Shown piece by piece: positions 1 through 64,000 of a stretch of DNA of 64,000 bases (positions are counted from its first letter, which is position 1; every line of letters starts with the position of its first letter). Under the pieces are notes generated by a model, which had not been told where the DNA came from, did no database searches, and worked only from the letters and a program-made list of their open reading frames with translations. The position numbers were made by a program, and so were the translations under genes. Location of the stretch: positions 310,001 through 374,000 of the forward strand of contig JAUXVU010000023.1 in NCBI GenBank assembly GCA_030680295.1. Direction: 5' to 3'. Origin of the DNA: Moraxellaceae bacterium (GTDB lineage: Bacteria; Pseudomonadota; Gammaproteobacteria; Pseudomonadales; Moraxellaceae).

Positions 1-35
1 GACCCGAATTGCCGCAACTACTCAGTCATGCTTTT

Positions 36-64
36 ATCTGACGCCCTAAAATAAGGCGTCAGAT
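36..64. other. Hairpin downstream of amtB
   Basis: A perfect 10-bp inverted repeat (arms 36-45 and 55-64, 9-nt loop) lies 26 bases past the amtB stop codon. No run of T follows it in the amtB direction, so it is at best a weak intrinsic terminator or an mRNA 3'-end stabiliser. The gene to its left is outside the window. Confidence 0.4.
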
Positions 65-89
65 GCATTAAGGCACCAAATTAGTGCAA

Positions 90-1394
90 TTATAGGTCGT
101 AACCACGCTCATCATGTAATGACAAGTCCAAACCTAGTGTTTCCTGCTCTGCACTGACGCGTAAACCACCGGTCATCAATCCAGTCAATTTCAGTAAAAC
201 CCACGTAATCACTGCGGTGTAGACAAACGTCACCATAACACCAATGAACTGAACATTTAGCTGCCCCATCATCGTGCTAATACCGTCTGCAAAGCCCTGA
301 CCCGAGAAAACACCCAGTTCAGTGCTGGCAAAAACAGCCACTAACAATGTGCCTAAGATGCCACCAACGCCGTGCACAGGGAAAACATCCAAGGAATCAT
401 CAATTTTCCAAACACGCTTAACGACTTGTGTCATGTTAAAGCAGATTAAGCCCGCCAAGCAGCCAATGACAAGGGCACCAGCTGGACCAACGCTTCCTGA
501 TGCAGGTGTGATGGTACCTAAGCCCGCAACCATACCTGTCACAACACCCAATACAGAGGGCTTCCCGAAACGCTTCCACTCACAAGCCACCCAGACTAAC
601 GCGCCAGCAGAAGCCGAAATATGAGTAACCAAGAGCGCCATTGCCGCAGAGCCATCAGCCGCCAATGCTGAACCAGCATTAAAGCCAAACCAACCAACCC
701 ACAACATACCTGCGCCAATAACTGTCATCGTTAAGTTATGTGGCGGCATGGGCTGCTTGGGGAAGCCACGGCGTGGCCCCACAACAATTGCAGCAACGAT
801 TGCAGCAACGCCTGCAGTGATGTGAACCACTGTGCCGCCGGCAAAATCAATCAACCCCATTTCGCCCAAGAAGCCACCACCCCAGACCCAGTGCGCAACT
901 GGCACATAAACTGCGATAGTCCAAAGCAAGCTGAAAATCAGCATGGCAGAGAACTTCATGCGCTCTGCAAATGCACCAATAATCAACGCTGGTGTAATGA
1001 TGGCGAACGTCATTTGGAATGCCGCAAACAATACTTCGGGAATATCACCGGCCATGGAATCCGGAGTCATTCCAGAAAAAAACATTCGGGATAAACCACC
1101 AATAATAGGCTGTGCTGAGCCTCCGTCAGTGAATGTCAGCGAATACAAACCCACTAACCATAAAATACTGACCGCACCTGCAATGGCAAAGCAAGACATC
1201 AAAACCGACAGCACGTTTTTACTACGCACTAAACCTGCATAAAAAAGGGCCAAGCCCGGCAAGGTCATAAACAGTACTAATGCTGTCGCCGTTAATAACC
1301 AAGCTGTATTACTACCACTGAGCGCCAATTCTTCTGCATAAGCAGGCATGGATAAGCCTGCAAGCAGACTGGCCGCTATAAATTGTTTCCTCAC
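90..1394 (-). CDS. amtB: Ammonium transporter AmtB
   Basis: Inner-membrane ammonium channel of the Amt/Mep/Rh family, 434 residues. An N-terminal signal-like segment (about residues 1-20, ending AYA) precedes eleven likely membrane helices, as in E. coli AmtB. The twin pore histidines are visible as His191 in GGTVVHITAG and His341 in DVFPVHGVGG. The start is a GTG at 1394, chosen because GAGGAG lies 8 bases upstream; the next Met would cut into the signal segment. The gene follows glnK by 29 bases on the same strand. That is the classic glnK-amtB pair, in which the PII protein plugs the channel when nitrogen is plentiful. I saw no clear sigma-54 promoter upstream of the pair. Confidence 0.96.
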   Translation of the reverse strand: MRKQFIAASLLAGLSMPAYAEELALSGSNTAWLLTATALVLFMTLPGLALFYAGLVRSKNVLSVLMSCFAIAGAVSILWLVGLYSLTFTDGGSAQPIIGGLSRMFFSGMTPDSMAGDIPEVLFAAFQMTFAIITPALIIGAFAERMKFSAMLIFSLLWTIAVYVPVAHWVWGGGFLGEMGLIDFAGGTVVHITAGVAAIVAAIVVGPRRGFPKQPMPPHNLTMTVIGAGMLWVGWFGFNAGSALAADGSAAMALLVTHISASAGALVWVACEWKRFGKPSVLGVVTGMVAGLGTITPASGSVGPAGALVIGCLAGLICFNMTQVVKRVWKIDDSLDVFPVHGVGGILGTLLVAVFASTELGVFSGQGFADGISTMMGQLNVQFIGVMVTFVYTAVITWVLLKLTGLMTGGLRVSAEQETLGLDLSLHDERGYDL

Positions 1395-1423
1395 GATGTA
1401 GCTCCTCGGTAGGTTTAGTGCGC

Positions 1424-1762
1424 TTAAATAGCGTCTTCGTTAGTTTCGCCAGTACGGATACGAACAATATTCAGCAGCTCAGTGACAAAAATTTTGCCAT
1501 CACCAATCTTGCCGGTACCTGCTGCTTGGGTGATTACATCGATGACTTGCTCTAACTGTGAGTCAGCAATCGCTAGCTCAAGCTTCACCTTAGGTACGAA
1601 GTCAACAACATACTCTGCACCACGATAGAGCTCGGTATGTCCTTTCTGACGGCCAAAACCCTTGACTTCAGTAACTGTTAAACCCGTTACACCCACATCA
1701 GAAAGCGCTTCGCGTACGTCATCTAGCTTAAATGGCTTGATTACCGCGGTGACCATTTTCAT
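1424..1762 (-). CDS. glnK: Nitrogen regulatory protein PII (GlnK type)
   Basis: PII signal protein of 112 residues, the standard family length. PII trimers sense 2-oxoglutarate and ATP/ADP and signal glutamine status through uridylylation of a T-loop tyrosine. That residue, Tyr51, is present in the loop motif [10 protein letters not shown], and the N-terminal [16 protein letters not shown] is typical. Position directly upstream of amtB argues for GlnK rather than GlnB, since genomes of this group often carry both; this assignment rests on context. The ATG is preceded by AGAGG. Confidence 0.95.
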
Positions 1763-2140
1763 ATATAACCTCTTGAATTATTTATATAAACATCAAATAT
1801 AAGCCGAGGAGCATCGCACATTACAATTGACCGCCCCAGCATAACGCGCTTATCCCCACAAACCCAATACTTGATGTGATCCGCAATAGGGCAACTCATG
1901 GCTCGTTGCGCCACAAAAGTGCATGCACAAATTAGGCCAACTTAAAAATCAAAAAATGAATACGAAAAAAGTAGTGCTAAAGCACCAGTTTTACTGCCAT
2001 TTTGATGGCATAGGCTCTAAAATACCCACGCTGAAAATGCGGCTGTTAAAGTTTGGTGCTGTCCGACTAATGCCCGATTGCGATTACCTGTCTTGCGACT
2101 AATCTATCGCTGTTCTGAACATTTCCTATAGGAACCTGCT
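1763..2140. promoter_or_regulatory. Divergent intergenic region glnK / ccoN
   Basis: This 378-base gap must hold the promoters of both glnK-amtB (left) and the cco operon (right). I see two short perfect inverted repeats on the cco side: GTGCT-aa-AGCAC at 1974-1985 and TGCCAT-tttg-ATGGCA at 1995-2010. The cco operons of many proteobacteria are driven by an FNR/ANR box, TTGAT-N4-ATCAA. I found no good match; the nearest, TTGATGTGATCCGC at 1871, keeps only the left half-site. No convincing sigma-54 -24/-12 element was seen for glnK. No credible reading frame lies in the gap. Confidence 0.5.
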
Positions 2141-3562
2141 ATGTCCCATGCTCCGTCTGTCGACGAGTCGACTTACAACATGCAAGTGGTCAGACAGTTC
2201 GCTGTCATGACTGTTGTCTGGGGAATTATTGGTATGTCATTGGGTGTGCTAATTGCCGCTCAATTGGCTTGGCCAGTACTCAATTTCGACACCCCTTGGT
2301 TTTCGTTTGGTCGACTACGCCCACTACATACCAATGCTGTAATTTTTGCCTTTGGTGGCTCTGCGTTGATGGCGACATCGCTATACGTGGTTCAGCGCAC
2401 CTGCCAAACCGGGTTATTCATGCCCAATTTGGCAAAGTTTGTATTCTGGGGCTGGCAAGCAGTCATCGTGTCAGCCGTAATCACACTTCCTATGGGTTAT
2501 ACATCAACTAAAGAATACGCCGAGCTGGAATGGCCTATCGACATTTTGATTGCAATAGTCTGGCTTTCTTACGCTGCGGTTTTCTTTGGCACTATTGTTA
2601 AACGTAAAACGTCACATATTTACGTCGCCAACTGGTTTTATGGTGCATTTATTATCACCATCGCCTTACTGCACATTGTTAACTCCATGGCAGTGCCAGT
2701 TTCAATGTTTAAGTCCTACTCCATGTACTCTGGCGCAATGGATGCCATGATTCAGTGGTGGTATGGCCATAACGCAGTGGGCTTTTTCTTGACCGCTGGT
2801 TTCTTGGGCATGATGTACTACTTTGTACCTATCCAAGCGGGTCGCCCGGTATACTCCTACCGCCTATCCATTGTTCACTTCTGGGCGCTCATTTCCATTT
2901 ACATGTGGGCTGGTGCTCACCACCTGCACTACTCCGCGCTGCCTGACTGGACTCAGTCTTTAGGTATGGCCTTCTCATTGATTCTGATTGCCCCCTCTTG
3001 GGGTGGCATGTTGAACGGCGTGTTAACGCTATCAGGCGCATGGGATAAGTTGCGTTCCGACCCCATCATTCGCTTCTTGATCGTGTCACTCTCGTTCTAC
3101 GCCATGGCCACTTTTGAAGGCCCCATGATGTCGATCAAGACGGTCAATGCCCTGTCGCATAACACCGACTGGACCATTGGCCACGTTCATTCTGGCGCCT
3201 TGGGTTGGGTTGCCATGATCTCGATTGGTGCAATTTATGTCTTGATTCCGCGCTTGTTCGAGCGTCAAGCCATGTATTCCACATCATTAATTAATGTGCA
3301 CTTCTGGTTAGCCACTATTGGCACAGTGTTCTACATCGTTTCTATGTGGATTTCTGGCATCACTCAAGGCCTGATGTGGCGCGCAGTTAACTCTGACGGC
3401 ACGCTCACCTATAGCTTTATCGAAAGCGTAGTGGCCAGCATGCCAATGTACGTTGGTCGCTTTATTGGCGGCGCCATCTTCCTCACGGGCATGTTTGTTA
3501 TGGCTTACAACGTCTACATGACGATTAAGCGTGAACAGCCCCGTGACCTGCCGGCCGCCTGA
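2141..3562 (+). CDS. ccoN: cbb3-type cytochrome c oxidase subunit I
   Basis: Catalytic subunit of the C-family haem-copper oxidase, 473 residues, with about 12 membrane helices. It reduces oxygen to water at a haem b3-CuB centre and pumps protons. Key residues can be placed: His63 (low-spin haem b), His210, His260 and His261 (CuB), and His348 and His350 (haems b3 and b). Tyr254 lies 44 residues after His210, the same spacing as the cross-linked Tyr251-His207 pair of the Pseudomonas stutzeri enzyme. It heads ccoNOQP with a 11-base gap to ccoO. The high oxygen affinity of this family suggests growth at low oxygen. Confidence 0.98.
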
Positions 3563-3573
3563 GGAGAGACATA

Positions 3574-4191
3574 ATGGCTTCTACTAAACATGAAATAGTT
3601 GAAAAAAATATTGGCTGGCTAACGGTTGGCATTCTTATTGCCATCAGTTTCGCTACGCTGGTAGAAATTGTGCCTTTGTTCTTTCAAAAAAGCGTCACCG
3701 AACCGCACCCCAACCTGCGCCCATTAACAGCGCTACAAATGGAAGGTCGCGACATTTATATCCGCGAAGGTTGCCACGTTTGCCACACGCAAATGATACG
3801 TCCATTGCGTGCTGAAACTGCACGTTATGGCCACTACTCGGTTGCTGGCGAATCAGTCTATGACCATCCGTTTTTGTGGGGATCCAAACGTACCGGTCCG
3901 GATCTTGCCCGCGTTGGGGGTCGTTACTCGGATGAATGGCATATTGAGCACTTAATTAATCCGCGCAATTTAGTACCTGAATCCATTATGCCCTCATACC
4001 CTTGGCTGGCTGAGCGCGTGTTAGACGGTAAGAAAACAGGCAAAAAACTGGCTACGTTCCAGCGCTTTGGTGTGCCTTACTCACAAGAAGACATCGACAA
4101 TGCAGGCGCAGAAGTTGCCGGCAAGACTGAGATGGAAGCTTTAGTTGCCTATTTGCAGCAGTTAGGTCATGCCTTTAACGAGAGGAACTAA
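3574..4191 (+). CDS. ccoO: cbb3 oxidase subunit II, monohaem cytochrome c
   Basis: Membrane-anchored monohaem cytochrome c of 205 residues that passes electrons from CcoP to CcoN. One N-terminal membrane helix (about 15-35) leads to a periplasmic domain with a single haem c motif, Cys67-x-x-Cys70-His71 in EGCHVCHTQ. Several Met residues toward the middle (ESIMPSYPW) can supply the distal ligand. Length is normal for the family. AGGAGAG is seen upstream of the ATG. The stop lies two bases before ccoQ. Confidence 0.97.
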
Positions 4192-4193
4192 CC

Positions 4194-4373
4194 ATGGATA
4201 GCGGCACGATGCACGGCATCATCACGATTTTTGCCATGTTAGCGTTCTTAGGCGTGTGTTGGTGGGCCTACCGTCCAGCCAACAAAGCTCGCTTTGAAGC
4301 AGACGCTAGAATGGCTTTGGATTCAGACCCTTTGTTTAAGCCTCGTGCTAACAAGACGAGTGGAGACAAATAA
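4194..4373 (+). CDS. ccoQ: cbb3 oxidase small subunit CcoQ
   Basis: A 59-residue single-span membrane protein between ccoO and ccoP. The reading frame MDSGTMHGIITIFAMLAF leads into one membrane helix (about residues 7-25) and a charged cytoplasmic tail. This matches the small, poorly conserved CcoQ subunit, which is thought to stabilise association of CcoP with the complex. The ATG is preceded by GAGAGGAAC, inside the end of ccoO. Its TAA shares a base with the ATG of ccoP (TAATG), indicating translational coupling. Identification is by position and topology as much as by sequence. Confidence 0.9.
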   Translation: MDSGTMHGIITIFAMLAFLGVCWWAYRPANKARFEADARMALDSDPLFKPRANKTSGDK

Positions 4374-5263
4374 TGAGTAATTTTTGGAGCGGTTACATCA
4401 TTGTACTCGCGCTGGCCAACATTATTGGTGTAGCTGTCCTGCTGATGTGGACCCGCCGTATGGACATCTCTGACCTAGCAAAAGATGGCACCACCGGCCA
4501 CGAGTACGATGGCATTCGCGAATACAACAACCCCTTGCCGCGTTGGTGGCTGATCACCTTCTGGGGCACCATCGTATTTGCGCTTATATACTTAGTGCTT
4601 TTCCCAGGCCTAGGTAAATACCCAGGTCTGCTGGGCTGGACCTCAAGTGGTGAACTTGCAAAAGACGAACAGTTATACAAGCGCCAGTACGGCGGGTTAT
4701 ATGCTGAGTTTGCACGCACACCAATTCCTGAATTGGCACAAAATGATCGTGCCATGCAGGTCGCTGGTCGTATTTTTGCTAATAACTGTGCAGCCTGCCA
4801 TGGTAGTAACGCACGTGGCGGTCTCGGTTATCCCAACCTGACCGATAAAGACTGGTTATATGGCGGTGAGCCAGAAAAACTTTTAGCCACGCTGACTCAT
4901 GGCCGCAAAGGCGTTATGCCTGCATTTAAAGAAGCCATGGGTGAAGACGGTGTCAAAGAAGTCGTTGCCTACACCTTGTCTCTGTCAGGCCGTATTGTGG
5001 ATCCCGAACTGGCAAAAGCAGGTCAGGCACGTTTTGCTATCTGTGCCAGCTGTCACGGCGCAAGTGGCTTAGGTAACCAAGCGTTAGGCGCACCTAACTT
5101 AACCGATACCACCTGGCTGCATGGCGGTAGTGAAGCACAAGTGATGAACACCGTTCTCTATGGCCGCAACAACGTCATGCCAGCTTTTGATCAAATTTTA
5201 GGTCCAGAGCGTGTGCACCTCATGGCGGCTTACGTTTATTACTTAGCTAACGTCAGACGTTAA
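4373..5263 (+). CDS. ccoP: cbb3 oxidase subunit III, dihaem cytochrome c
   Basis: Membrane-anchored dihaem cytochrome c, 296 residues, the electron entry subunit of the oxidase. Two N-terminal membrane helices (about 6-26 and 58-78) are followed by two cytochrome c domains. Their haem motifs are Cys139-x-x-Cys142-His143 (NNCAACHG) and Cys224-x-x-Cys227-His228 (ICASCHG). Each domain carries a downstream Met in VMPAF that is the likely axial ligand. The conserved segment NPLPRWWL before the second helix is typical of CcoP. It closes the ccoNOQP structural operon; a strong hairpin follows before ccoG. Confidence 0.97.
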   Translation: MSNFWSGYIIVLALANIIGVAVLLMWTRRMDISDLAKDGTTGHEYDGIREYNNPLPRWWLITFWGTIVFALIYLVLFPGLGKYPGLLGWTSSGELAKDEQLYKRQYGGLYAEFARTPIPELAQNDRAMQVAGRIFANNCAACHGSNARGGLGYPNLTDKDWLYGGEPEKLLATLTHGRKGVMPAFKEAMGEDGVKEVVAYTLSLSGRIVDPELAKAGQARFAICASCHGASGLGNQALGAPNLTDTTWLHGGSEAQVMNTVLYGRNNVMPAFDQILGPERVHLMAAYVYYLANVRR

Positions 5264-5274
5264 ATCTTTTACCA

Positions 5275-5301
5275 CTGCCTGCGACATTTTGTCGCAGGCA
5301 G
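5275..5301 (+). terminator. Hairpin between ccoP and ccoG
   Basis: A perfect 12-bp stem (5275-5286 with 5290-5301, 3-nt loop) follows ccoP by 11 bases. No T run follows it, so it is not a textbook terminator. It may be a partial terminator or an mRNA-stabilising hairpin that sets structural-gene expression above that of the maturation genes. Confidence 0.5.
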
Positions 5302-5355
5302 CATGCAGCAAAACTCGCTAAACTGCGCACCGTCGTCGTACTGAATGGAGCACTC

Positions 5356-6789
5356 ATGAGTCAGCAGATACCCGTCAAAGACATATCGCCTGACCCAGTG
5401 AAAGTCTATGAACCACAATACATAGACCTCTATGCCAAACGTGAAAAAATTCACGCTCGTGCCATTTCCGGTTTCTTTCAAAATATCCGTGTCACCACCC
5501 TCTACCTCACCATGGCCGTATTTTTTTTGCTGCCTTGGTTAAATTGGGATGGTCGCCAAGCCATTTTGTTTGACCTGCCCGAACGACATTTTTATATTTT
5601 TTGGTGGACATTTTTACCGCGCGACTTCTTTTTTCTGTCGTGGATTCTAATCATCGCTGCATTTGCGCTATTTGCCGCCACGGTCTTTGCTGGACGTGTT
5701 TGGTGCGGGTATGCCTGCCCACAAACGGTTTGGACCAAAGTCTTCATGTGGATAGAAGAACTGGCCGAAGGCAATCGCAACGCACGTATGCGCTTAGACA
5801 AAGCCCCTATGAGCCTGCGCAAATTTATCCGTCGCAGCATTAAGCATGCTGGCTGGGCTGCTGTTGCCTTCGCCACCGGCATTGCCTTTATTGGTTATTT
5901 CACACCAGTCCGTGAACTCTGGTTTAACGTCGTTAATGGCAATTTAGGCTTTTGGGTAGGTTTTTGGCTGCTGTTTTTCACCATCGCCACCTACCTTAAT
6001 GCTGGCTGGATGCGCGAGCAGGTCTGTCTGCATATGTGCCCGTATGGCCGCTTCCAAAGTGTCATGTTTGATAAAGACACGCTAATTATTTCCTATGACT
6101 ATCACCGCGGCGACCCTCGTGGCTCACGCAAACGTGGCACCACCAGCATCGAAAATGGTCTTGGGGACTGCATCGACTGCAACATGTGTGTGCAGGTTTG
6201 CCCCACTGGTATTGATATTCGTGATGGTTTGCAATTTGAATGCATTCAATGTGCGGCCTGTATTGATGCCTGCGACAGCGTCATGGATCAAATGGGTTAT
6301 GAACGCGGATTAGTGCGCTACACCACTGAGAACTTGCTGGAAAAGACTGGCACAGGTACCTACAAGCTCTTCCGTCCACGCCTTATTGGCTACAGTGCGG
6401 CATTGTTATTAATGGTAGGTGCCCTGCTTTTCACCCTAATCACTCGTGTGCCACTCACAGTTGAAGCCTTACGTGACCGTGGTCAGCTGTTCAACGAGAA
6501 CAATGCCGGTTGGATTGAAAACAGCTACACACTTAAGATTCAAAACAAATCACAAAATGAAGTCGAATTCTTCATCACTGCCAGCTCCTCTGAGTTTCCC
6601 TTGAGTCTACAAAACAGTCCAATACGACTGAGTATGGCTGCAGGTGAACTAGCCACTCTGCCCATTACCATCGAGGCCGACCCAGCGAATATTCCAAGTC
6701 ACAACAATAAGATCGAGATTCATGTCACTCGACAAGACGATAGTCGTATTCAAGCGACAACTCACAATACGTTCCTAGCCCCACGCTAA
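5356..6789 (+). CDS. ccoG: Cytochrome oxidase accessory protein CcoG (FixG/RdxA)
   Basis: Membrane ferredoxin-like protein of 477 residues needed for maturation of cbb3 oxidases; work in other bacteria points to a role in reducing copper for CcoN assembly. About five membrane helices are visible, with the CGYACPQ motif at 117-121 and the CLHMCPYG motif at 224-231. A dicluster ferredoxin domain follows, with Cys272/275/278/282 and Cys296/299/302/306. A C-terminal periplasmic Ig-like domain spans about 370-477. It begins the ccoGHIS maturation set, separated from ccoP by a hairpin. Confidence 0.96.
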   Translation: MSQQIPVKDISPDPVKVYEPQYIDLYAKREKIHARAISGFFQNIRVTTLYLTMAVFFLLPWLNWDGRQAILFDLPERHFYIFWWTFLPRDFFFLSWILIIAAFALFAATVFAGRVWCGYACPQTVWTKVFMWIEELAEGNRNARMRLDKAPMSLRKFIRRSIKHAGWAAVAFATGIAFIGYFTPVRELWFNVVNGNLGFWVGFWLLFFTIATYLNAGWMREQVCLHMCPYGRFQSVMFDKDTLIISYDYHRGDPRGSRKRGTTSIENGLGDCIDCNMCVQVCPTGIDIRDGLQFECIQCAACIDACDSVMDQMGYERGLVRYTTENLLEKTGTGTYKLFRPRLIGYSAALLLMVGALLFTLITRVPLTVEALRDRGQLFNENNAGWIENSYTLKIQNKSQNEVEFFITASSSEFPLSLQNSPIRLSMAAGELATLPITIEADPANIPSHNNKIEIHVTRQDDSRIQATTHNTFLAPR

Positions 6790-6816
6790 TCAAAGCGTTA
6801 ATGAGAGCCGAGCAAC

Positions 6817-7311
6817 ATGACTGATCGATCGAATCGCCCTTGGTACAAACAATTCTGGTTTTGGTTTGTTTTTGGTCTACCCCTAGTCGCAGTGGTGTCT
6901 ACATTGCATTTTGTCTATTTGGCAGTGGTCAATCGCGATGCTGTTGTACGAGACAATTGGTATGAGGACGGCAAAGCCATTAGCCAGCGTTTTGTCTTGG
7001 AGCAAGAGGCCACAAAACTGGCTATTCATGCCGACGCACGCTTTGATGATGTGACCGGCGAAATTTTTGTCCGCATTAGCGCCAATGCACCGATTGAGTC
7101 ACCAACACTGACATTAAATTTTCAGCATGCCACCTTAAGTGAGCGTGACCAGTTCTTAACGCTGCAACGTGTGATGGGTAACGACTATCGCGCTCAGTTA
7201 GATAGCACACTCGCCGGTACTTATCATGTTGAGTTATCAGACACCGATTGGCGCTTAGTTGCCACTAGACGCTTCCCTAATGGCGACACCTTTACCCTTG
7301 ACGCTCAGTAG
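6817..7311 (+). CDS. ccoH: cbb3 oxidase assembly protein CcoH (FixH)
   Basis: A 164-residue FixH-family protein with one N-terminal membrane helix (about 13-35, preceded by PWYKQFWFW) and a periplasmic beta-rich domain. CcoH binds assembling cbb3 intermediates and is needed for a stable complex. The motif NWYEDGKAISQ just after the helix is characteristic. The gene is 27 bases from ccoG, and its stop is two bases before ccoI, so the set is clearly one transcription unit. Confidence 0.93.
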   Translation: MTDRSNRPWYKQFWFWFVFGLPLVAVVSTLHFVYLAVVNRDAVVRDNWYEDGKAISQRFVLEQEATKLAIHADARFDDVTGEIFVRISANAPIESPTLTLNFQHATLSERDQFLTLQRVMGNDYRAQLDSTLAGTYHVELSDTDWRLVATRRFPNGDTFTLDAQ

Positions 7312-7313
7312 CC

Positions 7314-9737
7314 ATGAACACTGTGCTGACTGCAACGCATTGTTATCACTGCGGACTACCTAACCCACAGCCAGGCGCGGCAACACGCTACCAAACTGTG
7401 GTGTTAGATCAAACGCGTGACTTCTGCTGCCCTGGCTGTGTTGCCGTGGCACAGTGCATTGTGGAAGGCCAGCTAGAAAACTACTACCAAGAACGGGATG
7501 GGCTTAATCCCACTGCGACTCAACCGGTGCCGGACGAGTTATTACAGCGTTATGATCATCCGGTCATCCAACAAGACTTTGTCCACCGCGAAGGTCGTTT
7601 TGCATGCAGCGACTTGAGCTTAGAAGGGATTAGCTGTGCTGCCTGTGCTTGGTTAATCGAGCGTCGCTTAAACCAAGAGCCGGAAGTGTTTCAGGCCTCA
7701 GTCAACCTAAGCAATCACCGCCTGCGCATAGTCTGGGACGACAGCAAACAACCGCTGAGTCAGTTATTAGCCATTGTCGAAAAGATTGGTTATCGCGCCC
7801 GTCCGTTTCAGCCTGACAGCCATGCCGCACAACTACGAAGTGAGTCACGCCGGCAATTAATGCGTGTGGCCGTAGCGGGCTTGGGCACCATGCAGGCCAT
7901 GATGTATGGCATGGGTTTATACCTAGGCGCGTTTCAGGGCATTGCCGATGAACATCGTGACTACCTGCGCTGGATTTCCGGCCTAGTCACCACACCGGTA
8001 TTTTTCTATGCCGGTTGGCCGTTTTATCAGGCTGCCGTCAAAGCACTAAAAGCCCGCACACTCACCATGGATGTGCCGGTATCAATTGCACTCATCATGG
8101 CCTTTATCGCCAGCTGGATTGCCACCGTCAGTCAAAGTGGGGAAACCTATTTTGACTCGGTGTGCATGTTTATTTTCTTCTTATTAAGCAGTCGTTATTT
8201 AGAACTAAAAGCACGACAGCGAGCAGGAGAAACTGCCGCCAGTCTGCTGACCCTAACGCCGCAGTTAACCCATAGACAAACAGATGACGGTCAGTGGCTG
8301 CTCACCCCCGCCAGTGAGCTACATGTTGGTGACATCATTTTGATCAATGCCGGTGAAACTATTCCCACTGACGCCACACTGATTGATGGCCATGGCAGCG
8401 TGTCTGAAGCCTTGCTAACAGGGGAACCCATCCCAGTCAAAAAGAGCATTGGTGATGCGCTGATTGGCGGTAGTATTAATACCGACCAACCACTCAAAGC
8501 ACGGGTAAGCCAAGTTGGCAAAGACACGCTGTTAGCCACGCTGCAGCAGCTGTTGGCCAGAGCACTTTCGGAAAAACCCTTGGTTGCCCAGCGTGCTGAC
8601 AAAATGGCGCATTACTTTGTTGCCCGTGTCTTGGTCTTTGCGGTTGTGGTGTATGGCATTTGGTGGTTTGTTGATAAAAGCCAAGCGTTCTGGATCACCA
8701 TTGCTGTTTTGGTAGCGACCTGCCCTTGCGCCTTATCATTAGCTACACCAGCAGCACTGACGACAGCAACCCATCAATTGGCACGCGAAGGTTTCTTGAT
8801 TACCCGTGGTCATGTGTTGGATAGCCTAGATAGCGCTACCCACATTGTCTTTGATAAAACCGGCACACTGACGGAAGGACGATTCAGCGTCGACAGCGTT
8901 GAGCTACTGGCTGATCTAGAACGCAAGCACGCCTTAAGCATTATGGCCGCGCTGGAAGCAGGTAGTGCCCACCCCATTGCCAAAGCACTACAGCAATTAG
9001 CCAACACCGAAGATGTCACCGCCAGCACACTTGACCATCCAGCACATCAGCACGCAGGTGCTGGTGTTAGTGGCGAGATTAACAGGCAACGTTACCAGCT
9101 TGGCCATGCCGGTTTTGCGCTAAATCAGAGCGACTCAAACGATGAGCAACTGACTCTATGGCTGTCTGATGCAGACTATAAGCCGCTATTAAAAATCACT
9201 CTCAGCGACCAAGTCCGCCCCGAAGCGGCACCCGTGGTAGCGGCCATTCATGAACGTGGCTTAAGCACATGGATTATGTCCGGCGATCATTCACAAGTGC
9301 CGCAGCAATTAGCGAAACAACTAGGCATTAACCATGTGCAAGGTGGCATGTCGGCTGAAGAGAAACAACAAGCCATCGCCAAGCTGCAGGCTGATGGTGC
9401 GGTGGTGATGATGGTGGGTGATGGGGTGAATGATGCCCCTTGCTTAGGCCAGGCACACTTAGGTGTGGCCATGAGTTCCGGTACCGACTTGGCACAAACC
9501 AGTGCTGATGTAGTGTTATTAGGCGATCGCCTAGCCGCACTCATTCCAGCGCTAGCGCTGTCCAAACGTACCGCGGCCATTATTAAACAAAACCTGCGTT
9601 GGGCTATTATGTATAACTTGGCCATCTTGCCACCCGCTGCCATGGGCTATGTGCCACCATGGTTAGCAGCCTTAGGCATGTCGCTTAGCTCACTGGTAGT
9701 GGTACTAAACGCCCTGCGTTTACGGAAAGCACGCTAA
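7314..9737 (+). CDS. ccoI: Copper-translocating P1B-type ATPase CcoI (FixI)
   Basis: Copper P-type ATPase of 807 residues that exports copper for insertion into the CcoN CuB site. In order: an N-terminal Cys-rich segment typical of the FixI group (CYHCG at 10-14 and CCPGC at 38-42), a heavy-metal-associated domain with GISCAAC (Cys108/Cys111), eight membrane helices with the copper motif CPC at 470-472, the phosphorylation loop DKTGT with Asp514, and the hinge GDGVND near residue 700. The N-terminal metal-binding region distinguishes it from housekeeping CopA. The TAA overlaps the ccoS start (TAATG). Confidence 0.96.
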   Translation: MNTVLTATHCYHCGLPNPQPGAATRYQTVVLDQTRDFCCPGCVAVAQCIVEGQLENYYQERDGLNPTATQPVPDELLQRYDHPVIQQDFVHREGRFACSDLSLEGISCAACAWLIERRLNQEPEVFQASVNLSNHRLRIVWDDSKQPLSQLLAIVEKIGYRARPFQPDSHAAQLRSESRRQLMRVAVAGLGTMQAMMYGMGLYLGAFQGIADEHRDYLRWISGLVTTPVFFYAGWPFYQAAVKALKARTLTMDVPVSIALIMAFIASWIATVSQSGETYFDSVCMFIFFLLSSRYLELKARQRAGETAASLLTLTPQLTHRQTDDGQWLLTPASELHVGDIILINAGETIPTDATLIDGHGSVSEALLTGEPIPVKKSIGDALIGGSINTDQPLKARVSQVGKDTLLATLQQLLARALSEKPLVAQRADKMAHYFVARVLVFAVVVYGIWWFVDKSQAFWITIAVLVATCPCALSLATPAALTTATHQLAREGFLITRGHVLDSLDSATHIVFDKTGTLTEGRFSVDSVELLADLERKHALSIMAALEAGSAHPIAKALQQLANTEDVTASTLDHPAHQHAGAGVSGEINRQRYQLGHAGFALNQSDSNDEQLTLWLSDADYKPLLKITLSDQVRPEAAPVVAAIHERGLSTWIMSGDHSQVPQQLAKQLGINHVQGGMSAEEKQQAIAKLQADGAVVMMVGDGVNDAPCLGQAHLGVAMSSGTDLAQTSADVVLLGDRLAALIPALALSKRTAAIIKQNLRWAIMYNLAILPPAAMGYVPPWLAALGMSLSSLVVVLNALRLRKAR

Positions 9738-9949
9738 TGGAAGTTATTTATTTATTAATCCCGCTAAGTCTGATGTTTTTAGCATTGTCGGTTTGGTTTT
9801 TCTTATGGGCCATGAAAACCGAGCAATACGAAGACTTAGACGGGCCGGCTCATCGCATCATCTTAGATGATCGCGAAGCACGCTTTCAGCAAAAGAAAGC
9901 CAGCGACGCGAAAGTCGTGCCACCAGATCAAGATAGCAACCATGATTGA
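9737..9949 (+). CDS. ccoS: cbb3 oxidase maturation protein CcoS
   Basis: A 70-residue single-span membrane protein. One N-terminal helix (about 4-26) is followed by KTEQYEDLDGPAHRI, the signature of CcoS/FixS proteins, which are needed for cofactor insertion in cbb3 oxidases. It starts within the ccoI stop codon, and its own end overlaps the start of the next gene by 8 bases, so the three genes are translationally coupled. Confidence 0.94.
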   Translation: MEVIYLLIPLSLMFLALSVWFFLWAMKTEQYEDLDGPAHRIILDDREARFQQKKASDAKVVPPDQDSNHD

Positions 9950-10688
9950 CCTTAGCTGGATTATCAGCGCTTTTTTAATGGGACTTTTAGGGGGCACACA
10001 TTGTGTTGGCATGTGTGGCGGACTCAGCAGCGCCTTTACCTTTGCACTGCCACCCCAAAGTCGAGTGGGCTGGCGTTTACTAGCTTGGCAGCTGCTGTAT
10101 AACAGTGGTCGCTTAACAACCTATGCGCTACTGGGCCTGCTCGCCGGCGGCTTATTATTTGCGCTGCCGACCCCCGACGTAGGCAAACAACTTATACGCT
10201 TACTAGCTGGTTTATTCATGGTGTTGTTGGGTGCGTATTTGGCCGGCTGGTTTCAAGCACTTGCCCAAATTGAGCGTATTGGCGCCCCCATTTGGCGACT
10301 TCTAAGCCCAATTCGCCAGCGTCTATTTCCGATTACCCATCCGGCACAGGCCGTATTTGCCGGTATGGTTTGGGGTTTGTTGCCCTGTGGATTGGTTTAT
10401 TCCGCCATGGCCTTAGCCGCCACACGTGGAGTACCGACCGAAGCCGCTGCCGTCATGCTGGCCTTTGGCCTTGGCACACTGCCTACCCTGCTCATTACGG
10501 GGACAGCGGCCAGCCAAGTACGCCACTTTTTACAACGCCCCAGCACCCGCCAAACCGCAGGTATGTTGGTCATTTTGTTCGGTCTATGGACCATCTTAGG
10601 TCTGTTTACTGGTCATATGCAGCATGCCGACGGCACTCATCAGCAGCCAACCAGCATGGATGCTGGGCACGATCACCATCATCATTAA
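9942..10688 (+). CDS. SafE/TauE-like membrane protein of the cco locus
   Basis: A 248-residue protein with about six membrane helices of the COG2836 sulfite-exporter/heavy-metal-transport-like family, which very often follows ccoS. The N-terminal motif GGTHCVGMCGG holds His and Cys residues placed to bind metal in the first helix. The C terminus ends in a His-rich tail (GHDHHHH). The start at 9942 begins MIDLSWIISAF right at a membrane helix; an upstream in-frame ATG at 9867 would add 25 unrelated residues read through ccoS. Context suggests copper handling for oxidase assembly, but the substrate is inferred. Confidence 0.88.
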   Translation: MIDLSWIISAFLMGLLGGTHCVGMCGGLSSAFTFALPPQSRVGWRLLAWQLLYNSGRLTTYALLGLLAGGLLFALPTPDVGKQLIRLLAGLFMVLLGAYLAGWFQALAQIERIGAPIWRLLSPIRQRLFPITHPAQAVFAGMVWGLLPCGLVYSAMALAATRGVPTEAAAVMLAFGLGTLPTLLITGTAASQVRHFLQRPSTRQTAGMLVILFGLWTILGLFTGHMQHADGTHQQPTSMDAGHDHHHH

Positions 10689-10759
10689 GCGGGAACACCT
10701 TGGCATCCGAGTAGAGCTCAGTTAGTCTGGTTACCTAGCTAATTTTTGAGTGATTATTC

Positions 10760-11698
10760 ATGCAGTTATCATCTCGTTTTGTGTTGTCTTGTGTATTACT
10801 GGCCAGCTCACTGCTAGCACTACCTGCGCAAGCTAGCGTAGGTGCATGGATCCAAGAAAAAGCACTTGGGCTAGAGCAGTCTTTAGCCGACCTTGAGCGT
10901 CGCGACATTCAAATTGATGACCACGTAATTCCAACGTTTGTACGCAACATAGATAGCGATGAACCTTGTGCTATTTTGGTACACGGCTTTACAGCAAGAG
11001 CTGCCCATTGGTTTCGTTTAGCTCGCCACTTACCGAAAGAAAAATGTGTTGTTGCCATGGACCTTGCCGGATTTGGTGATGCCACTTTTCATGCCGATGG
11101 CGCCTACGATGCCGCTAGCCAAGCGCATCGTGTCGCTAAGCTGATGCAAGCACTTGAGCTAAAGCAACCTGCCGATGTGATGGGCAACTCTATGGGTGGT
11201 TATATTGTGGCGCAACTTGCTGTGCTGCACCCAGAACTAGTGAACAGCCTGACTTTGCTAAACGCATCCGGTGTTAGCAGTCCTGAACCGAGTACCTTAG
11301 CCAAACAAATTGCAGCAGGCCAAAATGGCTTTTTTGCCAAAGACCTAGAGGGTTTTGAGCAGTTTTATGCCATGACCATGAGTGAACCGCCTTTTGTGCC
11401 AGGCATCGTGCGCGAAGCTGTGGGCCGGCTAGCCATTAGCCGCATCAGTCGTCACCAGTATATTTTTGAACAAGTTCGCACCACCGTAATGGATGATGAT
11501 TTACGTAAAATTAAGGCACCAACACTGATTGTCTGGGGTGATGAAGACCACTTGTTACATGTCAGCATGACTAAAACTTGGCGCACAATCCCTGAGTCAA
11601 GAGTGTTTATTTATCGTGGCATTGGTCATATGCCTCACTTGGAGCGCCCAAAACAAACCGCGACCCTATTTCATCGTTTTACGACAAAACAACTGTAA
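10760..11698 (+). CDS. Secreted lipase-like alpha/beta hydrolase
   Basis: A 312-residue alpha/beta-hydrolase with a cleavable signal peptide (residues 1-26, LPAQASVG). The oxyanion motif VHGF is at 74-77 and the nucleophile is Ser144 in MGNSMGG. The expected acid lies in WGDEDHLLH and the His in GIGHMPHLE. It resembles the Moraxella/Psychrophile lipase 3 group, which favours short to medium acyl esters. It is probably periplasmic or secreted. The cytoplasmic hydrolase at 39487-40452 is a paralogue with the same nucleophile motif. The gene is 26 bases upstream of a lipoprotein gene on the same strand. Substrate cannot be read from sequence. Confidence 0.82.
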   Translation: MQLSSRFVLSCVLLASSLLALPAQASVGAWIQEKALGLEQSLADLERRDIQIDDHVIPTFVRNIDSDEPCAILVHGFTARAAHWFRLARHLPKEKCVVAMDLAGFGDATFHADGAYDAASQAHRVAKLMQALELKQPADVMGNSMGGYIVAQLAVLHPELVNSLTLLNASGVSSPEPSTLAKQIAAGQNGFFAKDLEGFEQFYAMTMSEPPFVPGIVREAVGRLAISRISRHQYIFEQVRTTVMDDDLRKIKAPTLIVWGDEDHLLHVSMTKTWRTIPESRVFIYRGIGHMPHLERPKQTATLFHRFTTKQL

Positions 11699-11723
11699 TG
11701 AATAAAACCACGGAAATGTTGCC

Positions 11724-12293
11724 ATGAAAATGTTGCGCTTAGCCTTAGCCCCGGCCATCACTTTCCTGTTAATCGCCTGCTCTCCCACAGAGAGCCCTGA
11801 CAGACCCGGCACGGGCTTACGCCAAGCCGTGCAAACCTGTCCACGTGGCGATATGCCAGAAGCTGTCGTGTGTCAGTTTTATGATTACACGCTGAAAGCA
11901 GTTGATGGACTACCTAGCAACGCACAACAGTCTACGCTGGCGTCATCACTCTCTAGTGAATTAAGGCAGCAACTTAATTCCGCACGTAATTACCAGCAAC
12001 AACTGCAGAAAAACTTTCCAAATGTAGCGCCCCCTTTTTCCAGCGGTGCCCTGTTTAGCAGTCGTCATGAAAAGCCAGACCATTTTGAAATTGCTGAAGT
12101 TATCGTCAGCGAAAATGGGCTAACTCGTGTTCTCGTCAATTTTCATTATGAAGCGGCTGATCACCGGTGGCAGGACAGCGTAGAGTTAACACGCGAAAAC
12201 AATCGCTTTGTGATAAACGACATCGTATTTCAAGCCAGCGAAAACCTACAAGCAGAACGCCTATCAACTCACTTAAAACGCAGGGACTTCTAA
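11724..12293 (+). CDS. Putative lipoprotein of unknown function
   Basis: A 189-residue protein with a lipoprotein signal peptide: a hydrophobic stretch ending LLIAC, so Cys19 is the predicted lipidated residue. The remainder is polar, with two or three Cys residues (TCPRGDMPEAVVCQFY) and a C-terminal half compatible with a small beta-sheet domain resembling DUF3828-type folds. I do not recognise a characterised family. The TAA is directly followed by the ATG of ackA with no spacer, so the two are probably co-transcribed and translationally coupled, though a shared function is not implied. Confidence 0.7.
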   Translation: MKMLRLALAPAITFLLIACSPTESPDRPGTGLRQAVQTCPRGDMPEAVVCQFYDYTLKAVDGLPSNAQQSTLASSLSSELRQQLNSARNYQQQLQKNFPNVAPPFSSGALFSSRHEKPDHFEIAEVIVSENGLTRVLVNFHYEAADHRWQDSVELTRENNRFVINDIVFQASENLQAERLSTHLKRRDF

Positions 12294-13481
12294 ATGGCTG
12301 GACGCCACATACTCGTCATTAATGCCGGCAGCTCTTCGTTAAAGTTTGCCTTAGTTAACGAACAACAAGAGCAGTTCCCCATTCAAGGTTTAGCGGAACG
12401 TCTAGGCAGTAACGAGGCTATGCTGCACTGGCAGCAAGATGGCGAAAAGCATTCGCGAACTATCAGTAATGCCACACATACCGAGGCGCTTGCGCAATTA
12501 CTACCCTTGGTTGAAGCAGTAGCCGGTGGAAAAATTAGTGGCGTCGGACATCGTGTAGTTCATGGCGGAGAGGACTTTACCGCAGCATGCTTAATAGACT
12601 CCAAAGCATTAACTGCAATCAACGCCAATACACCGTTAGCCCCACTGCATAATCCAGCCAACTTACAAGGGATTGCCGCGGTAACCGCGCTTTACCCTGA
12701 TTTACCGCAAGTTGCTGTGTTTGATACAGCCTTCCATCAAACCATGCCCGCCAAAGCCTATCGTTATGCGCTGCCAGAGGCCCTGTATCGTGAACATGGT
12801 GTCCGTCGTTACGGCTTTCATGGCACCAGTCATCAGTACGTCAGCACTCAAGCGGCAAAACTGGCCGATTTAGCAACCAACAACAGCAGTTGGTTAATCG
12901 CTCATTTGGGCAATGGCTGCTCTACTTGCGCGGTATTAAACGGTCATAGTGTCGACACCAGTATGGGCATGACGCCGTTAGAAGGCCTAGTCATGGGCAC
13001 ACGCAGCGGTGATGTAGACCCTAATTTACATGGCCATTTGGCGCGCACTTTAGGCTGGTCACTCAGTGATATTGATCGCATGCTCAATCAAGACAGTGGC
13101 CTGCTCGGCTTGTCCGGTTTATCTAATGATATGCGTCAATTAGAAGCCGCCAGATCTGATGGTCACCCCGGCGCCACCTTGGCAATTGATGTGTTTTGTT
13201 ATCGCTTAGCCAAGTCATTAGCCGCACTCAGCTGTGCCCTGCCCGATCTGGATGGTTTAGTGTTTACCGGTGGCATCGGTGAAAACTCAGAACTCATTCG
13301 CGCCAAAACCGTGGCGCAACTGGGTCTGTTAAATCTTCATATTAATAATGACGCCAACGCCAATTGTGTACGCGGCAAATCCGGCCCTATTCATCAGTCC
13401 GGCTCTCGTCGTATTTTGGTTGTACCAACTAACGAAGAACGGCAAATTGCAATCGAGGCGTTAGCGCTTTTGAACGAATAA
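12294..13481 (+). CDS. ackA: Acetate kinase
   Basis: Acetate kinase of 395 residues (family length about 400), which interconverts acetate + ATP with acetyl phosphate + ADP. ASKHA-fold motifs are present: [10 protein letters not shown] at the N terminus, GHRVVHGGE with the substrate-binding Arg, [11 protein letters not shown] with the catalytic His, and [10 protein letters not shown]. It lies 13 bases upstream of pta. Together they make the reversible acetate / acetyl-CoA path used for overflow acetate or for acetate uptake. The start abuts the preceding stop codon. Confidence 0.97.
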
Positions 13482-13494
13482 CAAGGATGCTGTT

Positions 13495-15567
13495 ATGCAA
13501 ACTTTCTTTTTGGCTCCCAATAGTTTTGGTGTCGGCCTAACCTCAACCAGCTTGGGACTGTTTCGCACCTTGGAGCGTGCCGGTTTAAAAGTTGGCTTTT
13601 TCAAACCCGTCGCGCAAAACCATAAAGGTGATAGTGGTCCAGAGCGATCCAGTGCCTTGATGCATCAGTGCCATGGCATCAATGTCCCCACCCCCTTAGA
13701 ACAAACACGTGTCGAGCGCCTATTAGGTGACGGTCATATGGATGACTTGCTCGAAGAGTGTATGCATCTGTTTGCGCAAGCAGGCGAAGACAAAGATGTG
13801 GTTATTGTCGAAGGCATGGTGCCAACACGATCCGTGCATTATGCCGGTGAGCTCAATGCGCGTTTGGCCACCAGTTTAAGTGCCGATGTGATTTTGGTGT
13901 CTGCGCCAGATGACGACAATATCAGCGCTTTTGCTGACCGAATCGAGATTCAAGCACAGCAATTTGGTGGCATTAAAAGTAGTCGTGTAGTCGGTGTCAT
14001 CGTCAATAAAGTACCTAATGACGACTTTATAAACACCTTCAGTCAACACGCCAGCATGATACGCCAAGGCGATATTCGCCTATTGGGTGCCATTCCTTTA
14101 AACCCGCTATTAAATGCCCCACGCACCAGTGATATTGCCGGCTTATTAAATGCACATGTCCTGCATGCAGGTGATATGGGGCAGCGCCGCATGACCAAGA
14201 TCATGCTGGGTGCACGCACCGTAGCTAACCTAGTCGAAAGTCTGAATCCTGGCGTATTAGTGGTCACACCCGGCGACCGCGATGATGTGATTTTGGCCAC
14301 CTGCCTGGCCGCCAGTAATGGTGTGCCCCTAGCGGGCTTATTATTAGGCAGCGACTTCCCGCCGGATAAACGCATCATGGCCTTATGCCAAGGCGCGCTG
14401 CAAAGCGGCTTGCCAGTCATGACGGTGGCCACTAACTCATACGATACCGCCGCCAATCTGGATCGTATGAATAAAGAAATTCCGATTGATGACAGCGAGC
14501 GCGCCGAGCGTGTGACTGAATATGTTGCCAGTCATTTAGATCACGAATGGTTAGAAAGTCGCTGCGAGACTCCGCGTGAATTGCGCTTGTCGCCATCGGC
14601 CTTTCGTTATCAGTTGGTACAACGTGCCTCAGCTGCTAACAAACGTATTGTACTGCCCGAAGGGGCCGAACCACGCACCGTACAAGCCGCTGCCATTTGC
14701 CAGCGTCGCGGCATTGCGCGTTGTGTGTTGTTAGCTAAGCAAGAAGAAGTTGAAGCCGTGGCCAAAGCGCAGGGCATTGACCTGCCAGAAGGCTTGGAAA
14801 TTATCGATCCGGCTGAAGTACGCGAGCGTTATGTTGAGCCAATGGTGGAGCTGCGCAAAGGCAAAAACTTAAATGCACCGATGGCAATCGCCCAGCTAGA
14901 AGATAACGTGGTGTTAGGCACCATGATGCTGGCCTTAGATGAAGTCGACGGTTTGGTGTCTGGCGCAATTAACACCACCGCCAATACCATCCGCCCAGCC
15001 TTCCAGCTCATTAAAACAGCACCCGGTTATAACTTGGTTTCGTCCATTTTCTTCATGCTGCTGCCAGACCAAGTGTTGGTGTATGGCGACTGCGCAGTGA
15101 ACCCCGAGCCCAATGCGGCTGAACTAGCCGAAATTGCATTACAAAGTGCGGCCTCCGCGCGTGCTTTTGGCATCGAACCACGTGTTGCCATGATTAGTTA
15201 CTCCACTGGCGACTCTGGTACCGGTGCTGAGGTTGAAAAAGTACGTGAGGCAACACGTATTGCTCGCGAAGCCGAACCAGACTTGCTGCTGGATGGACCA
15301 CTGCAATATGACGCCGCGGCCATCGAAAGTGTAGGTCGTCAAAAGGCGCCTAATAGCCCGGTTGCAGGGCGTGCCAATGTGTTTATTTTCCCCGACTTAA
15401 ACACCGGTAACACCACCTATAAAGCAGTGCAGCGCAGTGCCGACTGCATCAGTGTTGGCCCCATGCTGCAGGGCCTACGCAAACCGGTAAATGACTTATC
15501 TCGTGGCGCCTTGGTTGACGATATTGTCTACACCATTGCCCTAACCGCTATTCAGGCTAAGGGTTAA
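13495..15567 (+). CDS. pta: Phosphate acetyltransferase, long form
   Basis: Phosphotransacetylase of 690 residues that converts acetyl phosphate + CoA to acetyl-CoA + phosphate. It is the long, E. coli-like form: an N-terminal BioD-like P-loop-fold region (about 1-200), a DRTGG-type middle domain (about 210-330) and the catalytic PTA domain (about 370-690). The C-terminal domain carries SYSTGDSGTG and the FPDLNTGNTTYK motif. The long form is usually allosterically regulated. AAGGA precedes the ATG. The stop overlaps the stop of the convergent diguanylate cyclase gene by 4 bases. Confidence 0.97.
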   Translation: MQTFFLAPNSFGVGLTSTSLGLFRTLERAGLKVGFFKPVAQNHKGDSGPERSSALMHQCHGINVPTPLEQTRVERLLGDGHMDDLLEECMHLFAQAGEDKDVVIVEGMVPTRSVHYAGELNARLATSLSADVILVSAPDDDNISAFADRIEIQAQQFGGIKSSRVVGVIVNKVPNDDFINTFSQHASMIRQGDIRLLGAIPLNPLLNAPRTSDIAGLLNAHVLHAGDMGQRRMTKIMLGARTVANLVESLNPGVLVVTPGDRDDVILATCLAASNGVPLAGLLLGSDFPPDKRIMALCQGALQSGLPVMTVATNSYDTAANLDRMNKEIPIDDSERAERVTEYVASHLDHEWLESRCETPRELRLSPSAFRYQLVQRASAANKRIVLPEGAEPRTVQAAAICQRRGIARCVLLAKQEEVEAVAKAQGIDLPEGLEIIDPAEVRERYVEPMVELRKGKNLNAPMAIAQLEDNVVLGTMMLALDEVDGLVSGAINTTANTIRPAFQLIKTAPGYNLVSSIFFMLLPDQVLVYGDCAVNPEPNAAELAEIALQSAASARAFGIEPRVAMISYSTGDSGTGAEVEKVREATRIAREAEPDLLLDGPLQYDAAAIESVGRQKAPNSPVAGRANVFIFPDLNTGNTTYKAVQRSADCISVGPMLQGLRKPVNDLSRGALVDDIVYTIALTAIQAKG

Positions 15568-16712
15568 GCCATCACCACGCAGTTGCGCCCGTTGGCCTTG
15601 GCTTGATAAAGCGCTTGGTCAGCGGCCAGCACACTGTGGTGTAAGTCAACCGTAGAATTCGCTTGATGAATGGTCGCGCCGAAACTTGCACTGGTGCTCA
15701 ACTGCCCACCGGCACCATTATCAATGCGCAGCTCAGTTAACGCTTGGCGGCAACGATTCAATACAGCCTGTGCATCTTCTGCATTAGCCGACGGCAACAA
15801 CACCATGAACTCCTCACCACCATAACGACCGACCTGATCACCGGCACGAACATGGGCTTTTAAACACTGAGCAGCCTGTTTTAACACGGCATCACCCACG
15901 GGATGGCCCCAGTTGTCATTCACTTGCTTAAAGTGGTCCAAATCGAGAATAGCCACCGTCAAAGGTACTTGTTGCCGCGCACAAACCTGACTTAACTCGT
16001 CTAACAACTCCAAAATTCGTCGACGATTATGCAAACCAGTGAGTGCATCGGTACGGCTTAGTTGGTGAATACGATGCTCACGCTCGCGCCACCACAACAG
16101 CATTTGATCGGCTAAAAACGGTAACGTCAGCAAAAATGGGGCGGCAAAAAAGAACAGACTATTCATCCAGAATAAATTACTGGCCATGGTGGTTGGCGCG
16201 ACCATGACCGGTGCATAGGGTAGCCAGCCCCACACGGTGGCATAACTAAGCGCCACCAACGCCACCAAGGCACTCACTGCCCCGGCCCATACCGCACCAC
16301 GGTTCATAAAGATGAAACCGAACACAGGAGCACCTAACAATACAATGCCCGCACAAAAGCTCACCGTGCCAATTGAGTAACTCATCAGCACTAATGTCAG
16401 TGCGTAAAACTGCAAAGCAACATATTGATACGTTAGGTTTTCAGGTTGGCGCTTACGTAAATATAGTCCGAATAAAATTAGCGCCGCGCCTAGGCATAAC
16501 AAAACAAACTCAAGTTGAACCATCTGGTGCACTACATCTACATGCACCAAAAGTTCACGATCTTGACGCGATAGCACGTAAAAAGACCATGCCAAGTACT
16601 GCACATATAAGGGCAATAATAACAAAAGCAAAAACAGGCTTTTATCTACGCCCTGCCACTCCAAAATCGCGGCAAAACGACCACGCATCCCTGCTTTCTT
16701 AAAAACGGTCAT
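15564..16712 (-). CDS. Membrane diguanylate cyclase (GGDEF domain)
   Basis: A 382-residue protein with about six membrane helices in its first 215 residues and a C-terminal GGDEF domain. The active-site loop is GGEEF at 298-302, so catalysis is likely intact. The inhibitory I-site RxxD is present as RAGD five residues upstream, suggesting product feedback. The product would be cyclic di-GMP. The start at 16712 (MTVFKKAGMRGR) was chosen because longer alternatives run into the upstream gene. Only two bases separate it from the stop of the membrane protein gene upstream, so the two are probably co-transcribed. Confidence 0.88.
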   Translation of the reverse strand: MTVFKKAGMRGRFAAILEWQGVDKSLFLLLLLLPLYVQYLAWSFYVLSRQDRELLVHVDVVHQMVQLEFVLLCLGAALILFGLYLRKRQPENLTYQYVALQFYALTLVLMSYSIGTVSFCAGIVLLGAPVFGFIFMNRGAVWAGAVSALVALVALSYATVWGWLPYAPVMVAPTTMASNLFWMNSLFFFAAPFLLTLPFLADQMLLWWREREHRIHQLSRTDALTGLHNRRRILELLDELSQVCARQQVPLTVAILDLDHFKQVNDNWGHPVGDAVLKQAAQCLKAHVRAGDQVGRYGGEEFMVLLPSANAEDAQAVLNRCRQALTELRIDNGAGGQLSTSASFGATIHQANSTVDLHHSVLAADQALYQAKANGRNCVVMA

Positions 16713-16714
16713 AA

Positions 16715-18055
16715 CTACTCCGCGGGTTTTTCTTCCGTATTCCAGCCCACTAGCAACCACGTAGCCACCACACCAATCAGCAGACCTATCCACGGCTCAA
16801 AAAAAGCTAATACCGTGCCAATTAACAACACGGTGCCACGTGAGGTGTTATCTCGCGGAATCGACATCGCAATATAAGCACAGGCAAAGCCGGTCAGCAC
16901 CAGCGTGAGTGATAACGCGATACCCAGCAGTGGTTTTAGGCCTGTCAACAAAGGCCGTAAGAAGAAAATAAAGGGCAGACCCATCAAGTAATAAGAGGCT
17001 AAACCGCTCTGCAGGTTAGGCATGGCTTCACGCCCTTGTTTCCAGCGCTGCACAATAATGACGTGGACACCGGTCCACAACGCACCTTGTGTTGGGAAAA
17101 ATGGCGCGAAAATGGCCATCACGCCATTACGGGCGGCGAGCGATAAATGTGAACGATTTGGGTTGATATCAATTGGGTCATCTGCGCGATGTGTTTGACC
17201 TTCACGGGTAATTTCGTTACCGGTAATTAAGTCGCCAAACAAAATAATATAAGTCACCATGGCCAATGGCAGGCTTTGCAAAAACATCTCGCGCGTTGGC
17301 CAGCCAATCACCCATGGCGCAGCCAAAGCCCATACCTCTGTGACCGGCGGAATTAAAAATCCCCATTGAATGTCATAACTAACCTCGCCCACCAATGGAC
17401 CAATCACTGCAGCGGCAATAAAGCCCGGCAATAAACCCAGTGCGCCTAACCACATAAACAACTTGTATTTAAGTTTTAGCCGCTGCAAAGGCAGCGAGAA
17501 GGTAAACAGCAAGCAAATGGCGCAAGCAATCGTGGTGGCAATTGGTTGCTGTAATAAAAAGCGCTCAGCATCATCGATAAAAACACGCTTTAAAGCAGCA
17601 ATAGCCGCACCTAAAATAATGCCCGCCTTGAGTGTACTTGGCAGCCAATGCATTAATCGTTTGCCCATGCCGGTAATGCCTAATATAAACACCAGCAATG
17701 CAAAATTAAGCGACAACGCTGTCATCACTTGAAAACGCTGCATGGGCTCGGCATAACCCGCAAGAACAAAGCCTAGTACCAGCGGCAATGCCGGTGTAAT
17801 CCAGCCCGGTGCATATGATTCACCGAACAAAATGACCGCCGAACCAATGAGCATGCTGTGCAGCATGGACATCGCCACGGCCTGCTCGAAGCTCAGACCA
17901 AAATAGGCCACCATAATGGGGACTAATGCCAGACCAGTTGCTGCCGACACCAGCATGCCTTGCATAAATTCAGGCCACAGCAGACGGGTATGGTAAAACG
18001 GTACACGACAGGTGAAAGGGCCCCAGCGCCAGCCCGGCAATTCTGATGCGGACAT
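16715..18055 (-). CDS. Multi-pass membrane protein, possible permease
   Basis: A 446-residue, very hydrophobic protein with about 12-14 likely membrane helices. I do not recognise a characterised transporter by name. The layout of glycine-rich helices (for example GLALVPIMVAYFGLSFEQAV and LKAGIILGAAIAALKRVF) is reminiscent of the uracil/xanthine permease and SulP fold. That is weak pattern resemblance, and the substrate is unknown. The start at 18055 (MSASELPGWRWG) is supported by AAGGAAAT just upstream; a longer in-frame reading to 18184 lacks a ribosome site. It leads a two-gene unit with the diguanylate cyclase. Confidence 0.65.
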   Translation of the reverse strand: MSASELPGWRWGPFTCRVPFYHTRLLWPEFMQGMLVSAATGLALVPIMVAYFGLSFEQAVAMSMLHSMLIGSAVILFGESYAPGWITPALPLVLGFVLAGYAEPMQRFQVMTALSLNFALLVFILGITGMGKRLMHWLPSTLKAGIILGAAIAALKRVFIDDAERFLLQQPIATTIACAICLLFTFSLPLQRLKLKYKLFMWLGALGLLPGFIAAAVIGPLVGEVSYDIQWGFLIPPVTEVWALAAPWVIGWPTREMFLQSLPLAMVTYIILFGDLITGNEITREGQTHRADDPIDINPNRSHLSLAARNGVMAIFAPFFPTQGALWTGVHVIIVQRWKQGREAMPNLQSGLASYYLMGLPFIFFLRPLLTGLKPLLGIALSLTLVLTGFACAYIAMSIPRDNTSRGTVLLIGTVLAFFEPWIGLLIGVVATWLLVGWNTEEKPAE

Positions 18056-18257
18056 ATTGATTTCCTTTATTTTTATTGTGTTTGCAGACTGCCATAGACC
18101 AAGACCAAATTGAAGCCTACGTGTCCTATATTCGTCTAACGTGACATTGATCAATGGCACATAATGATAAGAAATTGTCCCCAAATAACCTGTTTACACA
18201 CCCTCCTTACAGGCACATTGCGCTTGCCCACATATTTTCATTCTTTGGAGGGGCGAT

Positions 18258-19154
18258 ATGACTACTCAAACACAAACTGAAAACACCACAGTTCGTACAC
18301 CACTCGGCGCTCGTGTTGGCATTCCACCACGCCGTGTCAGCTTGAAATATGACACGACTACACCGGCTTATTGGTACGCCAATAACGCGCTGCAAACCCA
18401 CTTCTGGAGTGCTTTTTCTGCACTGTTGCCAGAAGGTGAGCAATTCTTTGTGCGCGCTGTTCGTCACTACCGTGATCAGATCCAAGACCCAGACCTGAAA
18501 GCAGCTATTGCTGGCTTTATTGGTCAAGAAGCACTGCACACTCAAGGTCACCAAGACTTTAATACGTTCTTAAATGATCGCAATTTGCCATTAGCGCAAA
18601 TTGATAAGCAACTAAAAGTGCTGTTGGAAACCGTAGACAAGGTTCACCCACGTCTGTGTTTAGCGGCCACCATTAGCTTGGAACACTTTACTGCACTACT
18701 TGGTGCTCAGTTACTGCGCGAAGAAGATCACCATGGCTCTATGACAGAACCTATGCGTGGCCTGTGGACTTGGCATGCTTTAGAAGAAACTGAACACAAA
18801 GCGGTAGCTTGGGATGTTTATCAGCAAACCGGTGGTGGTTATGTCATGCGTGCCGGCACTATGGTTCTGACCACCGTCATCTTAGGTGCTGTAATGACTT
18901 ATGCCACCGGCCGTTTATTGGCCGCTGATGGTCAGCTGCTTAATGTTCGTGAAAACGCCAAAGGCTTAAATGCTTTGTTTGGTCGTAAAGGTCGCCTGAC
19001 TCGTTTAGTGCCTAAGTTCTTGGACTTCTTCCGTCCTGACTTCCACCCTAACGACCATGACGATACTGCGTTGGTAGCAGAGTGGCGTGAAAAATTATTT
19101 GGTAAGGAAGGTGAGCTTAACAGCGCACTGAAGACTGCCAAGTCTTTACATTGA
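18258..19154 (+). CDS. PF10118 'metal-dependent hydrolase', possible di-iron protein
   Basis: A 298-residue protein of PF10118 / COG3687, annotated elsewhere as predicted metal-dependent hydrolase without a known reaction. Conserved blocks are FIGQEALHTQGH, ISLEHFTALLG, WHALEETEHKAVAWD and the C-terminal DFFRPDFHP. The acidic and His residues form the series Glu61, Glu91-x-x-His94, Glu142, Glu177-x-x-His180, with 30- and 35-residue spacings like those of ferritin-like di-iron oxidases and ribonucleotide reductase R2. A helical hairpin near 195-215 could be membrane-associated. A paralogue lies at 38625-39473. GGAGGGG precedes the ATG; a good terminator follows. Confidence 0.8.
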   Translation: MTTQTQTENTTVRTPLGARVGIPPRRVSLKYDTTTPAYWYANNALQTHFWSAFSALLPEGEQFFVRAVRHYRDQIQDPDLKAAIAGFIGQEALHTQGHQDFNTFLNDRNLPLAQIDKQLKVLLETVDKVHPRLCLAATISLEHFTALLGAQLLREEDHHGSMTEPMRGLWTWHALEETEHKAVAWDVYQQTGGGYVMRAGTMVLTTVILGAVMTYATGRLLAADGQLLNVRENAKGLNALFGRKGRLTRLVPKFLDFFRPDFHPNDHDDTALVAEWREKLFGKEGELNSALKTAKSLH

Positions 19155-19177
19155 TTTTCATGTTCCGCTGAACATAT

Positions 19178-19210
19178 ACCCTGTTAGCTCGCTGCTAACA
19201 GGGTTTTTTT
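19178..19210 (+). terminator. Intrinsic terminator after the PF10118 gene
   Basis: A perfect 11-bp stem (19178-19188 with 19194-19204, 5-nt loop) is followed by a run of seven T residues. It lies 24 bases past the stop codon and separates this gene from the convergent pirin gene. Confidence 0.9.
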
Positions 19211-19229
19211 CTGCCTAAATAAACAAGCT

Positions 19230-20099
19230 TTATGCGGCTGCGGTCAGCACCCCATCGCGATAATCTTGCATGGCCTGTTCAATCTGCTCACGCGTGTTCA
19301 TCACAAATGGTCCGTACTGCACCACGGGCTCTTCAATTGGACGCCCCGCCAACACAATAAACCGTGCAGGCTCATAACCTGCGCTCACCTGCAAATCGCC
19401 AGCATTAGTTAACACGCCAGCAGCGCGTTTTGGCAACGGACGGCCGTCCACGCTGACACTGCCTTCATAGCTGTACACCAGAGCGGTATAACCATCATTT
19501 ATCGACTGGCTAAAGCTGGCCCCTGCTGGCAAATGCACATCCCAAAATACCGGGTCGGTGCTTAAACGTGCCGATGAAGGGTTGATCACACCATCAACCA
19601 AACGATCACCCACGCGGGCCGATCCGGCGATGACTTTGATTTGGCCACCATCAGGCAAATCATGCAGCACCATTTCATCTGCTGGAATATCGCGCCAAGC
19701 AGCAGGCTGCATTTTTTCCTTTGCCGGCAAGTTCAGCCAAAGCTGAAAACCGCGCATACGCCCATTTTCCTGCAATGGCATTTCAGAGTGAATAACGCCA
19801 CGACCCGCTGTCATCCACTGCACACTGCCAGGACCTAAATCACCGACATTGCCCAAATGGTCACGATGCTGCATGCGGCCATCAAGCATATAGGTCACGG
19901 TCTCAAAGCCACGATGTGGATGGGCAGGAAAACCAGCAATGTAGTCACCTGGGTTTTCACTGCCAAACTCATCCAGCATTAAAAACGGATCTAAATACAG
20001 ACCACGCTCTTTACCGATGCTGCGGTATAGTTTTACACCAGCACCATCCGATGTTGGCGCGGCCTGAATAACACGTTGTAACTGACGGATTGTGGTCAT
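19230..20099 (-). CDS. Pirin family protein
   Basis: A 289-residue bicupin of the pirin family. The N-terminal cupin carries the metal-binding HPHRGFETVTYML block plus HRDHLG and the HSEMP motif. Bacterial pirins such as YhhW act as quercetin dioxygenases or modulators of redox enzymes; the substrate here is unknown. The ATG at 20099 is chosen over a GTG three bases upstream because GGAGGG lies 6 bases before it. It is 24 bases downstream of azoR on the same strand and probably belongs to the same transcript, divergent from a LysR regulator. Context suggests quinone or aromatic stress. Confidence 0.92.
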   Translation of the reverse strand: MTTIRQLQRVIQAAPTSDGAGVKLYRSIGKERGLYLDPFLMLDEFGSENPGDYIAGFPAHPHRGFETVTYMLDGRMQHRDHLGNVGDLGPGSVQWMTAGRGVIHSEMPLQENGRMRGFQLWLNLPAKEKMQPAAWRDIPADEMVLHDLPDGGQIKVIAGSARVGDRLVDGVINPSSARLSTDPVFWDVHLPAGASFSQSINDGYTALVYSYEGSVSVDGRPLPKRAAGVLTNAGDLQVSAGYEPARFIVLAGRPIEEPVVQYGPFVMNTREQIEQAMQDYRDGVLTAAA

Positions 20100-20123
20100 C
20101 ACTAACCCTCCTTATTTATTCAA

Positions 20124-20732
20124 TCAAGCGGATAAACGCTCAATTTGTTGATGCGCTTGAGCCAAGGCATTGGCTTTGCTTTCATCACCCATATTCAGGC
20201 CTTCGGCATAGACAAACTCCACTTCAGTAATACCAATAAAGCGGAAGAAATCTTTCACATACTGTGTCTGTGTATCAGCAGGCGTGCCTTGATAGATGCC
20301 ACCACGAGCCGCAAACACATACACTTTTTTGTCCGTCAACAAACCTTCAGGGCCGGTTGCTGTATAGCGAAACGTGATGCCAGCACGCGCCACATGATCA
20401 AAATAGGCTTTGAGCTGTGATGGCACACCAAAGTTGTACATGGGCAAACCAAGTACGATGACATCCGCTGCTTGAAGTTCACTGATCAGCGCATCGGAAA
20501 AATCCACCACGGCTTGTTGTGCTGGTGTACGTGCATCAGCAGGAGCTAAAAAGGCCTGAAAACGCTCAGCATCCAAATGCGGTACGGTGTCTTTGGCAAG
20601 GTCACGCGCTACCACTTGAGTGCTAGGCTCACGCTGAACAAAGCCTTTCACAAAACGATTGGCTAGTTGGCTTGATTGGCCGTGCACGGAAAAAACACTG
20701 GCGTTTAATTGCAGTAAGGTTTGAGTGCTCAT
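20124..20732 (-). CDS. azoR: FMN-dependent NADH-azoreductase
   Basis: Flavodoxin-fold NADH:quinone / azo reductase of 202 residues, matching the AzoR family length of about 200. The phosphate-binding loop region (SVFSVHGQSSQLANRF), the MYNFGVPSQLK segment and the SRG-like FAARGGIYQG loop are all present. AzoR reduces quinones and azo dyes by two electrons with FMN. TAGGAGGCAAT precedes the ATG, a strong ribosome site. Divergent from the LysR gene 112 bases away and upstream of the pirin gene, it is a likely target of that regulator. Confidence 0.95.
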   Translation of the reverse strand: MSTQTLLQLNASVFSVHGQSSQLANRFVKGFVQREPSTQVVARDLAKDTVPHLDAERFQAFLAPADARTPAQQAVVDFSDALISELQAADVIVLGLPMYNFGVPSQLKAYFDHVARAGITFRYTATGPEGLLTDKKVYVFAARGGIYQGTPADTQTQYVKDFFRFIGITEVEFVYAEGLNMGDESKANALAQAHQQIERLSA

Positions 20733-20830
20733 ATTGCCTCCTAGGCGATATCAAAAATGTCTTTGTTAAGGTGTGACCATAAAAACATTTAATTATTTAA
20801 TAAAAAAGCGCAAAATATAGCTTTAAACAA

Positions 20831-20843
20831 TCTAATTATTAGA
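20831..20843. promoter_or_regulatory. Palindrome at the lysR start
   Basis: The perfect palindrome TCTAATTATTAGA ends two bases before the ATG of the LysR gene, where a ribosome site would be expected and none is seen. It may be an operator for autoregulation, or the transcript may start so close that translation is nearly leaderless. The surrounding gap is AT-rich, so chance palindromes are also likely. Confidence 0.3.
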
Positions 20844-20844
20844 T

Positions 20845-21777
20845 ATGAACTATCCTCGCATTTCACTTGAACAATGGCGTACCTTGATTGCCGTGGTTGA
20901 TGCTGGCAGTTATGCACAAGCAGCGCTGATGCTGAATAAAAGCCAGTCGTCCGTTACCTATGCCGTGCAAAAACTCGAATCTGTACTTGGGATAAAGGCC
21001 TTTGAAGTACGTGGCCGCAAGGCGGAACTAACCGCTACGGGACGTTTGTTGTATCGGCGCGCACAGGTGCTACTCAGTGAAGCTAGCGGCCTTGAGCAGG
21101 CTGCCAGTGCCCTTTCTGCTGGCTGGGAAGCAGAAATACGCATCGCTATGGAAATCTTGTTTCCCAACGACATCATGCTGCAGGCACTGGCTCAACTAGG
21201 CAGTGAGAGCCCACATACCCGTATTGAGTTAATGGAGTCGGTACTCGGTGGCACATCCGAAGCGCTGTTGCAGGGCCGTGTGGATTTAGCGATCTCGCCA
21301 CGAATTCCCACCGGCTTTTTAGGTGATGCACTGATGTCACTACGGTTTATTGCGGTGGCACATCCGGATCATGCACTACACCAGTTGGGGCGTGAGTTAA
21401 CACGAGAAGATTTGCGTGCACATCGGCATTTACTGGTGCGTGACTCCGGCATCAAACGAGATACATCTCCCTCATTGGAAGCCAGTCAACGTTGGACGGT
21501 TAGCACCTTGGCCACCTCCATAGAAGCGGCCTGCTTAGGTCATGGTTTTGCGTGGTTTCCTGAAATCAAAATTCGCCCAATGCTAAATGATGGCCGTTTA
21601 AAGCCGTTACCTTTAGCAGAAGGCAGTGAGCTGTTTTTAACACTGTATCTGATTTACGCCGCCCCCGACTTAGCTGGCCCTGGCACGCGGCGGCTAGGTG
21701 CTTTATTAAAAGAGCTTATTCAGGCTCAATGTACGGGCTCGGTTGTCGGTAACGTAAACCAGAACGTTGAGCCATGA
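20845..21777 (+). CDS. LysR-family transcriptional regulator
   Basis: A 310-residue LysR regulator with an N-terminal winged helix-turn-helix (about 5-65, with SYAQAALMLNKSQSSVTYAV) and a C-terminal effector-binding domain (about 90-295). Divergent placement next to azoR-pirin makes those genes its likely targets, as is usual for the family. The effector is unknown; quinones or other electrophiles would fit the neighbours. The last 52 bases overlap the 3' end of the convergent sensor kinase gene, which is a longer overlap than usual here. Confidence 0.92.
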   Translation: MNYPRISLEQWRTLIAVVDAGSYAQAALMLNKSQSSVTYAVQKLESVLGIKAFEVRGRKAELTATGRLLYRRAQVLLSEASGLEQAASALSAGWEAEIRIAMEILFPNDIMLQALAQLGSESPHTRIELMESVLGGTSEALLQGRVDLAISPRIPTGFLGDALMSLRFIAVAHPDHALHQLGRELTREDLRAHRHLLVRDSGIKRDTSPSLEASQRWTVSTLATSIEAACLGHGFAWFPEIKIRPMLNDGRLKPLPLAEGSELFLTLYLIYAAPDLAGPGTRRLGALLKELIQAQCTGSVVGNVNQNVEP

Positions 21778-23273
21778 CCAAAGTCACTGCACACACCAAT
21801 GCTGCCACCATGAGCCTGCACCAATGCTCGGCAAATATGCAGGCCCAAGCCTAGGCCTTTTTCACCGCGCATGGCTTTGTTATTGGTTTGGTATAGGCGA
21901 TCAAACAAATGCGCTAGATCATCGGCCTTAATGCCCATGCCGGTATCATTCACACGCACTTCCAAATTGTTGTCAGCCAGCAATGCAAGCGTGACAGAAA
22001 TTTTTCCCGGCGCTGGTGTAAATTTCAGCGCATTACCCACCAAATTACTCAGCACTTGGTGAATACGCACTGCATCCACATTGGCCCAAATGGCTTGTTC
22101 CGGCACACTCACCTGCAACGTTAATCCAGCAGAGCTTACTAATGGGTTTAGCGTTTGCATGCTGTCGCGTAATAGCTGACCAAGCTCTGTTGGCACAGGC
22201 TCCATGCTGACTTTACCAGAGTCCACTTTGCCAACATCCAGTAAGTCATTAACCATATGCTGAAGGTGCTCAGCACCACGTCTAGCCACCGCTAACAGTT
22301 CAGCCTGCATAGCGTCTAAATTTGGCGCCAAATGCATCAACATATCCAAGGCCATGCTGGTGGCTGATAGCGGCGTTTTTAATTCATGGCTCACATGGTG
22401 CGCCACTTCTTGACGCATATGCTCTAGCTCAATCTGCGCCGTCATATCCTGAAACACACCATGGCAAACCATGCCGCGGGTGGTTTTGATCGCACTTAAC
22501 ATGCCTTGCAAATGAATGAAGGACTGATCAGCTTTAAGCACCTGCAGGTTTAATGCTTGGTTCTTACCGGTGGCCAACAACAACGCCAAAGCATCGGCAT
22601 ATTTTTCTTGATCAGGCTCAGCAATCAGCTGCGCAAACTCCAATCCCTCTGCCGTTTCTGCATCCAACCCCACGGCTTCAACCCATGCCTGATTGACCAT
22701 GGTCAAGCGGCCTTTTTCATCCATCTTTTGAATCAATGCACCGGCGCGATCAATCGATTCACGCAACTCACGCTCTCGTGCCGCGGTATGAATATCTTCC
22801 AGCTCTTGCACAACCAGCTCGGAAAGCTCCGTCAATAACTCCCGGTCTTGCTGAGTGAAATGACGCGGTTCACGCGCAACAATGCATAAGGTGCCAACAA
22901 CAAAACCAGAGGTAAGTCGTAAAGGTGCGCCCGCATAAAAACGCACAAAGGGCTCATCGGTAACGGCTGGATTATCAAAAAATCGGTTGTCTTGCAGCGC
23001 GTCTTCAACCACGAAAACATCGTCGGATAAAATAGCGTGTCCACAAAAATAAATACTGCGCGGTGACTCAGTCGCATCTAAGCCCACAGTTGACTTAAAC
23101 CACTGCCTATCCTCATCAACCAAACTCACCAACGCGATGGGCACTTCGAACATTTTGTTAGCCAACCGAGTGACCCGATCAAAGCGCTCTTCAGGCGGCA
23201 CATCAAGCACTTCAAGGGATCTTAACGCCTGTAATCGTCCTGCTTCATTGGCTGGGCAAGGTGGCTCAATCAT
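21726..23273 (-). CDS. GAF-PAS sensor histidine kinase, orphan
   Basis: A 515-residue soluble histidine kinase. In order: an N-terminal GAF domain (about 20-155, the group with LVSLVDEDRQWFKS), a PAS domain (about 170-285), a HisKA dimerisation domain with the phospho-acceptor His296 in HHVSHELKTPL, and a HATPase domain with N box NLVGNALKF, G1 box DTGMGI and G2 box GLGLGL. No membrane helix is seen, so it senses a cytoplasmic signal. No response regulator lies beside it, so its partner is elsewhere. The ATG at 23273 is preferred over a TTG 12 bases upstream. Confidence 0.92.
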   Translation of the reverse strand: MIEPPCPANEAGRLQALRSLEVLDVPPEERFDRVTRLANKMFEVPIALVSLVDEDRQWFKSTVGLDATESPRSIYFCGHAILSDDVFVVEDALQDNRFFDNPAVTDEPFVRFYAGAPLRLTSGFVVGTLCIVAREPRHFTQQDRELLTELSELVVQELEDIHTAARERELRESIDRAGALIQKMDEKGRLTMVNQAWVEAVGLDAETAEGLEFAQLIAEPDQEKYADALALLLATGKNQALNLQVLKADQSFIHLQGMLSAIKTTRGMVCHGVFQDMTAQIELEHMRQEVAHHVSHELKTPLSATSMALDMLMHLAPNLDAMQAELLAVARRGAEHLQHMVNDLLDVGKVDSGKVSMEPVPTELGQLLRDSMQTLNPLVSSAGLTLQVSVPEQAIWANVDAVRIHQVLSNLVGNALKFTPAPGKISVTLALLADNNLEVRVNDTGMGIKADDLAHLFDRLYQTNNKAMRGEKGLGLGLHICRALVQAHGGSIGVCSDFGHGSTFWFTLPTTEPVH

Positions 23274-23319
23274 GGTCCGTCTCAATAACTACAGTTTGGC
23301 GAGTTATACATACCATAAC

Positions 23320-23351
23320 AAAAAAGCCCGCAAATATAAGCGGGCTTTTTT
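23320..23351 (-). terminator. Bidirectional-looking terminator after fumarase
   Basis: Arms at 23321-23331 and 23340-23350 form an 11-bp stem with A and T tracts on its two sides and an 8-nt loop. It lies just past the fumarase stop and isolates that gene from the downstream kinase gene. The same stem sequence recurs at 50198-50224. Confidence 0.88.
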
Positions 23352-23363
23352 GTTCAGCGTTTG

Positions 23364-24878
23364 TCAAACGTTGACTGGAATTTTTCCGATTTTAGCCTGC
23401 CAAATTTTAGGGGCAGTTTCATGCACGGACACACCGCGCACATCGACCGCCACACTCACTGGCATGTCTTCAACCACAAACTCATAAATCGCTTCCATAC
23501 CCAAGTCTTCAAACGCCACCACACGCGATTTGCGAATGGCTTTGGACACTAAGTAAGCTGCGCCACCTACTGCCATCAAGTAAGCCGCTTTGTGGTTTTT
23601 AATCGCGGCAATACCAGCAGCACCACGCTCAGCCTTACCGATCATGCCGTACAAGCCGGTTTTGGCCAGTACAGTTTCCGTGAACTTATCCATACGTGTT
23701 GCAGTAGTGGGACCTGCTGGACCAACCACCTCATCACGGACTGGATCGACTGGACCGACGTAGTAAATAAACTTGCCCTTCAAATCTATCGGCAGCTCTT
23801 CACCTTTAGCGAACATTTCCACCATACGTTTATGCGCGGCATCACGACCGGTATACATGGTGCCTGACAGCAACAGCGTATCGCCCGGCTGCCAGCTGGC
23901 AACTTCTTCTGGGGTAATGCCATCAAGGTTCACACGCTTAGATTTCGATGCATCAAAGGTCAGCTTTGGCCAGTCTTCTAATTTCGGCACAGGCATGTCT
24001 GCCACACCACTGCCATCCAGTTCAAAATGCACGTGGCGAGTTGCCGCGCAGTTAGGAATCATCGCCACCGGCAATGACGCTGCGTGGGTTGGGTAATCCA
24101 AAATCTTAATATCCAACACCGTGGTTAAACCGCCTAAACCTTGGGCACCAATACCCAGCGCATTCACTTTTTCAAACAGCTCAAGACGAAGCTCTTCAAC
24201 TCGGTTTGATGGCCCACGTGCAATCAGCTCTTGAATATCGATGGGGTCCATTAACGACTCTTTTGCCAGCAGTGCGGCTTTTTCTGCCGTGCCACCAATA
24301 CCAATGCCTAGCATACCCGGCGGGCACCAACCAGCACCCATGGTGGGTACGGTTTTTAACACCCAATCCACGATGGAGTCGGACGGATTCAACATGGCCA
24401 TTTTCGATTTGTTTTCCGAGCCGCCGCCTTTGGCAGCAACAGTGATGTCGACCTTGTCGCCGGGCACAATCGAGTAGTGAATCACGGCTGGTGTATTGTC
24501 TTTGGTGTTCTGACGCTTACCTGCGGGATCACGCAAAATTGACGCGCGCAGTACATTGTCTGGATGCAAATAAGCACGACGTACACCTTCATTAATGGCG
24601 TCGTCTAGGCTCATGCCGTTTAGATCCCAACGCACGTCCATACCCACTTTGACAAACACGGTGACAATGCCGGTGTCTTGGCAGATGGGGCGATGACCTT
24701 CAGCACACATACGCGAATTAATTAAGATTTGCGCCATGGCATCTTTAGCTGCCTGATTTTCTTCGCGCTCATAAGCCGCATGCACCGCCTGAATAAAATC
24801 CAGTGGGTGGTAATAGGAAATAAACTGTAAGGCATCGGCGACACTTTGAATCAGGTCTTCTTGCTTAATGACGGTCAT
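23364..24878 (-). CDS. fumA: Class I iron-sulfur fumarate hydratase
   Basis: Fumarase of the oxygen-sensitive class I type, 504 residues, which interconverts fumarate and malate in the TCA cycle. The single chain contains both the alpha part (about 1-290) and the beta part (about 300-504) that are separate subunits in some organisms. A cluster-ligand Cys is visible as Cys66 in RPICQDTG, with further Cys in IPNCAATRH. The beta part carries GPTTATRMD. A related reading as tartrate dehydratase is less likely for a stand-alone fused form. GGAGCG precedes the ATG. It appears monocistronic. Confidence 0.93.
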   Translation of the reverse strand: MTVIKQEDLIQSVADALQFISYYHPLDFIQAVHAAYEREENQAAKDAMAQILINSRMCAEGHRPICQDTGIVTVFVKVGMDVRWDLNGMSLDDAINEGVRRAYLHPDNVLRASILRDPAGKRQNTKDNTPAVIHYSIVPGDKVDITVAAKGGGSENKSKMAMLNPSDSIVDWVLKTVPTMGAGWCPPGMLGIGIGGTAEKAALLAKESLMDPIDIQELIARGPSNRVEELRLELFEKVNALGIGAQGLGGLTTVLDIKILDYPTHAASLPVAMIPNCAATRHVHFELDGSGVADMPVPKLEDWPKLTFDASKSKRVNLDGITPEEVASWQPGDTLLLSGTMYTGRDAAHKRMVEMFAKGEELPIDLKGKFIYYVGPVDPVRDEVVGPAGPTTATRMDKFTETVLAKTGLYGMIGKAERGAAGIAAIKNHKAAYLMAVGGAAYLVSKAIRKSRVVAFEDLGMEAIYEFVVEDMPVSVAVDVRGVSVHETAPKIWQAKIGKIPVNV

Positions 24879-24923
24879 CTGAACGCTCCACGAAAAAAAA
24901 GAATTATAGCGCGAAGTCTTAAC

Positions 24924-25799
24924 TCAAACGCCAAGCTGTAACAGCAATTCGTCTAGCACGGCTTGTGGCTTCTCTGCCTGCAAAAAGTGACCACAACCAT
25001 TTAGCCGTACCGTACGCACACCTGCTGGAAAGCATTTTGGATCAACCAAAGCGTCAAACAGCGCTGACTGCATACAACCATCATCAGCACCGGTCAGTAG
25101 CAAAGTAGGCACCTCAATACGACGACGAGCCAAACGATAAGTACGCCGAGTGGCTGCACGATGCACGGTAAATAGTGCGCGATAATAACGCGTAGCCGCC
25201 CAAGCAACATCGGGATGACTCAAAGCCTCTGCGACTGGACTAAAGTCATCTTCACTGAAGCTCCACGTGGGGGACCATTCACGCCATAGATGCTTTAGGT
25301 AAGCACAGTTGTTTTGACGCACCAACCAAGGCGACACGCCGGATTGCAGCACTAACATATACGATGAGTTAACTAGCTGCTGTGGCATAAAACGCAGACC
25401 ACGCTCAGCGCGCTGGAACGGTGGAATCGCCAATAATGAGAGACTACGCCAATAGCCAGGCTGCAATGTAGCGGCGGCCATGGCAGTAATAGCACCCCAG
25501 TCGTGCCCAACTAAATGCACTTCATCAACATCAAATAATTCGCGCCAAGCCAAAAGATCTGCCGCCACCGCCGCCACATCATAAGCGGCTGTTCGCATAG
25601 CAGAGCCCGGAGTGTAGCCGCGCAACCATGGCCGCAAAACTTGAAAACCCGCCGCTAGCAAACCATCAACCACACCATCCCAACCATGTGGCGTATCGGG
25701 AAAGCCATGTACCAATATCACCAATGGCGCTTGTGGCTCACCATCATGTAATGCGCTCAGCACGAGCCCATCATGCGCCAAATTAATCAGCTCAGACAT
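24924..25799 (-). CDS. Epoxide-hydrolase-like alpha/beta hydrolase
   Basis: A 291-residue alpha/beta hydrolase. The nucleophile elbow reads VGHDWGA, placing Asp100 where esterases have Ser, and the oxyanion motif is HGFPD at 31-35. This combination is typical of soluble epoxide hydrolases and haloalkane dehalogenases; HGFP favours epoxide hydrolase. The final His is in NGCGHFLQAEKP. The start at 25799 (MSELINLAHDG) overlaps the end of the upstream yihY-like gene by 8 bases, which suggests coupling. Substrate unknown. Confidence 0.82.
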   Translation of the reverse strand: MSELINLAHDGLVLSALHDGEPQAPLVILVHGFPDTPHGWDGVVDGLLAAGFQVLRPWLRGYTPGSAMRTAAYDVAAVAADLLAWRELFDVDEVHLVGHDWGAITAMAAATLQPGYWRSLSLLAIPPFQRAERGLRFMPQQLVNSSYMLVLQSGVSPWLVRQNNCAYLKHLWREWSPTWSFSEDDFSPVAEALSHPDVAWAATRYYRALFTVHRAATRRTYRLARRRIEVPTLLLTGADDGCMQSALFDALVDPKCFPAGVRTVRLNGCGHFLQAEKPQAVLDELLLQLGV

Positions 25800-27042
25800 T
25801 AGCTGACTCCTGCTGCGAAGCATTTAATAACTGCGCCAAGTTAGGTGCCTCAGGCGCACCCATTAGCTGCTGATAGGGCTGCAGAAAGCCTTCAACTTGA
25901 GGCAACCAAGGAAAATCATAAAAATCATTAATATCATTGGCTTGTGGCAAGGCCCATGGCGCTTCACGACACAAATCTGCCAAGGTCATTTGGTTTAAGT
26001 CACGCGCCAAACGAAAATCGCCCTCTACGCTGCGAATCATAAAATTATTTTCTTGCAGCCACTCCTTCCACTGCGACCACGTCCACGTTGGCGCACGATG
26101 TAGCAGACGCATAGCCTCTACCTCATCAACACCTTTGCCCTTCGTGTGTCGCAGTTGTAGCAGTCCCAACATAGCCATTAGTGCAAGCAATGGATGTTGT
26201 GGCTGAACTGGTGTGAGCTCATGCATCACAAAGCTACGTGATAGTTCAACACCAAACAGCACAATCAACCACGATACGAAAATCCACAGCAAGAACACAG
26301 GGAATGCCGCAAATGCCCCATACACCAATTCATAACTAGCAAAGTTAGCAATAAATAACGTAAATCCACGCTTGGCTAGCTCAAATAAAACAGCAGCTGC
26401 CAAGCCCGCTAATACACCAGCACGAATACTCACTTTGCAGTTAGGTACGGCAATATAGAGCAAGCTAAAACCAAGTGCGGTGAATAACATGGGCACAATC
26501 GCCAAGCCCGGAATCACATTACCAACCATGTCCGACGCATCTTGAAACAGGCTAATTGAGGCTAAATAAGACGAAACAAAAAAACCGGCGCCCAATAAAA
26601 ATGGGCCTAAGCTAATTACCGCCCAATAGCGCAAAATACTAAACATATTCTGTCTGGGCGCCTTCACTTCCCAAAGATCATTAAACGCTCGCTCAATAGT
26701 GACCAGCATCATAATGGCGGTAACCACCAGTACAATAATGCCGACTAACGTCAGCTGACCGGCCTGTGTTGAAAAGTCTTGCAAATATCCGGCTACAGCC
26801 TCACTAGACGCAGGCACTAAGTTTTGAAAAATGAATTCTTGCACTTCTTGAGTCAAATTTTGGGTAGATGGAAATGCAGCTAGCAGAGTGAAAACCACCG
26901 TCAGCAAAGGCACAACGGCAAATAATGTTGTAAAGGTGAGTGCTGCAGCATGTTGGCGACAATTGTCCCGCAAAAAATAACGAAATGCGGTAACCCACAG
27001 TATGGGGATACGACGCAACCTAGCGGTAAACACAGATGTCAT
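25792..27042 (-). CDS. YihY/UPF0761 family inner-membrane protein
   Basis: A 416-residue protein of the YihY/virulence factor BrkB family (once misnamed ribonuclease BN). About six membrane helices lie in residues 20-290, with family motifs AALTFTTLFAVVPLL, ERAFNDLW and YGAFAAFPVFLLWIFVSW. The C-terminal ~120 residues are soluble and look like a winged-helix-type tail seen in many members. GAGGA lies 8 bases before the ATG. The molecular role of the family is not established. Confidence 0.9.
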   Translation of the reverse strand: MTSVFTARLRRIPILWVTAFRYFLRDNCRQHAAALTFTTLFAVVPLLTVVFTLLAAFPSTQNLTQEVQEFIFQNLVPASSEAVAGYLQDFSTQAGQLTLVGIIVLVVTAIMMLVTIERAFNDLWEVKAPRQNMFSILRYWAVISLGPFLLGAGFFVSSYLASISLFQDASDMVGNVIPGLAIVPMLFTALGFSLLYIAVPNCKVSIRAGVLAGLAAAVLFELAKRGFTLFIANFASYELVYGAFAAFPVFLLWIFVSWLIVLFGVELSRSFVMHELTPVQPQHPLLALMAMLGLLQLRHTKGKGVDEVEAMRLLHRAPTWTWSQWKEWLQENNFMIRSVEGDFRLARDLNQMTLADLCREAPWALPQANDINDFYDFPWLPQVEGFLQPYQQLMGAPEAPNLAQLLNASQQESANV

Positions 27043-27085
27043 GTGGGATGTCCTCTTCTTTTGCCCTAGTATTGCCAGCTAATGA

Positions 27086-27700
<615 letters not shown>

Positions 27701-27711
27701 GACCATAGAAG

Positions 27712-28104
27712 ATGACTGATTTATTCCAGCAAACCAGCCAATATCAAAAAATGACGTGGCGACTATTAATTGCTCTGATTGTTTGGCTGGCCATTGCCAA
27801 AGTACTGGTGGCACCTAGTGCACTCAGTGTCCCCACCGTCATTATTGGCAGCGCACTAGGTTGGTTATTGCACAGTTTGGCCCTGCTATTTTTTGTCAAA
27901 GGCATACGCGAAGGTAATCCACGCACAGCAGTGTGGATGAGTTATGTGTTGATGGTTTATTTCATCTACGCCGTGGTACGCATTGGCGTCAGCAGTGTGA
28001 ATGGTTGGGTAGCCATTATTGAGTCGGTATTAATTACTGCCCTGTTTGCCTGTTCAATTCGTTATGTGAAGTTAAAACGCGCCACCCAAAACGGCGAGTT
28101 ATAA
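27712..28104 (+). CDS. DUF2069 family membrane protein
   Basis: A 130-residue protein with four likely membrane helices (about 15-35, 45-65, 75-95, 97-117) and a short basic C-terminal tail. It fits DUF2069 by length, topology and position after wrbA in gammaproteobacteria. The function of the family is unknown. The gene ends two bases from the convergent hda gene. Confidence 0.8.
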   Translation: MTDLFQQTSQYQKMTWRLLIALIVWLAIAKVLVAPSALSVPTVIIGSALGWLLHSLALLFFVKGIREGNPRTAVWMSYVLMVYFIYAVVRIGVSSVNGWVAIIESVLITALFACSIRYVKLKRATQNGEL

Positions 28105-28106
28105 AC

Positions 28107-28808
28107 TCAAGCCAGCTCCAACACACTGCGCACCAGCGGCACGGTTAATGCCCGCTGCTCGCGCAGTGCTGCGGCATCAACGCGCTCAATAAGCTGCAAA
28201 AAACTCCCCAAGCGACGTGGCCCACGCTCTAATAAATAACGACTGACTTCTGGCTCTAAAGTCCACGAACGTTGCTCTACCGCTTGCTGCAGAAACTGTT
28301 CACGTAAGGCATCATCAGGCGCGGGCAGTCGATAAACCGCCATGCTTGCCAAGCGCGAAGCCAAATCTGGCAGGCCAAGATTTAAAGCCTGTGGAGCCAG
28401 CGTTGCACTCACTAATAACCGCCCGCCGCTGGCGCGCAGGCGGTTGTACAAGTTAAACAAAGCCTCTTCCCAAGCTGGCCAGCCAACAATGGCATCAATG
28501 TCATCGAGCACCACAAACGCATTGGACTCTAAGCCTTCAAGCATTTCTGGCGGCATAAACACCACTTGCCGCATCGGTAGCAAAATGGCATCGGCGGCTT
28601 CGGCACAAAAGCTCTGTAACAATAACGAGCGACCACTGCCCGCCTCACCCCAAATATAGAGCTGCTCCATTGTACCGAGACGACACTGCGCTAAAGCGGC
28701 ACGCACCTCGGTAAATGTTGCAGCCGGTAAATTGGCCAGCCTTAACTGTGGCGTTGCCGTCAGTGGCAACAATAATTGCTCACTCAGTGCTGACTCAGGA
28801 TGGATCAT
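28107..28808 (-). CDS. hda: DnaA regulatory inactivator Hda
   Basis: A 233-residue DnaA-related AAA+ protein lacking the DnaA DNA-binding domain. Hda on the sliding clamp stimulates ATP hydrolysis by DnaA and so prevents re-initiation. The nucleotide-binding loop reads WGEAGSGRSLLLQ, with Arg in place of the usual Lys as in other Hda proteins. A Walker B-like VVLDDIDAI follows. The start at 28808 is preferred to an in-frame ATG at 28826 for its closer GGAT. Either start lies within the end of the upstream permease gene, implying coupling. A clamp-binding QxxL-like motif (SEQLLLPL) sits near the N terminus. Confidence 0.9.
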   Translation of the reverse strand: MIHPESALSEQLLLPLTATPQLRLANLPAATFTEVRAALAQCRLGTMEQLYIWGEAGSGRSLLLQSFCAEAADAILLPMRQVVFMPPEMLEGLESNAFVVLDDIDAIVGWPAWEEALFNLYNRLRASGGRLLVSATLAPQALNLGLPDLASRLASMAVYRLPAPDDALREQFLQQAVEQRSWTLEPEVSRYLLERGPRRLGSFLQLIERVDAAALREQRALTVPLVRSVLELA

Positions 28809-29871
28809 GTTTATCCATGCCTGCATATAACGAACTTTTCACGTACTCACGATGTGCATGACGCAACAACACCATAATCACCGCCGCCATAGGTAGCGCG
28901 AGCAACATACCGACAAATCCAAATAACTGACCACCCGCCATAATGGCAAAAATCACCCCGACTGGCGGCAAACCAATGCGATCACCAATCAGCCATGGCT
29001 GCAGCACCCAAGCTTCAGCGGCCTGACCAATCATAAATATAAGCCCAATCCACAATAAAGGCTCCAAGACAAAGCCGTACTGAAAAACCGCCGTAAAAAT
29101 TGCCAATGAGATACCAACGACAAAACCCAGATAAGGAATAATGCTAGCCAAGCCTGCGACAATTCCAATCATTAGCGCCAGCTTCAAACCCATGATTTGC
29201 AGACCAACGCCATAAATAATGCCGAGCGAAATCATCACTAATAATTGACCACGCAAAAATGCCGCCAACACCTCATCACACTCACTAACTAAGCGCACCA
29301 CTTTCTGTTCATATTGACGAGGTAATAAACCGCGTGCTTTATAGATCAGATTGTCCCAGTCCAGCATCAGATAAAACGTCACAATCGGAATCAGCGCGAT
29401 TAAGCCAAGGGTAAAAACCAAAGTCATGCCAGACTGCGCCAAAGTGGTGAGCATGGCACTGGTATTAGCACCGGTGACTTGCCAAAACTGTGCCGCCCAA
29501 TCACTAATCATTTCGCTATTTAGTCGGCCAATCGATATATCTAGACGCTGCTCTAACCATGGGATCATTTCACGGTTAATCCAACGTAGACCTTCAGGTA
29601 TACGACCTTGTAAATAGATGATCTGAGACCACAGCTTTGGAATGACGCCTATAAACAACAACGTACCTATGGCGCTGAGTGATACAAAACTAACAGACAC
29701 GGCCGTGACACGACTCCAGCCAAAACGCATCAGTCGGTGTACCAACGGGTTACCCAAATAAGCGAACAACGCACCCACTAAAAACGGCAGCAAAATGGGC
29801 TGGAGTGCGTGAATTAACCAGCCAAATAACACCAGTCCGACCAACAACATCCAACGTGTTTGATTTTTCAT
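28795..29871 (-). CDS. AI-2E family transporter (PerM-like)
   Basis: A 358-residue permease of the AI-2E exporter / PerM superfamily with about eight membrane helices. The first pair sits at about 5-60, a large soluble loop spans 75-155, and there is a typical C-terminal GLPPVGVIFAIMAGGQLFG segment. The start at 29871 (MKNQTRWMLL) drops 19 uncharacteristic residues. The substrate is not known in most members. The order permease-hda opposite purM is conserved in Pseudomonas and relatives. Confidence 0.88.
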   Translation of the reverse strand: MKNQTRWMLLVGLVLFGWLIHALQPILLPFLVGALFAYLGNPLVHRLMRFGWSRVTAVSVSFVSLSAIGTLLFIGVIPKLWSQIIYLQGRIPEGLRWINREMIPWLEQRLDISIGRLNSEMISDWAAQFWQVTGANTSAMLTTLAQSGMTLVFTLGLIALIPIVTFYLMLDWDNLIYKARGLLPRQYEQKVVRLVSECDEVLAAFLRGQLLVMISLGIIYGVGLQIMGLKLALMIGIVAGLASIIPYLGFVVGISLAIFTAVFQYGFVLEPLLWIGLIFMIGQAAEAWVLQPWLIGDRIGLPPVGVIFAIMAGGQLFGFVGMLLALPMAAVIMVLLRHAHREYVKSSLYAGMDKHDPS

Positions 29872-29982
29872 GCACAACTTCCTAAGCAATCTAGCTCGTA
29901 TTGTGGTGAAGCTCGCCATGACGGGCAAGCGCTGTACTGATAGAATGCGCCAACTTGATTACTAGCGGCTTGAGTTTTTACC

Positions 29983-31023
29983 ATGTCTGACACCAAACCT
30001 TCCCTCAGTTACAAAGATGCCGGCGTGGATATTGATGCCGGCGACCACCTCGTCGAACGCATCAAATCCGTTGCCAAACGTACCATGCGCCCAGAAGTGA
30101 TGGGTGGTTTAGGTGGATTTGGTGCACTTTGCGAAATCCCTGCCGGTTATAAACAGCCCGTTTTAGTGTCGGGAACTGACGGTGTTGGTACCAAACTTAA
30201 ATTAGCCCTGCAGCTTAATCGCCACGAACACATTGGCATTGACCTAGTGGCCATGTGCGTTAATGACTTGGTTGTCTGCGGTGCCGAATCACTGTTTTTC
30301 CTAGACTACTACGCTACTGGCCACCTAAACGTCGACACCGCAGCCACAGTGGTCACCGGTATTGGTGCTGGTTGTGAATTGGCTGGCTGTGCATTGGTTG
30401 GTGGTGAAACCGCGGAAATGCCCGGCATGTACGAAGGTGAAGACTACGACTTGGCCGGTTTTGCCGTTGGCGTGGTAGAAAAATCTGAAATCATCGACGG
30501 CAGCAAAGTGAAAGCCGGTGATGTGCTAATTGGTGTGGCCTCTAGTGGCGCTCACTCCAATGGTTATTCCTTGCTGCGCAAAGTCATCGAAGTCTCTAAT
30601 GCTGACTTAAATCAAGACTTAGACGGCCGCCCATTGGCCGATGTGGTGATGACCCCAACCCGCATTTATGTGAAATCAATGTTGGCCATGGTCAAAGCAC
30701 TGCCCGTTCATGCCATGGCACACATTACTGGCGGCGGCCTACCCGGCAACCTGCCACGTGTACTGCCAAAAGGTTGTGATGCCGTGATCGACGAATCTTC
30801 ATGGACCTGGCCACCGCTGTTCCAGTGGCTGCAAAGCGCCGGCAATATTGAGCGTTTTGAAATGTACCGTACCTTTAACTGTGGTGTTGGCATGGTTGTT
30901 GTGGTGCCTGCAGATCAGGCTGATGCTGCGATTGCACAATTAGCCAGCACCGGCGATCAAGCATGGCGCATCGGTCATATTGTGCCATCTACCCATGCTG
31001 AGCCCACGGTGGTATTTGCCTAA
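29983..31023 (+). CDS. purM: Phosphoribosylformylglycinamidine cyclo-ligase
   Basis: AIR synthetase of 346 residues, the fifth step of purine synthesis, which closes FGAM to AIR with ATP. Family motifs are present: [20 protein letters not shown] at the N terminus, [24 protein letters not shown] and [16 protein letters not shown]. Length is standard. It is followed after 7 bases by purN, the conserved purMN operon, and is divergent from the AI-2E permease gene. Confidence 0.98.
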
Positions 31024-31030
31024 GCAACTC

Positions 31031-31666
31031 ATGTCCTTTCGAATCGTGGTGCTAGCGTCCGGTAATGGCTCAAATTTGCAGGCCATTCTGGATGCTTGCG
31101 ACCCACACATGCAGGTTGTTGGCGTACTAAGTAATAAACCAACTGCTTTTTGCCTAACACGAGCACAGCATCAAGGCATCCCCACCGCTGTCATCGAACA
31201 CTCGCACTACCCAGAACGCGAACCTTTTGATGCTGCCATGTGTGAGGTTATTGATGCGTGGCAACCAGACTTAGTTGTCTTAGCCGGTTTTATGCGCATT
31301 TTGACGCCGGCATTTGTGAACCACTATGCCAGTCGACTCATCAATATCCACCCCTCGCTACTGCCTAAGTACAAAGGTCTGCACACTCATCAACGCGCCC
31401 TAGAAGCCGGCGACAGCGAACATGGCTGCTCAGTGCACTTGGTTAACGCAGAGTTAGATGGTGGCCCAGTTTTAGCGCAAATGGTGGTGCCGGTACTGAA
31501 ACAAGACAGTGCAGAGACCTTGGCGCAGCGCGTTCATAAGGCCGAACACCTAATTTATCCAGCAGTCATTTCGTGGTTTGCACACCAACGCTTACAACTT
31601 AATCACGGACAAATCGTCCTAGATGGTGAACCATTGCTAAACCCTAAGCGTCAATACTTAGCTTAG
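31031..31666 (+). CDS. purN: Phosphoribosylglycinamide formyltransferase
   Basis: GAR transformylase of 211 residues that uses 10-formyl-tetrahydrofolate in the third step of purine synthesis. Motifs seen are VLASGNGSNLQAI at the N terminus, the catalytic Asn-His pair in LINIHPSLLPKY, and HLVNAELDGGPVL containing the catalytic Asp. The start at 31031 (MSFRIVV) lies 7 bases beyond the purM stop; a longer reading inside purM is not credible. Confidence 0.97.
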   Translation: MSFRIVVLASGNGSNLQAILDACDPHMQVVGVLSNKPTAFCLTRAQHQGIPTAVIEHSHYPEREPFDAAMCEVIDAWQPDLVVLAGFMRILTPAFVNHYASRLINIHPSLLPKYKGLHTHQRALEAGDSEHGCSVHLVNAELDGGPVLAQMVVPVLKQDSAETLAQRVHKAEHLIYPAVISWFAHQRLQLNHGQIVLDGEPLLNPKRQYLA

Positions 31667-31671
31667 TCCTC

Positions 31672-32445
31672 ATGAGTTGGAGTGCCTTTATTTTGAATAC
31701 CACCTTGCGGCCACTACGTTGCGCAACACTGCTATTACCTTTGCTGCTACTAACCGCTTGTGAAACATTGCCGGCTGCCAGCGCCACTAGTCAACAATTG
31801 GCTGCTACACCCGTTGAAACACGCAGCAACCCCTTGCCCGAAGACGCCCATCGTTATCGCTTTAGTTGGGACGGCAACTTGTCTGGCACAGCTGAACGCC
31901 GGCTAAGTTGTCAAAGCAGTCAGTGCGAATTTAAGATGGAAGCCTCTGTGCCGGGACTCGCCTCTTTGACTGAGTCTAGTCGCTTTAACTGGCAAAAGGG
32001 CCAAGCGCAATTCAGCCATTATGAGCGTCGCTTACAGTTACTGTTTTTCCCGCAGGTACTCAGCATCCATCGTCCCGAAAGTGGTCCGATTCGTGTTAAC
32101 CGCCGTGGCAAAGCGAGCAGTTATGAAAACATGCCCAATCTACTTGATGCCATGGGCCTAGAACTGCAACTGCGGGCCGATTTGCTACAGAAAGGAAAGC
32201 CGGCTCAAGCCTATCTGCTGGCAGACTCTCGTGATATTCGCGAAGTTCGCATCGTGGAAAAAGCAGCGCAAAACATCAAGGTTGCAGGCCAAGACATTCA
32301 GGCCCGCGTATTCACCACCACCAGCGATGGCAATGGTCGCGCTACCACTATTTGGTTAGACCCCAAGCAAGAGTTCTTACCACTGCAAATTACTCATGTT
32401 GATGGCAAAGAGACATACCGGCTGGAGTGGCTGGGAGACCTTTAA
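31672..32445 (+). CDS. DUF3108 lipoprotein
   Basis: A 257-residue DUF3108-family protein that often follows purN in Pseudomonas relatives. The N terminus has a hydrophobic stretch ending LLLTAC, so Cys30 is a likely lipidation site. The mature part is beta-rich (YRFSWDGNLSGTAERR near the start; TTIWLDPKQEFLPLQITH near the end). It is probably an outer-membrane-associated periplasmic protein of unknown function. The gene is 5 bases from purN. Confidence 0.82.
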   Translation: MSWSAFILNTTLRPLRCATLLLPLLLLTACETLPAASATSQQLAATPVETRSNPLPEDAHRYRFSWDGNLSGTAERRLSCQSSQCEFKMEASVPGLASLTESSRFNWQKGQAQFSHYERRLQLLFFPQVLSIHRPESGPIRVNRRGKASSYENMPNLLDAMGLELQLRADLLQKGKPAQAYLLADSRDIREVRIVEKAAQNIKVAGQDIQARVFTTTSDGNGRATTIWLDPKQEFLPLQITHVDGKETYRLEWLGDL

Positions 32446-32747
32446 TCGGTGCGCTTTGATGGATGGCTTTTGGCAGGTAGCTTAGGCTGAAGCACGCCGT
32501 GGATACATCCTTGTAGGCTCACAGGCGCCATCCATGGCGCCTGATGGCTTCAGCCTAAGCTACCCGCCAGCCGCCAGAATCAATCACACATTAGCGCTTG
32601 AGTTGATGTGGCTACAAACAAGGGTGGGGTGGTGATTTGGAAACCGTCTGCCGCCAAGGATGGCGGCAGCGAGCCTACAGGGACGTATTCACGGCGTGTT
32701 TCCAAAACACCACCCCCATCCCTGTCAGCACATTAGGTCTTAGACCA
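32446..32747. repeat. Two nested palindromic repeats in inverted orientation
   Basis: This 302-base gap between convergent genes contains two related hairpin elements. Element A (about 32472-32568) has 22-bp outer arms (32472-32493 with 32547-32568, one mismatch) and an inner perfect hairpin at 32523-32542. Element B (about 32619-32723) has imperfect outer arms (about 32619-32645 with 32696-32723) and an inner hairpin at 32648-32669 with 9-bp arms. The stretch 32493-32543 of A matches the reverse complement of about 32648-32698 of B at roughly 42 of 51 positions. No reading frame is credible here. This looks like a REP- or MITE-like family in the genome. Confidence 0.8.
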
Positions 32748-33314
32748 TTAAGTCTTAGGCAAAGTAACCCCAGTCTGCCCCTGATACTTACCACCACGAT
32801 CACGATAAGACGTCTCACACACTTCGTCAGACTCAAAAAACAGCATCTGCGCCACACCTTCGTTAGCGTAAATTTTGGCTGGCAAGTTTGTGGTGTTGGA
32901 AAACTCCAAGGTAACATGACCTTCCCACTCAGGCTCCAGTGGCGTCACGTTCACAATAATGCCGCAACGGGCATAAGTAGACTTGCCCAAACAAATCACC
33001 AAGGTGCTACGCGGAATGCGGAAGTATTCAACTGTGCGAGCCAAGGCAAAGCTGTTCGGTGGAATAATGCAAACGTCCGATTTCACATCAACAAATGACT
33101 TCTCATCAAAATTTTTCGGATCAACGATAGTGGAGTTAATGTTGGTAAAAATTTTGAATTCATTAGCGCAGCGCACGTCATAACCGTAACTAGAGGTGCC
33201 GAAAGAGACAATTTTTTCCTCATTGCGGTAGCGCACCTGACCGGGTTCGAAAGGTTCAATCATGGCGTGTTGTTCGGCCATACGACGTATCCAACGGTCA
33301 GATTTGATGCTCAT
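32748..33314 (-). CDS. dcd: dCTP deaminase
   Basis: dCTP deaminase of 188 residues, which makes dUTP from dCTP for thymidylate synthesis. The family blocks are visible: [13 protein letters not shown] start, [28 protein letters not shown], and the catalytic region [20 protein letters not shown] containing the active-site Glu. The C-terminal [14 protein letters not shown] is typical of the non-bifunctional enzyme. It lies downstream of apbC on the same strand, separated by a probable terminator. Confidence 0.97.
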
Positions 33315-33334
33315 ATCACTGTCTCTTTATGCCT

Positions 33335-33360
33335 AAATAAAAGGCGCAGATTAATGCGCC
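33335..33360 (-). terminator. Probable terminator at the apbC stop
   Basis: A 6-bp GC-rich stem (33343-33348 with 33355-33360, 6-nt loop) is followed on the minus strand by TTTTATTT. The stem begins within the last codons and spans the stop codon of apbC. It would separate apbC from dcd. Confidence 0.5.
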
Positions 33361-34445
33361 GGATTCATCAAAATGCGATTGTCGGCGATCGCTTCGCCCA
33401 ATGCTAGTTGTGCGGCCATATGCCGGGCAATTTCTCGGTAGGCCATACTAATACTGCCGTCCGGTTCCGTCACCACTGTCGGCAAACCACTATCGGTTTG
33501 TTCACGAATACGACGATCTAATGGCAGTTGGCCCAGCAGATGGGTTTGGTAGTCTTGGGCAATACGTTCACCACCACCACTGCCAAAAATCGCTTCAACA
33601 TGGCCACAGGCCGAGCAAATATGCTGTGCCATATTCTCCACCACACCCAGCACATTGATGTCGACCTTACGAAACATCTCAATGCCTTTTTGCGCATCCA
33701 ACAGCGCAATGTCTTGTGGGGTGGTCACAATCACCGCCCCAGCCACTGGCACACGCTGCGCCAAGGTCAGTTGAATATCACCCGTACCCGGCGGCATATC
33801 GACAATTAAATAATCCAAGGCTGACCAACGGGTTTGGGTCAGCAGCTGTATTAAGGCACCGGTTGCTTTTGGCCCACGCCACACCACCGGTGTTTTGGCA
33901 TCAATCAAAAAGCCTATCGACATCACATCCAAACCATGAGCGCGGTGCGGCACAAACCAAGCATTATCGATGGTGTTGGGGCGAATACCACTGCCAATGC
34001 CTAACATCATGGGCAGACTGGGGCCATAAATATCCGCATCTAACATGCCCACACTGGCGCCTTCAGCAGCCAAAGCCAAGGCCAAGTTCACCGCTGTAGT
34101 CGACTTACCCACACCCCCTTTACCCGATGCCACCGCAATGACATTACGAATAGCGGGAATACTGGCTACTTCACCCTGCGCCTTAATACGCGGCACCTGT
34201 GTTGACCAGCGAATATGCACATCACGGGCATTGTGCGCATGCAAAGCAGCGGCTAGTGGGGCATTAAACGCAGCGGCAGGATTGGCGTGCGGATATGGCA
34301 GTTCAATATGCAAAAACACACGCCCGTCATCACTTACTTGGGTGTCAGCGGCGACGGCCAGCTGCGCATAAGAACGCGACTTACCCAGATAGGGGTCAAA
34401 AAACTGCCCTAAAACTTGCTCGACGGCGGCACGAGTAATGATCAT
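33351..34445 (-). CDS. apbC: Iron-sulfur carrier protein ApbC (Mrp/NBP35)
   Basis: P-loop ATPase of 364 residues that loads Fe-S clusters onto target proteins. The N-terminal ~90 residues form a MIP18/DUF59-like domain. The ATPase part has the deviant Walker [20 protein letters not shown] and DMPPGTGD. The cluster-binding CxxC is in HICSACGH. The start at 34445 (MIITRAAV) is an ATG; a TTG 12 bases further up is also in frame. It is divergent from metG with 79 bases between starts, an arrangement seen across gammaproteobacteria. Confidence 0.95.
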
Positions 34446-34524
34446 GTGTGTGCTCAATTCAGAAAATGCTGGTCGACAATGCTATCATCAGCGCCCCTGT
34501 TCACCGATAGCTGATGTTGTAATT

Positions 34525-36609
34525 ATGACCCGTCGCTTGCTTGTTACCAGTGCGTTGCCATATGCCAATGGCCCCATCCACCTAGGCCACTTGGTGGAAT
34601 ACTTACAAACAGATATTTGGGTGCGCTTTCAGCGTGCGCAAGGGCACGACTGTTTATACGTCTGTGCCGACGACGCGCATGGCACTGCCATCATGCTTAA
34701 AGCAGAACAGAACGGCATTCCGCCTGAACAGCAAATTGCCAACGTCAAAGCGGATCATCAGCGCGACTTTGCTGGCTTTGGCATTCATTTTGACAACTAT
34801 CACTCCACCCACTCATTGGAAAACCGTGAGCTGGCCGAGCTGATTTATACCCGTCTGCGTGACGGCGTGTCAGATAGCAAAAATCCGCTACAGCAAGGCG
34901 GCCATATTGCCACCCGCGCCATTAGCCAGCTCTTTGATCCGGAAAAAAATCTATTTTTAGCTGACCGTTTTATTAAAGGCGACTGCCCAAAATGCGGCGC
35001 GGTGGACCAATACGGCGACTCCTGTGAAGTCTGTGGCGCCACCTACTCGCCCACTGAATTAAAAAACCCACGCTCAACCATTTCCGGCGCCACACCCGTC
35101 ACCAAAGAATCCGAACACTACTTCTTTGAGTTGCCGCACTTCGAAGCCATGCTGCGTGAATGGACACGCAGTGGCAGCTTGCAAGAAGAAGTCGCCAACA
35201 AACTGGGTGAATGGTTTGAATCCGGCTTAGCTGATTGGGATATTTCCCGTGATGCGCCCTACTTTGGTTTTGAAATTCCGGATGCGCCGGGCAAATATTT
35301 TTATGTTTGGCTGGATGCACCGATTGGTTATATGGCCAGCTTTAAAAACCTGTGTTCACAAACACCAGGACTGGACTTTGACGAATACTGGCGTGAAGGC
35401 AGCGACACTGAGCTTTACCACTTCATTGGCAAAGACATTGTCTATTTCCACGCCTTGTTCTGGCCAGCCATGTTGGAAGGGGCCGGTTTCCGTAAACCCA
35501 CCGGCGTGTTTGCCCACGGCTTTTTGACCGTTAACGGTCAAAAAATGTCGAAGTCGCGCGGCACCTTTATTCAGGCACAAACGTATTTGCAGAATTTAAA
35601 CCCAGAATATTTGCGTTACTACTTTGCCGCCAAACTCTCCGGCAAAGTGGAAGACATTGACCTGAACTTAGAAGACTTCACACAACGCGTGAACAGCGAC
35701 CTAGTGGGTAAAGTAGTCAACATCGCCAGTCGTTGTGCCGGCTTTATCAGCAAACGTTTTGATGGCCATTTAAGCCCCTTGTGCGCCGAACCTGAGCTGT
35801 TAGCCGACGCCATTAACGCCGGTGATCGTATTGCTGCGCATTATGACGCGCGTGACTTCAGCAAAGCCGTGCGTGAAATCATGGCCTTGGCCGATCGCGC
35901 CAACCAATACATTGATGAGAAAAAACCATGGGCTCTGGCCAAGCAAGAAGGCCAAGAAGCCAATGTGCAGGCCGTGTGTTCAGTGGGCTTAAACTTGTTC
36001 CGTCAGCTCATTACCTACTTAGCGCCAGTACTGCCAGAAATGGCAAAAGCTTCTGCCGACTTCCTGCAACTGCCAGACCTGAACTGGGAAAGCCGTCGTG
36101 AACTGCTGCTGGGCCATCAAATCAAGCCCTTCCAAGCATTGATGACACGTGTTGAGCCAGCTGCTGTGGCTGCCATGGTTGATGCATCGACTGACTCCTT
36201 AAGCAATGCACCTGCAGCGGCACCAGCACCAAAGAAAGCCGCCCAAACTGCGGCTGCACCTGCCGCCGCAGCGGCCAGCGACACCATCAGCATTGATGAC
36301 TTTGCCAAAGTGGATTTGCGTGTTGCCCAAATTATCGCCGCCAATCACGTCGACGGCGCCGACAAACTGCTTTGCCTGCAACTAGACCTAGGCGGCGAAA
36401 CACGACAAGTGTTTGCTGGCATCAAGTCCGCCTATCCGGACCCGCAAGCTTTGGTGGGTCGTTTTACGGTGATGGTCGCCAACTTGGCACCACGCAAAAT
36501 GAAATTTGGCATGAGTGAAGGAATGGTCTTGGCAGCAGGGCCAGGCGGCAGTGATATTTATTTGCTGTCCCCCGATGTAGGTGCCACCGCCGGTATGAAA
36601 GTAAAATGA
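34525..36609 (+). CDS. metG: Methionyl-tRNA synthetase
   Basis: Class I aminoacyl-tRNA synthetase of 694 residues. The HIGH-type motif appears as [12 protein letters not shown], the zinc knuckle as CPKCG and CEVCG, and the signature loop as KMSKSRG. A linker rich in Ala and Pro (about 560-590) joins the C-terminal tRNA-binding EMAP/Trbp111-like domain (about 595-694, with [14 protein letters not shown] and [16 protein letters not shown]). The start at 34525 ([13 protein letters not shown]) matches the family; the longer reading is spurious. It heads an operon of four overlapping genes. Confidence 0.98.
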
Positions 36610-37277
36610 GCCAAGTGATTTGTCGTGAAACCGGGAAAAACCCAACCCTTGCGGTGATTTGGCTGCATGGCTTAGGTGCGGATGGCAACGACTTTGTGCC
36701 CATCGTGCCCGAGCTCAAATTGCCCGCGGACTGCGCTGTACGCTTTTTATTTCCAACCGCATCATCCATCCCGGTCACTATCAATGGCGGCTTTGTCATG
36801 CCCGCCTGGTATGACATTTTGTCCCTAGATGGGGATCAACGTCAGGTTGATGAAGCCGGCATTATCAAAAGTCGCGAGCTAGTCCGTCAGTTAATCGCTG
36901 AACAAAATGCCGCTGGCATTCCCAGTCATCGCATTGTCATTGCCGGCTTTTCACAGGGCGGCGCCATTGCGTGGACAACAGCGTTGACACACCCGGAGCC
37001 TTTAGCAGGCATCATTGCGTTGTCGACCTATCTGCCGTCACTGGCCTTAATTCAGCGCGACCTGAATGCCGCCAATGTGAAGCTGCCGATGCTGGCCGCC
37101 CATGGCAGCCACGACGACGTAGTACCCATGAGCATGGGTTTACAGGCCCGCACGACTGTTGAAGCTCTGGGTGGTCAAGTGGAATGGCAGCAATACCCAA
37201 TGGCACACGCTGTCTGCCTAGAAGAAATTCGTCATATTGGTCAGTGGTTAGCCCAGCGTTGCCGAGAGTCATCATGA
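36606..37277 (+). CDS. Carboxylesterase / phospholipase-type hydrolase
   Basis: A 223-residue alpha/beta hydrolase of the phospholipase/carboxylesterase (Abhydrolase_2, EstB-like) family. The oxyanion region is [12 protein letters not shown], the nucleophile is Ser116 in AGFSQGG, the acid is Asp170 or Asp171 in HGSHDDVVP, and His201 is in YPMAHAVC. Such enzymes are cytoplasmic and hydrolyse short acyl esters; some act as acyl-protein thioesterases. The ATG overlaps the metG stop (ATGA), so it is translationally coupled to metG. Confidence 0.92.
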
Positions 37278-37609
37278 GTGAACTACCACCCTGCCCACAA
37301 TGCAGCTCCACCTACACTTATGCCGATGGCAGCCAACTCATTTGCCCAGAATGTGGGCATGAATGGCGTGCCAACGACACCAGCGAGCCCACAGCAGCGG
37401 CAGTTCGTGATGCACATGGCAATCCACTACAAGACGGCGACAGCGTCACTGTCATCAAAGATTTAAAAGTGAAAGGCTCATCACTGGTGGTCAAAATTGG
37501 CACCAAAGTAAAAAACATTCGGCTGATTGATGGCGACCACGATATCGATTGCAAAATTGACGGCATTGGCGCCATGCAACTGAAGTCGGAATTTGTGAAA
37601 AAGGCCTGA
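37274..37609 (+). CDS. phnA: PhnA-family zinc-ribbon protein (YjdM)
   Basis: A 111-residue protein with an N-terminal zinc ribbon ([13 protein letters not shown] and CPECGHEW) and a C-terminal SH3-like PhnA domain (about 45-111, with [15 protein letters not shown]). The family is named alkylphosphonate utilisation operon protein PhnA, although E. coli YjdM is not needed for phosphonate breakdown and its function is not settled. No phosphonate genes are nearby. It overlaps the upstream stop by ATGA and shares one base with the next gene. Confidence 0.93.
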
Positions 37610-38505
37610 TGCCCTCGCCACCACTCCCCATTCGTAATGGCGTCAGCGCCAGTCGCTGCCGCGTCATTCCGGGTCAATGGCAAAACCTGCTGCACTTTTT
37701 AACACTACGTTTTCCCGATGTCGGCATCGACGTTTGGCGGCAGCGTCTGCACGACGGTTTAGTCAGCAATGAGCTCGGCACTACCCTACACGCCGAGGCT
37801 AGCGTGCAGGCTGGTGACATGATTTGTTATTACCGCGAAGTGCCAGAAGAAGCGATTTTGCACACCGGCAACATCGACATTATTTATGAAGATGAAAACT
37901 TACTGGTGGTCGACAAACCGCACTTAGTACCAGTCATGCCAGCCGGTCGTTTTTTGCGTGAAAGCTTGCTAGTACGCCTGCGCCAACAAACCGGCATCAC
38001 TGACCTAGCACCGCTGCATCGTTTGGATAGAGACACTGCTGGACTGGTCATGTGCGCCAAACATATCGGCAGCCGTGATGCCTACGCTGCACTGTTTCGC
38101 GAGCGTTGCATCGACAAAGTCTACGAGGTGGTAGCACCGCATCGTGAGTTGGATTGGCCTTACACGCACACAAGTTTATTAGTGGCAGGTGAGCCTTTTT
38201 TTCGAGTGCGTGAAGTGCCGGGCGAACCAAACAGTGAAACCAAAATCACGCTACTAAAACGTTTAGGTGACAACAGCCTGTATCAAGCCGAACCCGTGAC
38301 CGGACGCAAACACCAATTGCGCGTCCACTTTGCCAGTTTGGGCATGCCGATTTTATTTGACCGTTGTTATCCTGAACTACACGATCAACCCGACAACCCT
38401 GCCCAAGCGTTACAGCTACTGGCTCGGTCACTTCGCTTTATCGATCCGTTTAATGGGTGCGAACAATACTTCCAGAGCCACTTAAACTTAAGTTTTGCCA
38501 ACTAA
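37609..38505 (+). CDS. RluA-family pseudouridine synthase
   Basis: A 298-residue pseudouridine synthase. The catalytic Asp lies in LHRLDRDTAGLVM, and the preceding block reads IIYEDENLLVVDKPH. Later motifs TGRKHQLRVHFASLG and LARSLRFIDPFNG are typical of RluA/RluC/RluD-type enzymes. No clear S4 domain is seen at the N terminus, where the first ~80 residues look like a divergent or degenerate one. Which RNA position it modifies cannot be told. The start overlaps the phnA stop (TGATG), making it the fourth coupled gene of the metG operon. Confidence 0.9.
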   Translation: MPSPPLPIRNGVSASRCRVIPGQWQNLLHFLTLRFPDVGIDVWRQRLHDGLVSNELGTTLHAEASVQAGDMICYYREVPEEAILHTGNIDIIYEDENLLVVDKPHLVPVMPAGRFLRESLLVRLRQQTGITDLAPLHRLDRDTAGLVMCAKHIGSRDAYAALFRERCIDKVYEVVAPHRELDWPYTHTSLLVAGEPFFRVREVPGEPNSETKITLLKRLGDNSLYQAEPVTGRKHQLRVHFASLGMPILFDRCYPELHDQPDNPAQALQLLARSLRFIDPFNGCEQYFQSHLNLSFAN

Positions 38506-38624
38506 CAAGCGCTCTATCGCCGAAACTACTCCGTCCATCTCCTGCCAGACCGTTACATTTGCCAATGTAATAATTGGCGCATAGACTCATCGGTGACTAT
38601 ACAGTTCTGCCGGAGTACACCCTT

Positions 38625-39473
38625 ATGAGTCGCTCAATGAAAGTCACACCCAGTGTGATCAGCATTAAACCTACACGCATGAACTTTGAGTTTGGCAATC
38701 AGGTGCCACACTACTGGTTAGACAACGACCCATTCTCTACTCACTTTATCAGTGTACTGTCGACCTTCTTTCCTGATGGCGAGCGCTTTTTTGTAGACTC
38801 TGTGCGTGCACTACGAGACAAAGTCAGCGACAAAGCACGGCAAAAAGAAATTTCAGGCTTTATTGGCCAAGAAGCCATGCATTCACTGGAGCACACCTCC
38901 ATGAACGACATGTTGGAAGAGCGTGGTTTACCTGCTAACAAGGCTGCAAAAACAGCATTAAGTTTGCTTAATTTCGGTCGTCGCTTTTTTGGTAAACGGC
39001 ATCAATTAGCAGCCACAGTTGCTCTTGAACACTTCACAGCAATTTTGGCCCATCGTGTTCTATCTGATACTGAACTCATGAATCAATTTCATGAAACCAT
39101 GCGCCCTATTTGGATGTGGCATGCCATTGAAGAAACCGAACACAAGGCGGTTGCTTGGGACTTATACCATGACGTTAAAGGCCACAGTTATGTTGAGCGT
39201 GTCGCCTTCATGATCATTGCTTCATCGTTTTTAGCGGTTGCAACTGCCATTAACCAACTCCGTTTTATGCATGCCGACAATCAACTATGGAATCTCAAAA
39301 CATGGGCCTATGGTTTAAATAAGCTCTTTGGTCGTCGCGGCGTCATTACCGGCCTAACCAGTGACTACTTGGACTTTTTCAAGCCAAGCTTCCACCCTTG
39401 GGACCATGAAAACAGCGCCCTAGTTGCTTACTGGCGAGAACAGTTAGAAACAGCCATGAACGAAGCGGCTTAA
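38625..39473 (+). CDS. PF10118 'metal-dependent hydrolase', second copy
   Basis: A 282-residue PF10118 / COG3687 protein, paralogous to the one at 18258-19154. Shared blocks include FIGQEAMHS, ALEHFTAIL, WHAIEETEHKAVAWD, LFGRRG and DFFKPSFHPWDH. The candidate metal ligands are Glu53, Glu83-x-x-His86, Glu135 and Glu170-x-x-His173, keeping the same 30-, 52- and 35-residue steps as the first copy within one residue. The start at 38625 (MSRSMKVTP) has GGAG 9 bases upstream; the longer reading begins at TTG. It is convergent with an alpha/beta hydrolase. The reaction is not known. Confidence 0.8.
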   Translation: MSRSMKVTPSVISIKPTRMNFEFGNQVPHYWLDNDPFSTHFISVLSTFFPDGERFFVDSVRALRDKVSDKARQKEISGFIGQEAMHSLEHTSMNDMLEERGLPANKAAKTALSLLNFGRRFFGKRHQLAATVALEHFTAILAHRVLSDTELMNQFHETMRPIWMWHAIEETEHKAVAWDLYHDVKGHSYVERVAFMIIASSFLAVATAINQLRFMHADNQLWNLKTWAYGLNKLFGRRGVITGLTSDYLDFFKPSFHPWDHENSALVAYWREQLETAMNEAA

Positions 39474-39486
39474 AGCCGCTTAAAGA

Positions 39487-40452
39487 TTAACAATATGCCA
39501 ACCAGAACCGCCGCATATGCCGCGCCGTCAGGCGCGGTTTATCGACCATCGGCAAATGCCCAACATCATAGAAAATTTTGGTTTGAGCATGCGGAATAAT
39601 TTTCGCAATGACCTCAGCAGCTGTTGGATGCAACACCCGATCTTCACTACCCCATAAAATCAACGTTGGCTGCTTAATTGCCGACAGTGACGGCTTGTCT
39701 TCACTGGGTGGAATGCCAATCAACTGACGAAACATAAACTCGTTCACATGCCGTCTGGAAACCAAATCCATACCCATTAACGGGGTTAGCAAACTTGCAC
39801 GTACACGGCTTTGCATGACTGACGACAAAAGCTGATAAACCCCACGCCAGTTATGTGCCACTAGCGAATTTTCACCTTCCGCTAGGCCTTGCTCAAAGGG
39901 TGTGCGCTCTGTACCCGCAATACCAGCTGCATTCATTAACACCACGGTTTTCACCCACTGTGGGTGGCGCGCAGTCACTAGGCCAGCAAAACCACCACCC
40001 ATTGAGTTACCCACCAGGTGCACTGGCTTGGTAATGACGGTTTCTATCCAATCAGCAATACGATCAACTTGAGCATCCGCACAGTACGAAACGTCGGCGT
40101 TAAACTCACTCTCACCCCAGCCGGGCAAGTCCGGCACATAAACCCGATATTTGCGCAGTAAGAACGGCAAAATCGCCAGCCAATTCTCTTTGCTGGCGCC
40201 AAAGCCATGAATCAGCACAATTGGCTCACCATGCACCGGACCTGCTTCTAACCAAGTCAGTTTGTGATCGCCAATACGACGATGGCGGGTACGTAGCCCT
40301 GTAAGCGTACTATGCAGGCGATTTAGCCAAGGCATGGCACTACGAGAGCTCCAACCCTTTACTGTGTGAAGATCGACAGGCTCTGCACGCTCAATATAAG
40401 ACTGACCAACTGTGTCAAAAAAGACCCGCTCAAGTGGGTGAAATGTGGTCAT
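39487..40452 (-). CDS. Alpha/beta hydrolase next to TetR regulator
   Basis: A 321-residue alpha/beta hydrolase without signal peptide. The oxyanion motif is IHGFGASKENW at 81-91, the nucleophile is Ser150 in VGNSMGGG, the acid lies in LWGSEDRVLHP, and the His is in DVGHLPMVDKP. It resembles the secreted hydrolase at 10760-11698. The ATG at 40452 has AGGAG 6 bases upstream and is preferred to a GTG three bases earlier. It is divergent from a TetR gene 61 bases away, which suggests that regulator controls it. Substrate unknown; lipid esters are plausible. Confidence 0.85.
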   Translation of the reverse strand: MTTFHPLERVFFDTVGQSYIERAEPVDLHTVKGWSSRSAMPWLNRLHSTLTGLRTRHRRIGDHKLTWLEAGPVHGEPIVLIHGFGASKENWLAILPFLLRKYRVYVPDLPGWGESEFNADVSYCADAQVDRIADWIETVITKPVHLVGNSMGGGFAGLVTARHPQWVKTVVLMNAAGIAGTERTPFEQGLAEGENSLVAHNWRGVYQLLSSVMQSRVRASLLTPLMGMDLVSRRHVNEFMFRQLIGIPPSEDKPSLSAIKQPTLILWGSEDRVLHPTAAEVIAKIIPHAQTKIFYDVGHLPMVDKPRLTARHMRRFWLAYC

Positions 40453-40513
40453 CACTAACTCCTGCTGAATGTTCTACACTGTGGTGACTTGAATAAATAA
40501 ACACGACACCCTT

Positions 40514-41131
40514 ATGACACGAAAACCACGACAAGCGCGATCCATTAGTACCGTAAATGCCATTATCGAAGCCGGCTTTATTGCCGTTGCTGATGCTGGC
40601 TCAACGCCGGTTACTACTCGCCAAATTGCCGACATTGCGGGCATTAGTGTGGGCTCATTGTACGAATACTTCAAAAACAAAGAAGCCATTTACGACGCCA
40701 TGGCTGAAAAGTTCATGACTGATGTTATCAGCATGATTCAACCGGTTTTGCCCGTCCTAGCCAGACTACCGGCTGATGAACTAATTCGCACCTTAATGCA
40801 CCGTTTCCGCGACCTACTGGATGCTAACAACCAGCGTTACCGAAAGTGTGTACGCACGTCGATTCACGCTCAGTTTCATCAATACCTTCAACCCGTATCG
40901 CGTGTCATGATGGACTTAGTAATGCACTACCTCATGGCAAACCCAAAGCTCATGCGTGCCGGCAAAGTACAGACCATGAGCTATATCTTTATTAGTAGTG
41001 GGATTTATTGCGTCGTGCGGCATGTTTCCGATCCAGCTCCCCCCATCAGCTACGACGAGATGACAGAGGGAGTAATCGACATGGTCATGAGTTATTTAGA
41101 AAAAGCCTCCATAGAGGATTATTCTTCCTGA
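40514..41131 (+). CDS. TetR-family transcriptional regulator
   Basis: A 205-residue TetR regulator. The N-terminal helix-turn-helix is clear (about 12-60, with TRQIADIAGISVGSLYEYFKN). The C-terminal ligand-binding part is divergent, as usual. Its divergent neighbour, an alpha/beta hydrolase, is the most likely target, possibly with the PF10118 gene beyond it. The 3' end overlaps the convergent AdeT-like gene by 13 bases. The ligand is unknown; a fatty acid or acyl compound would suit the neighbours. Confidence 0.92.
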   Translation: MTRKPRQARSISTVNAIIEAGFIAVADAGSTPVTTRQIADIAGISVGSLYEYFKNKEAIYDAMAEKFMTDVISMIQPVLPVLARLPADELIRTLMHRFRDLLDANNQRYRKCVRTSIHAQFHQYLQPVSRVMMDLVMHYLMANPKLMRAGKVQTMSYIFISSGIYCVVRHVSDPAPPISYDEMTEGVIDMVMSYLEKASIEDYSS

Positions 41132-42165
41132 CTGCTACATTCAGCCGCTGTTGGTTTATTACTGCAACGTACACGCTTTAATAACGACATCATGCGTTTG
41201 TCGTAGTCACCTTCCTGTGTCATCTGAATGCGCGCTTCACGCATCATGCCTTCGTACTTAATTTTTTCTTGTGCAGGCAAATCAATCCAATATTTTTCCG
41301 GAATTGCCGCTTCTTCACGATCAACAAACTCATACGCTTTATCAATTTGTGTAACTACAAACTCACGTAGTTTTTGACCTACATCTGGCGGAAAACGATC
41401 GTGACGAATAATTAAAGCCGCACTTAGCATCACCAGCGGAAAACGGTAAATGCCACCGTCATTACCCAGGCCACGGTAAATTTCTAATGGCTTATAGGCC
41501 ACGGCAGGTGCCGCAATAATGTCCACTTGGCCATTGTTAAACTTACCAACAAAGTTAGTAATGTCAGAAGCCACAGGTTGTGCGCCTAAGCGTTGTACCA
41601 TTTTGGCTTGTGAACGATCCCACTCCATCACCGCAACTTTTTTACCTGCTGCTGCTTCAATAGAGTTGATGCGACGATCACGTACCATGACGTAAGCACC
41701 ACCTAATGGAATAACACCCACCACCTCAAACAAACCTGAGCGCATCAGTGGCGCCATGCGTGGTGAGGCCAAGGTTTGCAGCACCATATTCATGTGCTTT
41801 TTGTCAGGAATACCACCGACAGCATCCAAACTTCCAACAAAGTGGTTAAATTGTTTGGTACGTAGAGTAGTAATAGCGGCTGCATCACATTGACCTGCTT
41901 TTAACTCTTCTGCAGCAACACGCTCATCGGTAAACGCAACTACATCAGCATTAATGCCCCACTTGCGTGCTTCCAGCATGTAGTCCTTGGCATAACCAAC
42001 TGCAGGCCCGTTGGCACCCACAGGGTCAAAAATACATACTCGAACTTTTTTGCCCGCCACCGCTTCCAACGCCGCTTTTTGGTCCGCTGTTGGTGTAGGT
42101 AACGCCGCAGAAAGCGTGCCTGAGACCAATACTAGCGACATCGATAATGCTTTTATTACACTCAT
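41119..42165 (-). CDS. AdeT1/2-like putative solute-binding protein
   Basis: A 348-residue periplasmic protein with a signal peptide (about 1-20, VSGTLSAALP). The blocks VRVCIFDPVGANGPAVGY and LEARKWGINADVVAFTDE, followed by a region like TRAP/TAXI solute receptors, fit the AdeT1/AdeT2 family of Acinetobacter. Those were named for aminoglycoside resistance but look like periplasmic binding proteins. No transporter membrane subunit is next to it. It is 26 bases downstream of an unknown 235-residue gene and probably co-transcribed. Two Cys near the C terminus (RVRCSNKPTAAEC) may form a disulfide. Confidence 0.68.
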   Translation of the reverse strand: MSVIKALSMSLVLVSGTLSAALPTPTADQKAALEAVAGKKVRVCIFDPVGANGPAVGYAKDYMLEARKWGINADVVAFTDERVAAEELKAGQCDAAAITTLRTKQFNHFVGSLDAVGGIPDKKHMNMVLQTLASPRMAPLMRSGLFEVVGVIPLGGAYVMVRDRRINSIEAAAGKKVAVMEWDRSQAKMVQRLGAQPVASDITNFVGKFNNGQVDIIAAPAVAYKPLEIYRGLGNDGGIYRFPLVMLSAALIIRHDRFPPDVGQKLREFVVTQIDKAYEFVDREEAAIPEKYWIDLPAQEKIKYEGMMREARIQMTQEGDYDKRMMSLLKRVRCSNKPTAAECSSQEE

Positions 42166-42191
42166 AACAACACCCTAGTTATTTTTAATTT

Positions 42192-42899
42192 TTAATGAAT
42201 CGACTCTTGATCACGAAAAAAACGCTCTAAGTGATCAAGGAAAATGGGCACATGCTCAATGGGTAAATGTTGTCCCAATTGGCGCAGCTGTCTAAACGCT
42301 AATCCCTTTATCATGTAGATAACGCCATCCAAGGTCTTATCGACTACTGCGTTAAAACGCATCAGACGCTTGGGCTCATACACAAAGTCGACCAGTACAG
42401 CGTCAACAATCTCAACTAATACTTCAATACCAGCGGCTACATCCTTGGATGAACCATCACGCAAGGCATTAATGGTATGACGTGCCTTGATCGCCATATC
42501 CGGTGGCAACGACACGGCCAAAAATTCACGTGATGGAGTGTCCGGCACCAACGGTTTCATCAACGCCAAATAATGCCCTGTGACCACTGACATTCGTGAG
42601 TTAGATAAAAAGCGCGTCAGCCAATTTAAGTAATGCGCCACCTTACCCTGAATATCATCAACAACCTTTAACGCTTGCGGATAAAGCGAATGTTCAGGAT
42701 GTGCTTGGCCCAAGTCACGTAATAACTGAGATAAAAACCGATCCACCATGATATTGATGGCTAGGCCTAAAGTGTCAGCGGCTGCCTTAGCTTGTGATTC
42801 ACGAGTACCGGACTGCAGCTTGGCATGAATATCACGTGTGCGTGCCGGAATTTGCGCATCGAGTTCAATGCACACATAAGGTAATGACATAGCGGACAT
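42192..42899 (-). CDS. Hypothetical protein upstream of AdeT-like gene
   Basis: A 235-residue protein I do not recognise. It has no signal peptide or membrane helix. The sequence looks mostly alpha-helical, with amphipathic stretches such as LNWLTRFLSNSRMSVVTGHY and VLVEIVDAVLVDFVY and a C-terminal helix LDHLERFFRDQ. The coding frame is open from an ATG at 42899. Tight spacing to the AdeT-like gene suggests a common transcript. A cytoplasmic helical partner for an exported binding protein is unusual, so the link may be regulatory or only positional. Confidence 0.6.
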   Translation of the reverse strand: MSAMSLPYVCIELDAQIPARTRDIHAKLQSGTRESQAKAAADTLGLAINIMVDRFLSQLLRDLGQAHPEHSLYPQALKVVDDIQGKVAHYLNWLTRFLSNSRMSVVTGHYLALMKPLVPDTPSREFLAVSLPPDMAIKARHTINALRDGSSKDVAAGIEVLVEIVDAVLVDFVYEPKRLMRFNAVVDKTLDGVIYMIKGLAFRQLRQLGQHLPIEHVPIFLDHLERFFRDQESIH

Positions 42900-42983
42900 A
42901 GTTTGGACTCAGGCGGAACAAATAATAGGCCAACAGTCTAGACAGAGAAGTTGTTCGGATTCAATTCGGCTTGATATTTAAAT

Positions 42984-43016
42984 AAAAACAGCCACATAGA
43001 TACTTTATGCGGCTGT
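42984..43016 (-). terminator. Intrinsic terminator after the 43-kb hydrolase
   Basis: An 11-bp stem with one G-T pair (42988-42998 with 43006-43016) is followed on the minus strand by TTTTTATTT. It ends the amidase-hydrolase unit and separates it from the unknown gene and AdeT-like gene downstream. Confidence 0.82.
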
Positions 43017-43049
43017 TATTCAATGTTTGTTCAGTTATTAAAACAACAA

Positions 43050-43949
43050 TTAGCGCTTCATGTTGACGACTAAGCTATGAACAATTGGCTCCCATGCTTT
43101 TGGGGGCAGGTCATGGCCCATACCTTTAATTTCAACATAACGTGAATTGGGAATAGCGCGCGCCACTGCACGGCCACACGCTGGACGCACCAATGGGTCG
43201 GCACTGCCATGGATAACCACGGTGGATTTACGAATGGTTTTGCTCAACGCACGTAAGCTACCCGTGCCCAACACCGCATTAAACTGACGCACCACACCGG
43301 CGGGATAATAACTACGACGGTAGAACGACTCTGCCATCGTGCGAAGTTCATCATCCGATAATGGATATCCGGGGCCGTTAATAACGCGCATGAAATGCAC
43401 CGAGTGCGCAATAATTGCAGCCTCATCAGCTTTTTTACCTGGCCCTGTTGTTAACGGCTTCAGTGCTGCTCGTTTTGGCGGCGGCAAAAGTGCTTGATTA
43501 GTACTAGAAAAAATAATGCCCAATGAACGCACACGATCCGGATATTTTGCCGCAAAAATTTGCGCAATCATGCCGCCCATGGAGGCACCCACCACATGTA
43601 CTGCCGGAATCTGCAAAAAGTCTAACAAGCCATTCACGTCTTCCGCCATGTCATGCAAGGTATATGGCACGGGGCTAGTTAAGCCTAATTGAGCACGTAA
43701 CATGCGCTGCCAAAATGGGCCTTTTACCTTTAAGTCACTGAGCTTGGTCGACAAGCCAATATCGCGGTTATCAAAGCGAATCACACGATAACCTTTGTCC
43801 ACTAACTGCTGACAAAATCCATCAGGCCACATGGTCAACTGCGCACTTAAACCCATAATCAACAAAATAGCAGGGTGCAATACATTACCCATATCTTCAT
43901 AGGCCAACGACAAACCGTTCGCTTCAGCCACACCGTGTCGAATATCCAT
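43050..43949 (-). CDS. Alpha/beta hydrolase coupled to amidase
   Basis: A 299-residue alpha/beta hydrolase of the group often labelled aclacinomycin-methylesterase-like or 3-oxoadipate enol-lactonase-like. The N-terminal NGLSLAYEDMG and FDNRDIGLST are typical. The nucleophile is Ser123 in VVGASMGGM, the acid is in HGSADPLVRP and the His in GMGHDLPP. It begins 3 bases after the amidase stop on the same strand, so the two are probably translated from one message. Substrate unknown. Confidence 0.86.
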   Translation of the reverse strand: MDIRHGVAEANGLSLAYEDMGNVLHPAILLIMGLSAQLTMWPDGFCQQLVDKGYRVIRFDNRDIGLSTKLSDLKVKGPFWQRMLRAQLGLTSPVPYTLHDMAEDVNGLLDFLQIPAVHVVGASMGGMIAQIFAAKYPDRVRSLGIIFSSTNQALLPPPKRAALKPLTTGPGKKADEAAIIAHSVHFMRVINGPGYPLSDDELRTMAESFYRRSYYPAGVVRQFNAVLGTGSLRALSKTIRKSTVVIHGSADPLVRPACGRAVARAIPNSRYVEIKGMGHDLPPKAWEPIVHSLVVNMKR

Positions 43950-43952
43950 AAC

Positions 43953-45401
43953 TTAGTCCTGAGTTGTAACCATGGGATAGGCCCAGCCGCCCAATGCATG
44001 CTCTAAATGTAATGCTGCCGCCAAGGTTAAATGGTCATAACCTTCACGCGCCACCACTTGCACACCCGTTGGCAAACCGCCGCCATTTAAACCTGTTGGC
44101 ACTGCTGTTACCGGCAAAGACAGTGCGTTATAGATAGCGCAGTTAACAAAGTTAAACGGTGGCAACATCGCCATATAGTGTTTAGGTGCGACGGTTGGGT
44201 AAGTTGGTGTAATCAAAACACCATCATCACCGAGTAAGTCTTCAAGCTGACACTTTAAGGTCAAGGCGTCATTGCGCAAACGCATGGTGCGCTTTGGGGT
44301 CAGCTCCGGAAGGCGCTCTAACAGCGACAACAGCACCAACGGGAAGGTGTGATCAGAACGGCGTATTGCTAAGCGCCCCAACTCACGAATAGCCACCATC
44401 GGTTTGCGTGAACCAAACATATGGTCGGCAAAGGTTTTATCCGAATCTGCAGTCGCCAGCATTGCTGTCCACAGGTCACGAGCCTGAGCCATTAATGGCA
44501 AATTAATGGCTTCCACCTTAGCACCCGCTTTAACCAATGCTGCTACTGCCATGTCACGAGCGCGCAGCTGATCTTGATCTGGCGTAATAGCCAACTCACG
44601 CACAAATTGCAGCACTCGCATTTTAGAGACATCCACTGATGACACCGGCGCCAGCTTATCAGCCCGATCACCGGCCAAAATACGCAGCAAAGGCTCTAAG
44701 TCGCTGGCACGACGACACAATGGTCCGGTCGATAAATGTCGGTCAATTTGACCACTCGGTGGTGGGAACTGGCCTTCATTGGGTACTAAACCGGGTGAGC
44801 ACTTATGGCCAAAGACACCATTAAAAAACGCCGGCATACGAATCGATCCACCAACATCACTGCCCAAGCCAAAAGGTGATGCGCCAGACGCCACAATCGC
44901 GCCCTCGCCGCCCGATGAACCACCTACCGTGCGCGAAGTGTCATAAGGGTTAGACGTCAGACCATACACATGGTTGTACGACTCCATCCACATACACACT
45001 TCCGAGGTATTGGTAACACCTAAAGGAATAGCGCCGGCAGCACGCAGCCTAGCAACAGCCGGTGCGTCTTCAGCAATACGACGACCAATACGGCTGACCA
45101 AACCAGCGGTATTGGGCATGCCATGAAAATGAAAGGATTCTTTGATGGTGCAAGGAACACCCAATAAAGGCGGCAAGTCCGCCAAGGTGCCGGCCTTGGT
45201 GGCGGCTGCAATTTGACGATCGGCCTCTGCCGCTTCAACGCGTGCATCAGCAATGCGTTTGCTCACCACGGCGTTAATCGCCGGGTTAACCTGACGCATC
45301 CTCGCGATATGCGCTTCTACTACTGCCACCGAAGTGGTCTTTCCGTCACGTATCCATTGCGCCAGTTGAGTTGCCGACGCCAGTAAAAGTTGATCAGACA
45401 T
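43953..45401 (-). CDS. Amidase signature family hydrolase
   Basis: A 482-residue amidase. The Ser-cisSer-Lys triad is complete: Lys87 in GVPCTIKESF, Ser162 in VGGSSGGE and Ser186 in SDVGGSIRMP, with the 75- and 24-residue spacings of fatty acid amide hydrolase. It lacks GatB/GatC neighbours, so it is not part of the tRNA amidotransferase. The pattern fits the FAAH-like or general amide-hydrolase branch. The start at 45401 (MSDQLLLAS) is typical; a longer reading adds 18 unlikely residues. It is followed by an alpha/beta hydrolase gene. Confidence 0.9.
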   Translation of the reverse strand: MSDQLLLASATQLAQWIRDGKTTSVAVVEAHIARMRQVNPAINAVVSKRIADARVEAAEADRQIAAATKAGTLADLPPLLGVPCTIKESFHFHGMPNTAGLVSRIGRRIAEDAPAVARLRAAGAIPLGVTNTSEVCMWMESYNHVYGLTSNPYDTSRTVGGSSGGEGAIVASGASPFGLGSDVGGSIRMPAFFNGVFGHKCSPGLVPNEGQFPPPSGQIDRHLSTGPLCRRASDLEPLLRILAGDRADKLAPVSSVDVSKMRVLQFVRELAITPDQDQLRARDMAVAALVKAGAKVEAINLPLMAQARDLWTAMLATADSDKTFADHMFGSRKPMVAIRELGRLAIRRSDHTFPLVLLSLLERLPELTPKRTMRLRNDALTLKCQLEDLLGDDGVLITPTYPTVAPKHYMAMLPPFNFVNCAIYNALSLPVTAVPTGLNGGGLPTGVQVVAREGYDHLTLAAALHLEHALGGWAYPMVTTQD

Positions 45402-45499
45402 TAAGTATTGCCAGAATAAACAAGTGCGCTGACTTTGCCGCAATCCCTCAAGCAATGCAATAATCCCGTATTAATTGCTAACCCACTGGCTCACCGCGC

Positions 45500-46270
45500 A
45501 TGACCACTTCATCAAATACGGACCGACGCATTAGCATTGAGCAAATTGATGCACTGCTGCCGCAAACTCAATGTGGTCTGTGTAAGCACCCGGGCTGTCG
45601 TCCTTATGCCGAAGCCATGTTAGCGGGTGAAGACATTAATCACTGTGTGCCGGGTGGCGCGCCAACCATTCACGCACTCAGCCAACTCCTTAATAAGCCA
45701 GCCAAACCATTAGACCCAGACTATGGCGTTACACCAGAACATCGCCTGGTGGCGCTTATTCGTGAAGATGAATGTATTGGCTGCACTAAGTGCATTCAGG
45801 CTTGCCCCGTGGACGCCATCGTCGGTGCCGGCAAACTCATGCATACCGTTATTGTGGATGAATGCACGGGTTGTAATTTGTGTGTGCCACCCTGCCCTGT
45901 GGACTGCATCGACTTGGTGCCGGGCCCTGACATTCCCATGACTTGGCACCCGCCAACAAAACCGGGTCAGGACTTAGCGAAAGCCAAAGCCGAACATGCT
46001 CGCCAACGTTATTTAGCCCGCAATAAGCGCTTGGCTAAAACCACTGCGCCAGCGCCGGCCAAATCCGCCGCGCCAGTTAGTGCGGCACAGCCAGACCAAG
46101 CCAGCTTGATGATTAGCGCTGCGATGGCACGCAGCCAGTTGAAAAAAATACAAAAACAGATACAAGCGCTACAGGCACAGCAGGCTGATTGCAGCCATTT
46201 GCTGACTCAGTTGCCGGAACTAGAGCAGCGTGTAAAAGAGGCCGAAGCCGCATTAAATGCGGCAACATGA
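45500..46270 (+). CDS. rsxB: Soluble RsxB/RnfB-like ferredoxin
   Basis: An Fe-S protein of 256 residues related to electron-transport-complex subunit B. The 4Fe-4S domain has Cys25, Cys28, Cys33 and Cys49 ([12 protein letters not shown]); two ferredoxin clusters follow, Cys92/95/98/102 and Cys122/125/128/132. The hydrophobic N-terminal anchor of E. coli RsxB is absent, and no rsxA, C, D, E or G lies nearby. The C-terminal ~55 residues form a predicted coiled coil. It is 9 bases upstream of nth. In Acinetobacter a lone RsxB is also found; what it reduces is unknown. Confidence 0.88.
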
Positions 46271-46279
46271 ATATTAGCC

Positions 46280-46915
46280 ATGAACATTGAAAAGCGACGG
46301 CAGATTTTTGCCCGGCTAAAAGCCAACAACCCTAAGCCCGAAACTGAGCTGAATTACAGCAGCCCATTTGAGCTGCTTATTGCTGTACTGCTATCAGCGC
46401 AGGCGACTGATGTCAGCGTCAACAAAGCCACGGGCCCTTTATTCAAAGTCGCCAACACGCCGGCAGCCATGTTGGCACTCGGTGTTGATGGCCTTAAGCG
46501 TTATATCAAAACTATCGGCCTGTTTAATACCAAGGCCGAAAACACCATCAAAACCTGTCGCATTCTGGTCGAACAGCACGGTGGTGAAGTACCACAAACT
46601 CGCGAAGCACTAGAGCAGCTACCGGGTGTCGGCCGCAAAACTGCCAATGTGGTGCTCAACACAGCGTTTGGCCAGCCAGTGATTGCCGTTGACACACATA
46701 TTTTCCGCGTGGCCAATCGCACCCGTATTGCTACGGGCAAAGACGTCGTAGAAGTGGAACAACGGCTGATGCGTTTATTGCCACCTGAGTATTTGTTGGA
46801 TGCCCACCATTGGCTGATTTTGCATGGCCGCTACACCTGCATTGCGCGCAAACCACGTTGTGGTAGCTGCATGATTGAAGACCTTTGTGAATTTAAGGAC
46901 AAACGTTATGACTAA
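46280..46915 (+). CDS. nth: Endonuclease III
   Basis: Bifunctional DNA glycosylase / AP lyase of 211 residues that removes oxidised pyrimidines. The helix-hairpin-helix LPGVGRKTANV contains the catalytic Lys120, the catalytic Asp138 is in AVDTHIFRVANR, and the 4Fe-4S ligands are Cys187, Cys194, Cys197 and Cys203. These positions equal those of the E. coli enzyme. It follows rsxB, as in many gammaproteobacteria, and overlaps the next gene start by 8 bases. Confidence 0.98.
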   Translation: MNIEKRRQIFARLKANNPKPETELNYSSPFELLIAVLLSAQATDVSVNKATGPLFKVANTPAAMLALGVDGLKRYIKTIGLFNTKAENTIKTCRILVEQHGGEVPQTREALEQLPGVGRKTANVVLNTAFGQPVIAVDTHIFRVANRTRIATGKDVVEVEQRLMRLLPPEYLLDAHHWLILHGRYTCIARKPRCGSCMIEDLCEFKDKRYD

Positions 46916-49610
46916 CTCAGCAGTCGTTAAAACACGTCGTCGCTGGCCATGGATTGTGGTGTTAGTGGGTGTATTTTCCACGTTAACTCTAGTCACGGCC
47001 ATGGAGTTATGGTGGCCGGATATTGTTGAACGTCGTTTGGAAGTTGAGCTTAGCCAGCGACTAGGCTTAGACGTTAGCGTTAAACACGTCAACATTGATG
47101 CCTTCGACGGCAGACTAACCATTGATGAGTTCAGCATAAACGATGGCGAAGAGCCGATGATTGGCTTCGAGCAACTCATCTTGCACTACTCTTGGCGCAG
47201 TTTTTTTAGTCCTGTTTGGCTGATTAATTCGGCCGAACTTATTGGCCCGCGTATTCATGTATTGCTGCCAGCCGAAGGGCCCTTGAACCTACTTAAGCTG
47301 GTACCACCACCCAGCACAGAAGCTAACGATCCCATACGCTGGCATATCGGAAATCTAACTGTGCGTGATGGCATGCTCGACATTCGTGATGAAACTGTTG
47401 CCCCTGCTCGCGGCTTTACCCTATCGCCTTGGCAATTTGAGCTAAGCGATATTGGTACCGACTCCGCTGACGGCTTAGCCGAACTCCATGGCGACTTAAG
47501 CGGTGGCGCACGTTTGGACTGGGTCGGAAAAGTTCGCCTTAACCCGCTTAGCTCAGAAGGCACACTCAGACTAAACAAACTACCGCTAGCCGACGCCATG
47601 CGCTGGGCGCCTGATGATTTGCCGGTACGTATTCGTGATGGACGGTTGAGTGTGGACCTGAGCTATGAGGCGGCTCTTGATCCTGAGTTAACCCTGACGC
47701 TTAACAACAGCGCGGTGGCGGTCGAGAAATTACGCATTACTCAAGCCGACGAACCCGTGGCCAAGCTGGATCAGTTCAACATCAAAGGCATCAACCTTGC
47801 TTGGCCAACTGCTCGCTGGGGCATAAACGACATCAATATCCGTGGTGGCGACTTCAACCTACAGCGCAATCGGGCAGGTGATCTAACGCTGATCAAGGCA
47901 TTGAGTGACGACACACCTCGTCAACGCGTTGCTGAACCAGAACAAGCAAAGCCCGTGGTATGGACCGGCAGTTTGCGTCAAGCCACTGTCGACGACGTGA
48001 CGCTGCGCTGGTTAGACCAATCCACTCGCCCAGCCAGTCAGCTCAGCATTGGCCCCATTAGTCTGCAGGCAAGGCCTATACAATCAGAACAACAAGACCT
48101 GCTAGCGTTGGAGCTCAGCACGGCCATCAATAATCAAGGCAAATTATCTGTGGTGGGCGACATAGGCATGCCATCTGAGCGTCCTGACGGTAGCACCGCC
48201 ACGCCTTTTCTGGATGCTCGTATTAGTGCCAGTGACCTACAGCTAAGCACGTTGAATGGTTATATTCGTGACCAGCTTCATTTGCGCTTAAGCGCTGGCA
48301 TCTTAGGCCTAGCAGGCAACATGAAGTGGCAGGCCAGTGGATCGCCCGCATGGTCCTGGGAAGGCGACATTGAGCTAAAACAATTAACTGCCCTAGATGA
48401 TCGCAACAGCGAAAGGTTACTCAGCCTAAATCGCGTATTGGCAAAAGACTTGGCTATTCAAGGCGAACCCAATCGCATGCGGCTTGCGCGTCTACAAATG
48501 GATAGCCCCTGGCTACGTGCAGCGGTGCAATCGAATGGTCAGCTCAACTTAAGCAGTTTAGTGCGCCCCAGCAAACCCAAAACCAGCCCCACGACCACCA
48601 GCGCCAGCACTGACTTTCCAGCCCGCATCGATGCCATCAACATCAATAACGGCACATTGGTTTATCTTGATAAGTCACGTGATCCCGCATTTAGTTATGG
48701 CCTGCGTCAACTAAACGCTCGGTTACGCAACATTGATTTAGGCCTGGACAAAGTCATCGATATTGATCTGAGTGGACGTTTTATGCGTCCCGGCAACCTC
48801 ATTGTTAAGGGCAAGCTCACACCAAATCCAGATGCGCTCTACAGTGACATCAACATCACCATTAGCGACAAAGAACTGAGCGCACTGAACAGTTATGCTG
48901 GTCAATACGCGGGCTACTTAATTCAGGATGGCACGCTAGACAGCAGCCTTAACTACCGCATCGAAAACGGTCAGTTGCAAGCGCAAAACCAGATCAACCT
49001 AAAAGGTTTTAGCTGGGGAGAAGCAACAGGCTCAGCCGATGCTACTGGTCTGCCTGTACGCTTAGCCACAACCCTATTAAGGGATATGAACGGCAATATT
49101 CGCCTAGATGTGCCCTTAAGCGGCAATTTAAATGATCCAGACTTCCGTGTATTCCCTATTGTCATGCAGGTGATTGGCAACATCATCACACGTGCAGCCG
49201 CCGCACCTTTCAAGCTATTAGGTGCATTAGTTGGCGGCAGTGAGGATGAAAACCTGAATCAGGTTGAATTTGACTTGGGTAAAAGTGATCTCAGTGAAGC
49301 AACCAACACACAATTGGCAAAACTAGCCCAAGCTTTAAGCCAACGAGCTGATTTAAAAGTGGAAATTGGCGCCAGCATTGACCGCGAACAAGATCGTTTA
49401 GCCTTAATCGAAGCCGCTAAAGTGAACAAAAATAAAACAACCGTAACAGAAAACAGCTTGAATGCATTGGCCAAGGCGCGCGCTAATGCTATTAGTAGCG
49501 CCCTGATTAATGCTGGTGTTGGTTCAAACCAAGTCACTATCCTTGATTCCGTCGATAGCGCAGCGCGCAATCAGCGAGTCATCACTGAACTAGGGCTGCA
49601 ATTACCCTAA
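46908..49610 (+). CDS. AsmA-like DUF748 envelope protein
   Basis: A 900-residue protein with one N-terminal membrane helix (about 12-35) and a long beta-rich periplasmic part. It resembles the AsmA/DUF748 family: repeated segments such as LTIDEFSINDGEEP and VDDVTLRWLD, and the end-domain block RLDVPLSGNLNDPDFRV. The C-terminal ~100 residues resemble an OmpA-like helical tail (LAKLAQALSQRADLKVEIG). AsmA-like proteins are implicated in phospholipid transport to the outer membrane; that role here is inferred. The start at 46908 lies inside the end of nth. Confidence 0.85.
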   Translation: MTNSAVVKTRRRWPWIVVLVGVFSTLTLVTAMELWWPDIVERRLEVELSQRLGLDVSVKHVNIDAFDGRLTIDEFSINDGEEPMIGFEQLILHYSWRSFFSPVWLINSAELIGPRIHVLLPAEGPLNLLKLVPPPSTEANDPIRWHIGNLTVRDGMLDIRDETVAPARGFTLSPWQFELSDIGTDSADGLAELHGDLSGGARLDWVGKVRLNPLSSEGTLRLNKLPLADAMRWAPDDLPVRIRDGRLSVDLSYEAALDPELTLTLNNSAVAVEKLRITQADEPVAKLDQFNIKGINLAWPTARWGINDINIRGGDFNLQRNRAGDLTLIKALSDDTPRQRVAEPEQAKPVVWTGSLRQATVDDVTLRWLDQSTRPASQLSIGPISLQARPIQSEQQDLLALELSTAINNQGKLSVVGDIGMPSERPDGSTATPFLDARISASDLQLSTLNGYIRDQLHLRLSAGILGLAGNMKWQASGSPAWSWEGDIELKQLTALDDRNSERLLSLNRVLAKDLAIQGEPNRMRLARLQMDSPWLRAAVQSNGQLNLSSLVRPSKPKTSPTTTSASTDFPARIDAININNGTLVYLDKSRDPAFSYGLRQLNARLRNIDLGLDKVIDIDLSGRFMRPGNLIVKGKLTPNPDALYSDINITISDKELSALNSYAGQYAGYLIQDGTLDSSLNYRIENGQLQAQNQINLKGFSWGEATGSADATGLPVRLATTLLRDMNGNIRLDVPLSGNLNDPDFRVFPIVMQVIGNIITRAAAAPFKLLGALVGGSEDENLNQVEFDLGKSDLSEATNTQLAKLAQALSQRADLKVEIGASIDREQDRLALIEAAKVNKNKTTVTENSLNALAKARANAISSALINAGVGSNQVTILDSVDSAARNQRVITELGLQLP

Positions 49611-49620
49611 TGGTTAATAC

Positions 49621-50187
49621 ATGACAAATAACACCCCGATCAGTTACGCCGAGTTTGGCCACAATTTTGTTTATCAAGTAGTGACAGCTCACCGCATTGG
49701 GCATGAAATTAAGTCAGTGCTTGAATCGACTATCGAAGGTTCGATCAAGCGCTTGCCGGCCGACATGTTAGTGGTGTCGTACGTATTCAGCTTAAAAGAC
49801 ATTACCGTTGACCCACTGCTGGATCGTCTGCCTGAAATTAGTTTTATCTTAGGCATTCATGGCGACATCAAACTTGATGTACGGCTAATGAACGTGAATT
49901 TCAAATTCACCTTACATGTGGTCATCAACATTCAAATTGATGTCGAAACCTATGCGCCAGTGGTGCTGAAGTTAAAACCCAATTATGTCACCGGTGCCGA
50001 CATCCAAATTCAATTAGTCGGCGACAACTCACCTGGTGAAGTGTTGGAATCACTCAAAGTAGTGCGCCCAATTGTGCGTGAACAAATTGTGCGTGAGGTC
50101 AACGAACGCATTAAAGATCCAGAGATCCAAAGCCGCACTACTATTGATGTATTAGCGCTGGTGAATTCACTGCCGGATCGCGACTAA
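49621..50187 (+). CDS. Hypothetical protein after AsmA-like gene
   Basis: A 188-residue protein I do not recognise. It has no signal peptide or membrane helix. The centre (about 50-130) alternates hydrophobic and polar residues in long beta-strand-like stretches (ISFILGIHGDIKLDV, FKFTLHVVINIQIDVE), and the C-terminal part is helical (VVRPIVREQIVREVNERI). This could be a small lipid-binding or tubular fold, but that is only pattern resemblance. It lies 10 bases after the AsmA-like gene and before a terminator, so it is the last gene of that unit. Confidence 0.65.
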   Translation: MTNNTPISYAEFGHNFVYQVVTAHRIGHEIKSVLESTIEGSIKRLPADMLVVSYVFSLKDITVDPLLDRLPEISFILGIHGDIKLDVRLMNVNFKFTLHVVINIQIDVETYAPVVLKLKPNYVTGADIQIQLVGDNSPGEVLESLKVVRPIVREQIVREVNERIKDPEIQSRTTIDVLALVNSLPDRD

Positions 50188-50195
50188 CTCACCAT

Positions 50196-50225
50196 AAAAA
50201 AAGCCCGCATACAGCGGGCTTTTTC
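50196..50225. terminator. Bidirectional terminator
   Basis: An 11-bp stem (50198-50208 with 50214-50224, 5-nt loop) with an A run on the left and T run on the right serves the unknown gene on the plus strand and argG on the minus strand. Confidence 0.92.
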
Positions 50226-50240
50226 TTAACAGCAACACAC

Positions 50241-51467
50241 TTACTTCAGCAGTGAGCGACCGTTATTGGCAGCAATGCGCAGACGCAGCGCATTCAGCTT
50301 AATAAAGCCTTCTGCATCTTTCTGGTCATACGCACCGCCATCATCTTCAAAAGTCGAAATGCGGGTATCAAACAGTGAGTTCTCGGCTGATTGACGACCA
50401 ACCACAATCACGTTGCCTTTATACAGCTTCAGACGCACCACGCCGTTCACATTGACTTGTGACTCATCAATCAAACCTTGCAGCAACTGGCGCTCTGGGC
50501 TCCACCAGTAACCGTTGTAAATCAACGAAGCGTAACGTGGCATCAACTCGTCTTTTAAATGCGCCACTTCACGGTCTAGGGTGATGGACTCAATGGCACG
50601 GTGACCTTTTAGCAAAATAGTGCCGCCCGGTGTTTCGTAGCAGCCACGTGACTTCATGCCAACATAGCGGTTTTCGACTAAGTCCAAGCGACCAATGCCA
50701 TTGGCACCGCCAATTTCATTCAACTTAGTTAGCACAGTAGCTGGGCTCATGACTTCGCCATTAATCGCCACCACATCACCGCGCTCATAGGTCAGGTCAA
50801 TATAAGTTGCGGTGTCTGGTGCCGCTTCTGGTGATACCGACCAGCGCCACATACTCTCTTCACACTCAGTCCATGGGTCTTCCAGCACACCACCTTCGTA
50901 GGAAATATGCAGCAAGTTAGCATCCATAGAATACGGTGACTTTTTGCCGGCCTTAGCAAAGTCGATCGGAATATCACGTGTTTTGGCATAGGCCATTAAG
51001 GTCTCACGTGAGGTCAAATCCCACTCACGCCACGGCGCAATCACTTTGATGCCGGGCTTCAGTGCATAAGCACCTAATTCAAAACGAACTTGGTCATTAC
51101 CTTTGCCGGTAGCACCGTGCGAAATAGCATCTGCACCCACTTCGTTAGCAATTTCCACCAAACGCTTAGCAATCAGCGGACGCGCAATGGACGTACCGAG
51201 CAGGTACTCACCTTCATAAATGGTGTTGGCACGAAACATTGGGAACACGTAATCACGCACAAACTCTTCGCGCAGGTCTTCGATATAAATGTCTTTAATG
51301 CCCATGGCTTGGGCTTTAGCGCGGGCTGGCTCAACTTCTTCACCCTGACCAAGGTCAGCGGTAAACGTAACGATTTCGCACTGATAGGTGTCTTGCAACC
51401 AACGCACGATGACGGAAGTATCCAAGCCACCGGAATATGCAAGAACGACTTTTTTGATATCGGCCAT
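50241..51467 (-). CDS. argG: Argininosuccinate synthase
   Basis: Argininosuccinate synthase of 408 residues, which joins citrulline and aspartate with ATP in arginine synthesis. The pyrophosphatase loop is [12 protein letters not shown] at the N terminus, with the downstream blocks [25 protein letters not shown] and [12 protein letters not shown]. Length is that of the type I enzyme. argD and argF lie 10 kb to the right, so the pathway genes are scattered, as is usual in this group. Confidence 0.98.
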
Positions 51468-51512
51468 TAACTAGAGTCTCGCGCAGAACTAAGAAGGCGC
51501 ATATTGTACGCG

Positions 51513-52754
51513 CTACAGGCCTTGGCTGACCACCACCCGATGCCGTCCACCCTCTTTTGCTTCGTATAACGCTTCATCAGCCGCATCAATGAGTCGTGTT
51601 GGCGCAATATGCACATCGGGCACCACCGTAGCCACACCAATACTGATACTGACATACGGCCCAACACTGGATGCTTTATGAGGCAGCTTTAAGGCATCCA
51701 CTTGCAACAATAGCTCTTCGGCAATTTCTTTAGCACCATTGGCTTGGGTATTTGGCAGCAACAAGACAAACTCTTCACCACCATAACGGGCCGCCAAGTC
51801 ACCGGCACGACGCGCCATTAACTGCACGGCTTTAGCCACACGTACCAAGGCTTGATCACCTTCTAAGTGACCATGATTGTCGTTGTAGGGCTTGAAGTGG
51901 TCGATATCAATAAACACCACCGACAAGGGCAGGCGCTCACGGCGGGCGCGCTCCCACTCAATCAAGAAGGTGTCGCTAAAGTGTCGACGATTGGCCAAAC
52001 CGGTTAAACCGTCTTCACGCGCCAATTGCACCATGCGCTCAGAAATATTGTTGAGCTGACGCTTTTCCAGTTGCAGCAAACGCTCTTGCAAATACAAACG
52101 CCGTTCTTTGGTTTCCACCACATAACCGTTAGCCACACCAACAAAGTTGGCCAAGCCAAAATATAAGGCAAATAAACTCCAATCCATGCCTTCCATATCA
52201 AGCAACACTACAACGCCCACAACACACAGCATGCTGCCAAAACCGATCAGTGTAGACTCCACCAAGCGCATATTAGCGATGCCGTACACAATCATCATGA
52301 TGTAGACAATGGGATAGGTTGAGCGCTGTTGTAGTACCTCATCGGACAAGAACACTGAGTTCAGACCCAAAATGGTCAAGATGATGATAGTGAGGGGTGC
52401 AACATACAGAAAATAACTATTTCGAAATGCATGCAAAAACGCCGATACACTCAGGGTTAACACCACCACAAAAGTGACAGCACCAACCACAATAATGCTG
52501 GCAAAGTCGGACACTGTGCCCTGCCAAGTACCACCTTCAAAGCGGTCATAAAAAATGCAGGCATAACTTACAGGAAACAATAGAAACAGCAGCCAGTAAT
52601 AGCTGCGCAAGGTAATTTGCGCTTGTTCGCGCATGCGCAGACGAAATTCTCGCTCAAATGGCTGGGCAAAACGAAGCGGCAAAAACTTCTGCATCAACAG
52701 ACCACGAATGCTGTCGTACTCCGCTTCCCAGGTCATACTGGCTTGTTTTGTCAT
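51513..52754 (-). CDS. Membrane diguanylate cyclase (second copy)
   Basis: A 413-residue protein with six likely membrane helices (about 45-225) and a C-terminal GGDEF domain. The active site is GGEEF at 325-329, preceded by the I-site RAGD five residues before it. A short coiled-coil linker ([17 protein letters not shown]) joins the membrane part to the catalytic domain. It should make cyclic di-GMP. It is similar in layout to the protein at 15564-16712 but not closely alike in the membrane part. It is divergent from pyrC. Confidence 0.9.
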
Positions 52755-52840
52755 ACTCTATATCATCCTCTGCTTTGCCATCAGGCGCAGTTCCAGTAGC
52801 CTATGCGTCTTTCATCGATTTGACGACCCCGAGAACGGCC

Positions 52841-53875
52841 ATGCACACACTCACCATCACACGACCCGACGACTGGCATGTGCATTTGCGCGACGGCGAG
52901 CTGTTAGCTCATACCGTTCCCGCCATGGCACGCTATTTTGGCCGTGCCATCATCATGCCCAACTTAGTTCCACCGGCTGTGACACCAGAACAAGCTGGTG
53001 ACTACCGCCAGCGCATTCTGGCTCAGCGCCCAGAGGGCTCAAACTTTGAGCCGCTGATGGTGCTTTACCTAACTGACACAACCTCTGTCGCTGATATTCG
53101 TCGTGCTAAAGCCAGTGGTTTTGTGCATGCCGCCAAACTCTACCCCGCTGGTGCTACCACCAATTCACAATCGGGTGTCACCGATGTCGCCAAAATCGAC
53201 CCTGTGCTAGCCGTAATGGCTGAAGTCGGCATGCCGTTATTGGTGCATGGCGAAGTCACTCACAACCACATCGACATCTTTGAACGTGAAAAAGTATTTC
53301 TCGACACCATTTTGGCGCCGCTGGTACAACGCCACAGCACACTAAAGGTTGTCTTGGAACACATCACAACCGGTGATGCCGTTGATTTTGTGCTCAATGC
53401 ACCCGCTAGAGTGGGCGCCACCATTACCGCTCACCACCTGTTATTTAATCGCAACCACATGTTAGCCGGTGGTATACGACCACATTATTACTGCCTGCCT
53501 ATTTTGAAACATCAACGCCACCAATTACGCCTGATTGAAGCCGCCACCAGTGGCAACCCTAAGTTTTTCTTAGGCACTGACAGCGCGCCACATGCGCGAG
53601 GCGACAAAGAGTCAGCCTGTGGTTGTGCCGGCTCCTATACCGCACATGCGGCCATTGAGCTGTATGCCGAAGTCTTTGAAGCCGTTGGTGCCTTGGACAA
53701 GCTGGAAGGGTTTGCCAGCTTTCATGGCCCCGACTTTTACGGCCTGCCACGCCATCAAGATCACATCACACTGGTTAAAACAGCCTGGAATGTGCCGCAC
53801 AGTTATCCATTTGGCAGCCAAACGGTAGTGCCCGTTCGTGCTGGCGAACAAATTCACTGGCAGGTGCAGGCATGA
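52841..53875 (+). CDS. pyrC: Dihydroorotase, class II
   Basis: Zinc amidohydrolase of 344 residues that cyclises carbamoyl aspartate to dihydroorotate. The metal-binding HVHLRDGE is near residue 14; [19 protein letters not shown] and the catalytic-Asp region [16 protein letters not shown] follow. This is the short E. coli PyrC type. The start at 52841 ([12 protein letters not shown]) is the family start; a longer reading would run into the divergent cyclase gene. Its end overlaps the rnt start by ATGA. Confidence 0.98.
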
Positions 53876-54474
53876 TTGCTATCAAGGACCGTTTTCGCGG
53901 CTTTTTGCCCGTCGTGGTCGATGTCGAAACCGGTGGTTTCGAAGCCCAGCGTCATGCCCTGCTCGAAGTCGCCGCAGTCATTGTGCTGCCAGACGAAAAG
54001 GGTGTTTGGCACACCGGCCCACGCTTTCATGCGCACTTAACACCAGAGCCGGGTTTGGAGTTAGACCCGGCCGCGCTCAAATTTAATGGCATCAACCCCA
54101 ATCACCCGCTGCGCTTGGCAGTGTCAGAAGCCGATGGCCTACGTGAAATTTTTAGCCAAGTGAAAGCAATACAAAAAGAACAAGGCTGCAAACGCAGCAT
54201 TTTAGTCGGTCACAATGCCAGCTTTGACCTGAACTTTATTAATGCTGCCATCGAGCGTCAGCAATTAAAAAACCAATCACCCTTTCACCCGTTTTCCACT
54301 TTTGACACGGTGTCTTTAGCAGGCATGGCTTATGGCCAAACCGTTCTCGCCAAAGCCTGCGAAGCCGCTGGTATTGACTTTGATCAAAGTGAGGCCCATT
54401 CCGCACTATATGATGCGCAAGTGACCGCCGAGCTGTTCTGCAGCATTTTAAACGCATGGGATAATCGCGCTTAA
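53872..54474 (+). CDS. rnt: Ribonuclease T
   Basis: A 200-residue DEDDh 3'-5' exoribonuclease that trims tRNA and other stable RNA 3' ends. Exo I has Asp17 and Glu19 in VVDVETGGF, Exo II is in HNASFDLNF, and Exo III has the His and Asp of [12 protein letters not shown]. Length and the LLEVAAVI block fit RNase T rather than DNA polymerase epsilon subunit. It is coupled to pyrC by a 4-base overlap and convergent with the Anbu gene. Confidence 0.96.
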
Positions 54475-54478
54475 GCGA

Positions 54479-55213
54479 TTACTCCTGCGCCCACGGCGGG
54501 TTTTCAATGGCCGCAAAGGTGTCACGTAAACCCTGTGACCAGGATTGACGAATCATTTGGTAATACGGGTCGTCTTCGCTGATGCGCTGACGTTCTTGTG
54601 CGCTGAAACTGTCAGTCCGGTACAACATATAATCAATTGGCATGCCGACTGACAGGTTTGATCGAATAGTCGAATCAAAAGAGATCAGCACACATTTGCT
54701 GGCTTCACACAGTGGCGTGTTGTACTGAATAACACGATCCAAAATTGGCTTACCATATTTAGACTCTCCAATCTGAAAATACGGTGTGTCGTCAGTAGCT
54801 TCAATAAAGTTGCCCTGCGGGTAAATATGAAACAGGCGTGGTGGCTCACCACTAATTTGCCCTGCCAACAAAAATGAACTACCGAAATCGACACCAGCGG
54901 CCTGCTGACCATTATGCGCATCACGATCAATGACATTACGAAGCGTGGCACCGACCAAAACCGCGGCATCGTACATGGACGTTTGAGTCAGCAATGAGCT
55001 GCCATCGTCTCGCGTTTGGTTTTGTCGCAACAAGCTAATCACACTCTGTGTGGTCGCTAAATTACCAGCAGACATCAACACCAACAGCACACCCGGCTGC
55101 TCAAACACCGCCATTTTGCAAAAGGTAGCAATATGATCAACACCGGCATTGGTGCGCGTGTCAGACGCCAGCACCAACCCTTGCGACAGTTTCAAGGCAA
55201 CACAGTAAGTCAT
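54479..55213 (-). CDS. Anbu-type proteasome-like peptidase
   Basis: An N-terminal-nucleophile hydrolase of 244 residues matching Anbu, the bacterial proteasome homologue. The start at 55213 gives MTYCVALKL, so removal of Met exposes the catalytic Thr; Asp18 and Lys33 follow at proteasome-like positions (SDTRTNAG, FCKM). A longer in-frame reading would bury the nucleophile, which argues for this start. Anbu forms open-ring or helical assemblies of unclear substrate. It is the last of four genes with an ATP-grasp protein, an alpha-E protein and a transglutaminase, a known conserved neighbourhood. Confidence 0.93.
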   Translation of the reverse strand: MTYCVALKLSQGLVLASDTRTNAGVDHIATFCKMAVFEQPGVLLVLMSAGNLATTQSVISLLRQNQTRDDGSSLLTQTSMYDAAVLVGATLRNVIDRDAHNGQQAAGVDFGSSFLLAGQISGEPPRLFHIYPQGNFIEATDDTPYFQIGESKYGKPILDRVIQYNTPLCEASKCVLISFDSTIRSNLSVGMPIDYMLYRTDSFSAQERQRISEDDPYYQMIRQSWSQGLRDTFAAIENPPWAQE

Positions 55214-55241
55214 GCTCAACAGCCCCTGAAAAACGTCTAGT

Positions 55242-56096
55242 TTACTGCTGCTGTTGCTGCATAGCCATGCGTATTGCTTGCGCCATTTCTTTGGTTTCTT
55301 CGATGGATGGCTCACTACTAGACACCAAGGCTTGTGCCACCATCATTTCACCACGCCCCCCACGACGCACACCACGCACTGGGCAGGCATCCAGATAGTC
55401 CTGACCAATGGCTAAGCGAATATGACTTTCTCCCGCAGGGCACTGGTTCACCACATCAATGCTATGCCAGGCATCATCAATGCAGACCTCGGCCCAAGCA
55501 TGGCTGGCAATGTGTTGATCAACATGTCCAGGCGAGAACACATAACCACTGACATAACGCGCCGGGTAACCCAGCTGACGGCAAACCGCAATCAGCACTT
55601 GGGTGTGATCCTGACACACGCCCCAACCGGCCTCCCATGCTTCGGCCGCAGTACTGCCAACGTGAGTTACACCAGCACGAAACGGCATGGCATCTAAAAT
55701 AGCGGCAGACAGCTCAACCAAACCAGAATCGGTTAGCGGTTTACCGGCAAACTGCATAGCAAACTCAACCAAACTGGCCGAGGTTTCAGTTAATGCCGTA
55801 CTGCGCAAAAACAATAAGGGCGACAGGTTATCCAACGGGCGCACGGGCATGGCTTCAGTTTCAATGGTGCCAAAAGCACGCAGGCGAATATCGTGATGTG
55901 GGCCATCCAAGCACAGCAGGTGCACACAGTTGCCAAACGCGTCGGTGCTAATCTGCCCCACGCCGGGCAAATCCAAGCGCCAGGCCAAGACATTTTGCCC
56001 CGCCATACTAGGTGGTGTTAGGCGCAATAACTGCGTGCTCTGCGCCACAGCTGTTTCATAGTGATAACAGGTTTCGTGCACTACGCTGAGTCTCAT
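55242..56096 (-). CDS. Transglutaminase-like peptidase of the Anbu operon
   Basis: A 284-residue transglutaminase-fold protein. An N-terminal beta domain (about 1-85, MRLSVVHETCYHYE) precedes the catalytic core with Cys161 in GWGVCQDHT, His199 in ASHAWAEV and Asp214 in HSIDVVNQ. Bacterial members usually act as peptidases or amidases. The C terminus ends in five Gln residues. The ATG at 56096 overlaps the alpha-E stop (ATGA), giving translational coupling. It is 28 bases upstream of the Anbu gene. The substrate is unknown; a peptide made by the ATP-grasp partner has been proposed for this neighbourhood. Confidence 0.92.
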   Translation of the reverse strand: MRLSVVHETCYHYETAVAQSTQLLRLTPPSMAGQNVLAWRLDLPGVGQISTDAFGNCVHLLCLDGPHHDIRLRAFGTIETEAMPVRPLDNLSPLLFLRSTALTETSASLVEFAMQFAGKPLTDSGLVELSAAILDAMPFRAGVTHVGSTAAEAWEAGWGVCQDHTQVLIAVCRQLGYPARYVSGYVFSPGHVDQHIASHAWAEVCIDDAWHSIDVVNQCPAGESHIRLAIGQDYLDACPVRGVRRGGRGEMMVAQALVSSSEPSIEETKEMAQAIRMAMQQQQQ

Positions 56097-57019
56097 GAGA
56101 CCTCCCAATAGGCGTCGCGGACCAAGTCGCCGACACGCGCAATTTCCATTAACAACTGATCGAATGCAGCGGTTGGATTGGCGGCAAAAACAGCCTCCCA
56201 ACGGGCATACCGTAAACGTGCATACACCTCGGCCACCAAACGCTGAGCCTCGTGTCCTTGGGTACTGGAAATCAGTCCCAAAATTTGATGCATTTCGGCA
56301 AAACAGGCATGTAATGAACGTGGCAAGTCTTCACGCAACATCAATAACTCGCCAATATGCTGCATGGTCAAACTGTCGCTGTAGCTATCACGATAAGCCT
56401 CAAAGGCAGATAACGAACGCAGTAGTGCCGCCCAAGCGTAGTATTGCGGCTGTCCGGTTTCATCCGGAGAAGCCCATTCTTGCCAATGAAAGCGCAGTAG
56501 TCGTGTGGTGTTATCGGCGCGCTCCAGATAAGTGCCTAAACGCGCAAAATGAAACGCGTCGTTGCGCTGACTGGTGCCAAAGGTAATGCCGCGGTACAGA
56601 TGCGAGCGCTCTTTTACCCAGTCCAAAAAGCGACTTAAGCCCATACGCCTCAACTTGGCGCGGTTCATCAAACGCATTTCCAGCCAAGTACTGTTTAAGC
56701 TTTCCCATAACTCGCTGGTAATGTTGCCGCGCACCACATGAGCATTGGCTCGAGCCTCACATAAGCAGCTGTAAATGCTGGACGGATTGCTAGCCTGTAG
56801 CACTAAAAAGTGCGCCACTTCTTCGGCGTTTATGGCCTTTTCACTGTCCTCAAACGCTTGCATTAGGCCAGTAATTTCCAGCGGCAAGGTAATGACGGAC
56901 ACGTCAGCTTTGGGCTGCAACGCCAACTGCTGGCTGACATCTAACAAACGTGCCAAGTTCTCGGCACGCTCCATATAACGTGCCATCCAAAACACACACG
57001 ATGCGGTACGACTTAGCAT
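56093..57019 (-). CDS. Alpha-E domain protein of the Anbu operon
   Basis: A 308-residue all-helical alpha-E protein. The N terminus MLSRTASCVFWMARYMERAEN is diagnostic, and FHFARLGTYLERADNTTRLL appears in the middle. Alpha-E proteins are almost always encoded with circularly permuted ATP-grasp and transglutaminase genes; their biochemistry is not settled. The start at 57019 lies within the last codons of the ATP-grasp gene (7-base overlap), with GAGGTG just upstream. Its stop overlaps the transglutaminase start. Confidence 0.93.
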   Translation of the reverse strand: MLSRTASCVFWMARYMERAENLARLLDVSQQLALQPKADVSVITLPLEITGLMQAFEDSEKAINAEEVAHFLVLQASNPSSIYSCLCEARANAHVVRGNITSELWESLNSTWLEMRLMNRAKLRRMGLSRFLDWVKERSHLYRGITFGTSQRNDAFHFARLGTYLERADNTTRLLRFHWQEWASPDETGQPQYYAWAALLRSLSAFEAYRDSYSDSLTMQHIGELLMLREDLPRSLHACFAEMHQILGLISSTQGHEAQRLVAEVYARLRYARWEAVFAANPTAAFDQLLMEIARVGDLVRDAYWEVS

Positions 57020-58446
57020 GATGGCACCTCGTCTACGACCCACGTGTCTTTGGTACCACCGCCTTGTGACGAATTCACCACCAGCGAGCCTTCTTTCAAT
57101 GCCACCCGTGTTAATCCACCCGGCACCATCACAATGTCGTGGCCACTTAATACAAACGGACGCAAATCCAAATGCCTTGGTGCCACACCGCTCTCAACAA
57201 AGGTCGGGCACGTTGATAACGCCAAGGTTGGCTGGGCAATAAAATCCGAAGGTTTGGCCAAAATACGTAGGCGATAATCTTCAATTTCCGCCTTTGAACT
57301 GGTTGGCCCAATCAACATGCCGTAACCACCGGAACCATGCACCTCTTTCACGACTAGCTCCGGCAAATGATCCAGCACGTATTTCAGGTCATCCGGTTTG
57401 CGCAGCAGATACGTCGGTACGTTTTGTAAAATAGGTTCTTCGCTTAAATAAAAGCGAATCATGTCTGGCACATAGGGGTAAATCGACTTGTCATCGGCCA
57501 CGCCAGCACCGGGTGCATTGGCAATAGCCACACGGCCGGCTCGATACACCGACATCAAGCCCGGCACGCCTAGGGATGAATCGGAACGAAACGCTAGTGG
57601 GTCCAAAAAGTCATCATCTATGCGTCGGTAGATCACATCAACGCGTTTAGGGCCTGATGTGGTGCGCATCCACACCCAACCATCACGAACAAACAGGTCA
57701 CTGCCTTCGACTAACTCAACACCCATTTGCTGAGCCAAAAAGGCGTGCTCAAAGTAAGCCGAATTAAAACTACCCGGAGTTAACACCACCACTGTTGGCA
57801 TACCGATGCCAAATGGACTGGCTGCATGCAAGGTTTTCAGCAGCAACTCGGGGTAATGATCCACAGGTGCGACCGAATGGGTGGCAAATAAGTCTGGAAA
57901 CAAACGCATCATCATTTTGCGGTTTTCCAACATATAAGACACACCGCTAGGCGTACGCAGATTGTCCTCTAGGACGTAATACGCCCCATTTTGGTGCCGC
58001 ACCAAATCGATGCCCGCAATATGCGCGTAAACCCGATTCGGCAAATCGATGCCGACCATGCCCAACTGATAGTTCACATTGCCTAAAATCACATCAGCCG
58101 GCACCACACCCGCTTTTAAAATATGTTGCTCGTGATAAATATCGTGCAGAAATTGATTTAAGGCCAAGGCTCGTTGACGCAAACCATTTGCCAACACCTG
58201 CCATTCACTGGCGGTAATCATGCGGGGAATGGTGTCAAACGGTATTAAACGCTCACTTCCGGCCTCGTCACCATAGACCGCAAAGGTAATACCAACACGA
58301 CGAAACAGTAAGTCAGCCTCCTGCCGCTTTTGTTCCATCTCATCTTCCGGCCACTGCGCCAGCCAGTCGCGGTACTGCGCGTAATGCGGACGAACATTGC
58401 CATCGGCACAAAACATTTCATCAAATGGGGGCTCAATCAAGCTCAT
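57013..58446 (-). CDS. Circularly permuted ATP-grasp protein of the Anbu operon
   Basis: A 477-residue circularly permuted type 2 ATP-grasp protein (DUF404/DUF407 group). Visible blocks are IPRMITASEWQVLANGLRQR, YYVLEDNLRTPSGVSYMLEN and VVKEVHGSGGYGMLIGP. ATP-grasp enzymes make amide or ester bonds through acyl phosphates, so this one is thought to build a peptide or modify a protein. It is the first gene of the four-gene unit and overlaps alpha-E. It differs from glutathione synthetases by the permuted order of motifs. Confidence 0.93.
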   Translation of the reverse strand: MSLIEPPFDEMFCADGNVRPHYAQYRDWLAQWPEDEMEQKRQEADLLFRRVGITFAVYGDEAGSERLIPFDTIPRMITASEWQVLANGLRQRALALNQFLHDIYHEQHILKAGVVPADVILGNVNYQLGMVGIDLPNRVYAHIAGIDLVRHQNGAYYVLEDNLRTPSGVSYMLENRKMMMRLFPDLFATHSVAPVDHYPELLLKTLHAASPFGIGMPTVVVLTPGSFNSAYFEHAFLAQQMGVELVEGSDLFVRDGWVWMRTTSGPKRVDVIYRRIDDDFLDPLAFRSDSSLGVPGLMSVYRAGRVAIANAPGAGVADDKSIYPYVPDMIRFYLSEEPILQNVPTYLLRKPDDLKYVLDHLPELVVKEVHGSGGYGMLIGPTSSKAEIEDYRLRILAKPSDFIAQPTLALSTCPTFVESGVAPRHLDLRPFVLSGHDIVMVPGGLTRVALKEGSLVVNSSQGGGTKDTWVVDEVPSC

Positions 58447-58525
58447 GGTAGTCCTTGAGGTAGCGCCAAGTTAACAACGTATGACTACCTGCAAGGCCTG
58501 TGCCAACCAATGCTACAGCGCCCAT

Positions 58526-58560
58526 AAAAAAAGCGCCTGCCAGATTGCTCCGGCAGGCGC
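58526..58560 (-). terminator. Intrinsic terminator after the peroxiredoxin gene
   Basis: A 9-bp GC-rich stem (58533-58541 with 58552-58560) with a 10-nt loop is followed on the minus strand by seven T residues. It isolates the peroxiredoxin unit from the Anbu operon. Confidence 0.93.
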
Positions 58561-58584
58561 CTTAGTTAAGCGCTAACGAAAGGC

Positions 58585-59187
58585 TTAGAGCTTGTCAGCG
58601 TTTGCCGCCAAGTAGCTAGCAACACCAGCTGGTGTTGCGTCCATGCCTTTGTCGCCTTTTTTCCAGTTAGCAGGGCAAACTTCGCCGTGCTCAGCGTGGA
58701 ATTGCAGGGCGTCAAACAAACGAATGATTTCGTCCATACTGCGGCCCAATGGCAGGTCGTTCACGATTTGTGAGCGCACAACACCTTCTGGGTCGATCAA
58801 GAATGCACCACGGAAAGCCACACCACCTTCAGACTCAACGTCATAAGCTTTGGCAATGTCATGCTTCATGTCAGCAGCCAAGGTGTATTTTACTGGGCCA
58901 ATACCGCCATCATTGATGGGGGTGTTACGCCATGCGTTGTGGGTAAAGTGAGAGTCAATCGACACACCCACTACTTCCACATTACGCGCAGTCAGATCAT
59001 CCATGCGGTGATCCAAAGCAATCAGTTCTGATGGGCAAACAAAGGTGAAGTCCAGTGGGTAGAAAAACACCAAGGCATATTTGCCTTTGATAGCGCTGCT
59101 CAAGCTGAAGCTTTCAACAATGCTGCCATCGCCCAACACGGCAGGAACAGTAAAATCCGGGGCTGGTTTGCCAACTAATACGGCCAT
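58585..59187 (-). CDS. Typical 2-Cys peroxiredoxin
   Basis: A 200-residue peroxiredoxin of the AhpC/Prx1 group. The peroxidatic Cys51 is in DFTFVCPSE and the resolving Cys171 is in HGEVCPANW; the GGIGPVKYTL loop (GGIG motif) is present. It reduces peroxides with thioredoxin or AhpF. No ahpF is adjacent, so thioredoxin is the more likely reductant. The second of two adjacent ATG codons (59187) is chosen since AAGGAG is then 6 bases away. A clear terminator follows. Confidence 0.95.
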   Translation of the reverse strand: MAVLVGKPAPDFTVPAVLGDGSIVESFSLSSAIKGKYALVFFYPLDFTFVCPSELIALDHRMDDLTARNVEVVGVSIDSHFTHNAWRNTPINDGGIGPVKYTLAADMKHDIAKAYDVESEGGVAFRGAFLIDPEGVVRSQIVNDLPLGRSMDEIIRLFDALQFHAEHGEVCPANWKKGDKGMDATPAGVASYLAANADKL

Positions 59188-59216
59188 CATTTTCTCCTTA
59201 AGTTTTTTTAAAAAAT

Positions 59217-59651
59217 TTACGCTGCCTGATCGGGCAGCAGCTCGACTACTAAGGTCGTACCTTCCACGGACACCACTCGAACACGTGTGCCTGGCTCACA
59301 ATCAGGGCCCACTACTGACCATGTACTGTCGTCAACAGCCACACGACCACGGCCTGCCTGAATTCCGTCGCCCATCACCAGCTCGCGTCCCAACCAGCGC
59401 GCCATACCGGTATTTACCCGGTTTAGCTCAGGCTTTAATACTTTCGGACGACGACGATACCAAACCGCCGTCAGGCTTACGGACAAAGCGCCAAACAGCA
59501 CGATTTGCCAAGTAATATCGTCTAAGCCTAACTGTGCCGAGATGGCCACAATACCCGCTGCAGCCGCCAGCATCAGCATGACAAAATTGCCGGTTACCAG
59601 CTCAGAAGCGGCTAATACCAAAGCAATTACCAGCCACATCATGGGGGTCAT
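59217..59651 (-). CDS. NfeD-family membrane protein
   Basis: A 144-residue short-form NfeD protein with three membrane helices in residues 1-75 and a C-terminal OB-fold domain (about 85-140, with GRVAVDDSTWSVVG). Short NfeD proteins work with SPFH/stomatin proteins, and the SPFH gene lies 11 bases upstream. The E. coli counterpart is YbbK/QmcA with YbbL-type neighbours. The pair is thought to organise membrane microdomains. Confidence 0.92.
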   Translation of the reverse strand: MTPMMWLVIALVLAASELVTGNFVMLMLAAAAGIVAISAQLGLDDITWQIVLFGALSVSLTAVWYRRRPKVLKPELNRVNTGMARWLGRELVMGDGIQAGRGRVAVDDSTWSVVGPDCEPGTRVRVVSVEGTTLVVELLPDQAA

Positions 59652-59662
59652 CTCGGCTCTCC

Positions 59663-60571
59663 TTATTTAGACTGCAAAGACTTCACTAATTCGCCAATAC
59701 CACCAACTGTACCAACCAACTGTGTTGCCTCAATCGGCATCATAATGACTTTGCTGTTAGGTGACGCAGCAACCGCACCAAACGCTTCAACATACTTTTG
59801 CGCGATGAAGTAGTTAATGGCTTGAATGTCACCTTTGGCAATCGCGTCAGACACTACGGCTGTTGCATTCGCTTCAGCTTGGGCTTCACGCTCACGCGCT
59901 TCCGCTTCCAAGAACGCGGCTTGACGCGCACCTTCCGCTTTCAAAATCTGACCCTGCTTTTCGCCTTCGGCAGTCAAAATCTCAGCCGCACGACGACCTT
60001 CCGCTTCCAGAATCGACGCACGCTTCATACGCTCGGCTTTCATCTGCGACGCCATGGCTTCAACCAAGTCAGTCGGCGGGGTAATGTCTTTAATTTCAAC
60101 GCGGGTAATCTTGATACCCCAAGGACCAGTGGCTTGGTCTATTGCCGTCAACAGACGACCATTGATTTGGTCACGCTGAGACAACATTTCATCCAGATCC
60201 AACGAACCAATCACGGTACGCATATTGGTCATGGCCAAGTTTTGAATGGCATAACCCAAGCCTTGGATTTCATAAGCGGCACGTGGTGTGTCCATCACTT
60301 GGTAAAAACACACGGCATCAATACGCACCATGGCGTTATCACGCGAAATCACTTCTTGTGCAGGAATATCCAGCACCTGCTCCATAACCGTTAGCTTGCG
60401 ACCAATTTGGTCAAAGAACGGCATAATGAAATGCAGACCGGGGCTTAAGGTATGTGTGAAGCGGCCAAAACGCTCTACCGTCCACTCATAACCCTGTGGC
60501 ACCTGCTTAACACTCAGCACCACAATTAAAATTGCAACGGCCAATAAGGCCAACAGCATAATCTCGAACAT
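59663..60571 (-). CDS. qmcA: SPFH/Band 7 protein (QmcA-like)
   Basis: A 302-residue stomatin/prohibitin-like protein. One N-terminal membrane helix (about 2-20) is followed by the SPFH domain ([20 protein letters not shown]) and a long Ala-Glu-rich coiled coil (about 190-250, [20 protein letters not shown]). Such proteins form ring or cage assemblies, often with FtsH or NfeD. It is the first gene of an SPFH-NfeD pair. Confidence 0.94.
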
Positions 60572-60614
60572 TCTGTGCTCTCCAATAATTTAGATGGTTA
60601 GTACAGCGTTCCGC

Positions 60615-60941
60615 TTATGCTTCTGGTTGACCCGCCGCTGCTTTCACCAAAGGCGCTAACTCGCCTTTTTGCACCATGTCCATGACGATGTCACAACCGC
60701 CAATTAACTCACCTTTCACCCACAGCTGCGGGAAGGTTGGCCAGTTAGCAATGATCGGCAAGGTGGAGCGAATTTCTGGGTTTTCCAAAATATTGACATA
60801 AGCAAATGGAACACCTACTTGTACCATGGCTTCCACTACACGCGCAGAAAAACCGCACTGCGGAAACTGTGGTGTACCCTTCATGTATAACAACACGTTG
60901 TTTTCAGTGATTTGTTTCTTGATCAGTTCTTGAACGTCCAT
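60615..60941 (-). CDS. grxD: Monothiol glutaredoxin Grx4
   Basis: A 108-residue monothiol glutaredoxin with the CGFS active site (Cys29 in QCGFSARV). GrxD dimers bind a 2Fe-2S cluster with glutathione and deliver it to target proteins. The WPTFPQLWVKGELIGG block supplies the cis-Pro and glutathione-binding residues. It stands 43 bases upstream of the SPFH gene on the same strand and might share its transcript. Confidence 0.97.
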   Translation of the reverse strand: MDVQELIKKQITENNVLLYMKGTPQFPQCGFSARVVEAMVQVGVPFAYVNILENPEIRSTLPIIANWPTFPQLWVKGELIGGCDIVMDMVQKGELAPLVKAAAGQPEA

Positions 60942-61062
60942 AATGGCTCTCTTCAGGTCAGATAAATGTCGAGCGAGATGTTAACAGAACTCGCCCGCTT
61001 CTTGGCTAAAACAGCAGAGACAGATACACTCCGTGTTTCCCCGATTGTCGCGTGATACGCCC

Positions 61063-62244
61063 ATGACCACTGCATTAATGCCTACTTATGCTCGGCAACC
61101 TATCGCTTTTGTTCGCGGTGAAGGTGTTTGGCTGTTTGATACCCAAGGTCGTCGTTATTTAGACACTACCGCAGGCATTGCTGTGTGTGGTTTAGGCCAT
61201 GCTCATCCTGTCGTAGCCGAAGCCATTGCAGACCAAGCGCGCACGCTGGTTCACACCTCCAATTTGTTCCAAGTGCCACTGCAGGAACAACTGGCCGAAA
61301 AGCTGTGTGAAGTGTCAGGCATGGCGCGTGCATTTTTTGGCAACTCTGGTGCCGAAGCCAACGAAGGCGCTATTAAATTAGCACGGTTATACGGCAATCA
61401 ACGTGGTGTAGCCTTGCCCACCATTATTGTCATGCACAATAGTTTTCATGGCCGTACCATGGCGACACTTACCGCCACTGGCAATACCAAAATCCAAACT
61501 GGCTTTGGCCCCTTGGTGCAAGGTTTTGTGCACGTACCGCATGGTGATATTGAAGCCATTGAAGCCGTCGCACTTGAAAATCCAAACATCGTGGCCATTT
61601 TGGTAGAACCTATTCAGGGCGAAAGCGGCGTACGCATGCCACCTCAGGGTTTTGATTATCTAAAGCAATTACGCACACTCTGCGACCGCCATGAATGGTT
61701 GTTGATGCTGGATGAAATCCAAACCGGTAATGGCCGCACCGGCAAATATTTTGCCTACCAACATGTGGGCATTTTGCCTGACGTGGTCACCACCGCTAAG
61801 GGCTTGGGCAATGGCTTCCCCATTGGTTCCACGCTGGTATCAGGCCGCGCCACCGAACTGTTTGGCCCGGGCATGCATGGCACCACTTACGGCGGCACAC
61901 CGCTGGGCTCACGTGCGGCACTAACCACTATCAACGAATTATTAAAAGGGCCTATCGACAACGCAGCGACCATGGGCGCGCGCATAAAAGCTGGCTTTGA
62001 ACGTGAGCTGGGCGACCTAGGCGTAACAGTAGAAGGTGCAGGCCTGATGCTGGGTGTAGTGCTACCACGGCCCTGCACTGAATTAGTTGCGCTTGCTCGC
62101 GAAGCCGGTGTGCTGCTGATTGTTAGCGCCGAAAATCGTATCCGTTTATTGCCGCCGCTAATTATTTCAGCGGAAGAGTCGGATGAGCTGGTACAACGCA
62201 TCAGCGCCTTGGTGCGTGACTTTTTAACGACGGCTGCATCATGA
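61063..62244 (+). CDS. argD: Acetylornithine aminotransferase
   Basis: Class III PLP aminotransferase of 393 residues, acting in arginine synthesis and possibly also on succinyl-diaminopimelate. The start at 61063 ([16 protein letters not shown]) suits the family. Motifs are [44 protein letters not shown], and the PLP Lys in [13 protein letters not shown]. It overlaps the argF start by ATGA, so the two arginine genes are coupled. Confidence 0.96.
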
Positions 62245-63161
62245 GCGTACGGCACTTTTTAACCCTGCTAGACCTTTCACCTGTTGAATTACAGGCGGTA
62301 CTGGATCGCGCCATTGAACTGAAAAAAATGCGCAATGCCGGTGTGGTGTTTGAACCACTGAAAAACCGTGTACTGGCAATGATTTTTGAAAAGTCATCTA
62401 CACGCACGCGGGTATCGTTCGAAGCGGGCATGGCACAGTTTGGTGGCTCAGCTATTTTCTTGTCACCACGCGACACCCAGTTAGGTCGTGGCGAACCCAT
62501 TGAAGACTCGGCGCGGGTTATTTCCCGCATGTGTGATGCGGTGATGATCCGTACCTTTGCGCACGCCACCATCGAACGCTTTGCACAGCACTCTAGGGTG
62601 CCCGTCATTAACGCCTTAACGGACGACCACCACCCCTGCCAGTTATTAGCCGACCTGCAAACTTTTGTGGAGCACCGTGGCGCCCTAGCCGGTCGCACCT
62701 TTGCGTGGATTGGCGACGGCAACAATATGTGCAATAGCTATGTGCATGCCGCACATCAATTTGGTTTTCAGCTAAAAATTGCCTGCCCCTATGGTTTTGA
62801 GCCAGATCCTGATTTGCTGGAAGAATATGCACACTGCGCCACGTTGGTGAAAACTGCCGAAGAAGCCGCCGAAGGCGCACACTTGGTAGCCACTGACGTG
62901 TGGACCAGTATGGGACAAGAATCTGAGCAAAGCGTGCGTAAACGTCGTTTTGCCATGTATCAGGTTAACCCTCGCCTAATGGACCATGCCGCGGATGACG
63001 CGCTGTTTATGCACTGCTTGCCGGCGCATCGTGGCGAAGAGATTTCCGAAGATATGCTTGATGACCCACGCGCTGTGGTATGGGATGAGGCAGAAAACCG
63101 CCTGCATGTGCAAAAAGCGCTGATGGAGTTTTTGGTGGTGGGCTTGCCTGAGCGCGCTTAA
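62241..63161 (+). CDS. argF: Ornithine carbamoyltransferase
   Basis: Anabolic ornithine transcarbamylase of 306 residues, making citrulline from ornithine and carbamoyl phosphate. The carbamoyl-phosphate loop is [10 protein letters not shown], followed by HPCQLLAD, and the ornithine loop [11 protein letters not shown] with the catalytic Cys. Coupled to argD. A nested palindrome follows in place of a plain terminator. Confidence 0.97.
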
Positions 63162-63183
63162 CTGCAAGCCCAACCTACTCGGG

Positions 63184-63320
63184 TGGAGTGGGGTGTTCAA
63201 TTTGGGTACTTTTAAAAAGTGTCTTTTTAGCCGAACCCCATTCGGGGAATAGGGTTCGGCTAATGGCATTCGGGGAAAATCTTGGTTTTAAAAAGTACCC
63301 AAACTTAATACCCCTCCCCC
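63184..63320. repeat. Nested palindromic element between argF and galE
   Basis: Two nested inverted repeats fill most of the gap between convergent argF and galE. The outer arms, about 63184-63216 and 63283-63320, share GGGTACTTTT and flanking sequence with small gaps. The inner 11-bp arms TAGCCGAACCC (63228-63238) and its complement (63252-63262) are perfect. An 11-base direct repeat, CATTCGGGGAA, occurs at 63239 and 63267. The stem could act as a bidirectional terminator, but its length suggests a mobile-type repeat family. Confidence 0.7.
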
Positions 63321-64000
63321 TAGCTATCACCATAACCCTGAGGATTTTTCTGCTGCCAGCGCCAATGGTCTTGGCACATAGCATCAACCCCCAACACGGC
63401 CTCCCAACCCAACTCGGCCAAGGCCAACGCAGGATCGGCATAACATGCCGCCACATCGCCGGGGCGACGGTTTGCAAACTCATGGGCTATAGGTTTGCCC
63501 GCAGCTTGCTCAAACGCACGCAGCATATCCACCACCGAATAACCCTGCCCTGTGCCTAAATTTACCGTCACCAAATTGCCGGACGGGCCGCCATGAGCTA
63601 AACGGTCTAAGGCCTGCAAATGCCCGCGAGCTAAGTCTTGTACATGAATATAGTCGCGCACACCGGTACCATCTGGTGTGGGCCAGTCCTGACCAAAAAC
63701 ACGCAGCTTGTCCAAACGGCCGCTGGCCACCTGAGCGATATAGGGCATCAGGTTGTTGGGGACGCCGTTAGGGTCTTCACCAATCAAACCGCTAGGGTGA
63801 GCTCCCACTGGATTAAAATAACGCAAAATAGCCAGCCGCCAGGTGTCAGGTTCTGATACATGTAAGTCGCGCAGCATGTCTTCAATATGCAGCTTGCTGG
63901 CGCCATAAGGGTTAGTGGCAGAAAGCGGAAAGTCTTCACAAATAGGCACTGCATGTGGGTCGCCATAGACCGTGGCCGACGAGCTAAACACCAGCGAATA
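63320..64000 (-). CDS. galE: UDP-glucose 4-epimerase, C-terminal part
   Basis: The C-terminal ~226 residues of a GalE-type short-chain epimerase; the frame stays open to the window edge, so the N-terminal Rossmann part is outside. The Ser-Ser-Ala-Thr strand ([10 protein letters not shown]) and the catalytic YxxxK (NPYGASK) are present, followed by [12 protein letters not shown] and [14 protein letters not shown]. It interconverts UDP-glucose and UDP-galactose, supplying polysaccharide or LPS sugars. Partial only because of the window boundary; no frameshift is seen. Confidence 0.96.

Follow-up and report, generated by a model that had tools for sequence, protein, structure and literature searches.

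The protein P0001, encoded in a 64,000-nucleotide stretch of Moraxellaceae DNA (the window), and the family PF10118 as a whole are probably ferritin-like di-iron proteins that activate O2, whose AurF-like set of ligands would be composed of Glu61, Glu91, His94, Glu142, His173, Glu177 and His180. The presence of a ferritin-like dimetal site in PF10118 is regarded as nearly certain and the function of the family as oxygenases or oxidases as highly likely, while its more specific assignment as C-H hydroxylases of hydrophobic substrates is put forward tentatively. The basis established directly is made up of the invariance of the residues, the predicted fold, a remote sequence relation to AurF and gene linkage; from these we infer iron, the use of O2, hydroxylation and the transfer of the reading to P0001, the gene of which stands without the oxidation operon described below.

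P0001 belongs to PF10118 by its Pfam match (E 1.1e-85, 287.7 bits against a gathering score of 33.2, residues 24-268). The name of this family, 'Predicted metal-dependent hydrolase', implies hydrolysis; a preliminary description of the DNA had suspected that this name may be wrong, and nothing in favour of hydrolysis by PF10118 was found. No NCBIfam family matched P0001 at E <= 1, and no relative was retrieved from the PDB sequences at E <= 10, with either P0001 or a PF10118 profile (A1) as the query. No paper on the function, fold or activity of PF10118 was found in the literature covered, most of it from outside subscription journals. The window harbors a second PF10118 copy, which displays the same set of invariant residues as P0001 (Table 1).

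Table 1. Features of the two PF10118 genes, in window coordinates; counts refer to the 56-member conservation set.
Feature	Positions	Strand	Remarks
PF10118 protein P0001, proposed ferritin-like di-iron oxygenase	18258..19154	+	ORF with ATG start, 298 aa
Glu61 codon, proposed metal ligand, helix A (AurF E101)	18438..18440	+	invariant, 56/56
Gln90 codon, proposed second sphere (AurF Asp135; Gln in CylC-type halogenases)	18525..18527	+	Q 52/56, E 4/56
Glu91-x2-His94-x3-His98, helix B; proposed ligands Glu91 and His94; His98 at the place of AurF His143	18528..18551	+	all three invariant, 56/56
Glu142 and His143 codons, helix C; proposed ligand Glu142 (AurF E196 by position), His143 an invariant neighbour	18681..18686	+	56/56
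His173-x2-Glu176-Glu177-x2-His180, helix D; proposed ligands His173, Glu177 and His180; Glu176 at the place of AurF Asp226	18774..18797	+	invariant, 56/56
Hydrophobic helix, residues 195-223	18840..18926	+	model and hydropathy
Second PF10118 copy	38574..39473	+	282 aa from ATG 38625, or 299 aa from TTG 38574

The preliminary description had drawn attention to Glu61, Glu91-x-x-His94, Glu142 and Glu177-x-x-His180 in a helical context, and its positions and steps of 30 and 35 proved to be right; the residues are located on four long predicted helices (44-72, 78-106, 131-154 and 164-179), with His180 one residue beyond the last. The pattern is weak when taken alone, because a loose version of it (E/D, ExxH, E/D, ExxH at rough spacings) is carried by 330 of 20,000 shuffles of P0001, that is 1.65%, and for this reason its use as proof of a di-iron site was dropped. 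It rises above chance because all six residues are invariant across the family. For this comparison, 150 PF10118 reading frames were collected from 116 loci and the window. After two duplicates of P0001 had been set aside, 149 sequences (P0001 plus 148 more) were aligned; removal of 93 redundant ones gave a conservation set of 56 sequences, P0001 included, which share less than 75% mutual identity, with identities to P0001 as low as 20%. In all 56 sequences, eleven residues do not vary, namely E61, E91, H94, H98, E142, H143, H173, E176, E177, H180 and D186, and six blind picks among the 46 Asp/Glu/His residues would all fall on these eleven columns with p = 4.9e-5.

The first ten of these residues are also fixed in three further, partly overlapping sets, in 41/41, 34/34 and 11/11 members (P0001 is present in three of the four sets, and the second window copy belongs to at least two); the six named beforehand thus do not vary freely in the family. 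The set of eleven includes proteins encoded on plasmids of Marinobacter, Mycobacterium, Mycolicibacterium, Rhodococcus, Nostoc and Acinetobacter, all of which keep the ten residues; D186 is replaced by N in the Nostoc member.

In the preliminary description, the ligands had been likened to those of ribonucleotide reductase R2 and methane monooxygenase (MMO), a set with two histidines. This part of it had to be given up, since the invariant His173, at i-4 to Glu177, makes the set one of the AurF type with 3 His and 4 Glu. His173, His98, His143 and Glu176 were absent from the earlier list and are as invariant as the six named, so that the nearest relative shifts from R2/MMO to AurF/CmlI. The metal ligands of AurF, which we take to be E101, E136, H139, E196, H223, E227 and H230, lie in the arrangement E101; E136-x2-H139-x3-H143; E196; H223-x3-E227-x2-H230, to be compared with E61; E91-x2-H94-x3-H98; E142; H173-x3-E177-x2-H180 in P0001. 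In profile alignments, E61, E91, H94, H173, E177 and H180 of P0001 are in register with their AurF-family counterparts. Glu61 is aligned to Glu118 of one AurF-family protein (L117) in one such alignment and lies one residue off in another, and the seventh-ligand position, His173 in all 56 sequences, is in register with the AurF-family His of HxxxExxH. The register of Glu142 to AurF E196 was not reproduced, as the profile alignment misplaces helix C; the assignment of this residue as a ligand therefore rests on its invariance, in the middle of helix C, and on helix order. By hhalign, profile A1 was matched to two AurF-family sets at E 0.0023 and 0.012 with low probabilities (12.6 and 3.5), which support the register only, and the 56-member profile gave E 0.0048 (the best of three AurF-family templates), 0.038 and 0.019; no useful alignment of PF10118 with the AurF family was obtained in global mode. 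PMC12101540 presents H139, H230 and E196 of AurF as ligands in a 3-His/4-carboxylate site, and the same kind of seven ligands is assigned, by prediction or model, to the AurF homologues DnfA and AzoC in PMC9478400 and PMC6783550.

The relation to AurF was also observed at the level of family profiles. Among 150 genomes of the phylum searched with PF11583 (AurF), 20 matches were obtained, three of which were PF10118 genes (1.7e-5, 1.6e-4 and 6.2e-4); these three score 19-24.7 bits, under the PF11583 gathering score of 29.6, and P0001 itself gave no match to PF11583 at E <= 1. When members of PF10118 were scanned, 13 families were listed for a 41-member set and 11 for a 34-member set, in which, PF10118 itself aside, AurF drew matches from the largest number of members, weakly, with 5/41 (best 5.1e-4) and 10/34 (best 9.2e-6). 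Other weak ferritin-like matches were found to the small chain of ribonucleotide reductase (2/41), rubrerythrin (1/41 and 4/34) and COQ7 (1/41), while the remaining ones seem to be due to chance (for example DUF599 4/41, SPG48 4/41 and Phe_tRNA-synt_N 2/41). Moreover, an intermediate protein (L123) is weakly matched by both profiles, AurF at 1.8e-6 and PF10118 at 0.0071. Because the bit scores, where given, fall under the AurF cut-off, PF10118 is not assigned to AurF and seems instead to form a sister branch with the same fold and the same ligand plan.

A ferritin-like bundle was predicted by AlphaFold for both P0001 (mean pLDDT 92.1, pTM 0.88) and the second window copy (mean pLDDT 91.7, pTM 0.89), the latter model being a repeat rather than an independent test, because the two alignments share most rows. 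Far from being placed apart, the residues are carried on the four helices of the bundle in both models, and the convergence of the proposed ligands within it is suggested by helix order, register and fold. With the P0001 model, the top Foldseek matches were CmlI, CmlI, AurF and R2 (best E 0.018, TM 0.42), and with the second copy R2, R2, CmlI and CmlI, with AurF tenth (best E 0.034); neither model gave a Foldseek match at E <= 0.001. By VIA-align, P0001 was closest to CmlI (Z 13.2, rmsd 4.3, 226 residues aligned), followed by R2 (12.4) and AurF (12.3), and the second copy to AurF (Z 13.5, rmsd 4.1, 227 aligned), R2 (13.2) and CmlI (13.2); these values amount to ties, and the top Z values of 13.2-13.5 are at a level possibly common for helical bundles. 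Where the preliminary description had a hydrophobic hairpin, a single long helix was modelled; its Kyte-Doolittle mean over 19 residues peaks at 1.58, and 126 of the 150 family frames reach 1.6 somewhere.

The gene surroundings of the family bear on its chemistry. A flavin/2Fe-2S reductase is encoded directly downstream of PF10118, on the same strand, in 6/6 plasmid loci from Rhodococcus (3), Embleya (2) and Dietzia (1); its Fer2 and flavin/NAD domains were confirmed by Pfam in three loci, the PDR/VanB assignment comes from annotation, and the match in Rhodococcus koreensis (L162) is divided between two frames. No annotation is carried by the L162 record or by four further plasmid stretches. 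With the actinobacterial reductases as queries, no reductase was found beside 24 dereplicated loci at E <= 1e-15, the one downstream of PF10118 in Fluviicoccus (L013, whose PF10118 protein is 49% identical to P0001) matching at 3.7e-13. None is annotated beside PF10118 in three mycobacterial plasmid loci, which contain between them an SDR, flavin oxidoreductases, hydrolases, fatty acid-CoA ligases and alcohol dehydrogenases. DnfB, a neighbour of the AurF homologue DnfA, is of the 2Fe-2S reductase type as well (PMC9478400). The AurF relationship, together with the adjacent reductases in some branches, lends support at the sequence level to the earlier proposal that the protein may be a di-iron oxidase or oxygenase. 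One mycobacterial plasmid locus includes an R2lox gene, and two PF10118 clusters contain a second protein with a weak match to AurF only (L138:10663-11586, 4.4e-4; L161:8639-9562, 3.3e-4), one of which is annotated as ferritin-like.

On contig C8 of the assembly that contains the window, FadL, PF10118, SDR, Abhydrolase_3, FMO, a 161-aa frame and an acyl-CoA ligase follow one another on one strand. The SDR is found directly downstream of PF10118 in 68/80 loci, an FMO within 3 kb downstream in 70/80, and both in 67/80. Since 45 of the 80 loci come from Acinetobacter, they were dereplicated to 24, in which the SDR and FMO are downstream in 16 and 17, and upstream in 1 and 1, respectively. The Baeyer-Villiger fingerprint FxGxxxHxxx[WY][PD] occurs in only 17/98 of the FMO-like neighbours, and so 'Baeyer-Villiger' is a family guess for most of them; at this place the neighbour in L147 reads FKGKIIHTGHWD and that in A. 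baylyi FKGEMFHSARWN.

In the genomes of the genus, linkage was counted over 68/68 PF10118 rows, 5/5 BtrH_N, 51/51 FMO and 115/118 AraC rows (three below the cut-off were dropped), with expectations that assume an even spread of genes over each genome. FMO-like genes lie within 3.5 kb of PF10118 in 9/51 cases (expected 1.82, P 1e-4), and within 1 kb in 1/51 (expected 0.72, not significant). All of the BtrH_N genes (5/5, expected 0.08) and 14/115 AraC/Arabinose_bd regulators (expected 1.67), the latter all on the opposite strand, are within 1 kb. FadL was dropped as a general trait of PF10118 loci, its linkage within 3.5 kb reaching P 0.07 at best: 4 cases against 1.6 expected over all 42 rows, and 1 case against 1.0 expected over the 24 strong rows, a count that leaves out 18 weak or partial ones. 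FadL-like frames lie about 3 kb from PF10118 at G078:C1:168020, G154:C45:10956 and G153:C3:99511, too few for significance.

Other arrangements were encountered as well. The order M24 peptidase, hydrolase-SDR fusion and PF10118 is common to Dietzia and the genome of the window. At L145:5935-8759, PF10118 is accompanied by a BtrH_N/DUF4872 protein (related, below the cut-off, to the acyltransferase DarH) and a thioesterase-like protein, and BtrH_N is also near PF10118 on one Acinetobacter plasmid and two mycobacterial plasmids. The Acinetobacter plasmid pIOMTU433 (L140) has PF10118 near a P450, a 2Fe-2S ferredoxin and an FAD oxidoreductase, and on plasmid pEH_gr13 (L158) it comes after an MSMEG_0569-type cluster with nitrilase and radical SAM genes. 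The 'metal-dependent hydrolase' beside a propane monooxygenase in PMC4428276 was kept out of the evidence, as its membership in PF10118 is not established. As a whole, the gene neighbours are more in keeping with an oxygenase than with a hydrolase, and agree with a hydrophobic substrate.

On these grounds, a reaction sequence may be proposed. The flavin/2Fe-2S reductase would reduce the di-iron site, which would then bind O2 and either introduce oxygen into, or remove hydrogen from, a hydrophobic substrate; the preferred reaction would be the hydroxylation of an unactivated C-H bond. The alcohol formed by PF10118 would be oxidised to a ketone by the SDR, converted by the FMO-type enzyme in a Baeyer-Villiger oxidation, cleaved as an ester by the alpha/beta hydrolase and activated with CoA. 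PF10118 is assigned to the first oxygenation because its neighbours in the full operon would supply all of the other steps.

The gene of P0001 is isolated, flanked by a 489-aa frame and a pirin gene. The former (16715-18184, minus strand) is rich in hydrophobic segments by eye and has no Pfam match at E <= 0.001. The SDR/FMO pair is missing beside P0001 and occurs in 0/5 of its nearest groups (six loci), so that the substrate of P0001 is extrapolated from the wider family. Accordingly, the earlier suggestion of a lipid or other hydrophobic substrate draws its support from the gene neighbours of the family, and none from those of P0001 itself. Four relatives with 54-74% identity to P0001 (L009, L010, L012 and L014) have a divergent AraC-type regulator beside the gene, the domains of which were checked for L009.

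The genome of the window (2.60 Mb), which its best hits place near Perlucidibaca, contains 13 PF10118 genes of full length together with one fragment; 6 to 14 matches each were counted in seven genomes of the genus, and 23/150 genomes of the phylum have any match. Near a contig end, at G000:C36:717965-718493, a fragment of PF10118 (profile 94-172) continues into one of an FMO-like gene (110-222), which is perhaps the remnant of a decayed operon. Among plasmid records with a PF10118 match, 57/78 are from Acinetobacter, and 10 of the 11 phage records with PF10118 are labelled as Acinetobacter phage.

Several other readings have to be weighed against hydroxylation. An AurF-like N-oxygenase, in which a di-iron peroxo species oxidises an amine or hydroxylamine instead of a C-H bond, would agree with the profile comparisons, where AurF and CmlI come nearest, and with the fold comparisons, where they are among the nearest; the acyltransferase-like BtrH_N neighbours could be read as amine-related. 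Apart from these neighbours and the nitrilase cluster on one Acinetobacter plasmid, however, no amine theme appears in the loci read; the second-sphere Asp135 of AurF is Gln in PF10118, and the sub-threshold PF11583 scores also count against this reading, which is judged improbable. A different O2 reaction of a ferritin-like di-iron site, such as desaturation, aldehyde deformylation, epoxidation or an R2-like oxidation, is unlikely but worth keeping in mind: R2, R2lox, acyl-ACP desaturase and aldehyde-deformylating oxygenase are all among the Foldseek matches listed, PF10118 has fatty acyl neighbours, and in R. fascians a limonene-epoxide-hydrolase-type gene comes after the reductase. To our knowledge, however, R2, R2lox, MMO hydroxylase, acyl-ACP desaturase and aldehyde-deformylating oxygenase possess no histidine equivalent to His173 (HxxxExxH), and the succession of SDR and FMO is better explained by an alcohol intermediate.

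It is very improbable that a dinuclear site in this ferritin-like bundle belongs to a true hydrolase or serves to store or carry metal, despite the family name and the cyclohydrolase 7vg4, which comes far down in the Foldseek lists (E 0.64-0.83, TM 0.19-0.30). No hydrolase is present in the Foldseek best 30 for P0001 or best 32 for the second copy, the adjacent flavin/2Fe-2S reductases would be hard to account for by hydrolysis, and the literature covered offers no PF10118 activity of either kind; hydrolase folds are likewise missing among the VIA matches listed (50 per model), and neither the Foldseek nor the VIA absence excludes anything. The reading with the least credit is a CylC-like di-iron halogenase, which can scarcely be credited even though PF10118 has QExxH in common with such enzymes. 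According to PMC12101540, Asp135 and Asp226 of AurF form hydrogen bonds to the ligand histidines and Asp135 becomes Gln in CylC-type halogenases, and ExxQExxH is listed in a 2026 preprint (PMC12871659) as holding a halogenase-specific Gln. The first Glu of ExxQExxH is absent from PF10118, in which residue 87 is F in 38, L in 17 and Y in 1 of the 56 sequences, and the halogenase HxxDExxH is replaced by HxxEExxH in 56/56; the SDR/FMO order again makes an alcohol the likelier intermediate. Gln90 in most members therefore means either that this Gln is not halogenase-specific or, less likely, that PF10118 carries out halogenation. If the preferred reading as a hydroxylase is true, the Gln described as specific to halogenases is not so.

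If this reading holds, many annotations as 'metal-dependent hydrolase' would be wrong in reaction class. A group of PF10118 is placed among the candidate proteases for lanthipeptides in PMC8960859, and it may be guessed that the misleading family name lies behind this candidacy. For enzymology, PF10118 would offer a site of the AurF type that has Gln and one additional His, in what is, judging from sequence, a probable setting of carbon oxidation, and would thus serve as a direct test of whether the ligand set or the second sphere decides between N-oxygenation, hydroxylation and halogenation. More speculatively, PF10118 is possibly a large unrecognised family of C-H-activating di-iron hydroxylases, distributed over Proteobacteria, Actinobacteria and Cyanobacteria, that employs the 3-His/4-Glu site of the N-oxygenase type for carbon chemistry and opens a Baeyer-Villiger-like degradation of hydrophobic compounds. 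Acinetobacter, Alcanivorax and Marinobacter are known for hydrocarbon and wax metabolism, and because 55/80 loci come from these three genera, a new class of di-iron hydroxylases would bear on the breakdown of hydrocarbons and lipids.

Compared with known systems, R2 of class I ribonucleotide reductase, R2lox and the MMO hydroxylase resemble P0001 in its predicted fold and in the six residues named at the outset; no nrdA or MMO partner is present among the annotated PF10118 neighbours read. The CylC/NocO-type di-iron halogenases share with PF10118 the motifs QExxH and HxxxExxH and an AurF-like ancestry (PMC12101540), and differ from it in ExxQExxH and in the Asp of HxxDExxH, a comparison made by published motifs and not by CylC sequences. 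The closest counterpart is AurF/CmlI (PF11583), which has the ferritin-like fold predicted for PF10118 and displays E, ExxHxxxH, E and HxxxExxH on four helices in the same order. Against this common plan, Asp135 and Asp226 of AurF are replaced by Gln90 and Glu176 in P0001, Thr197 gives way to the invariant His143 beside Glu142, and the gene neighbours of PF10118 point mostly to hydrophobic substrates.
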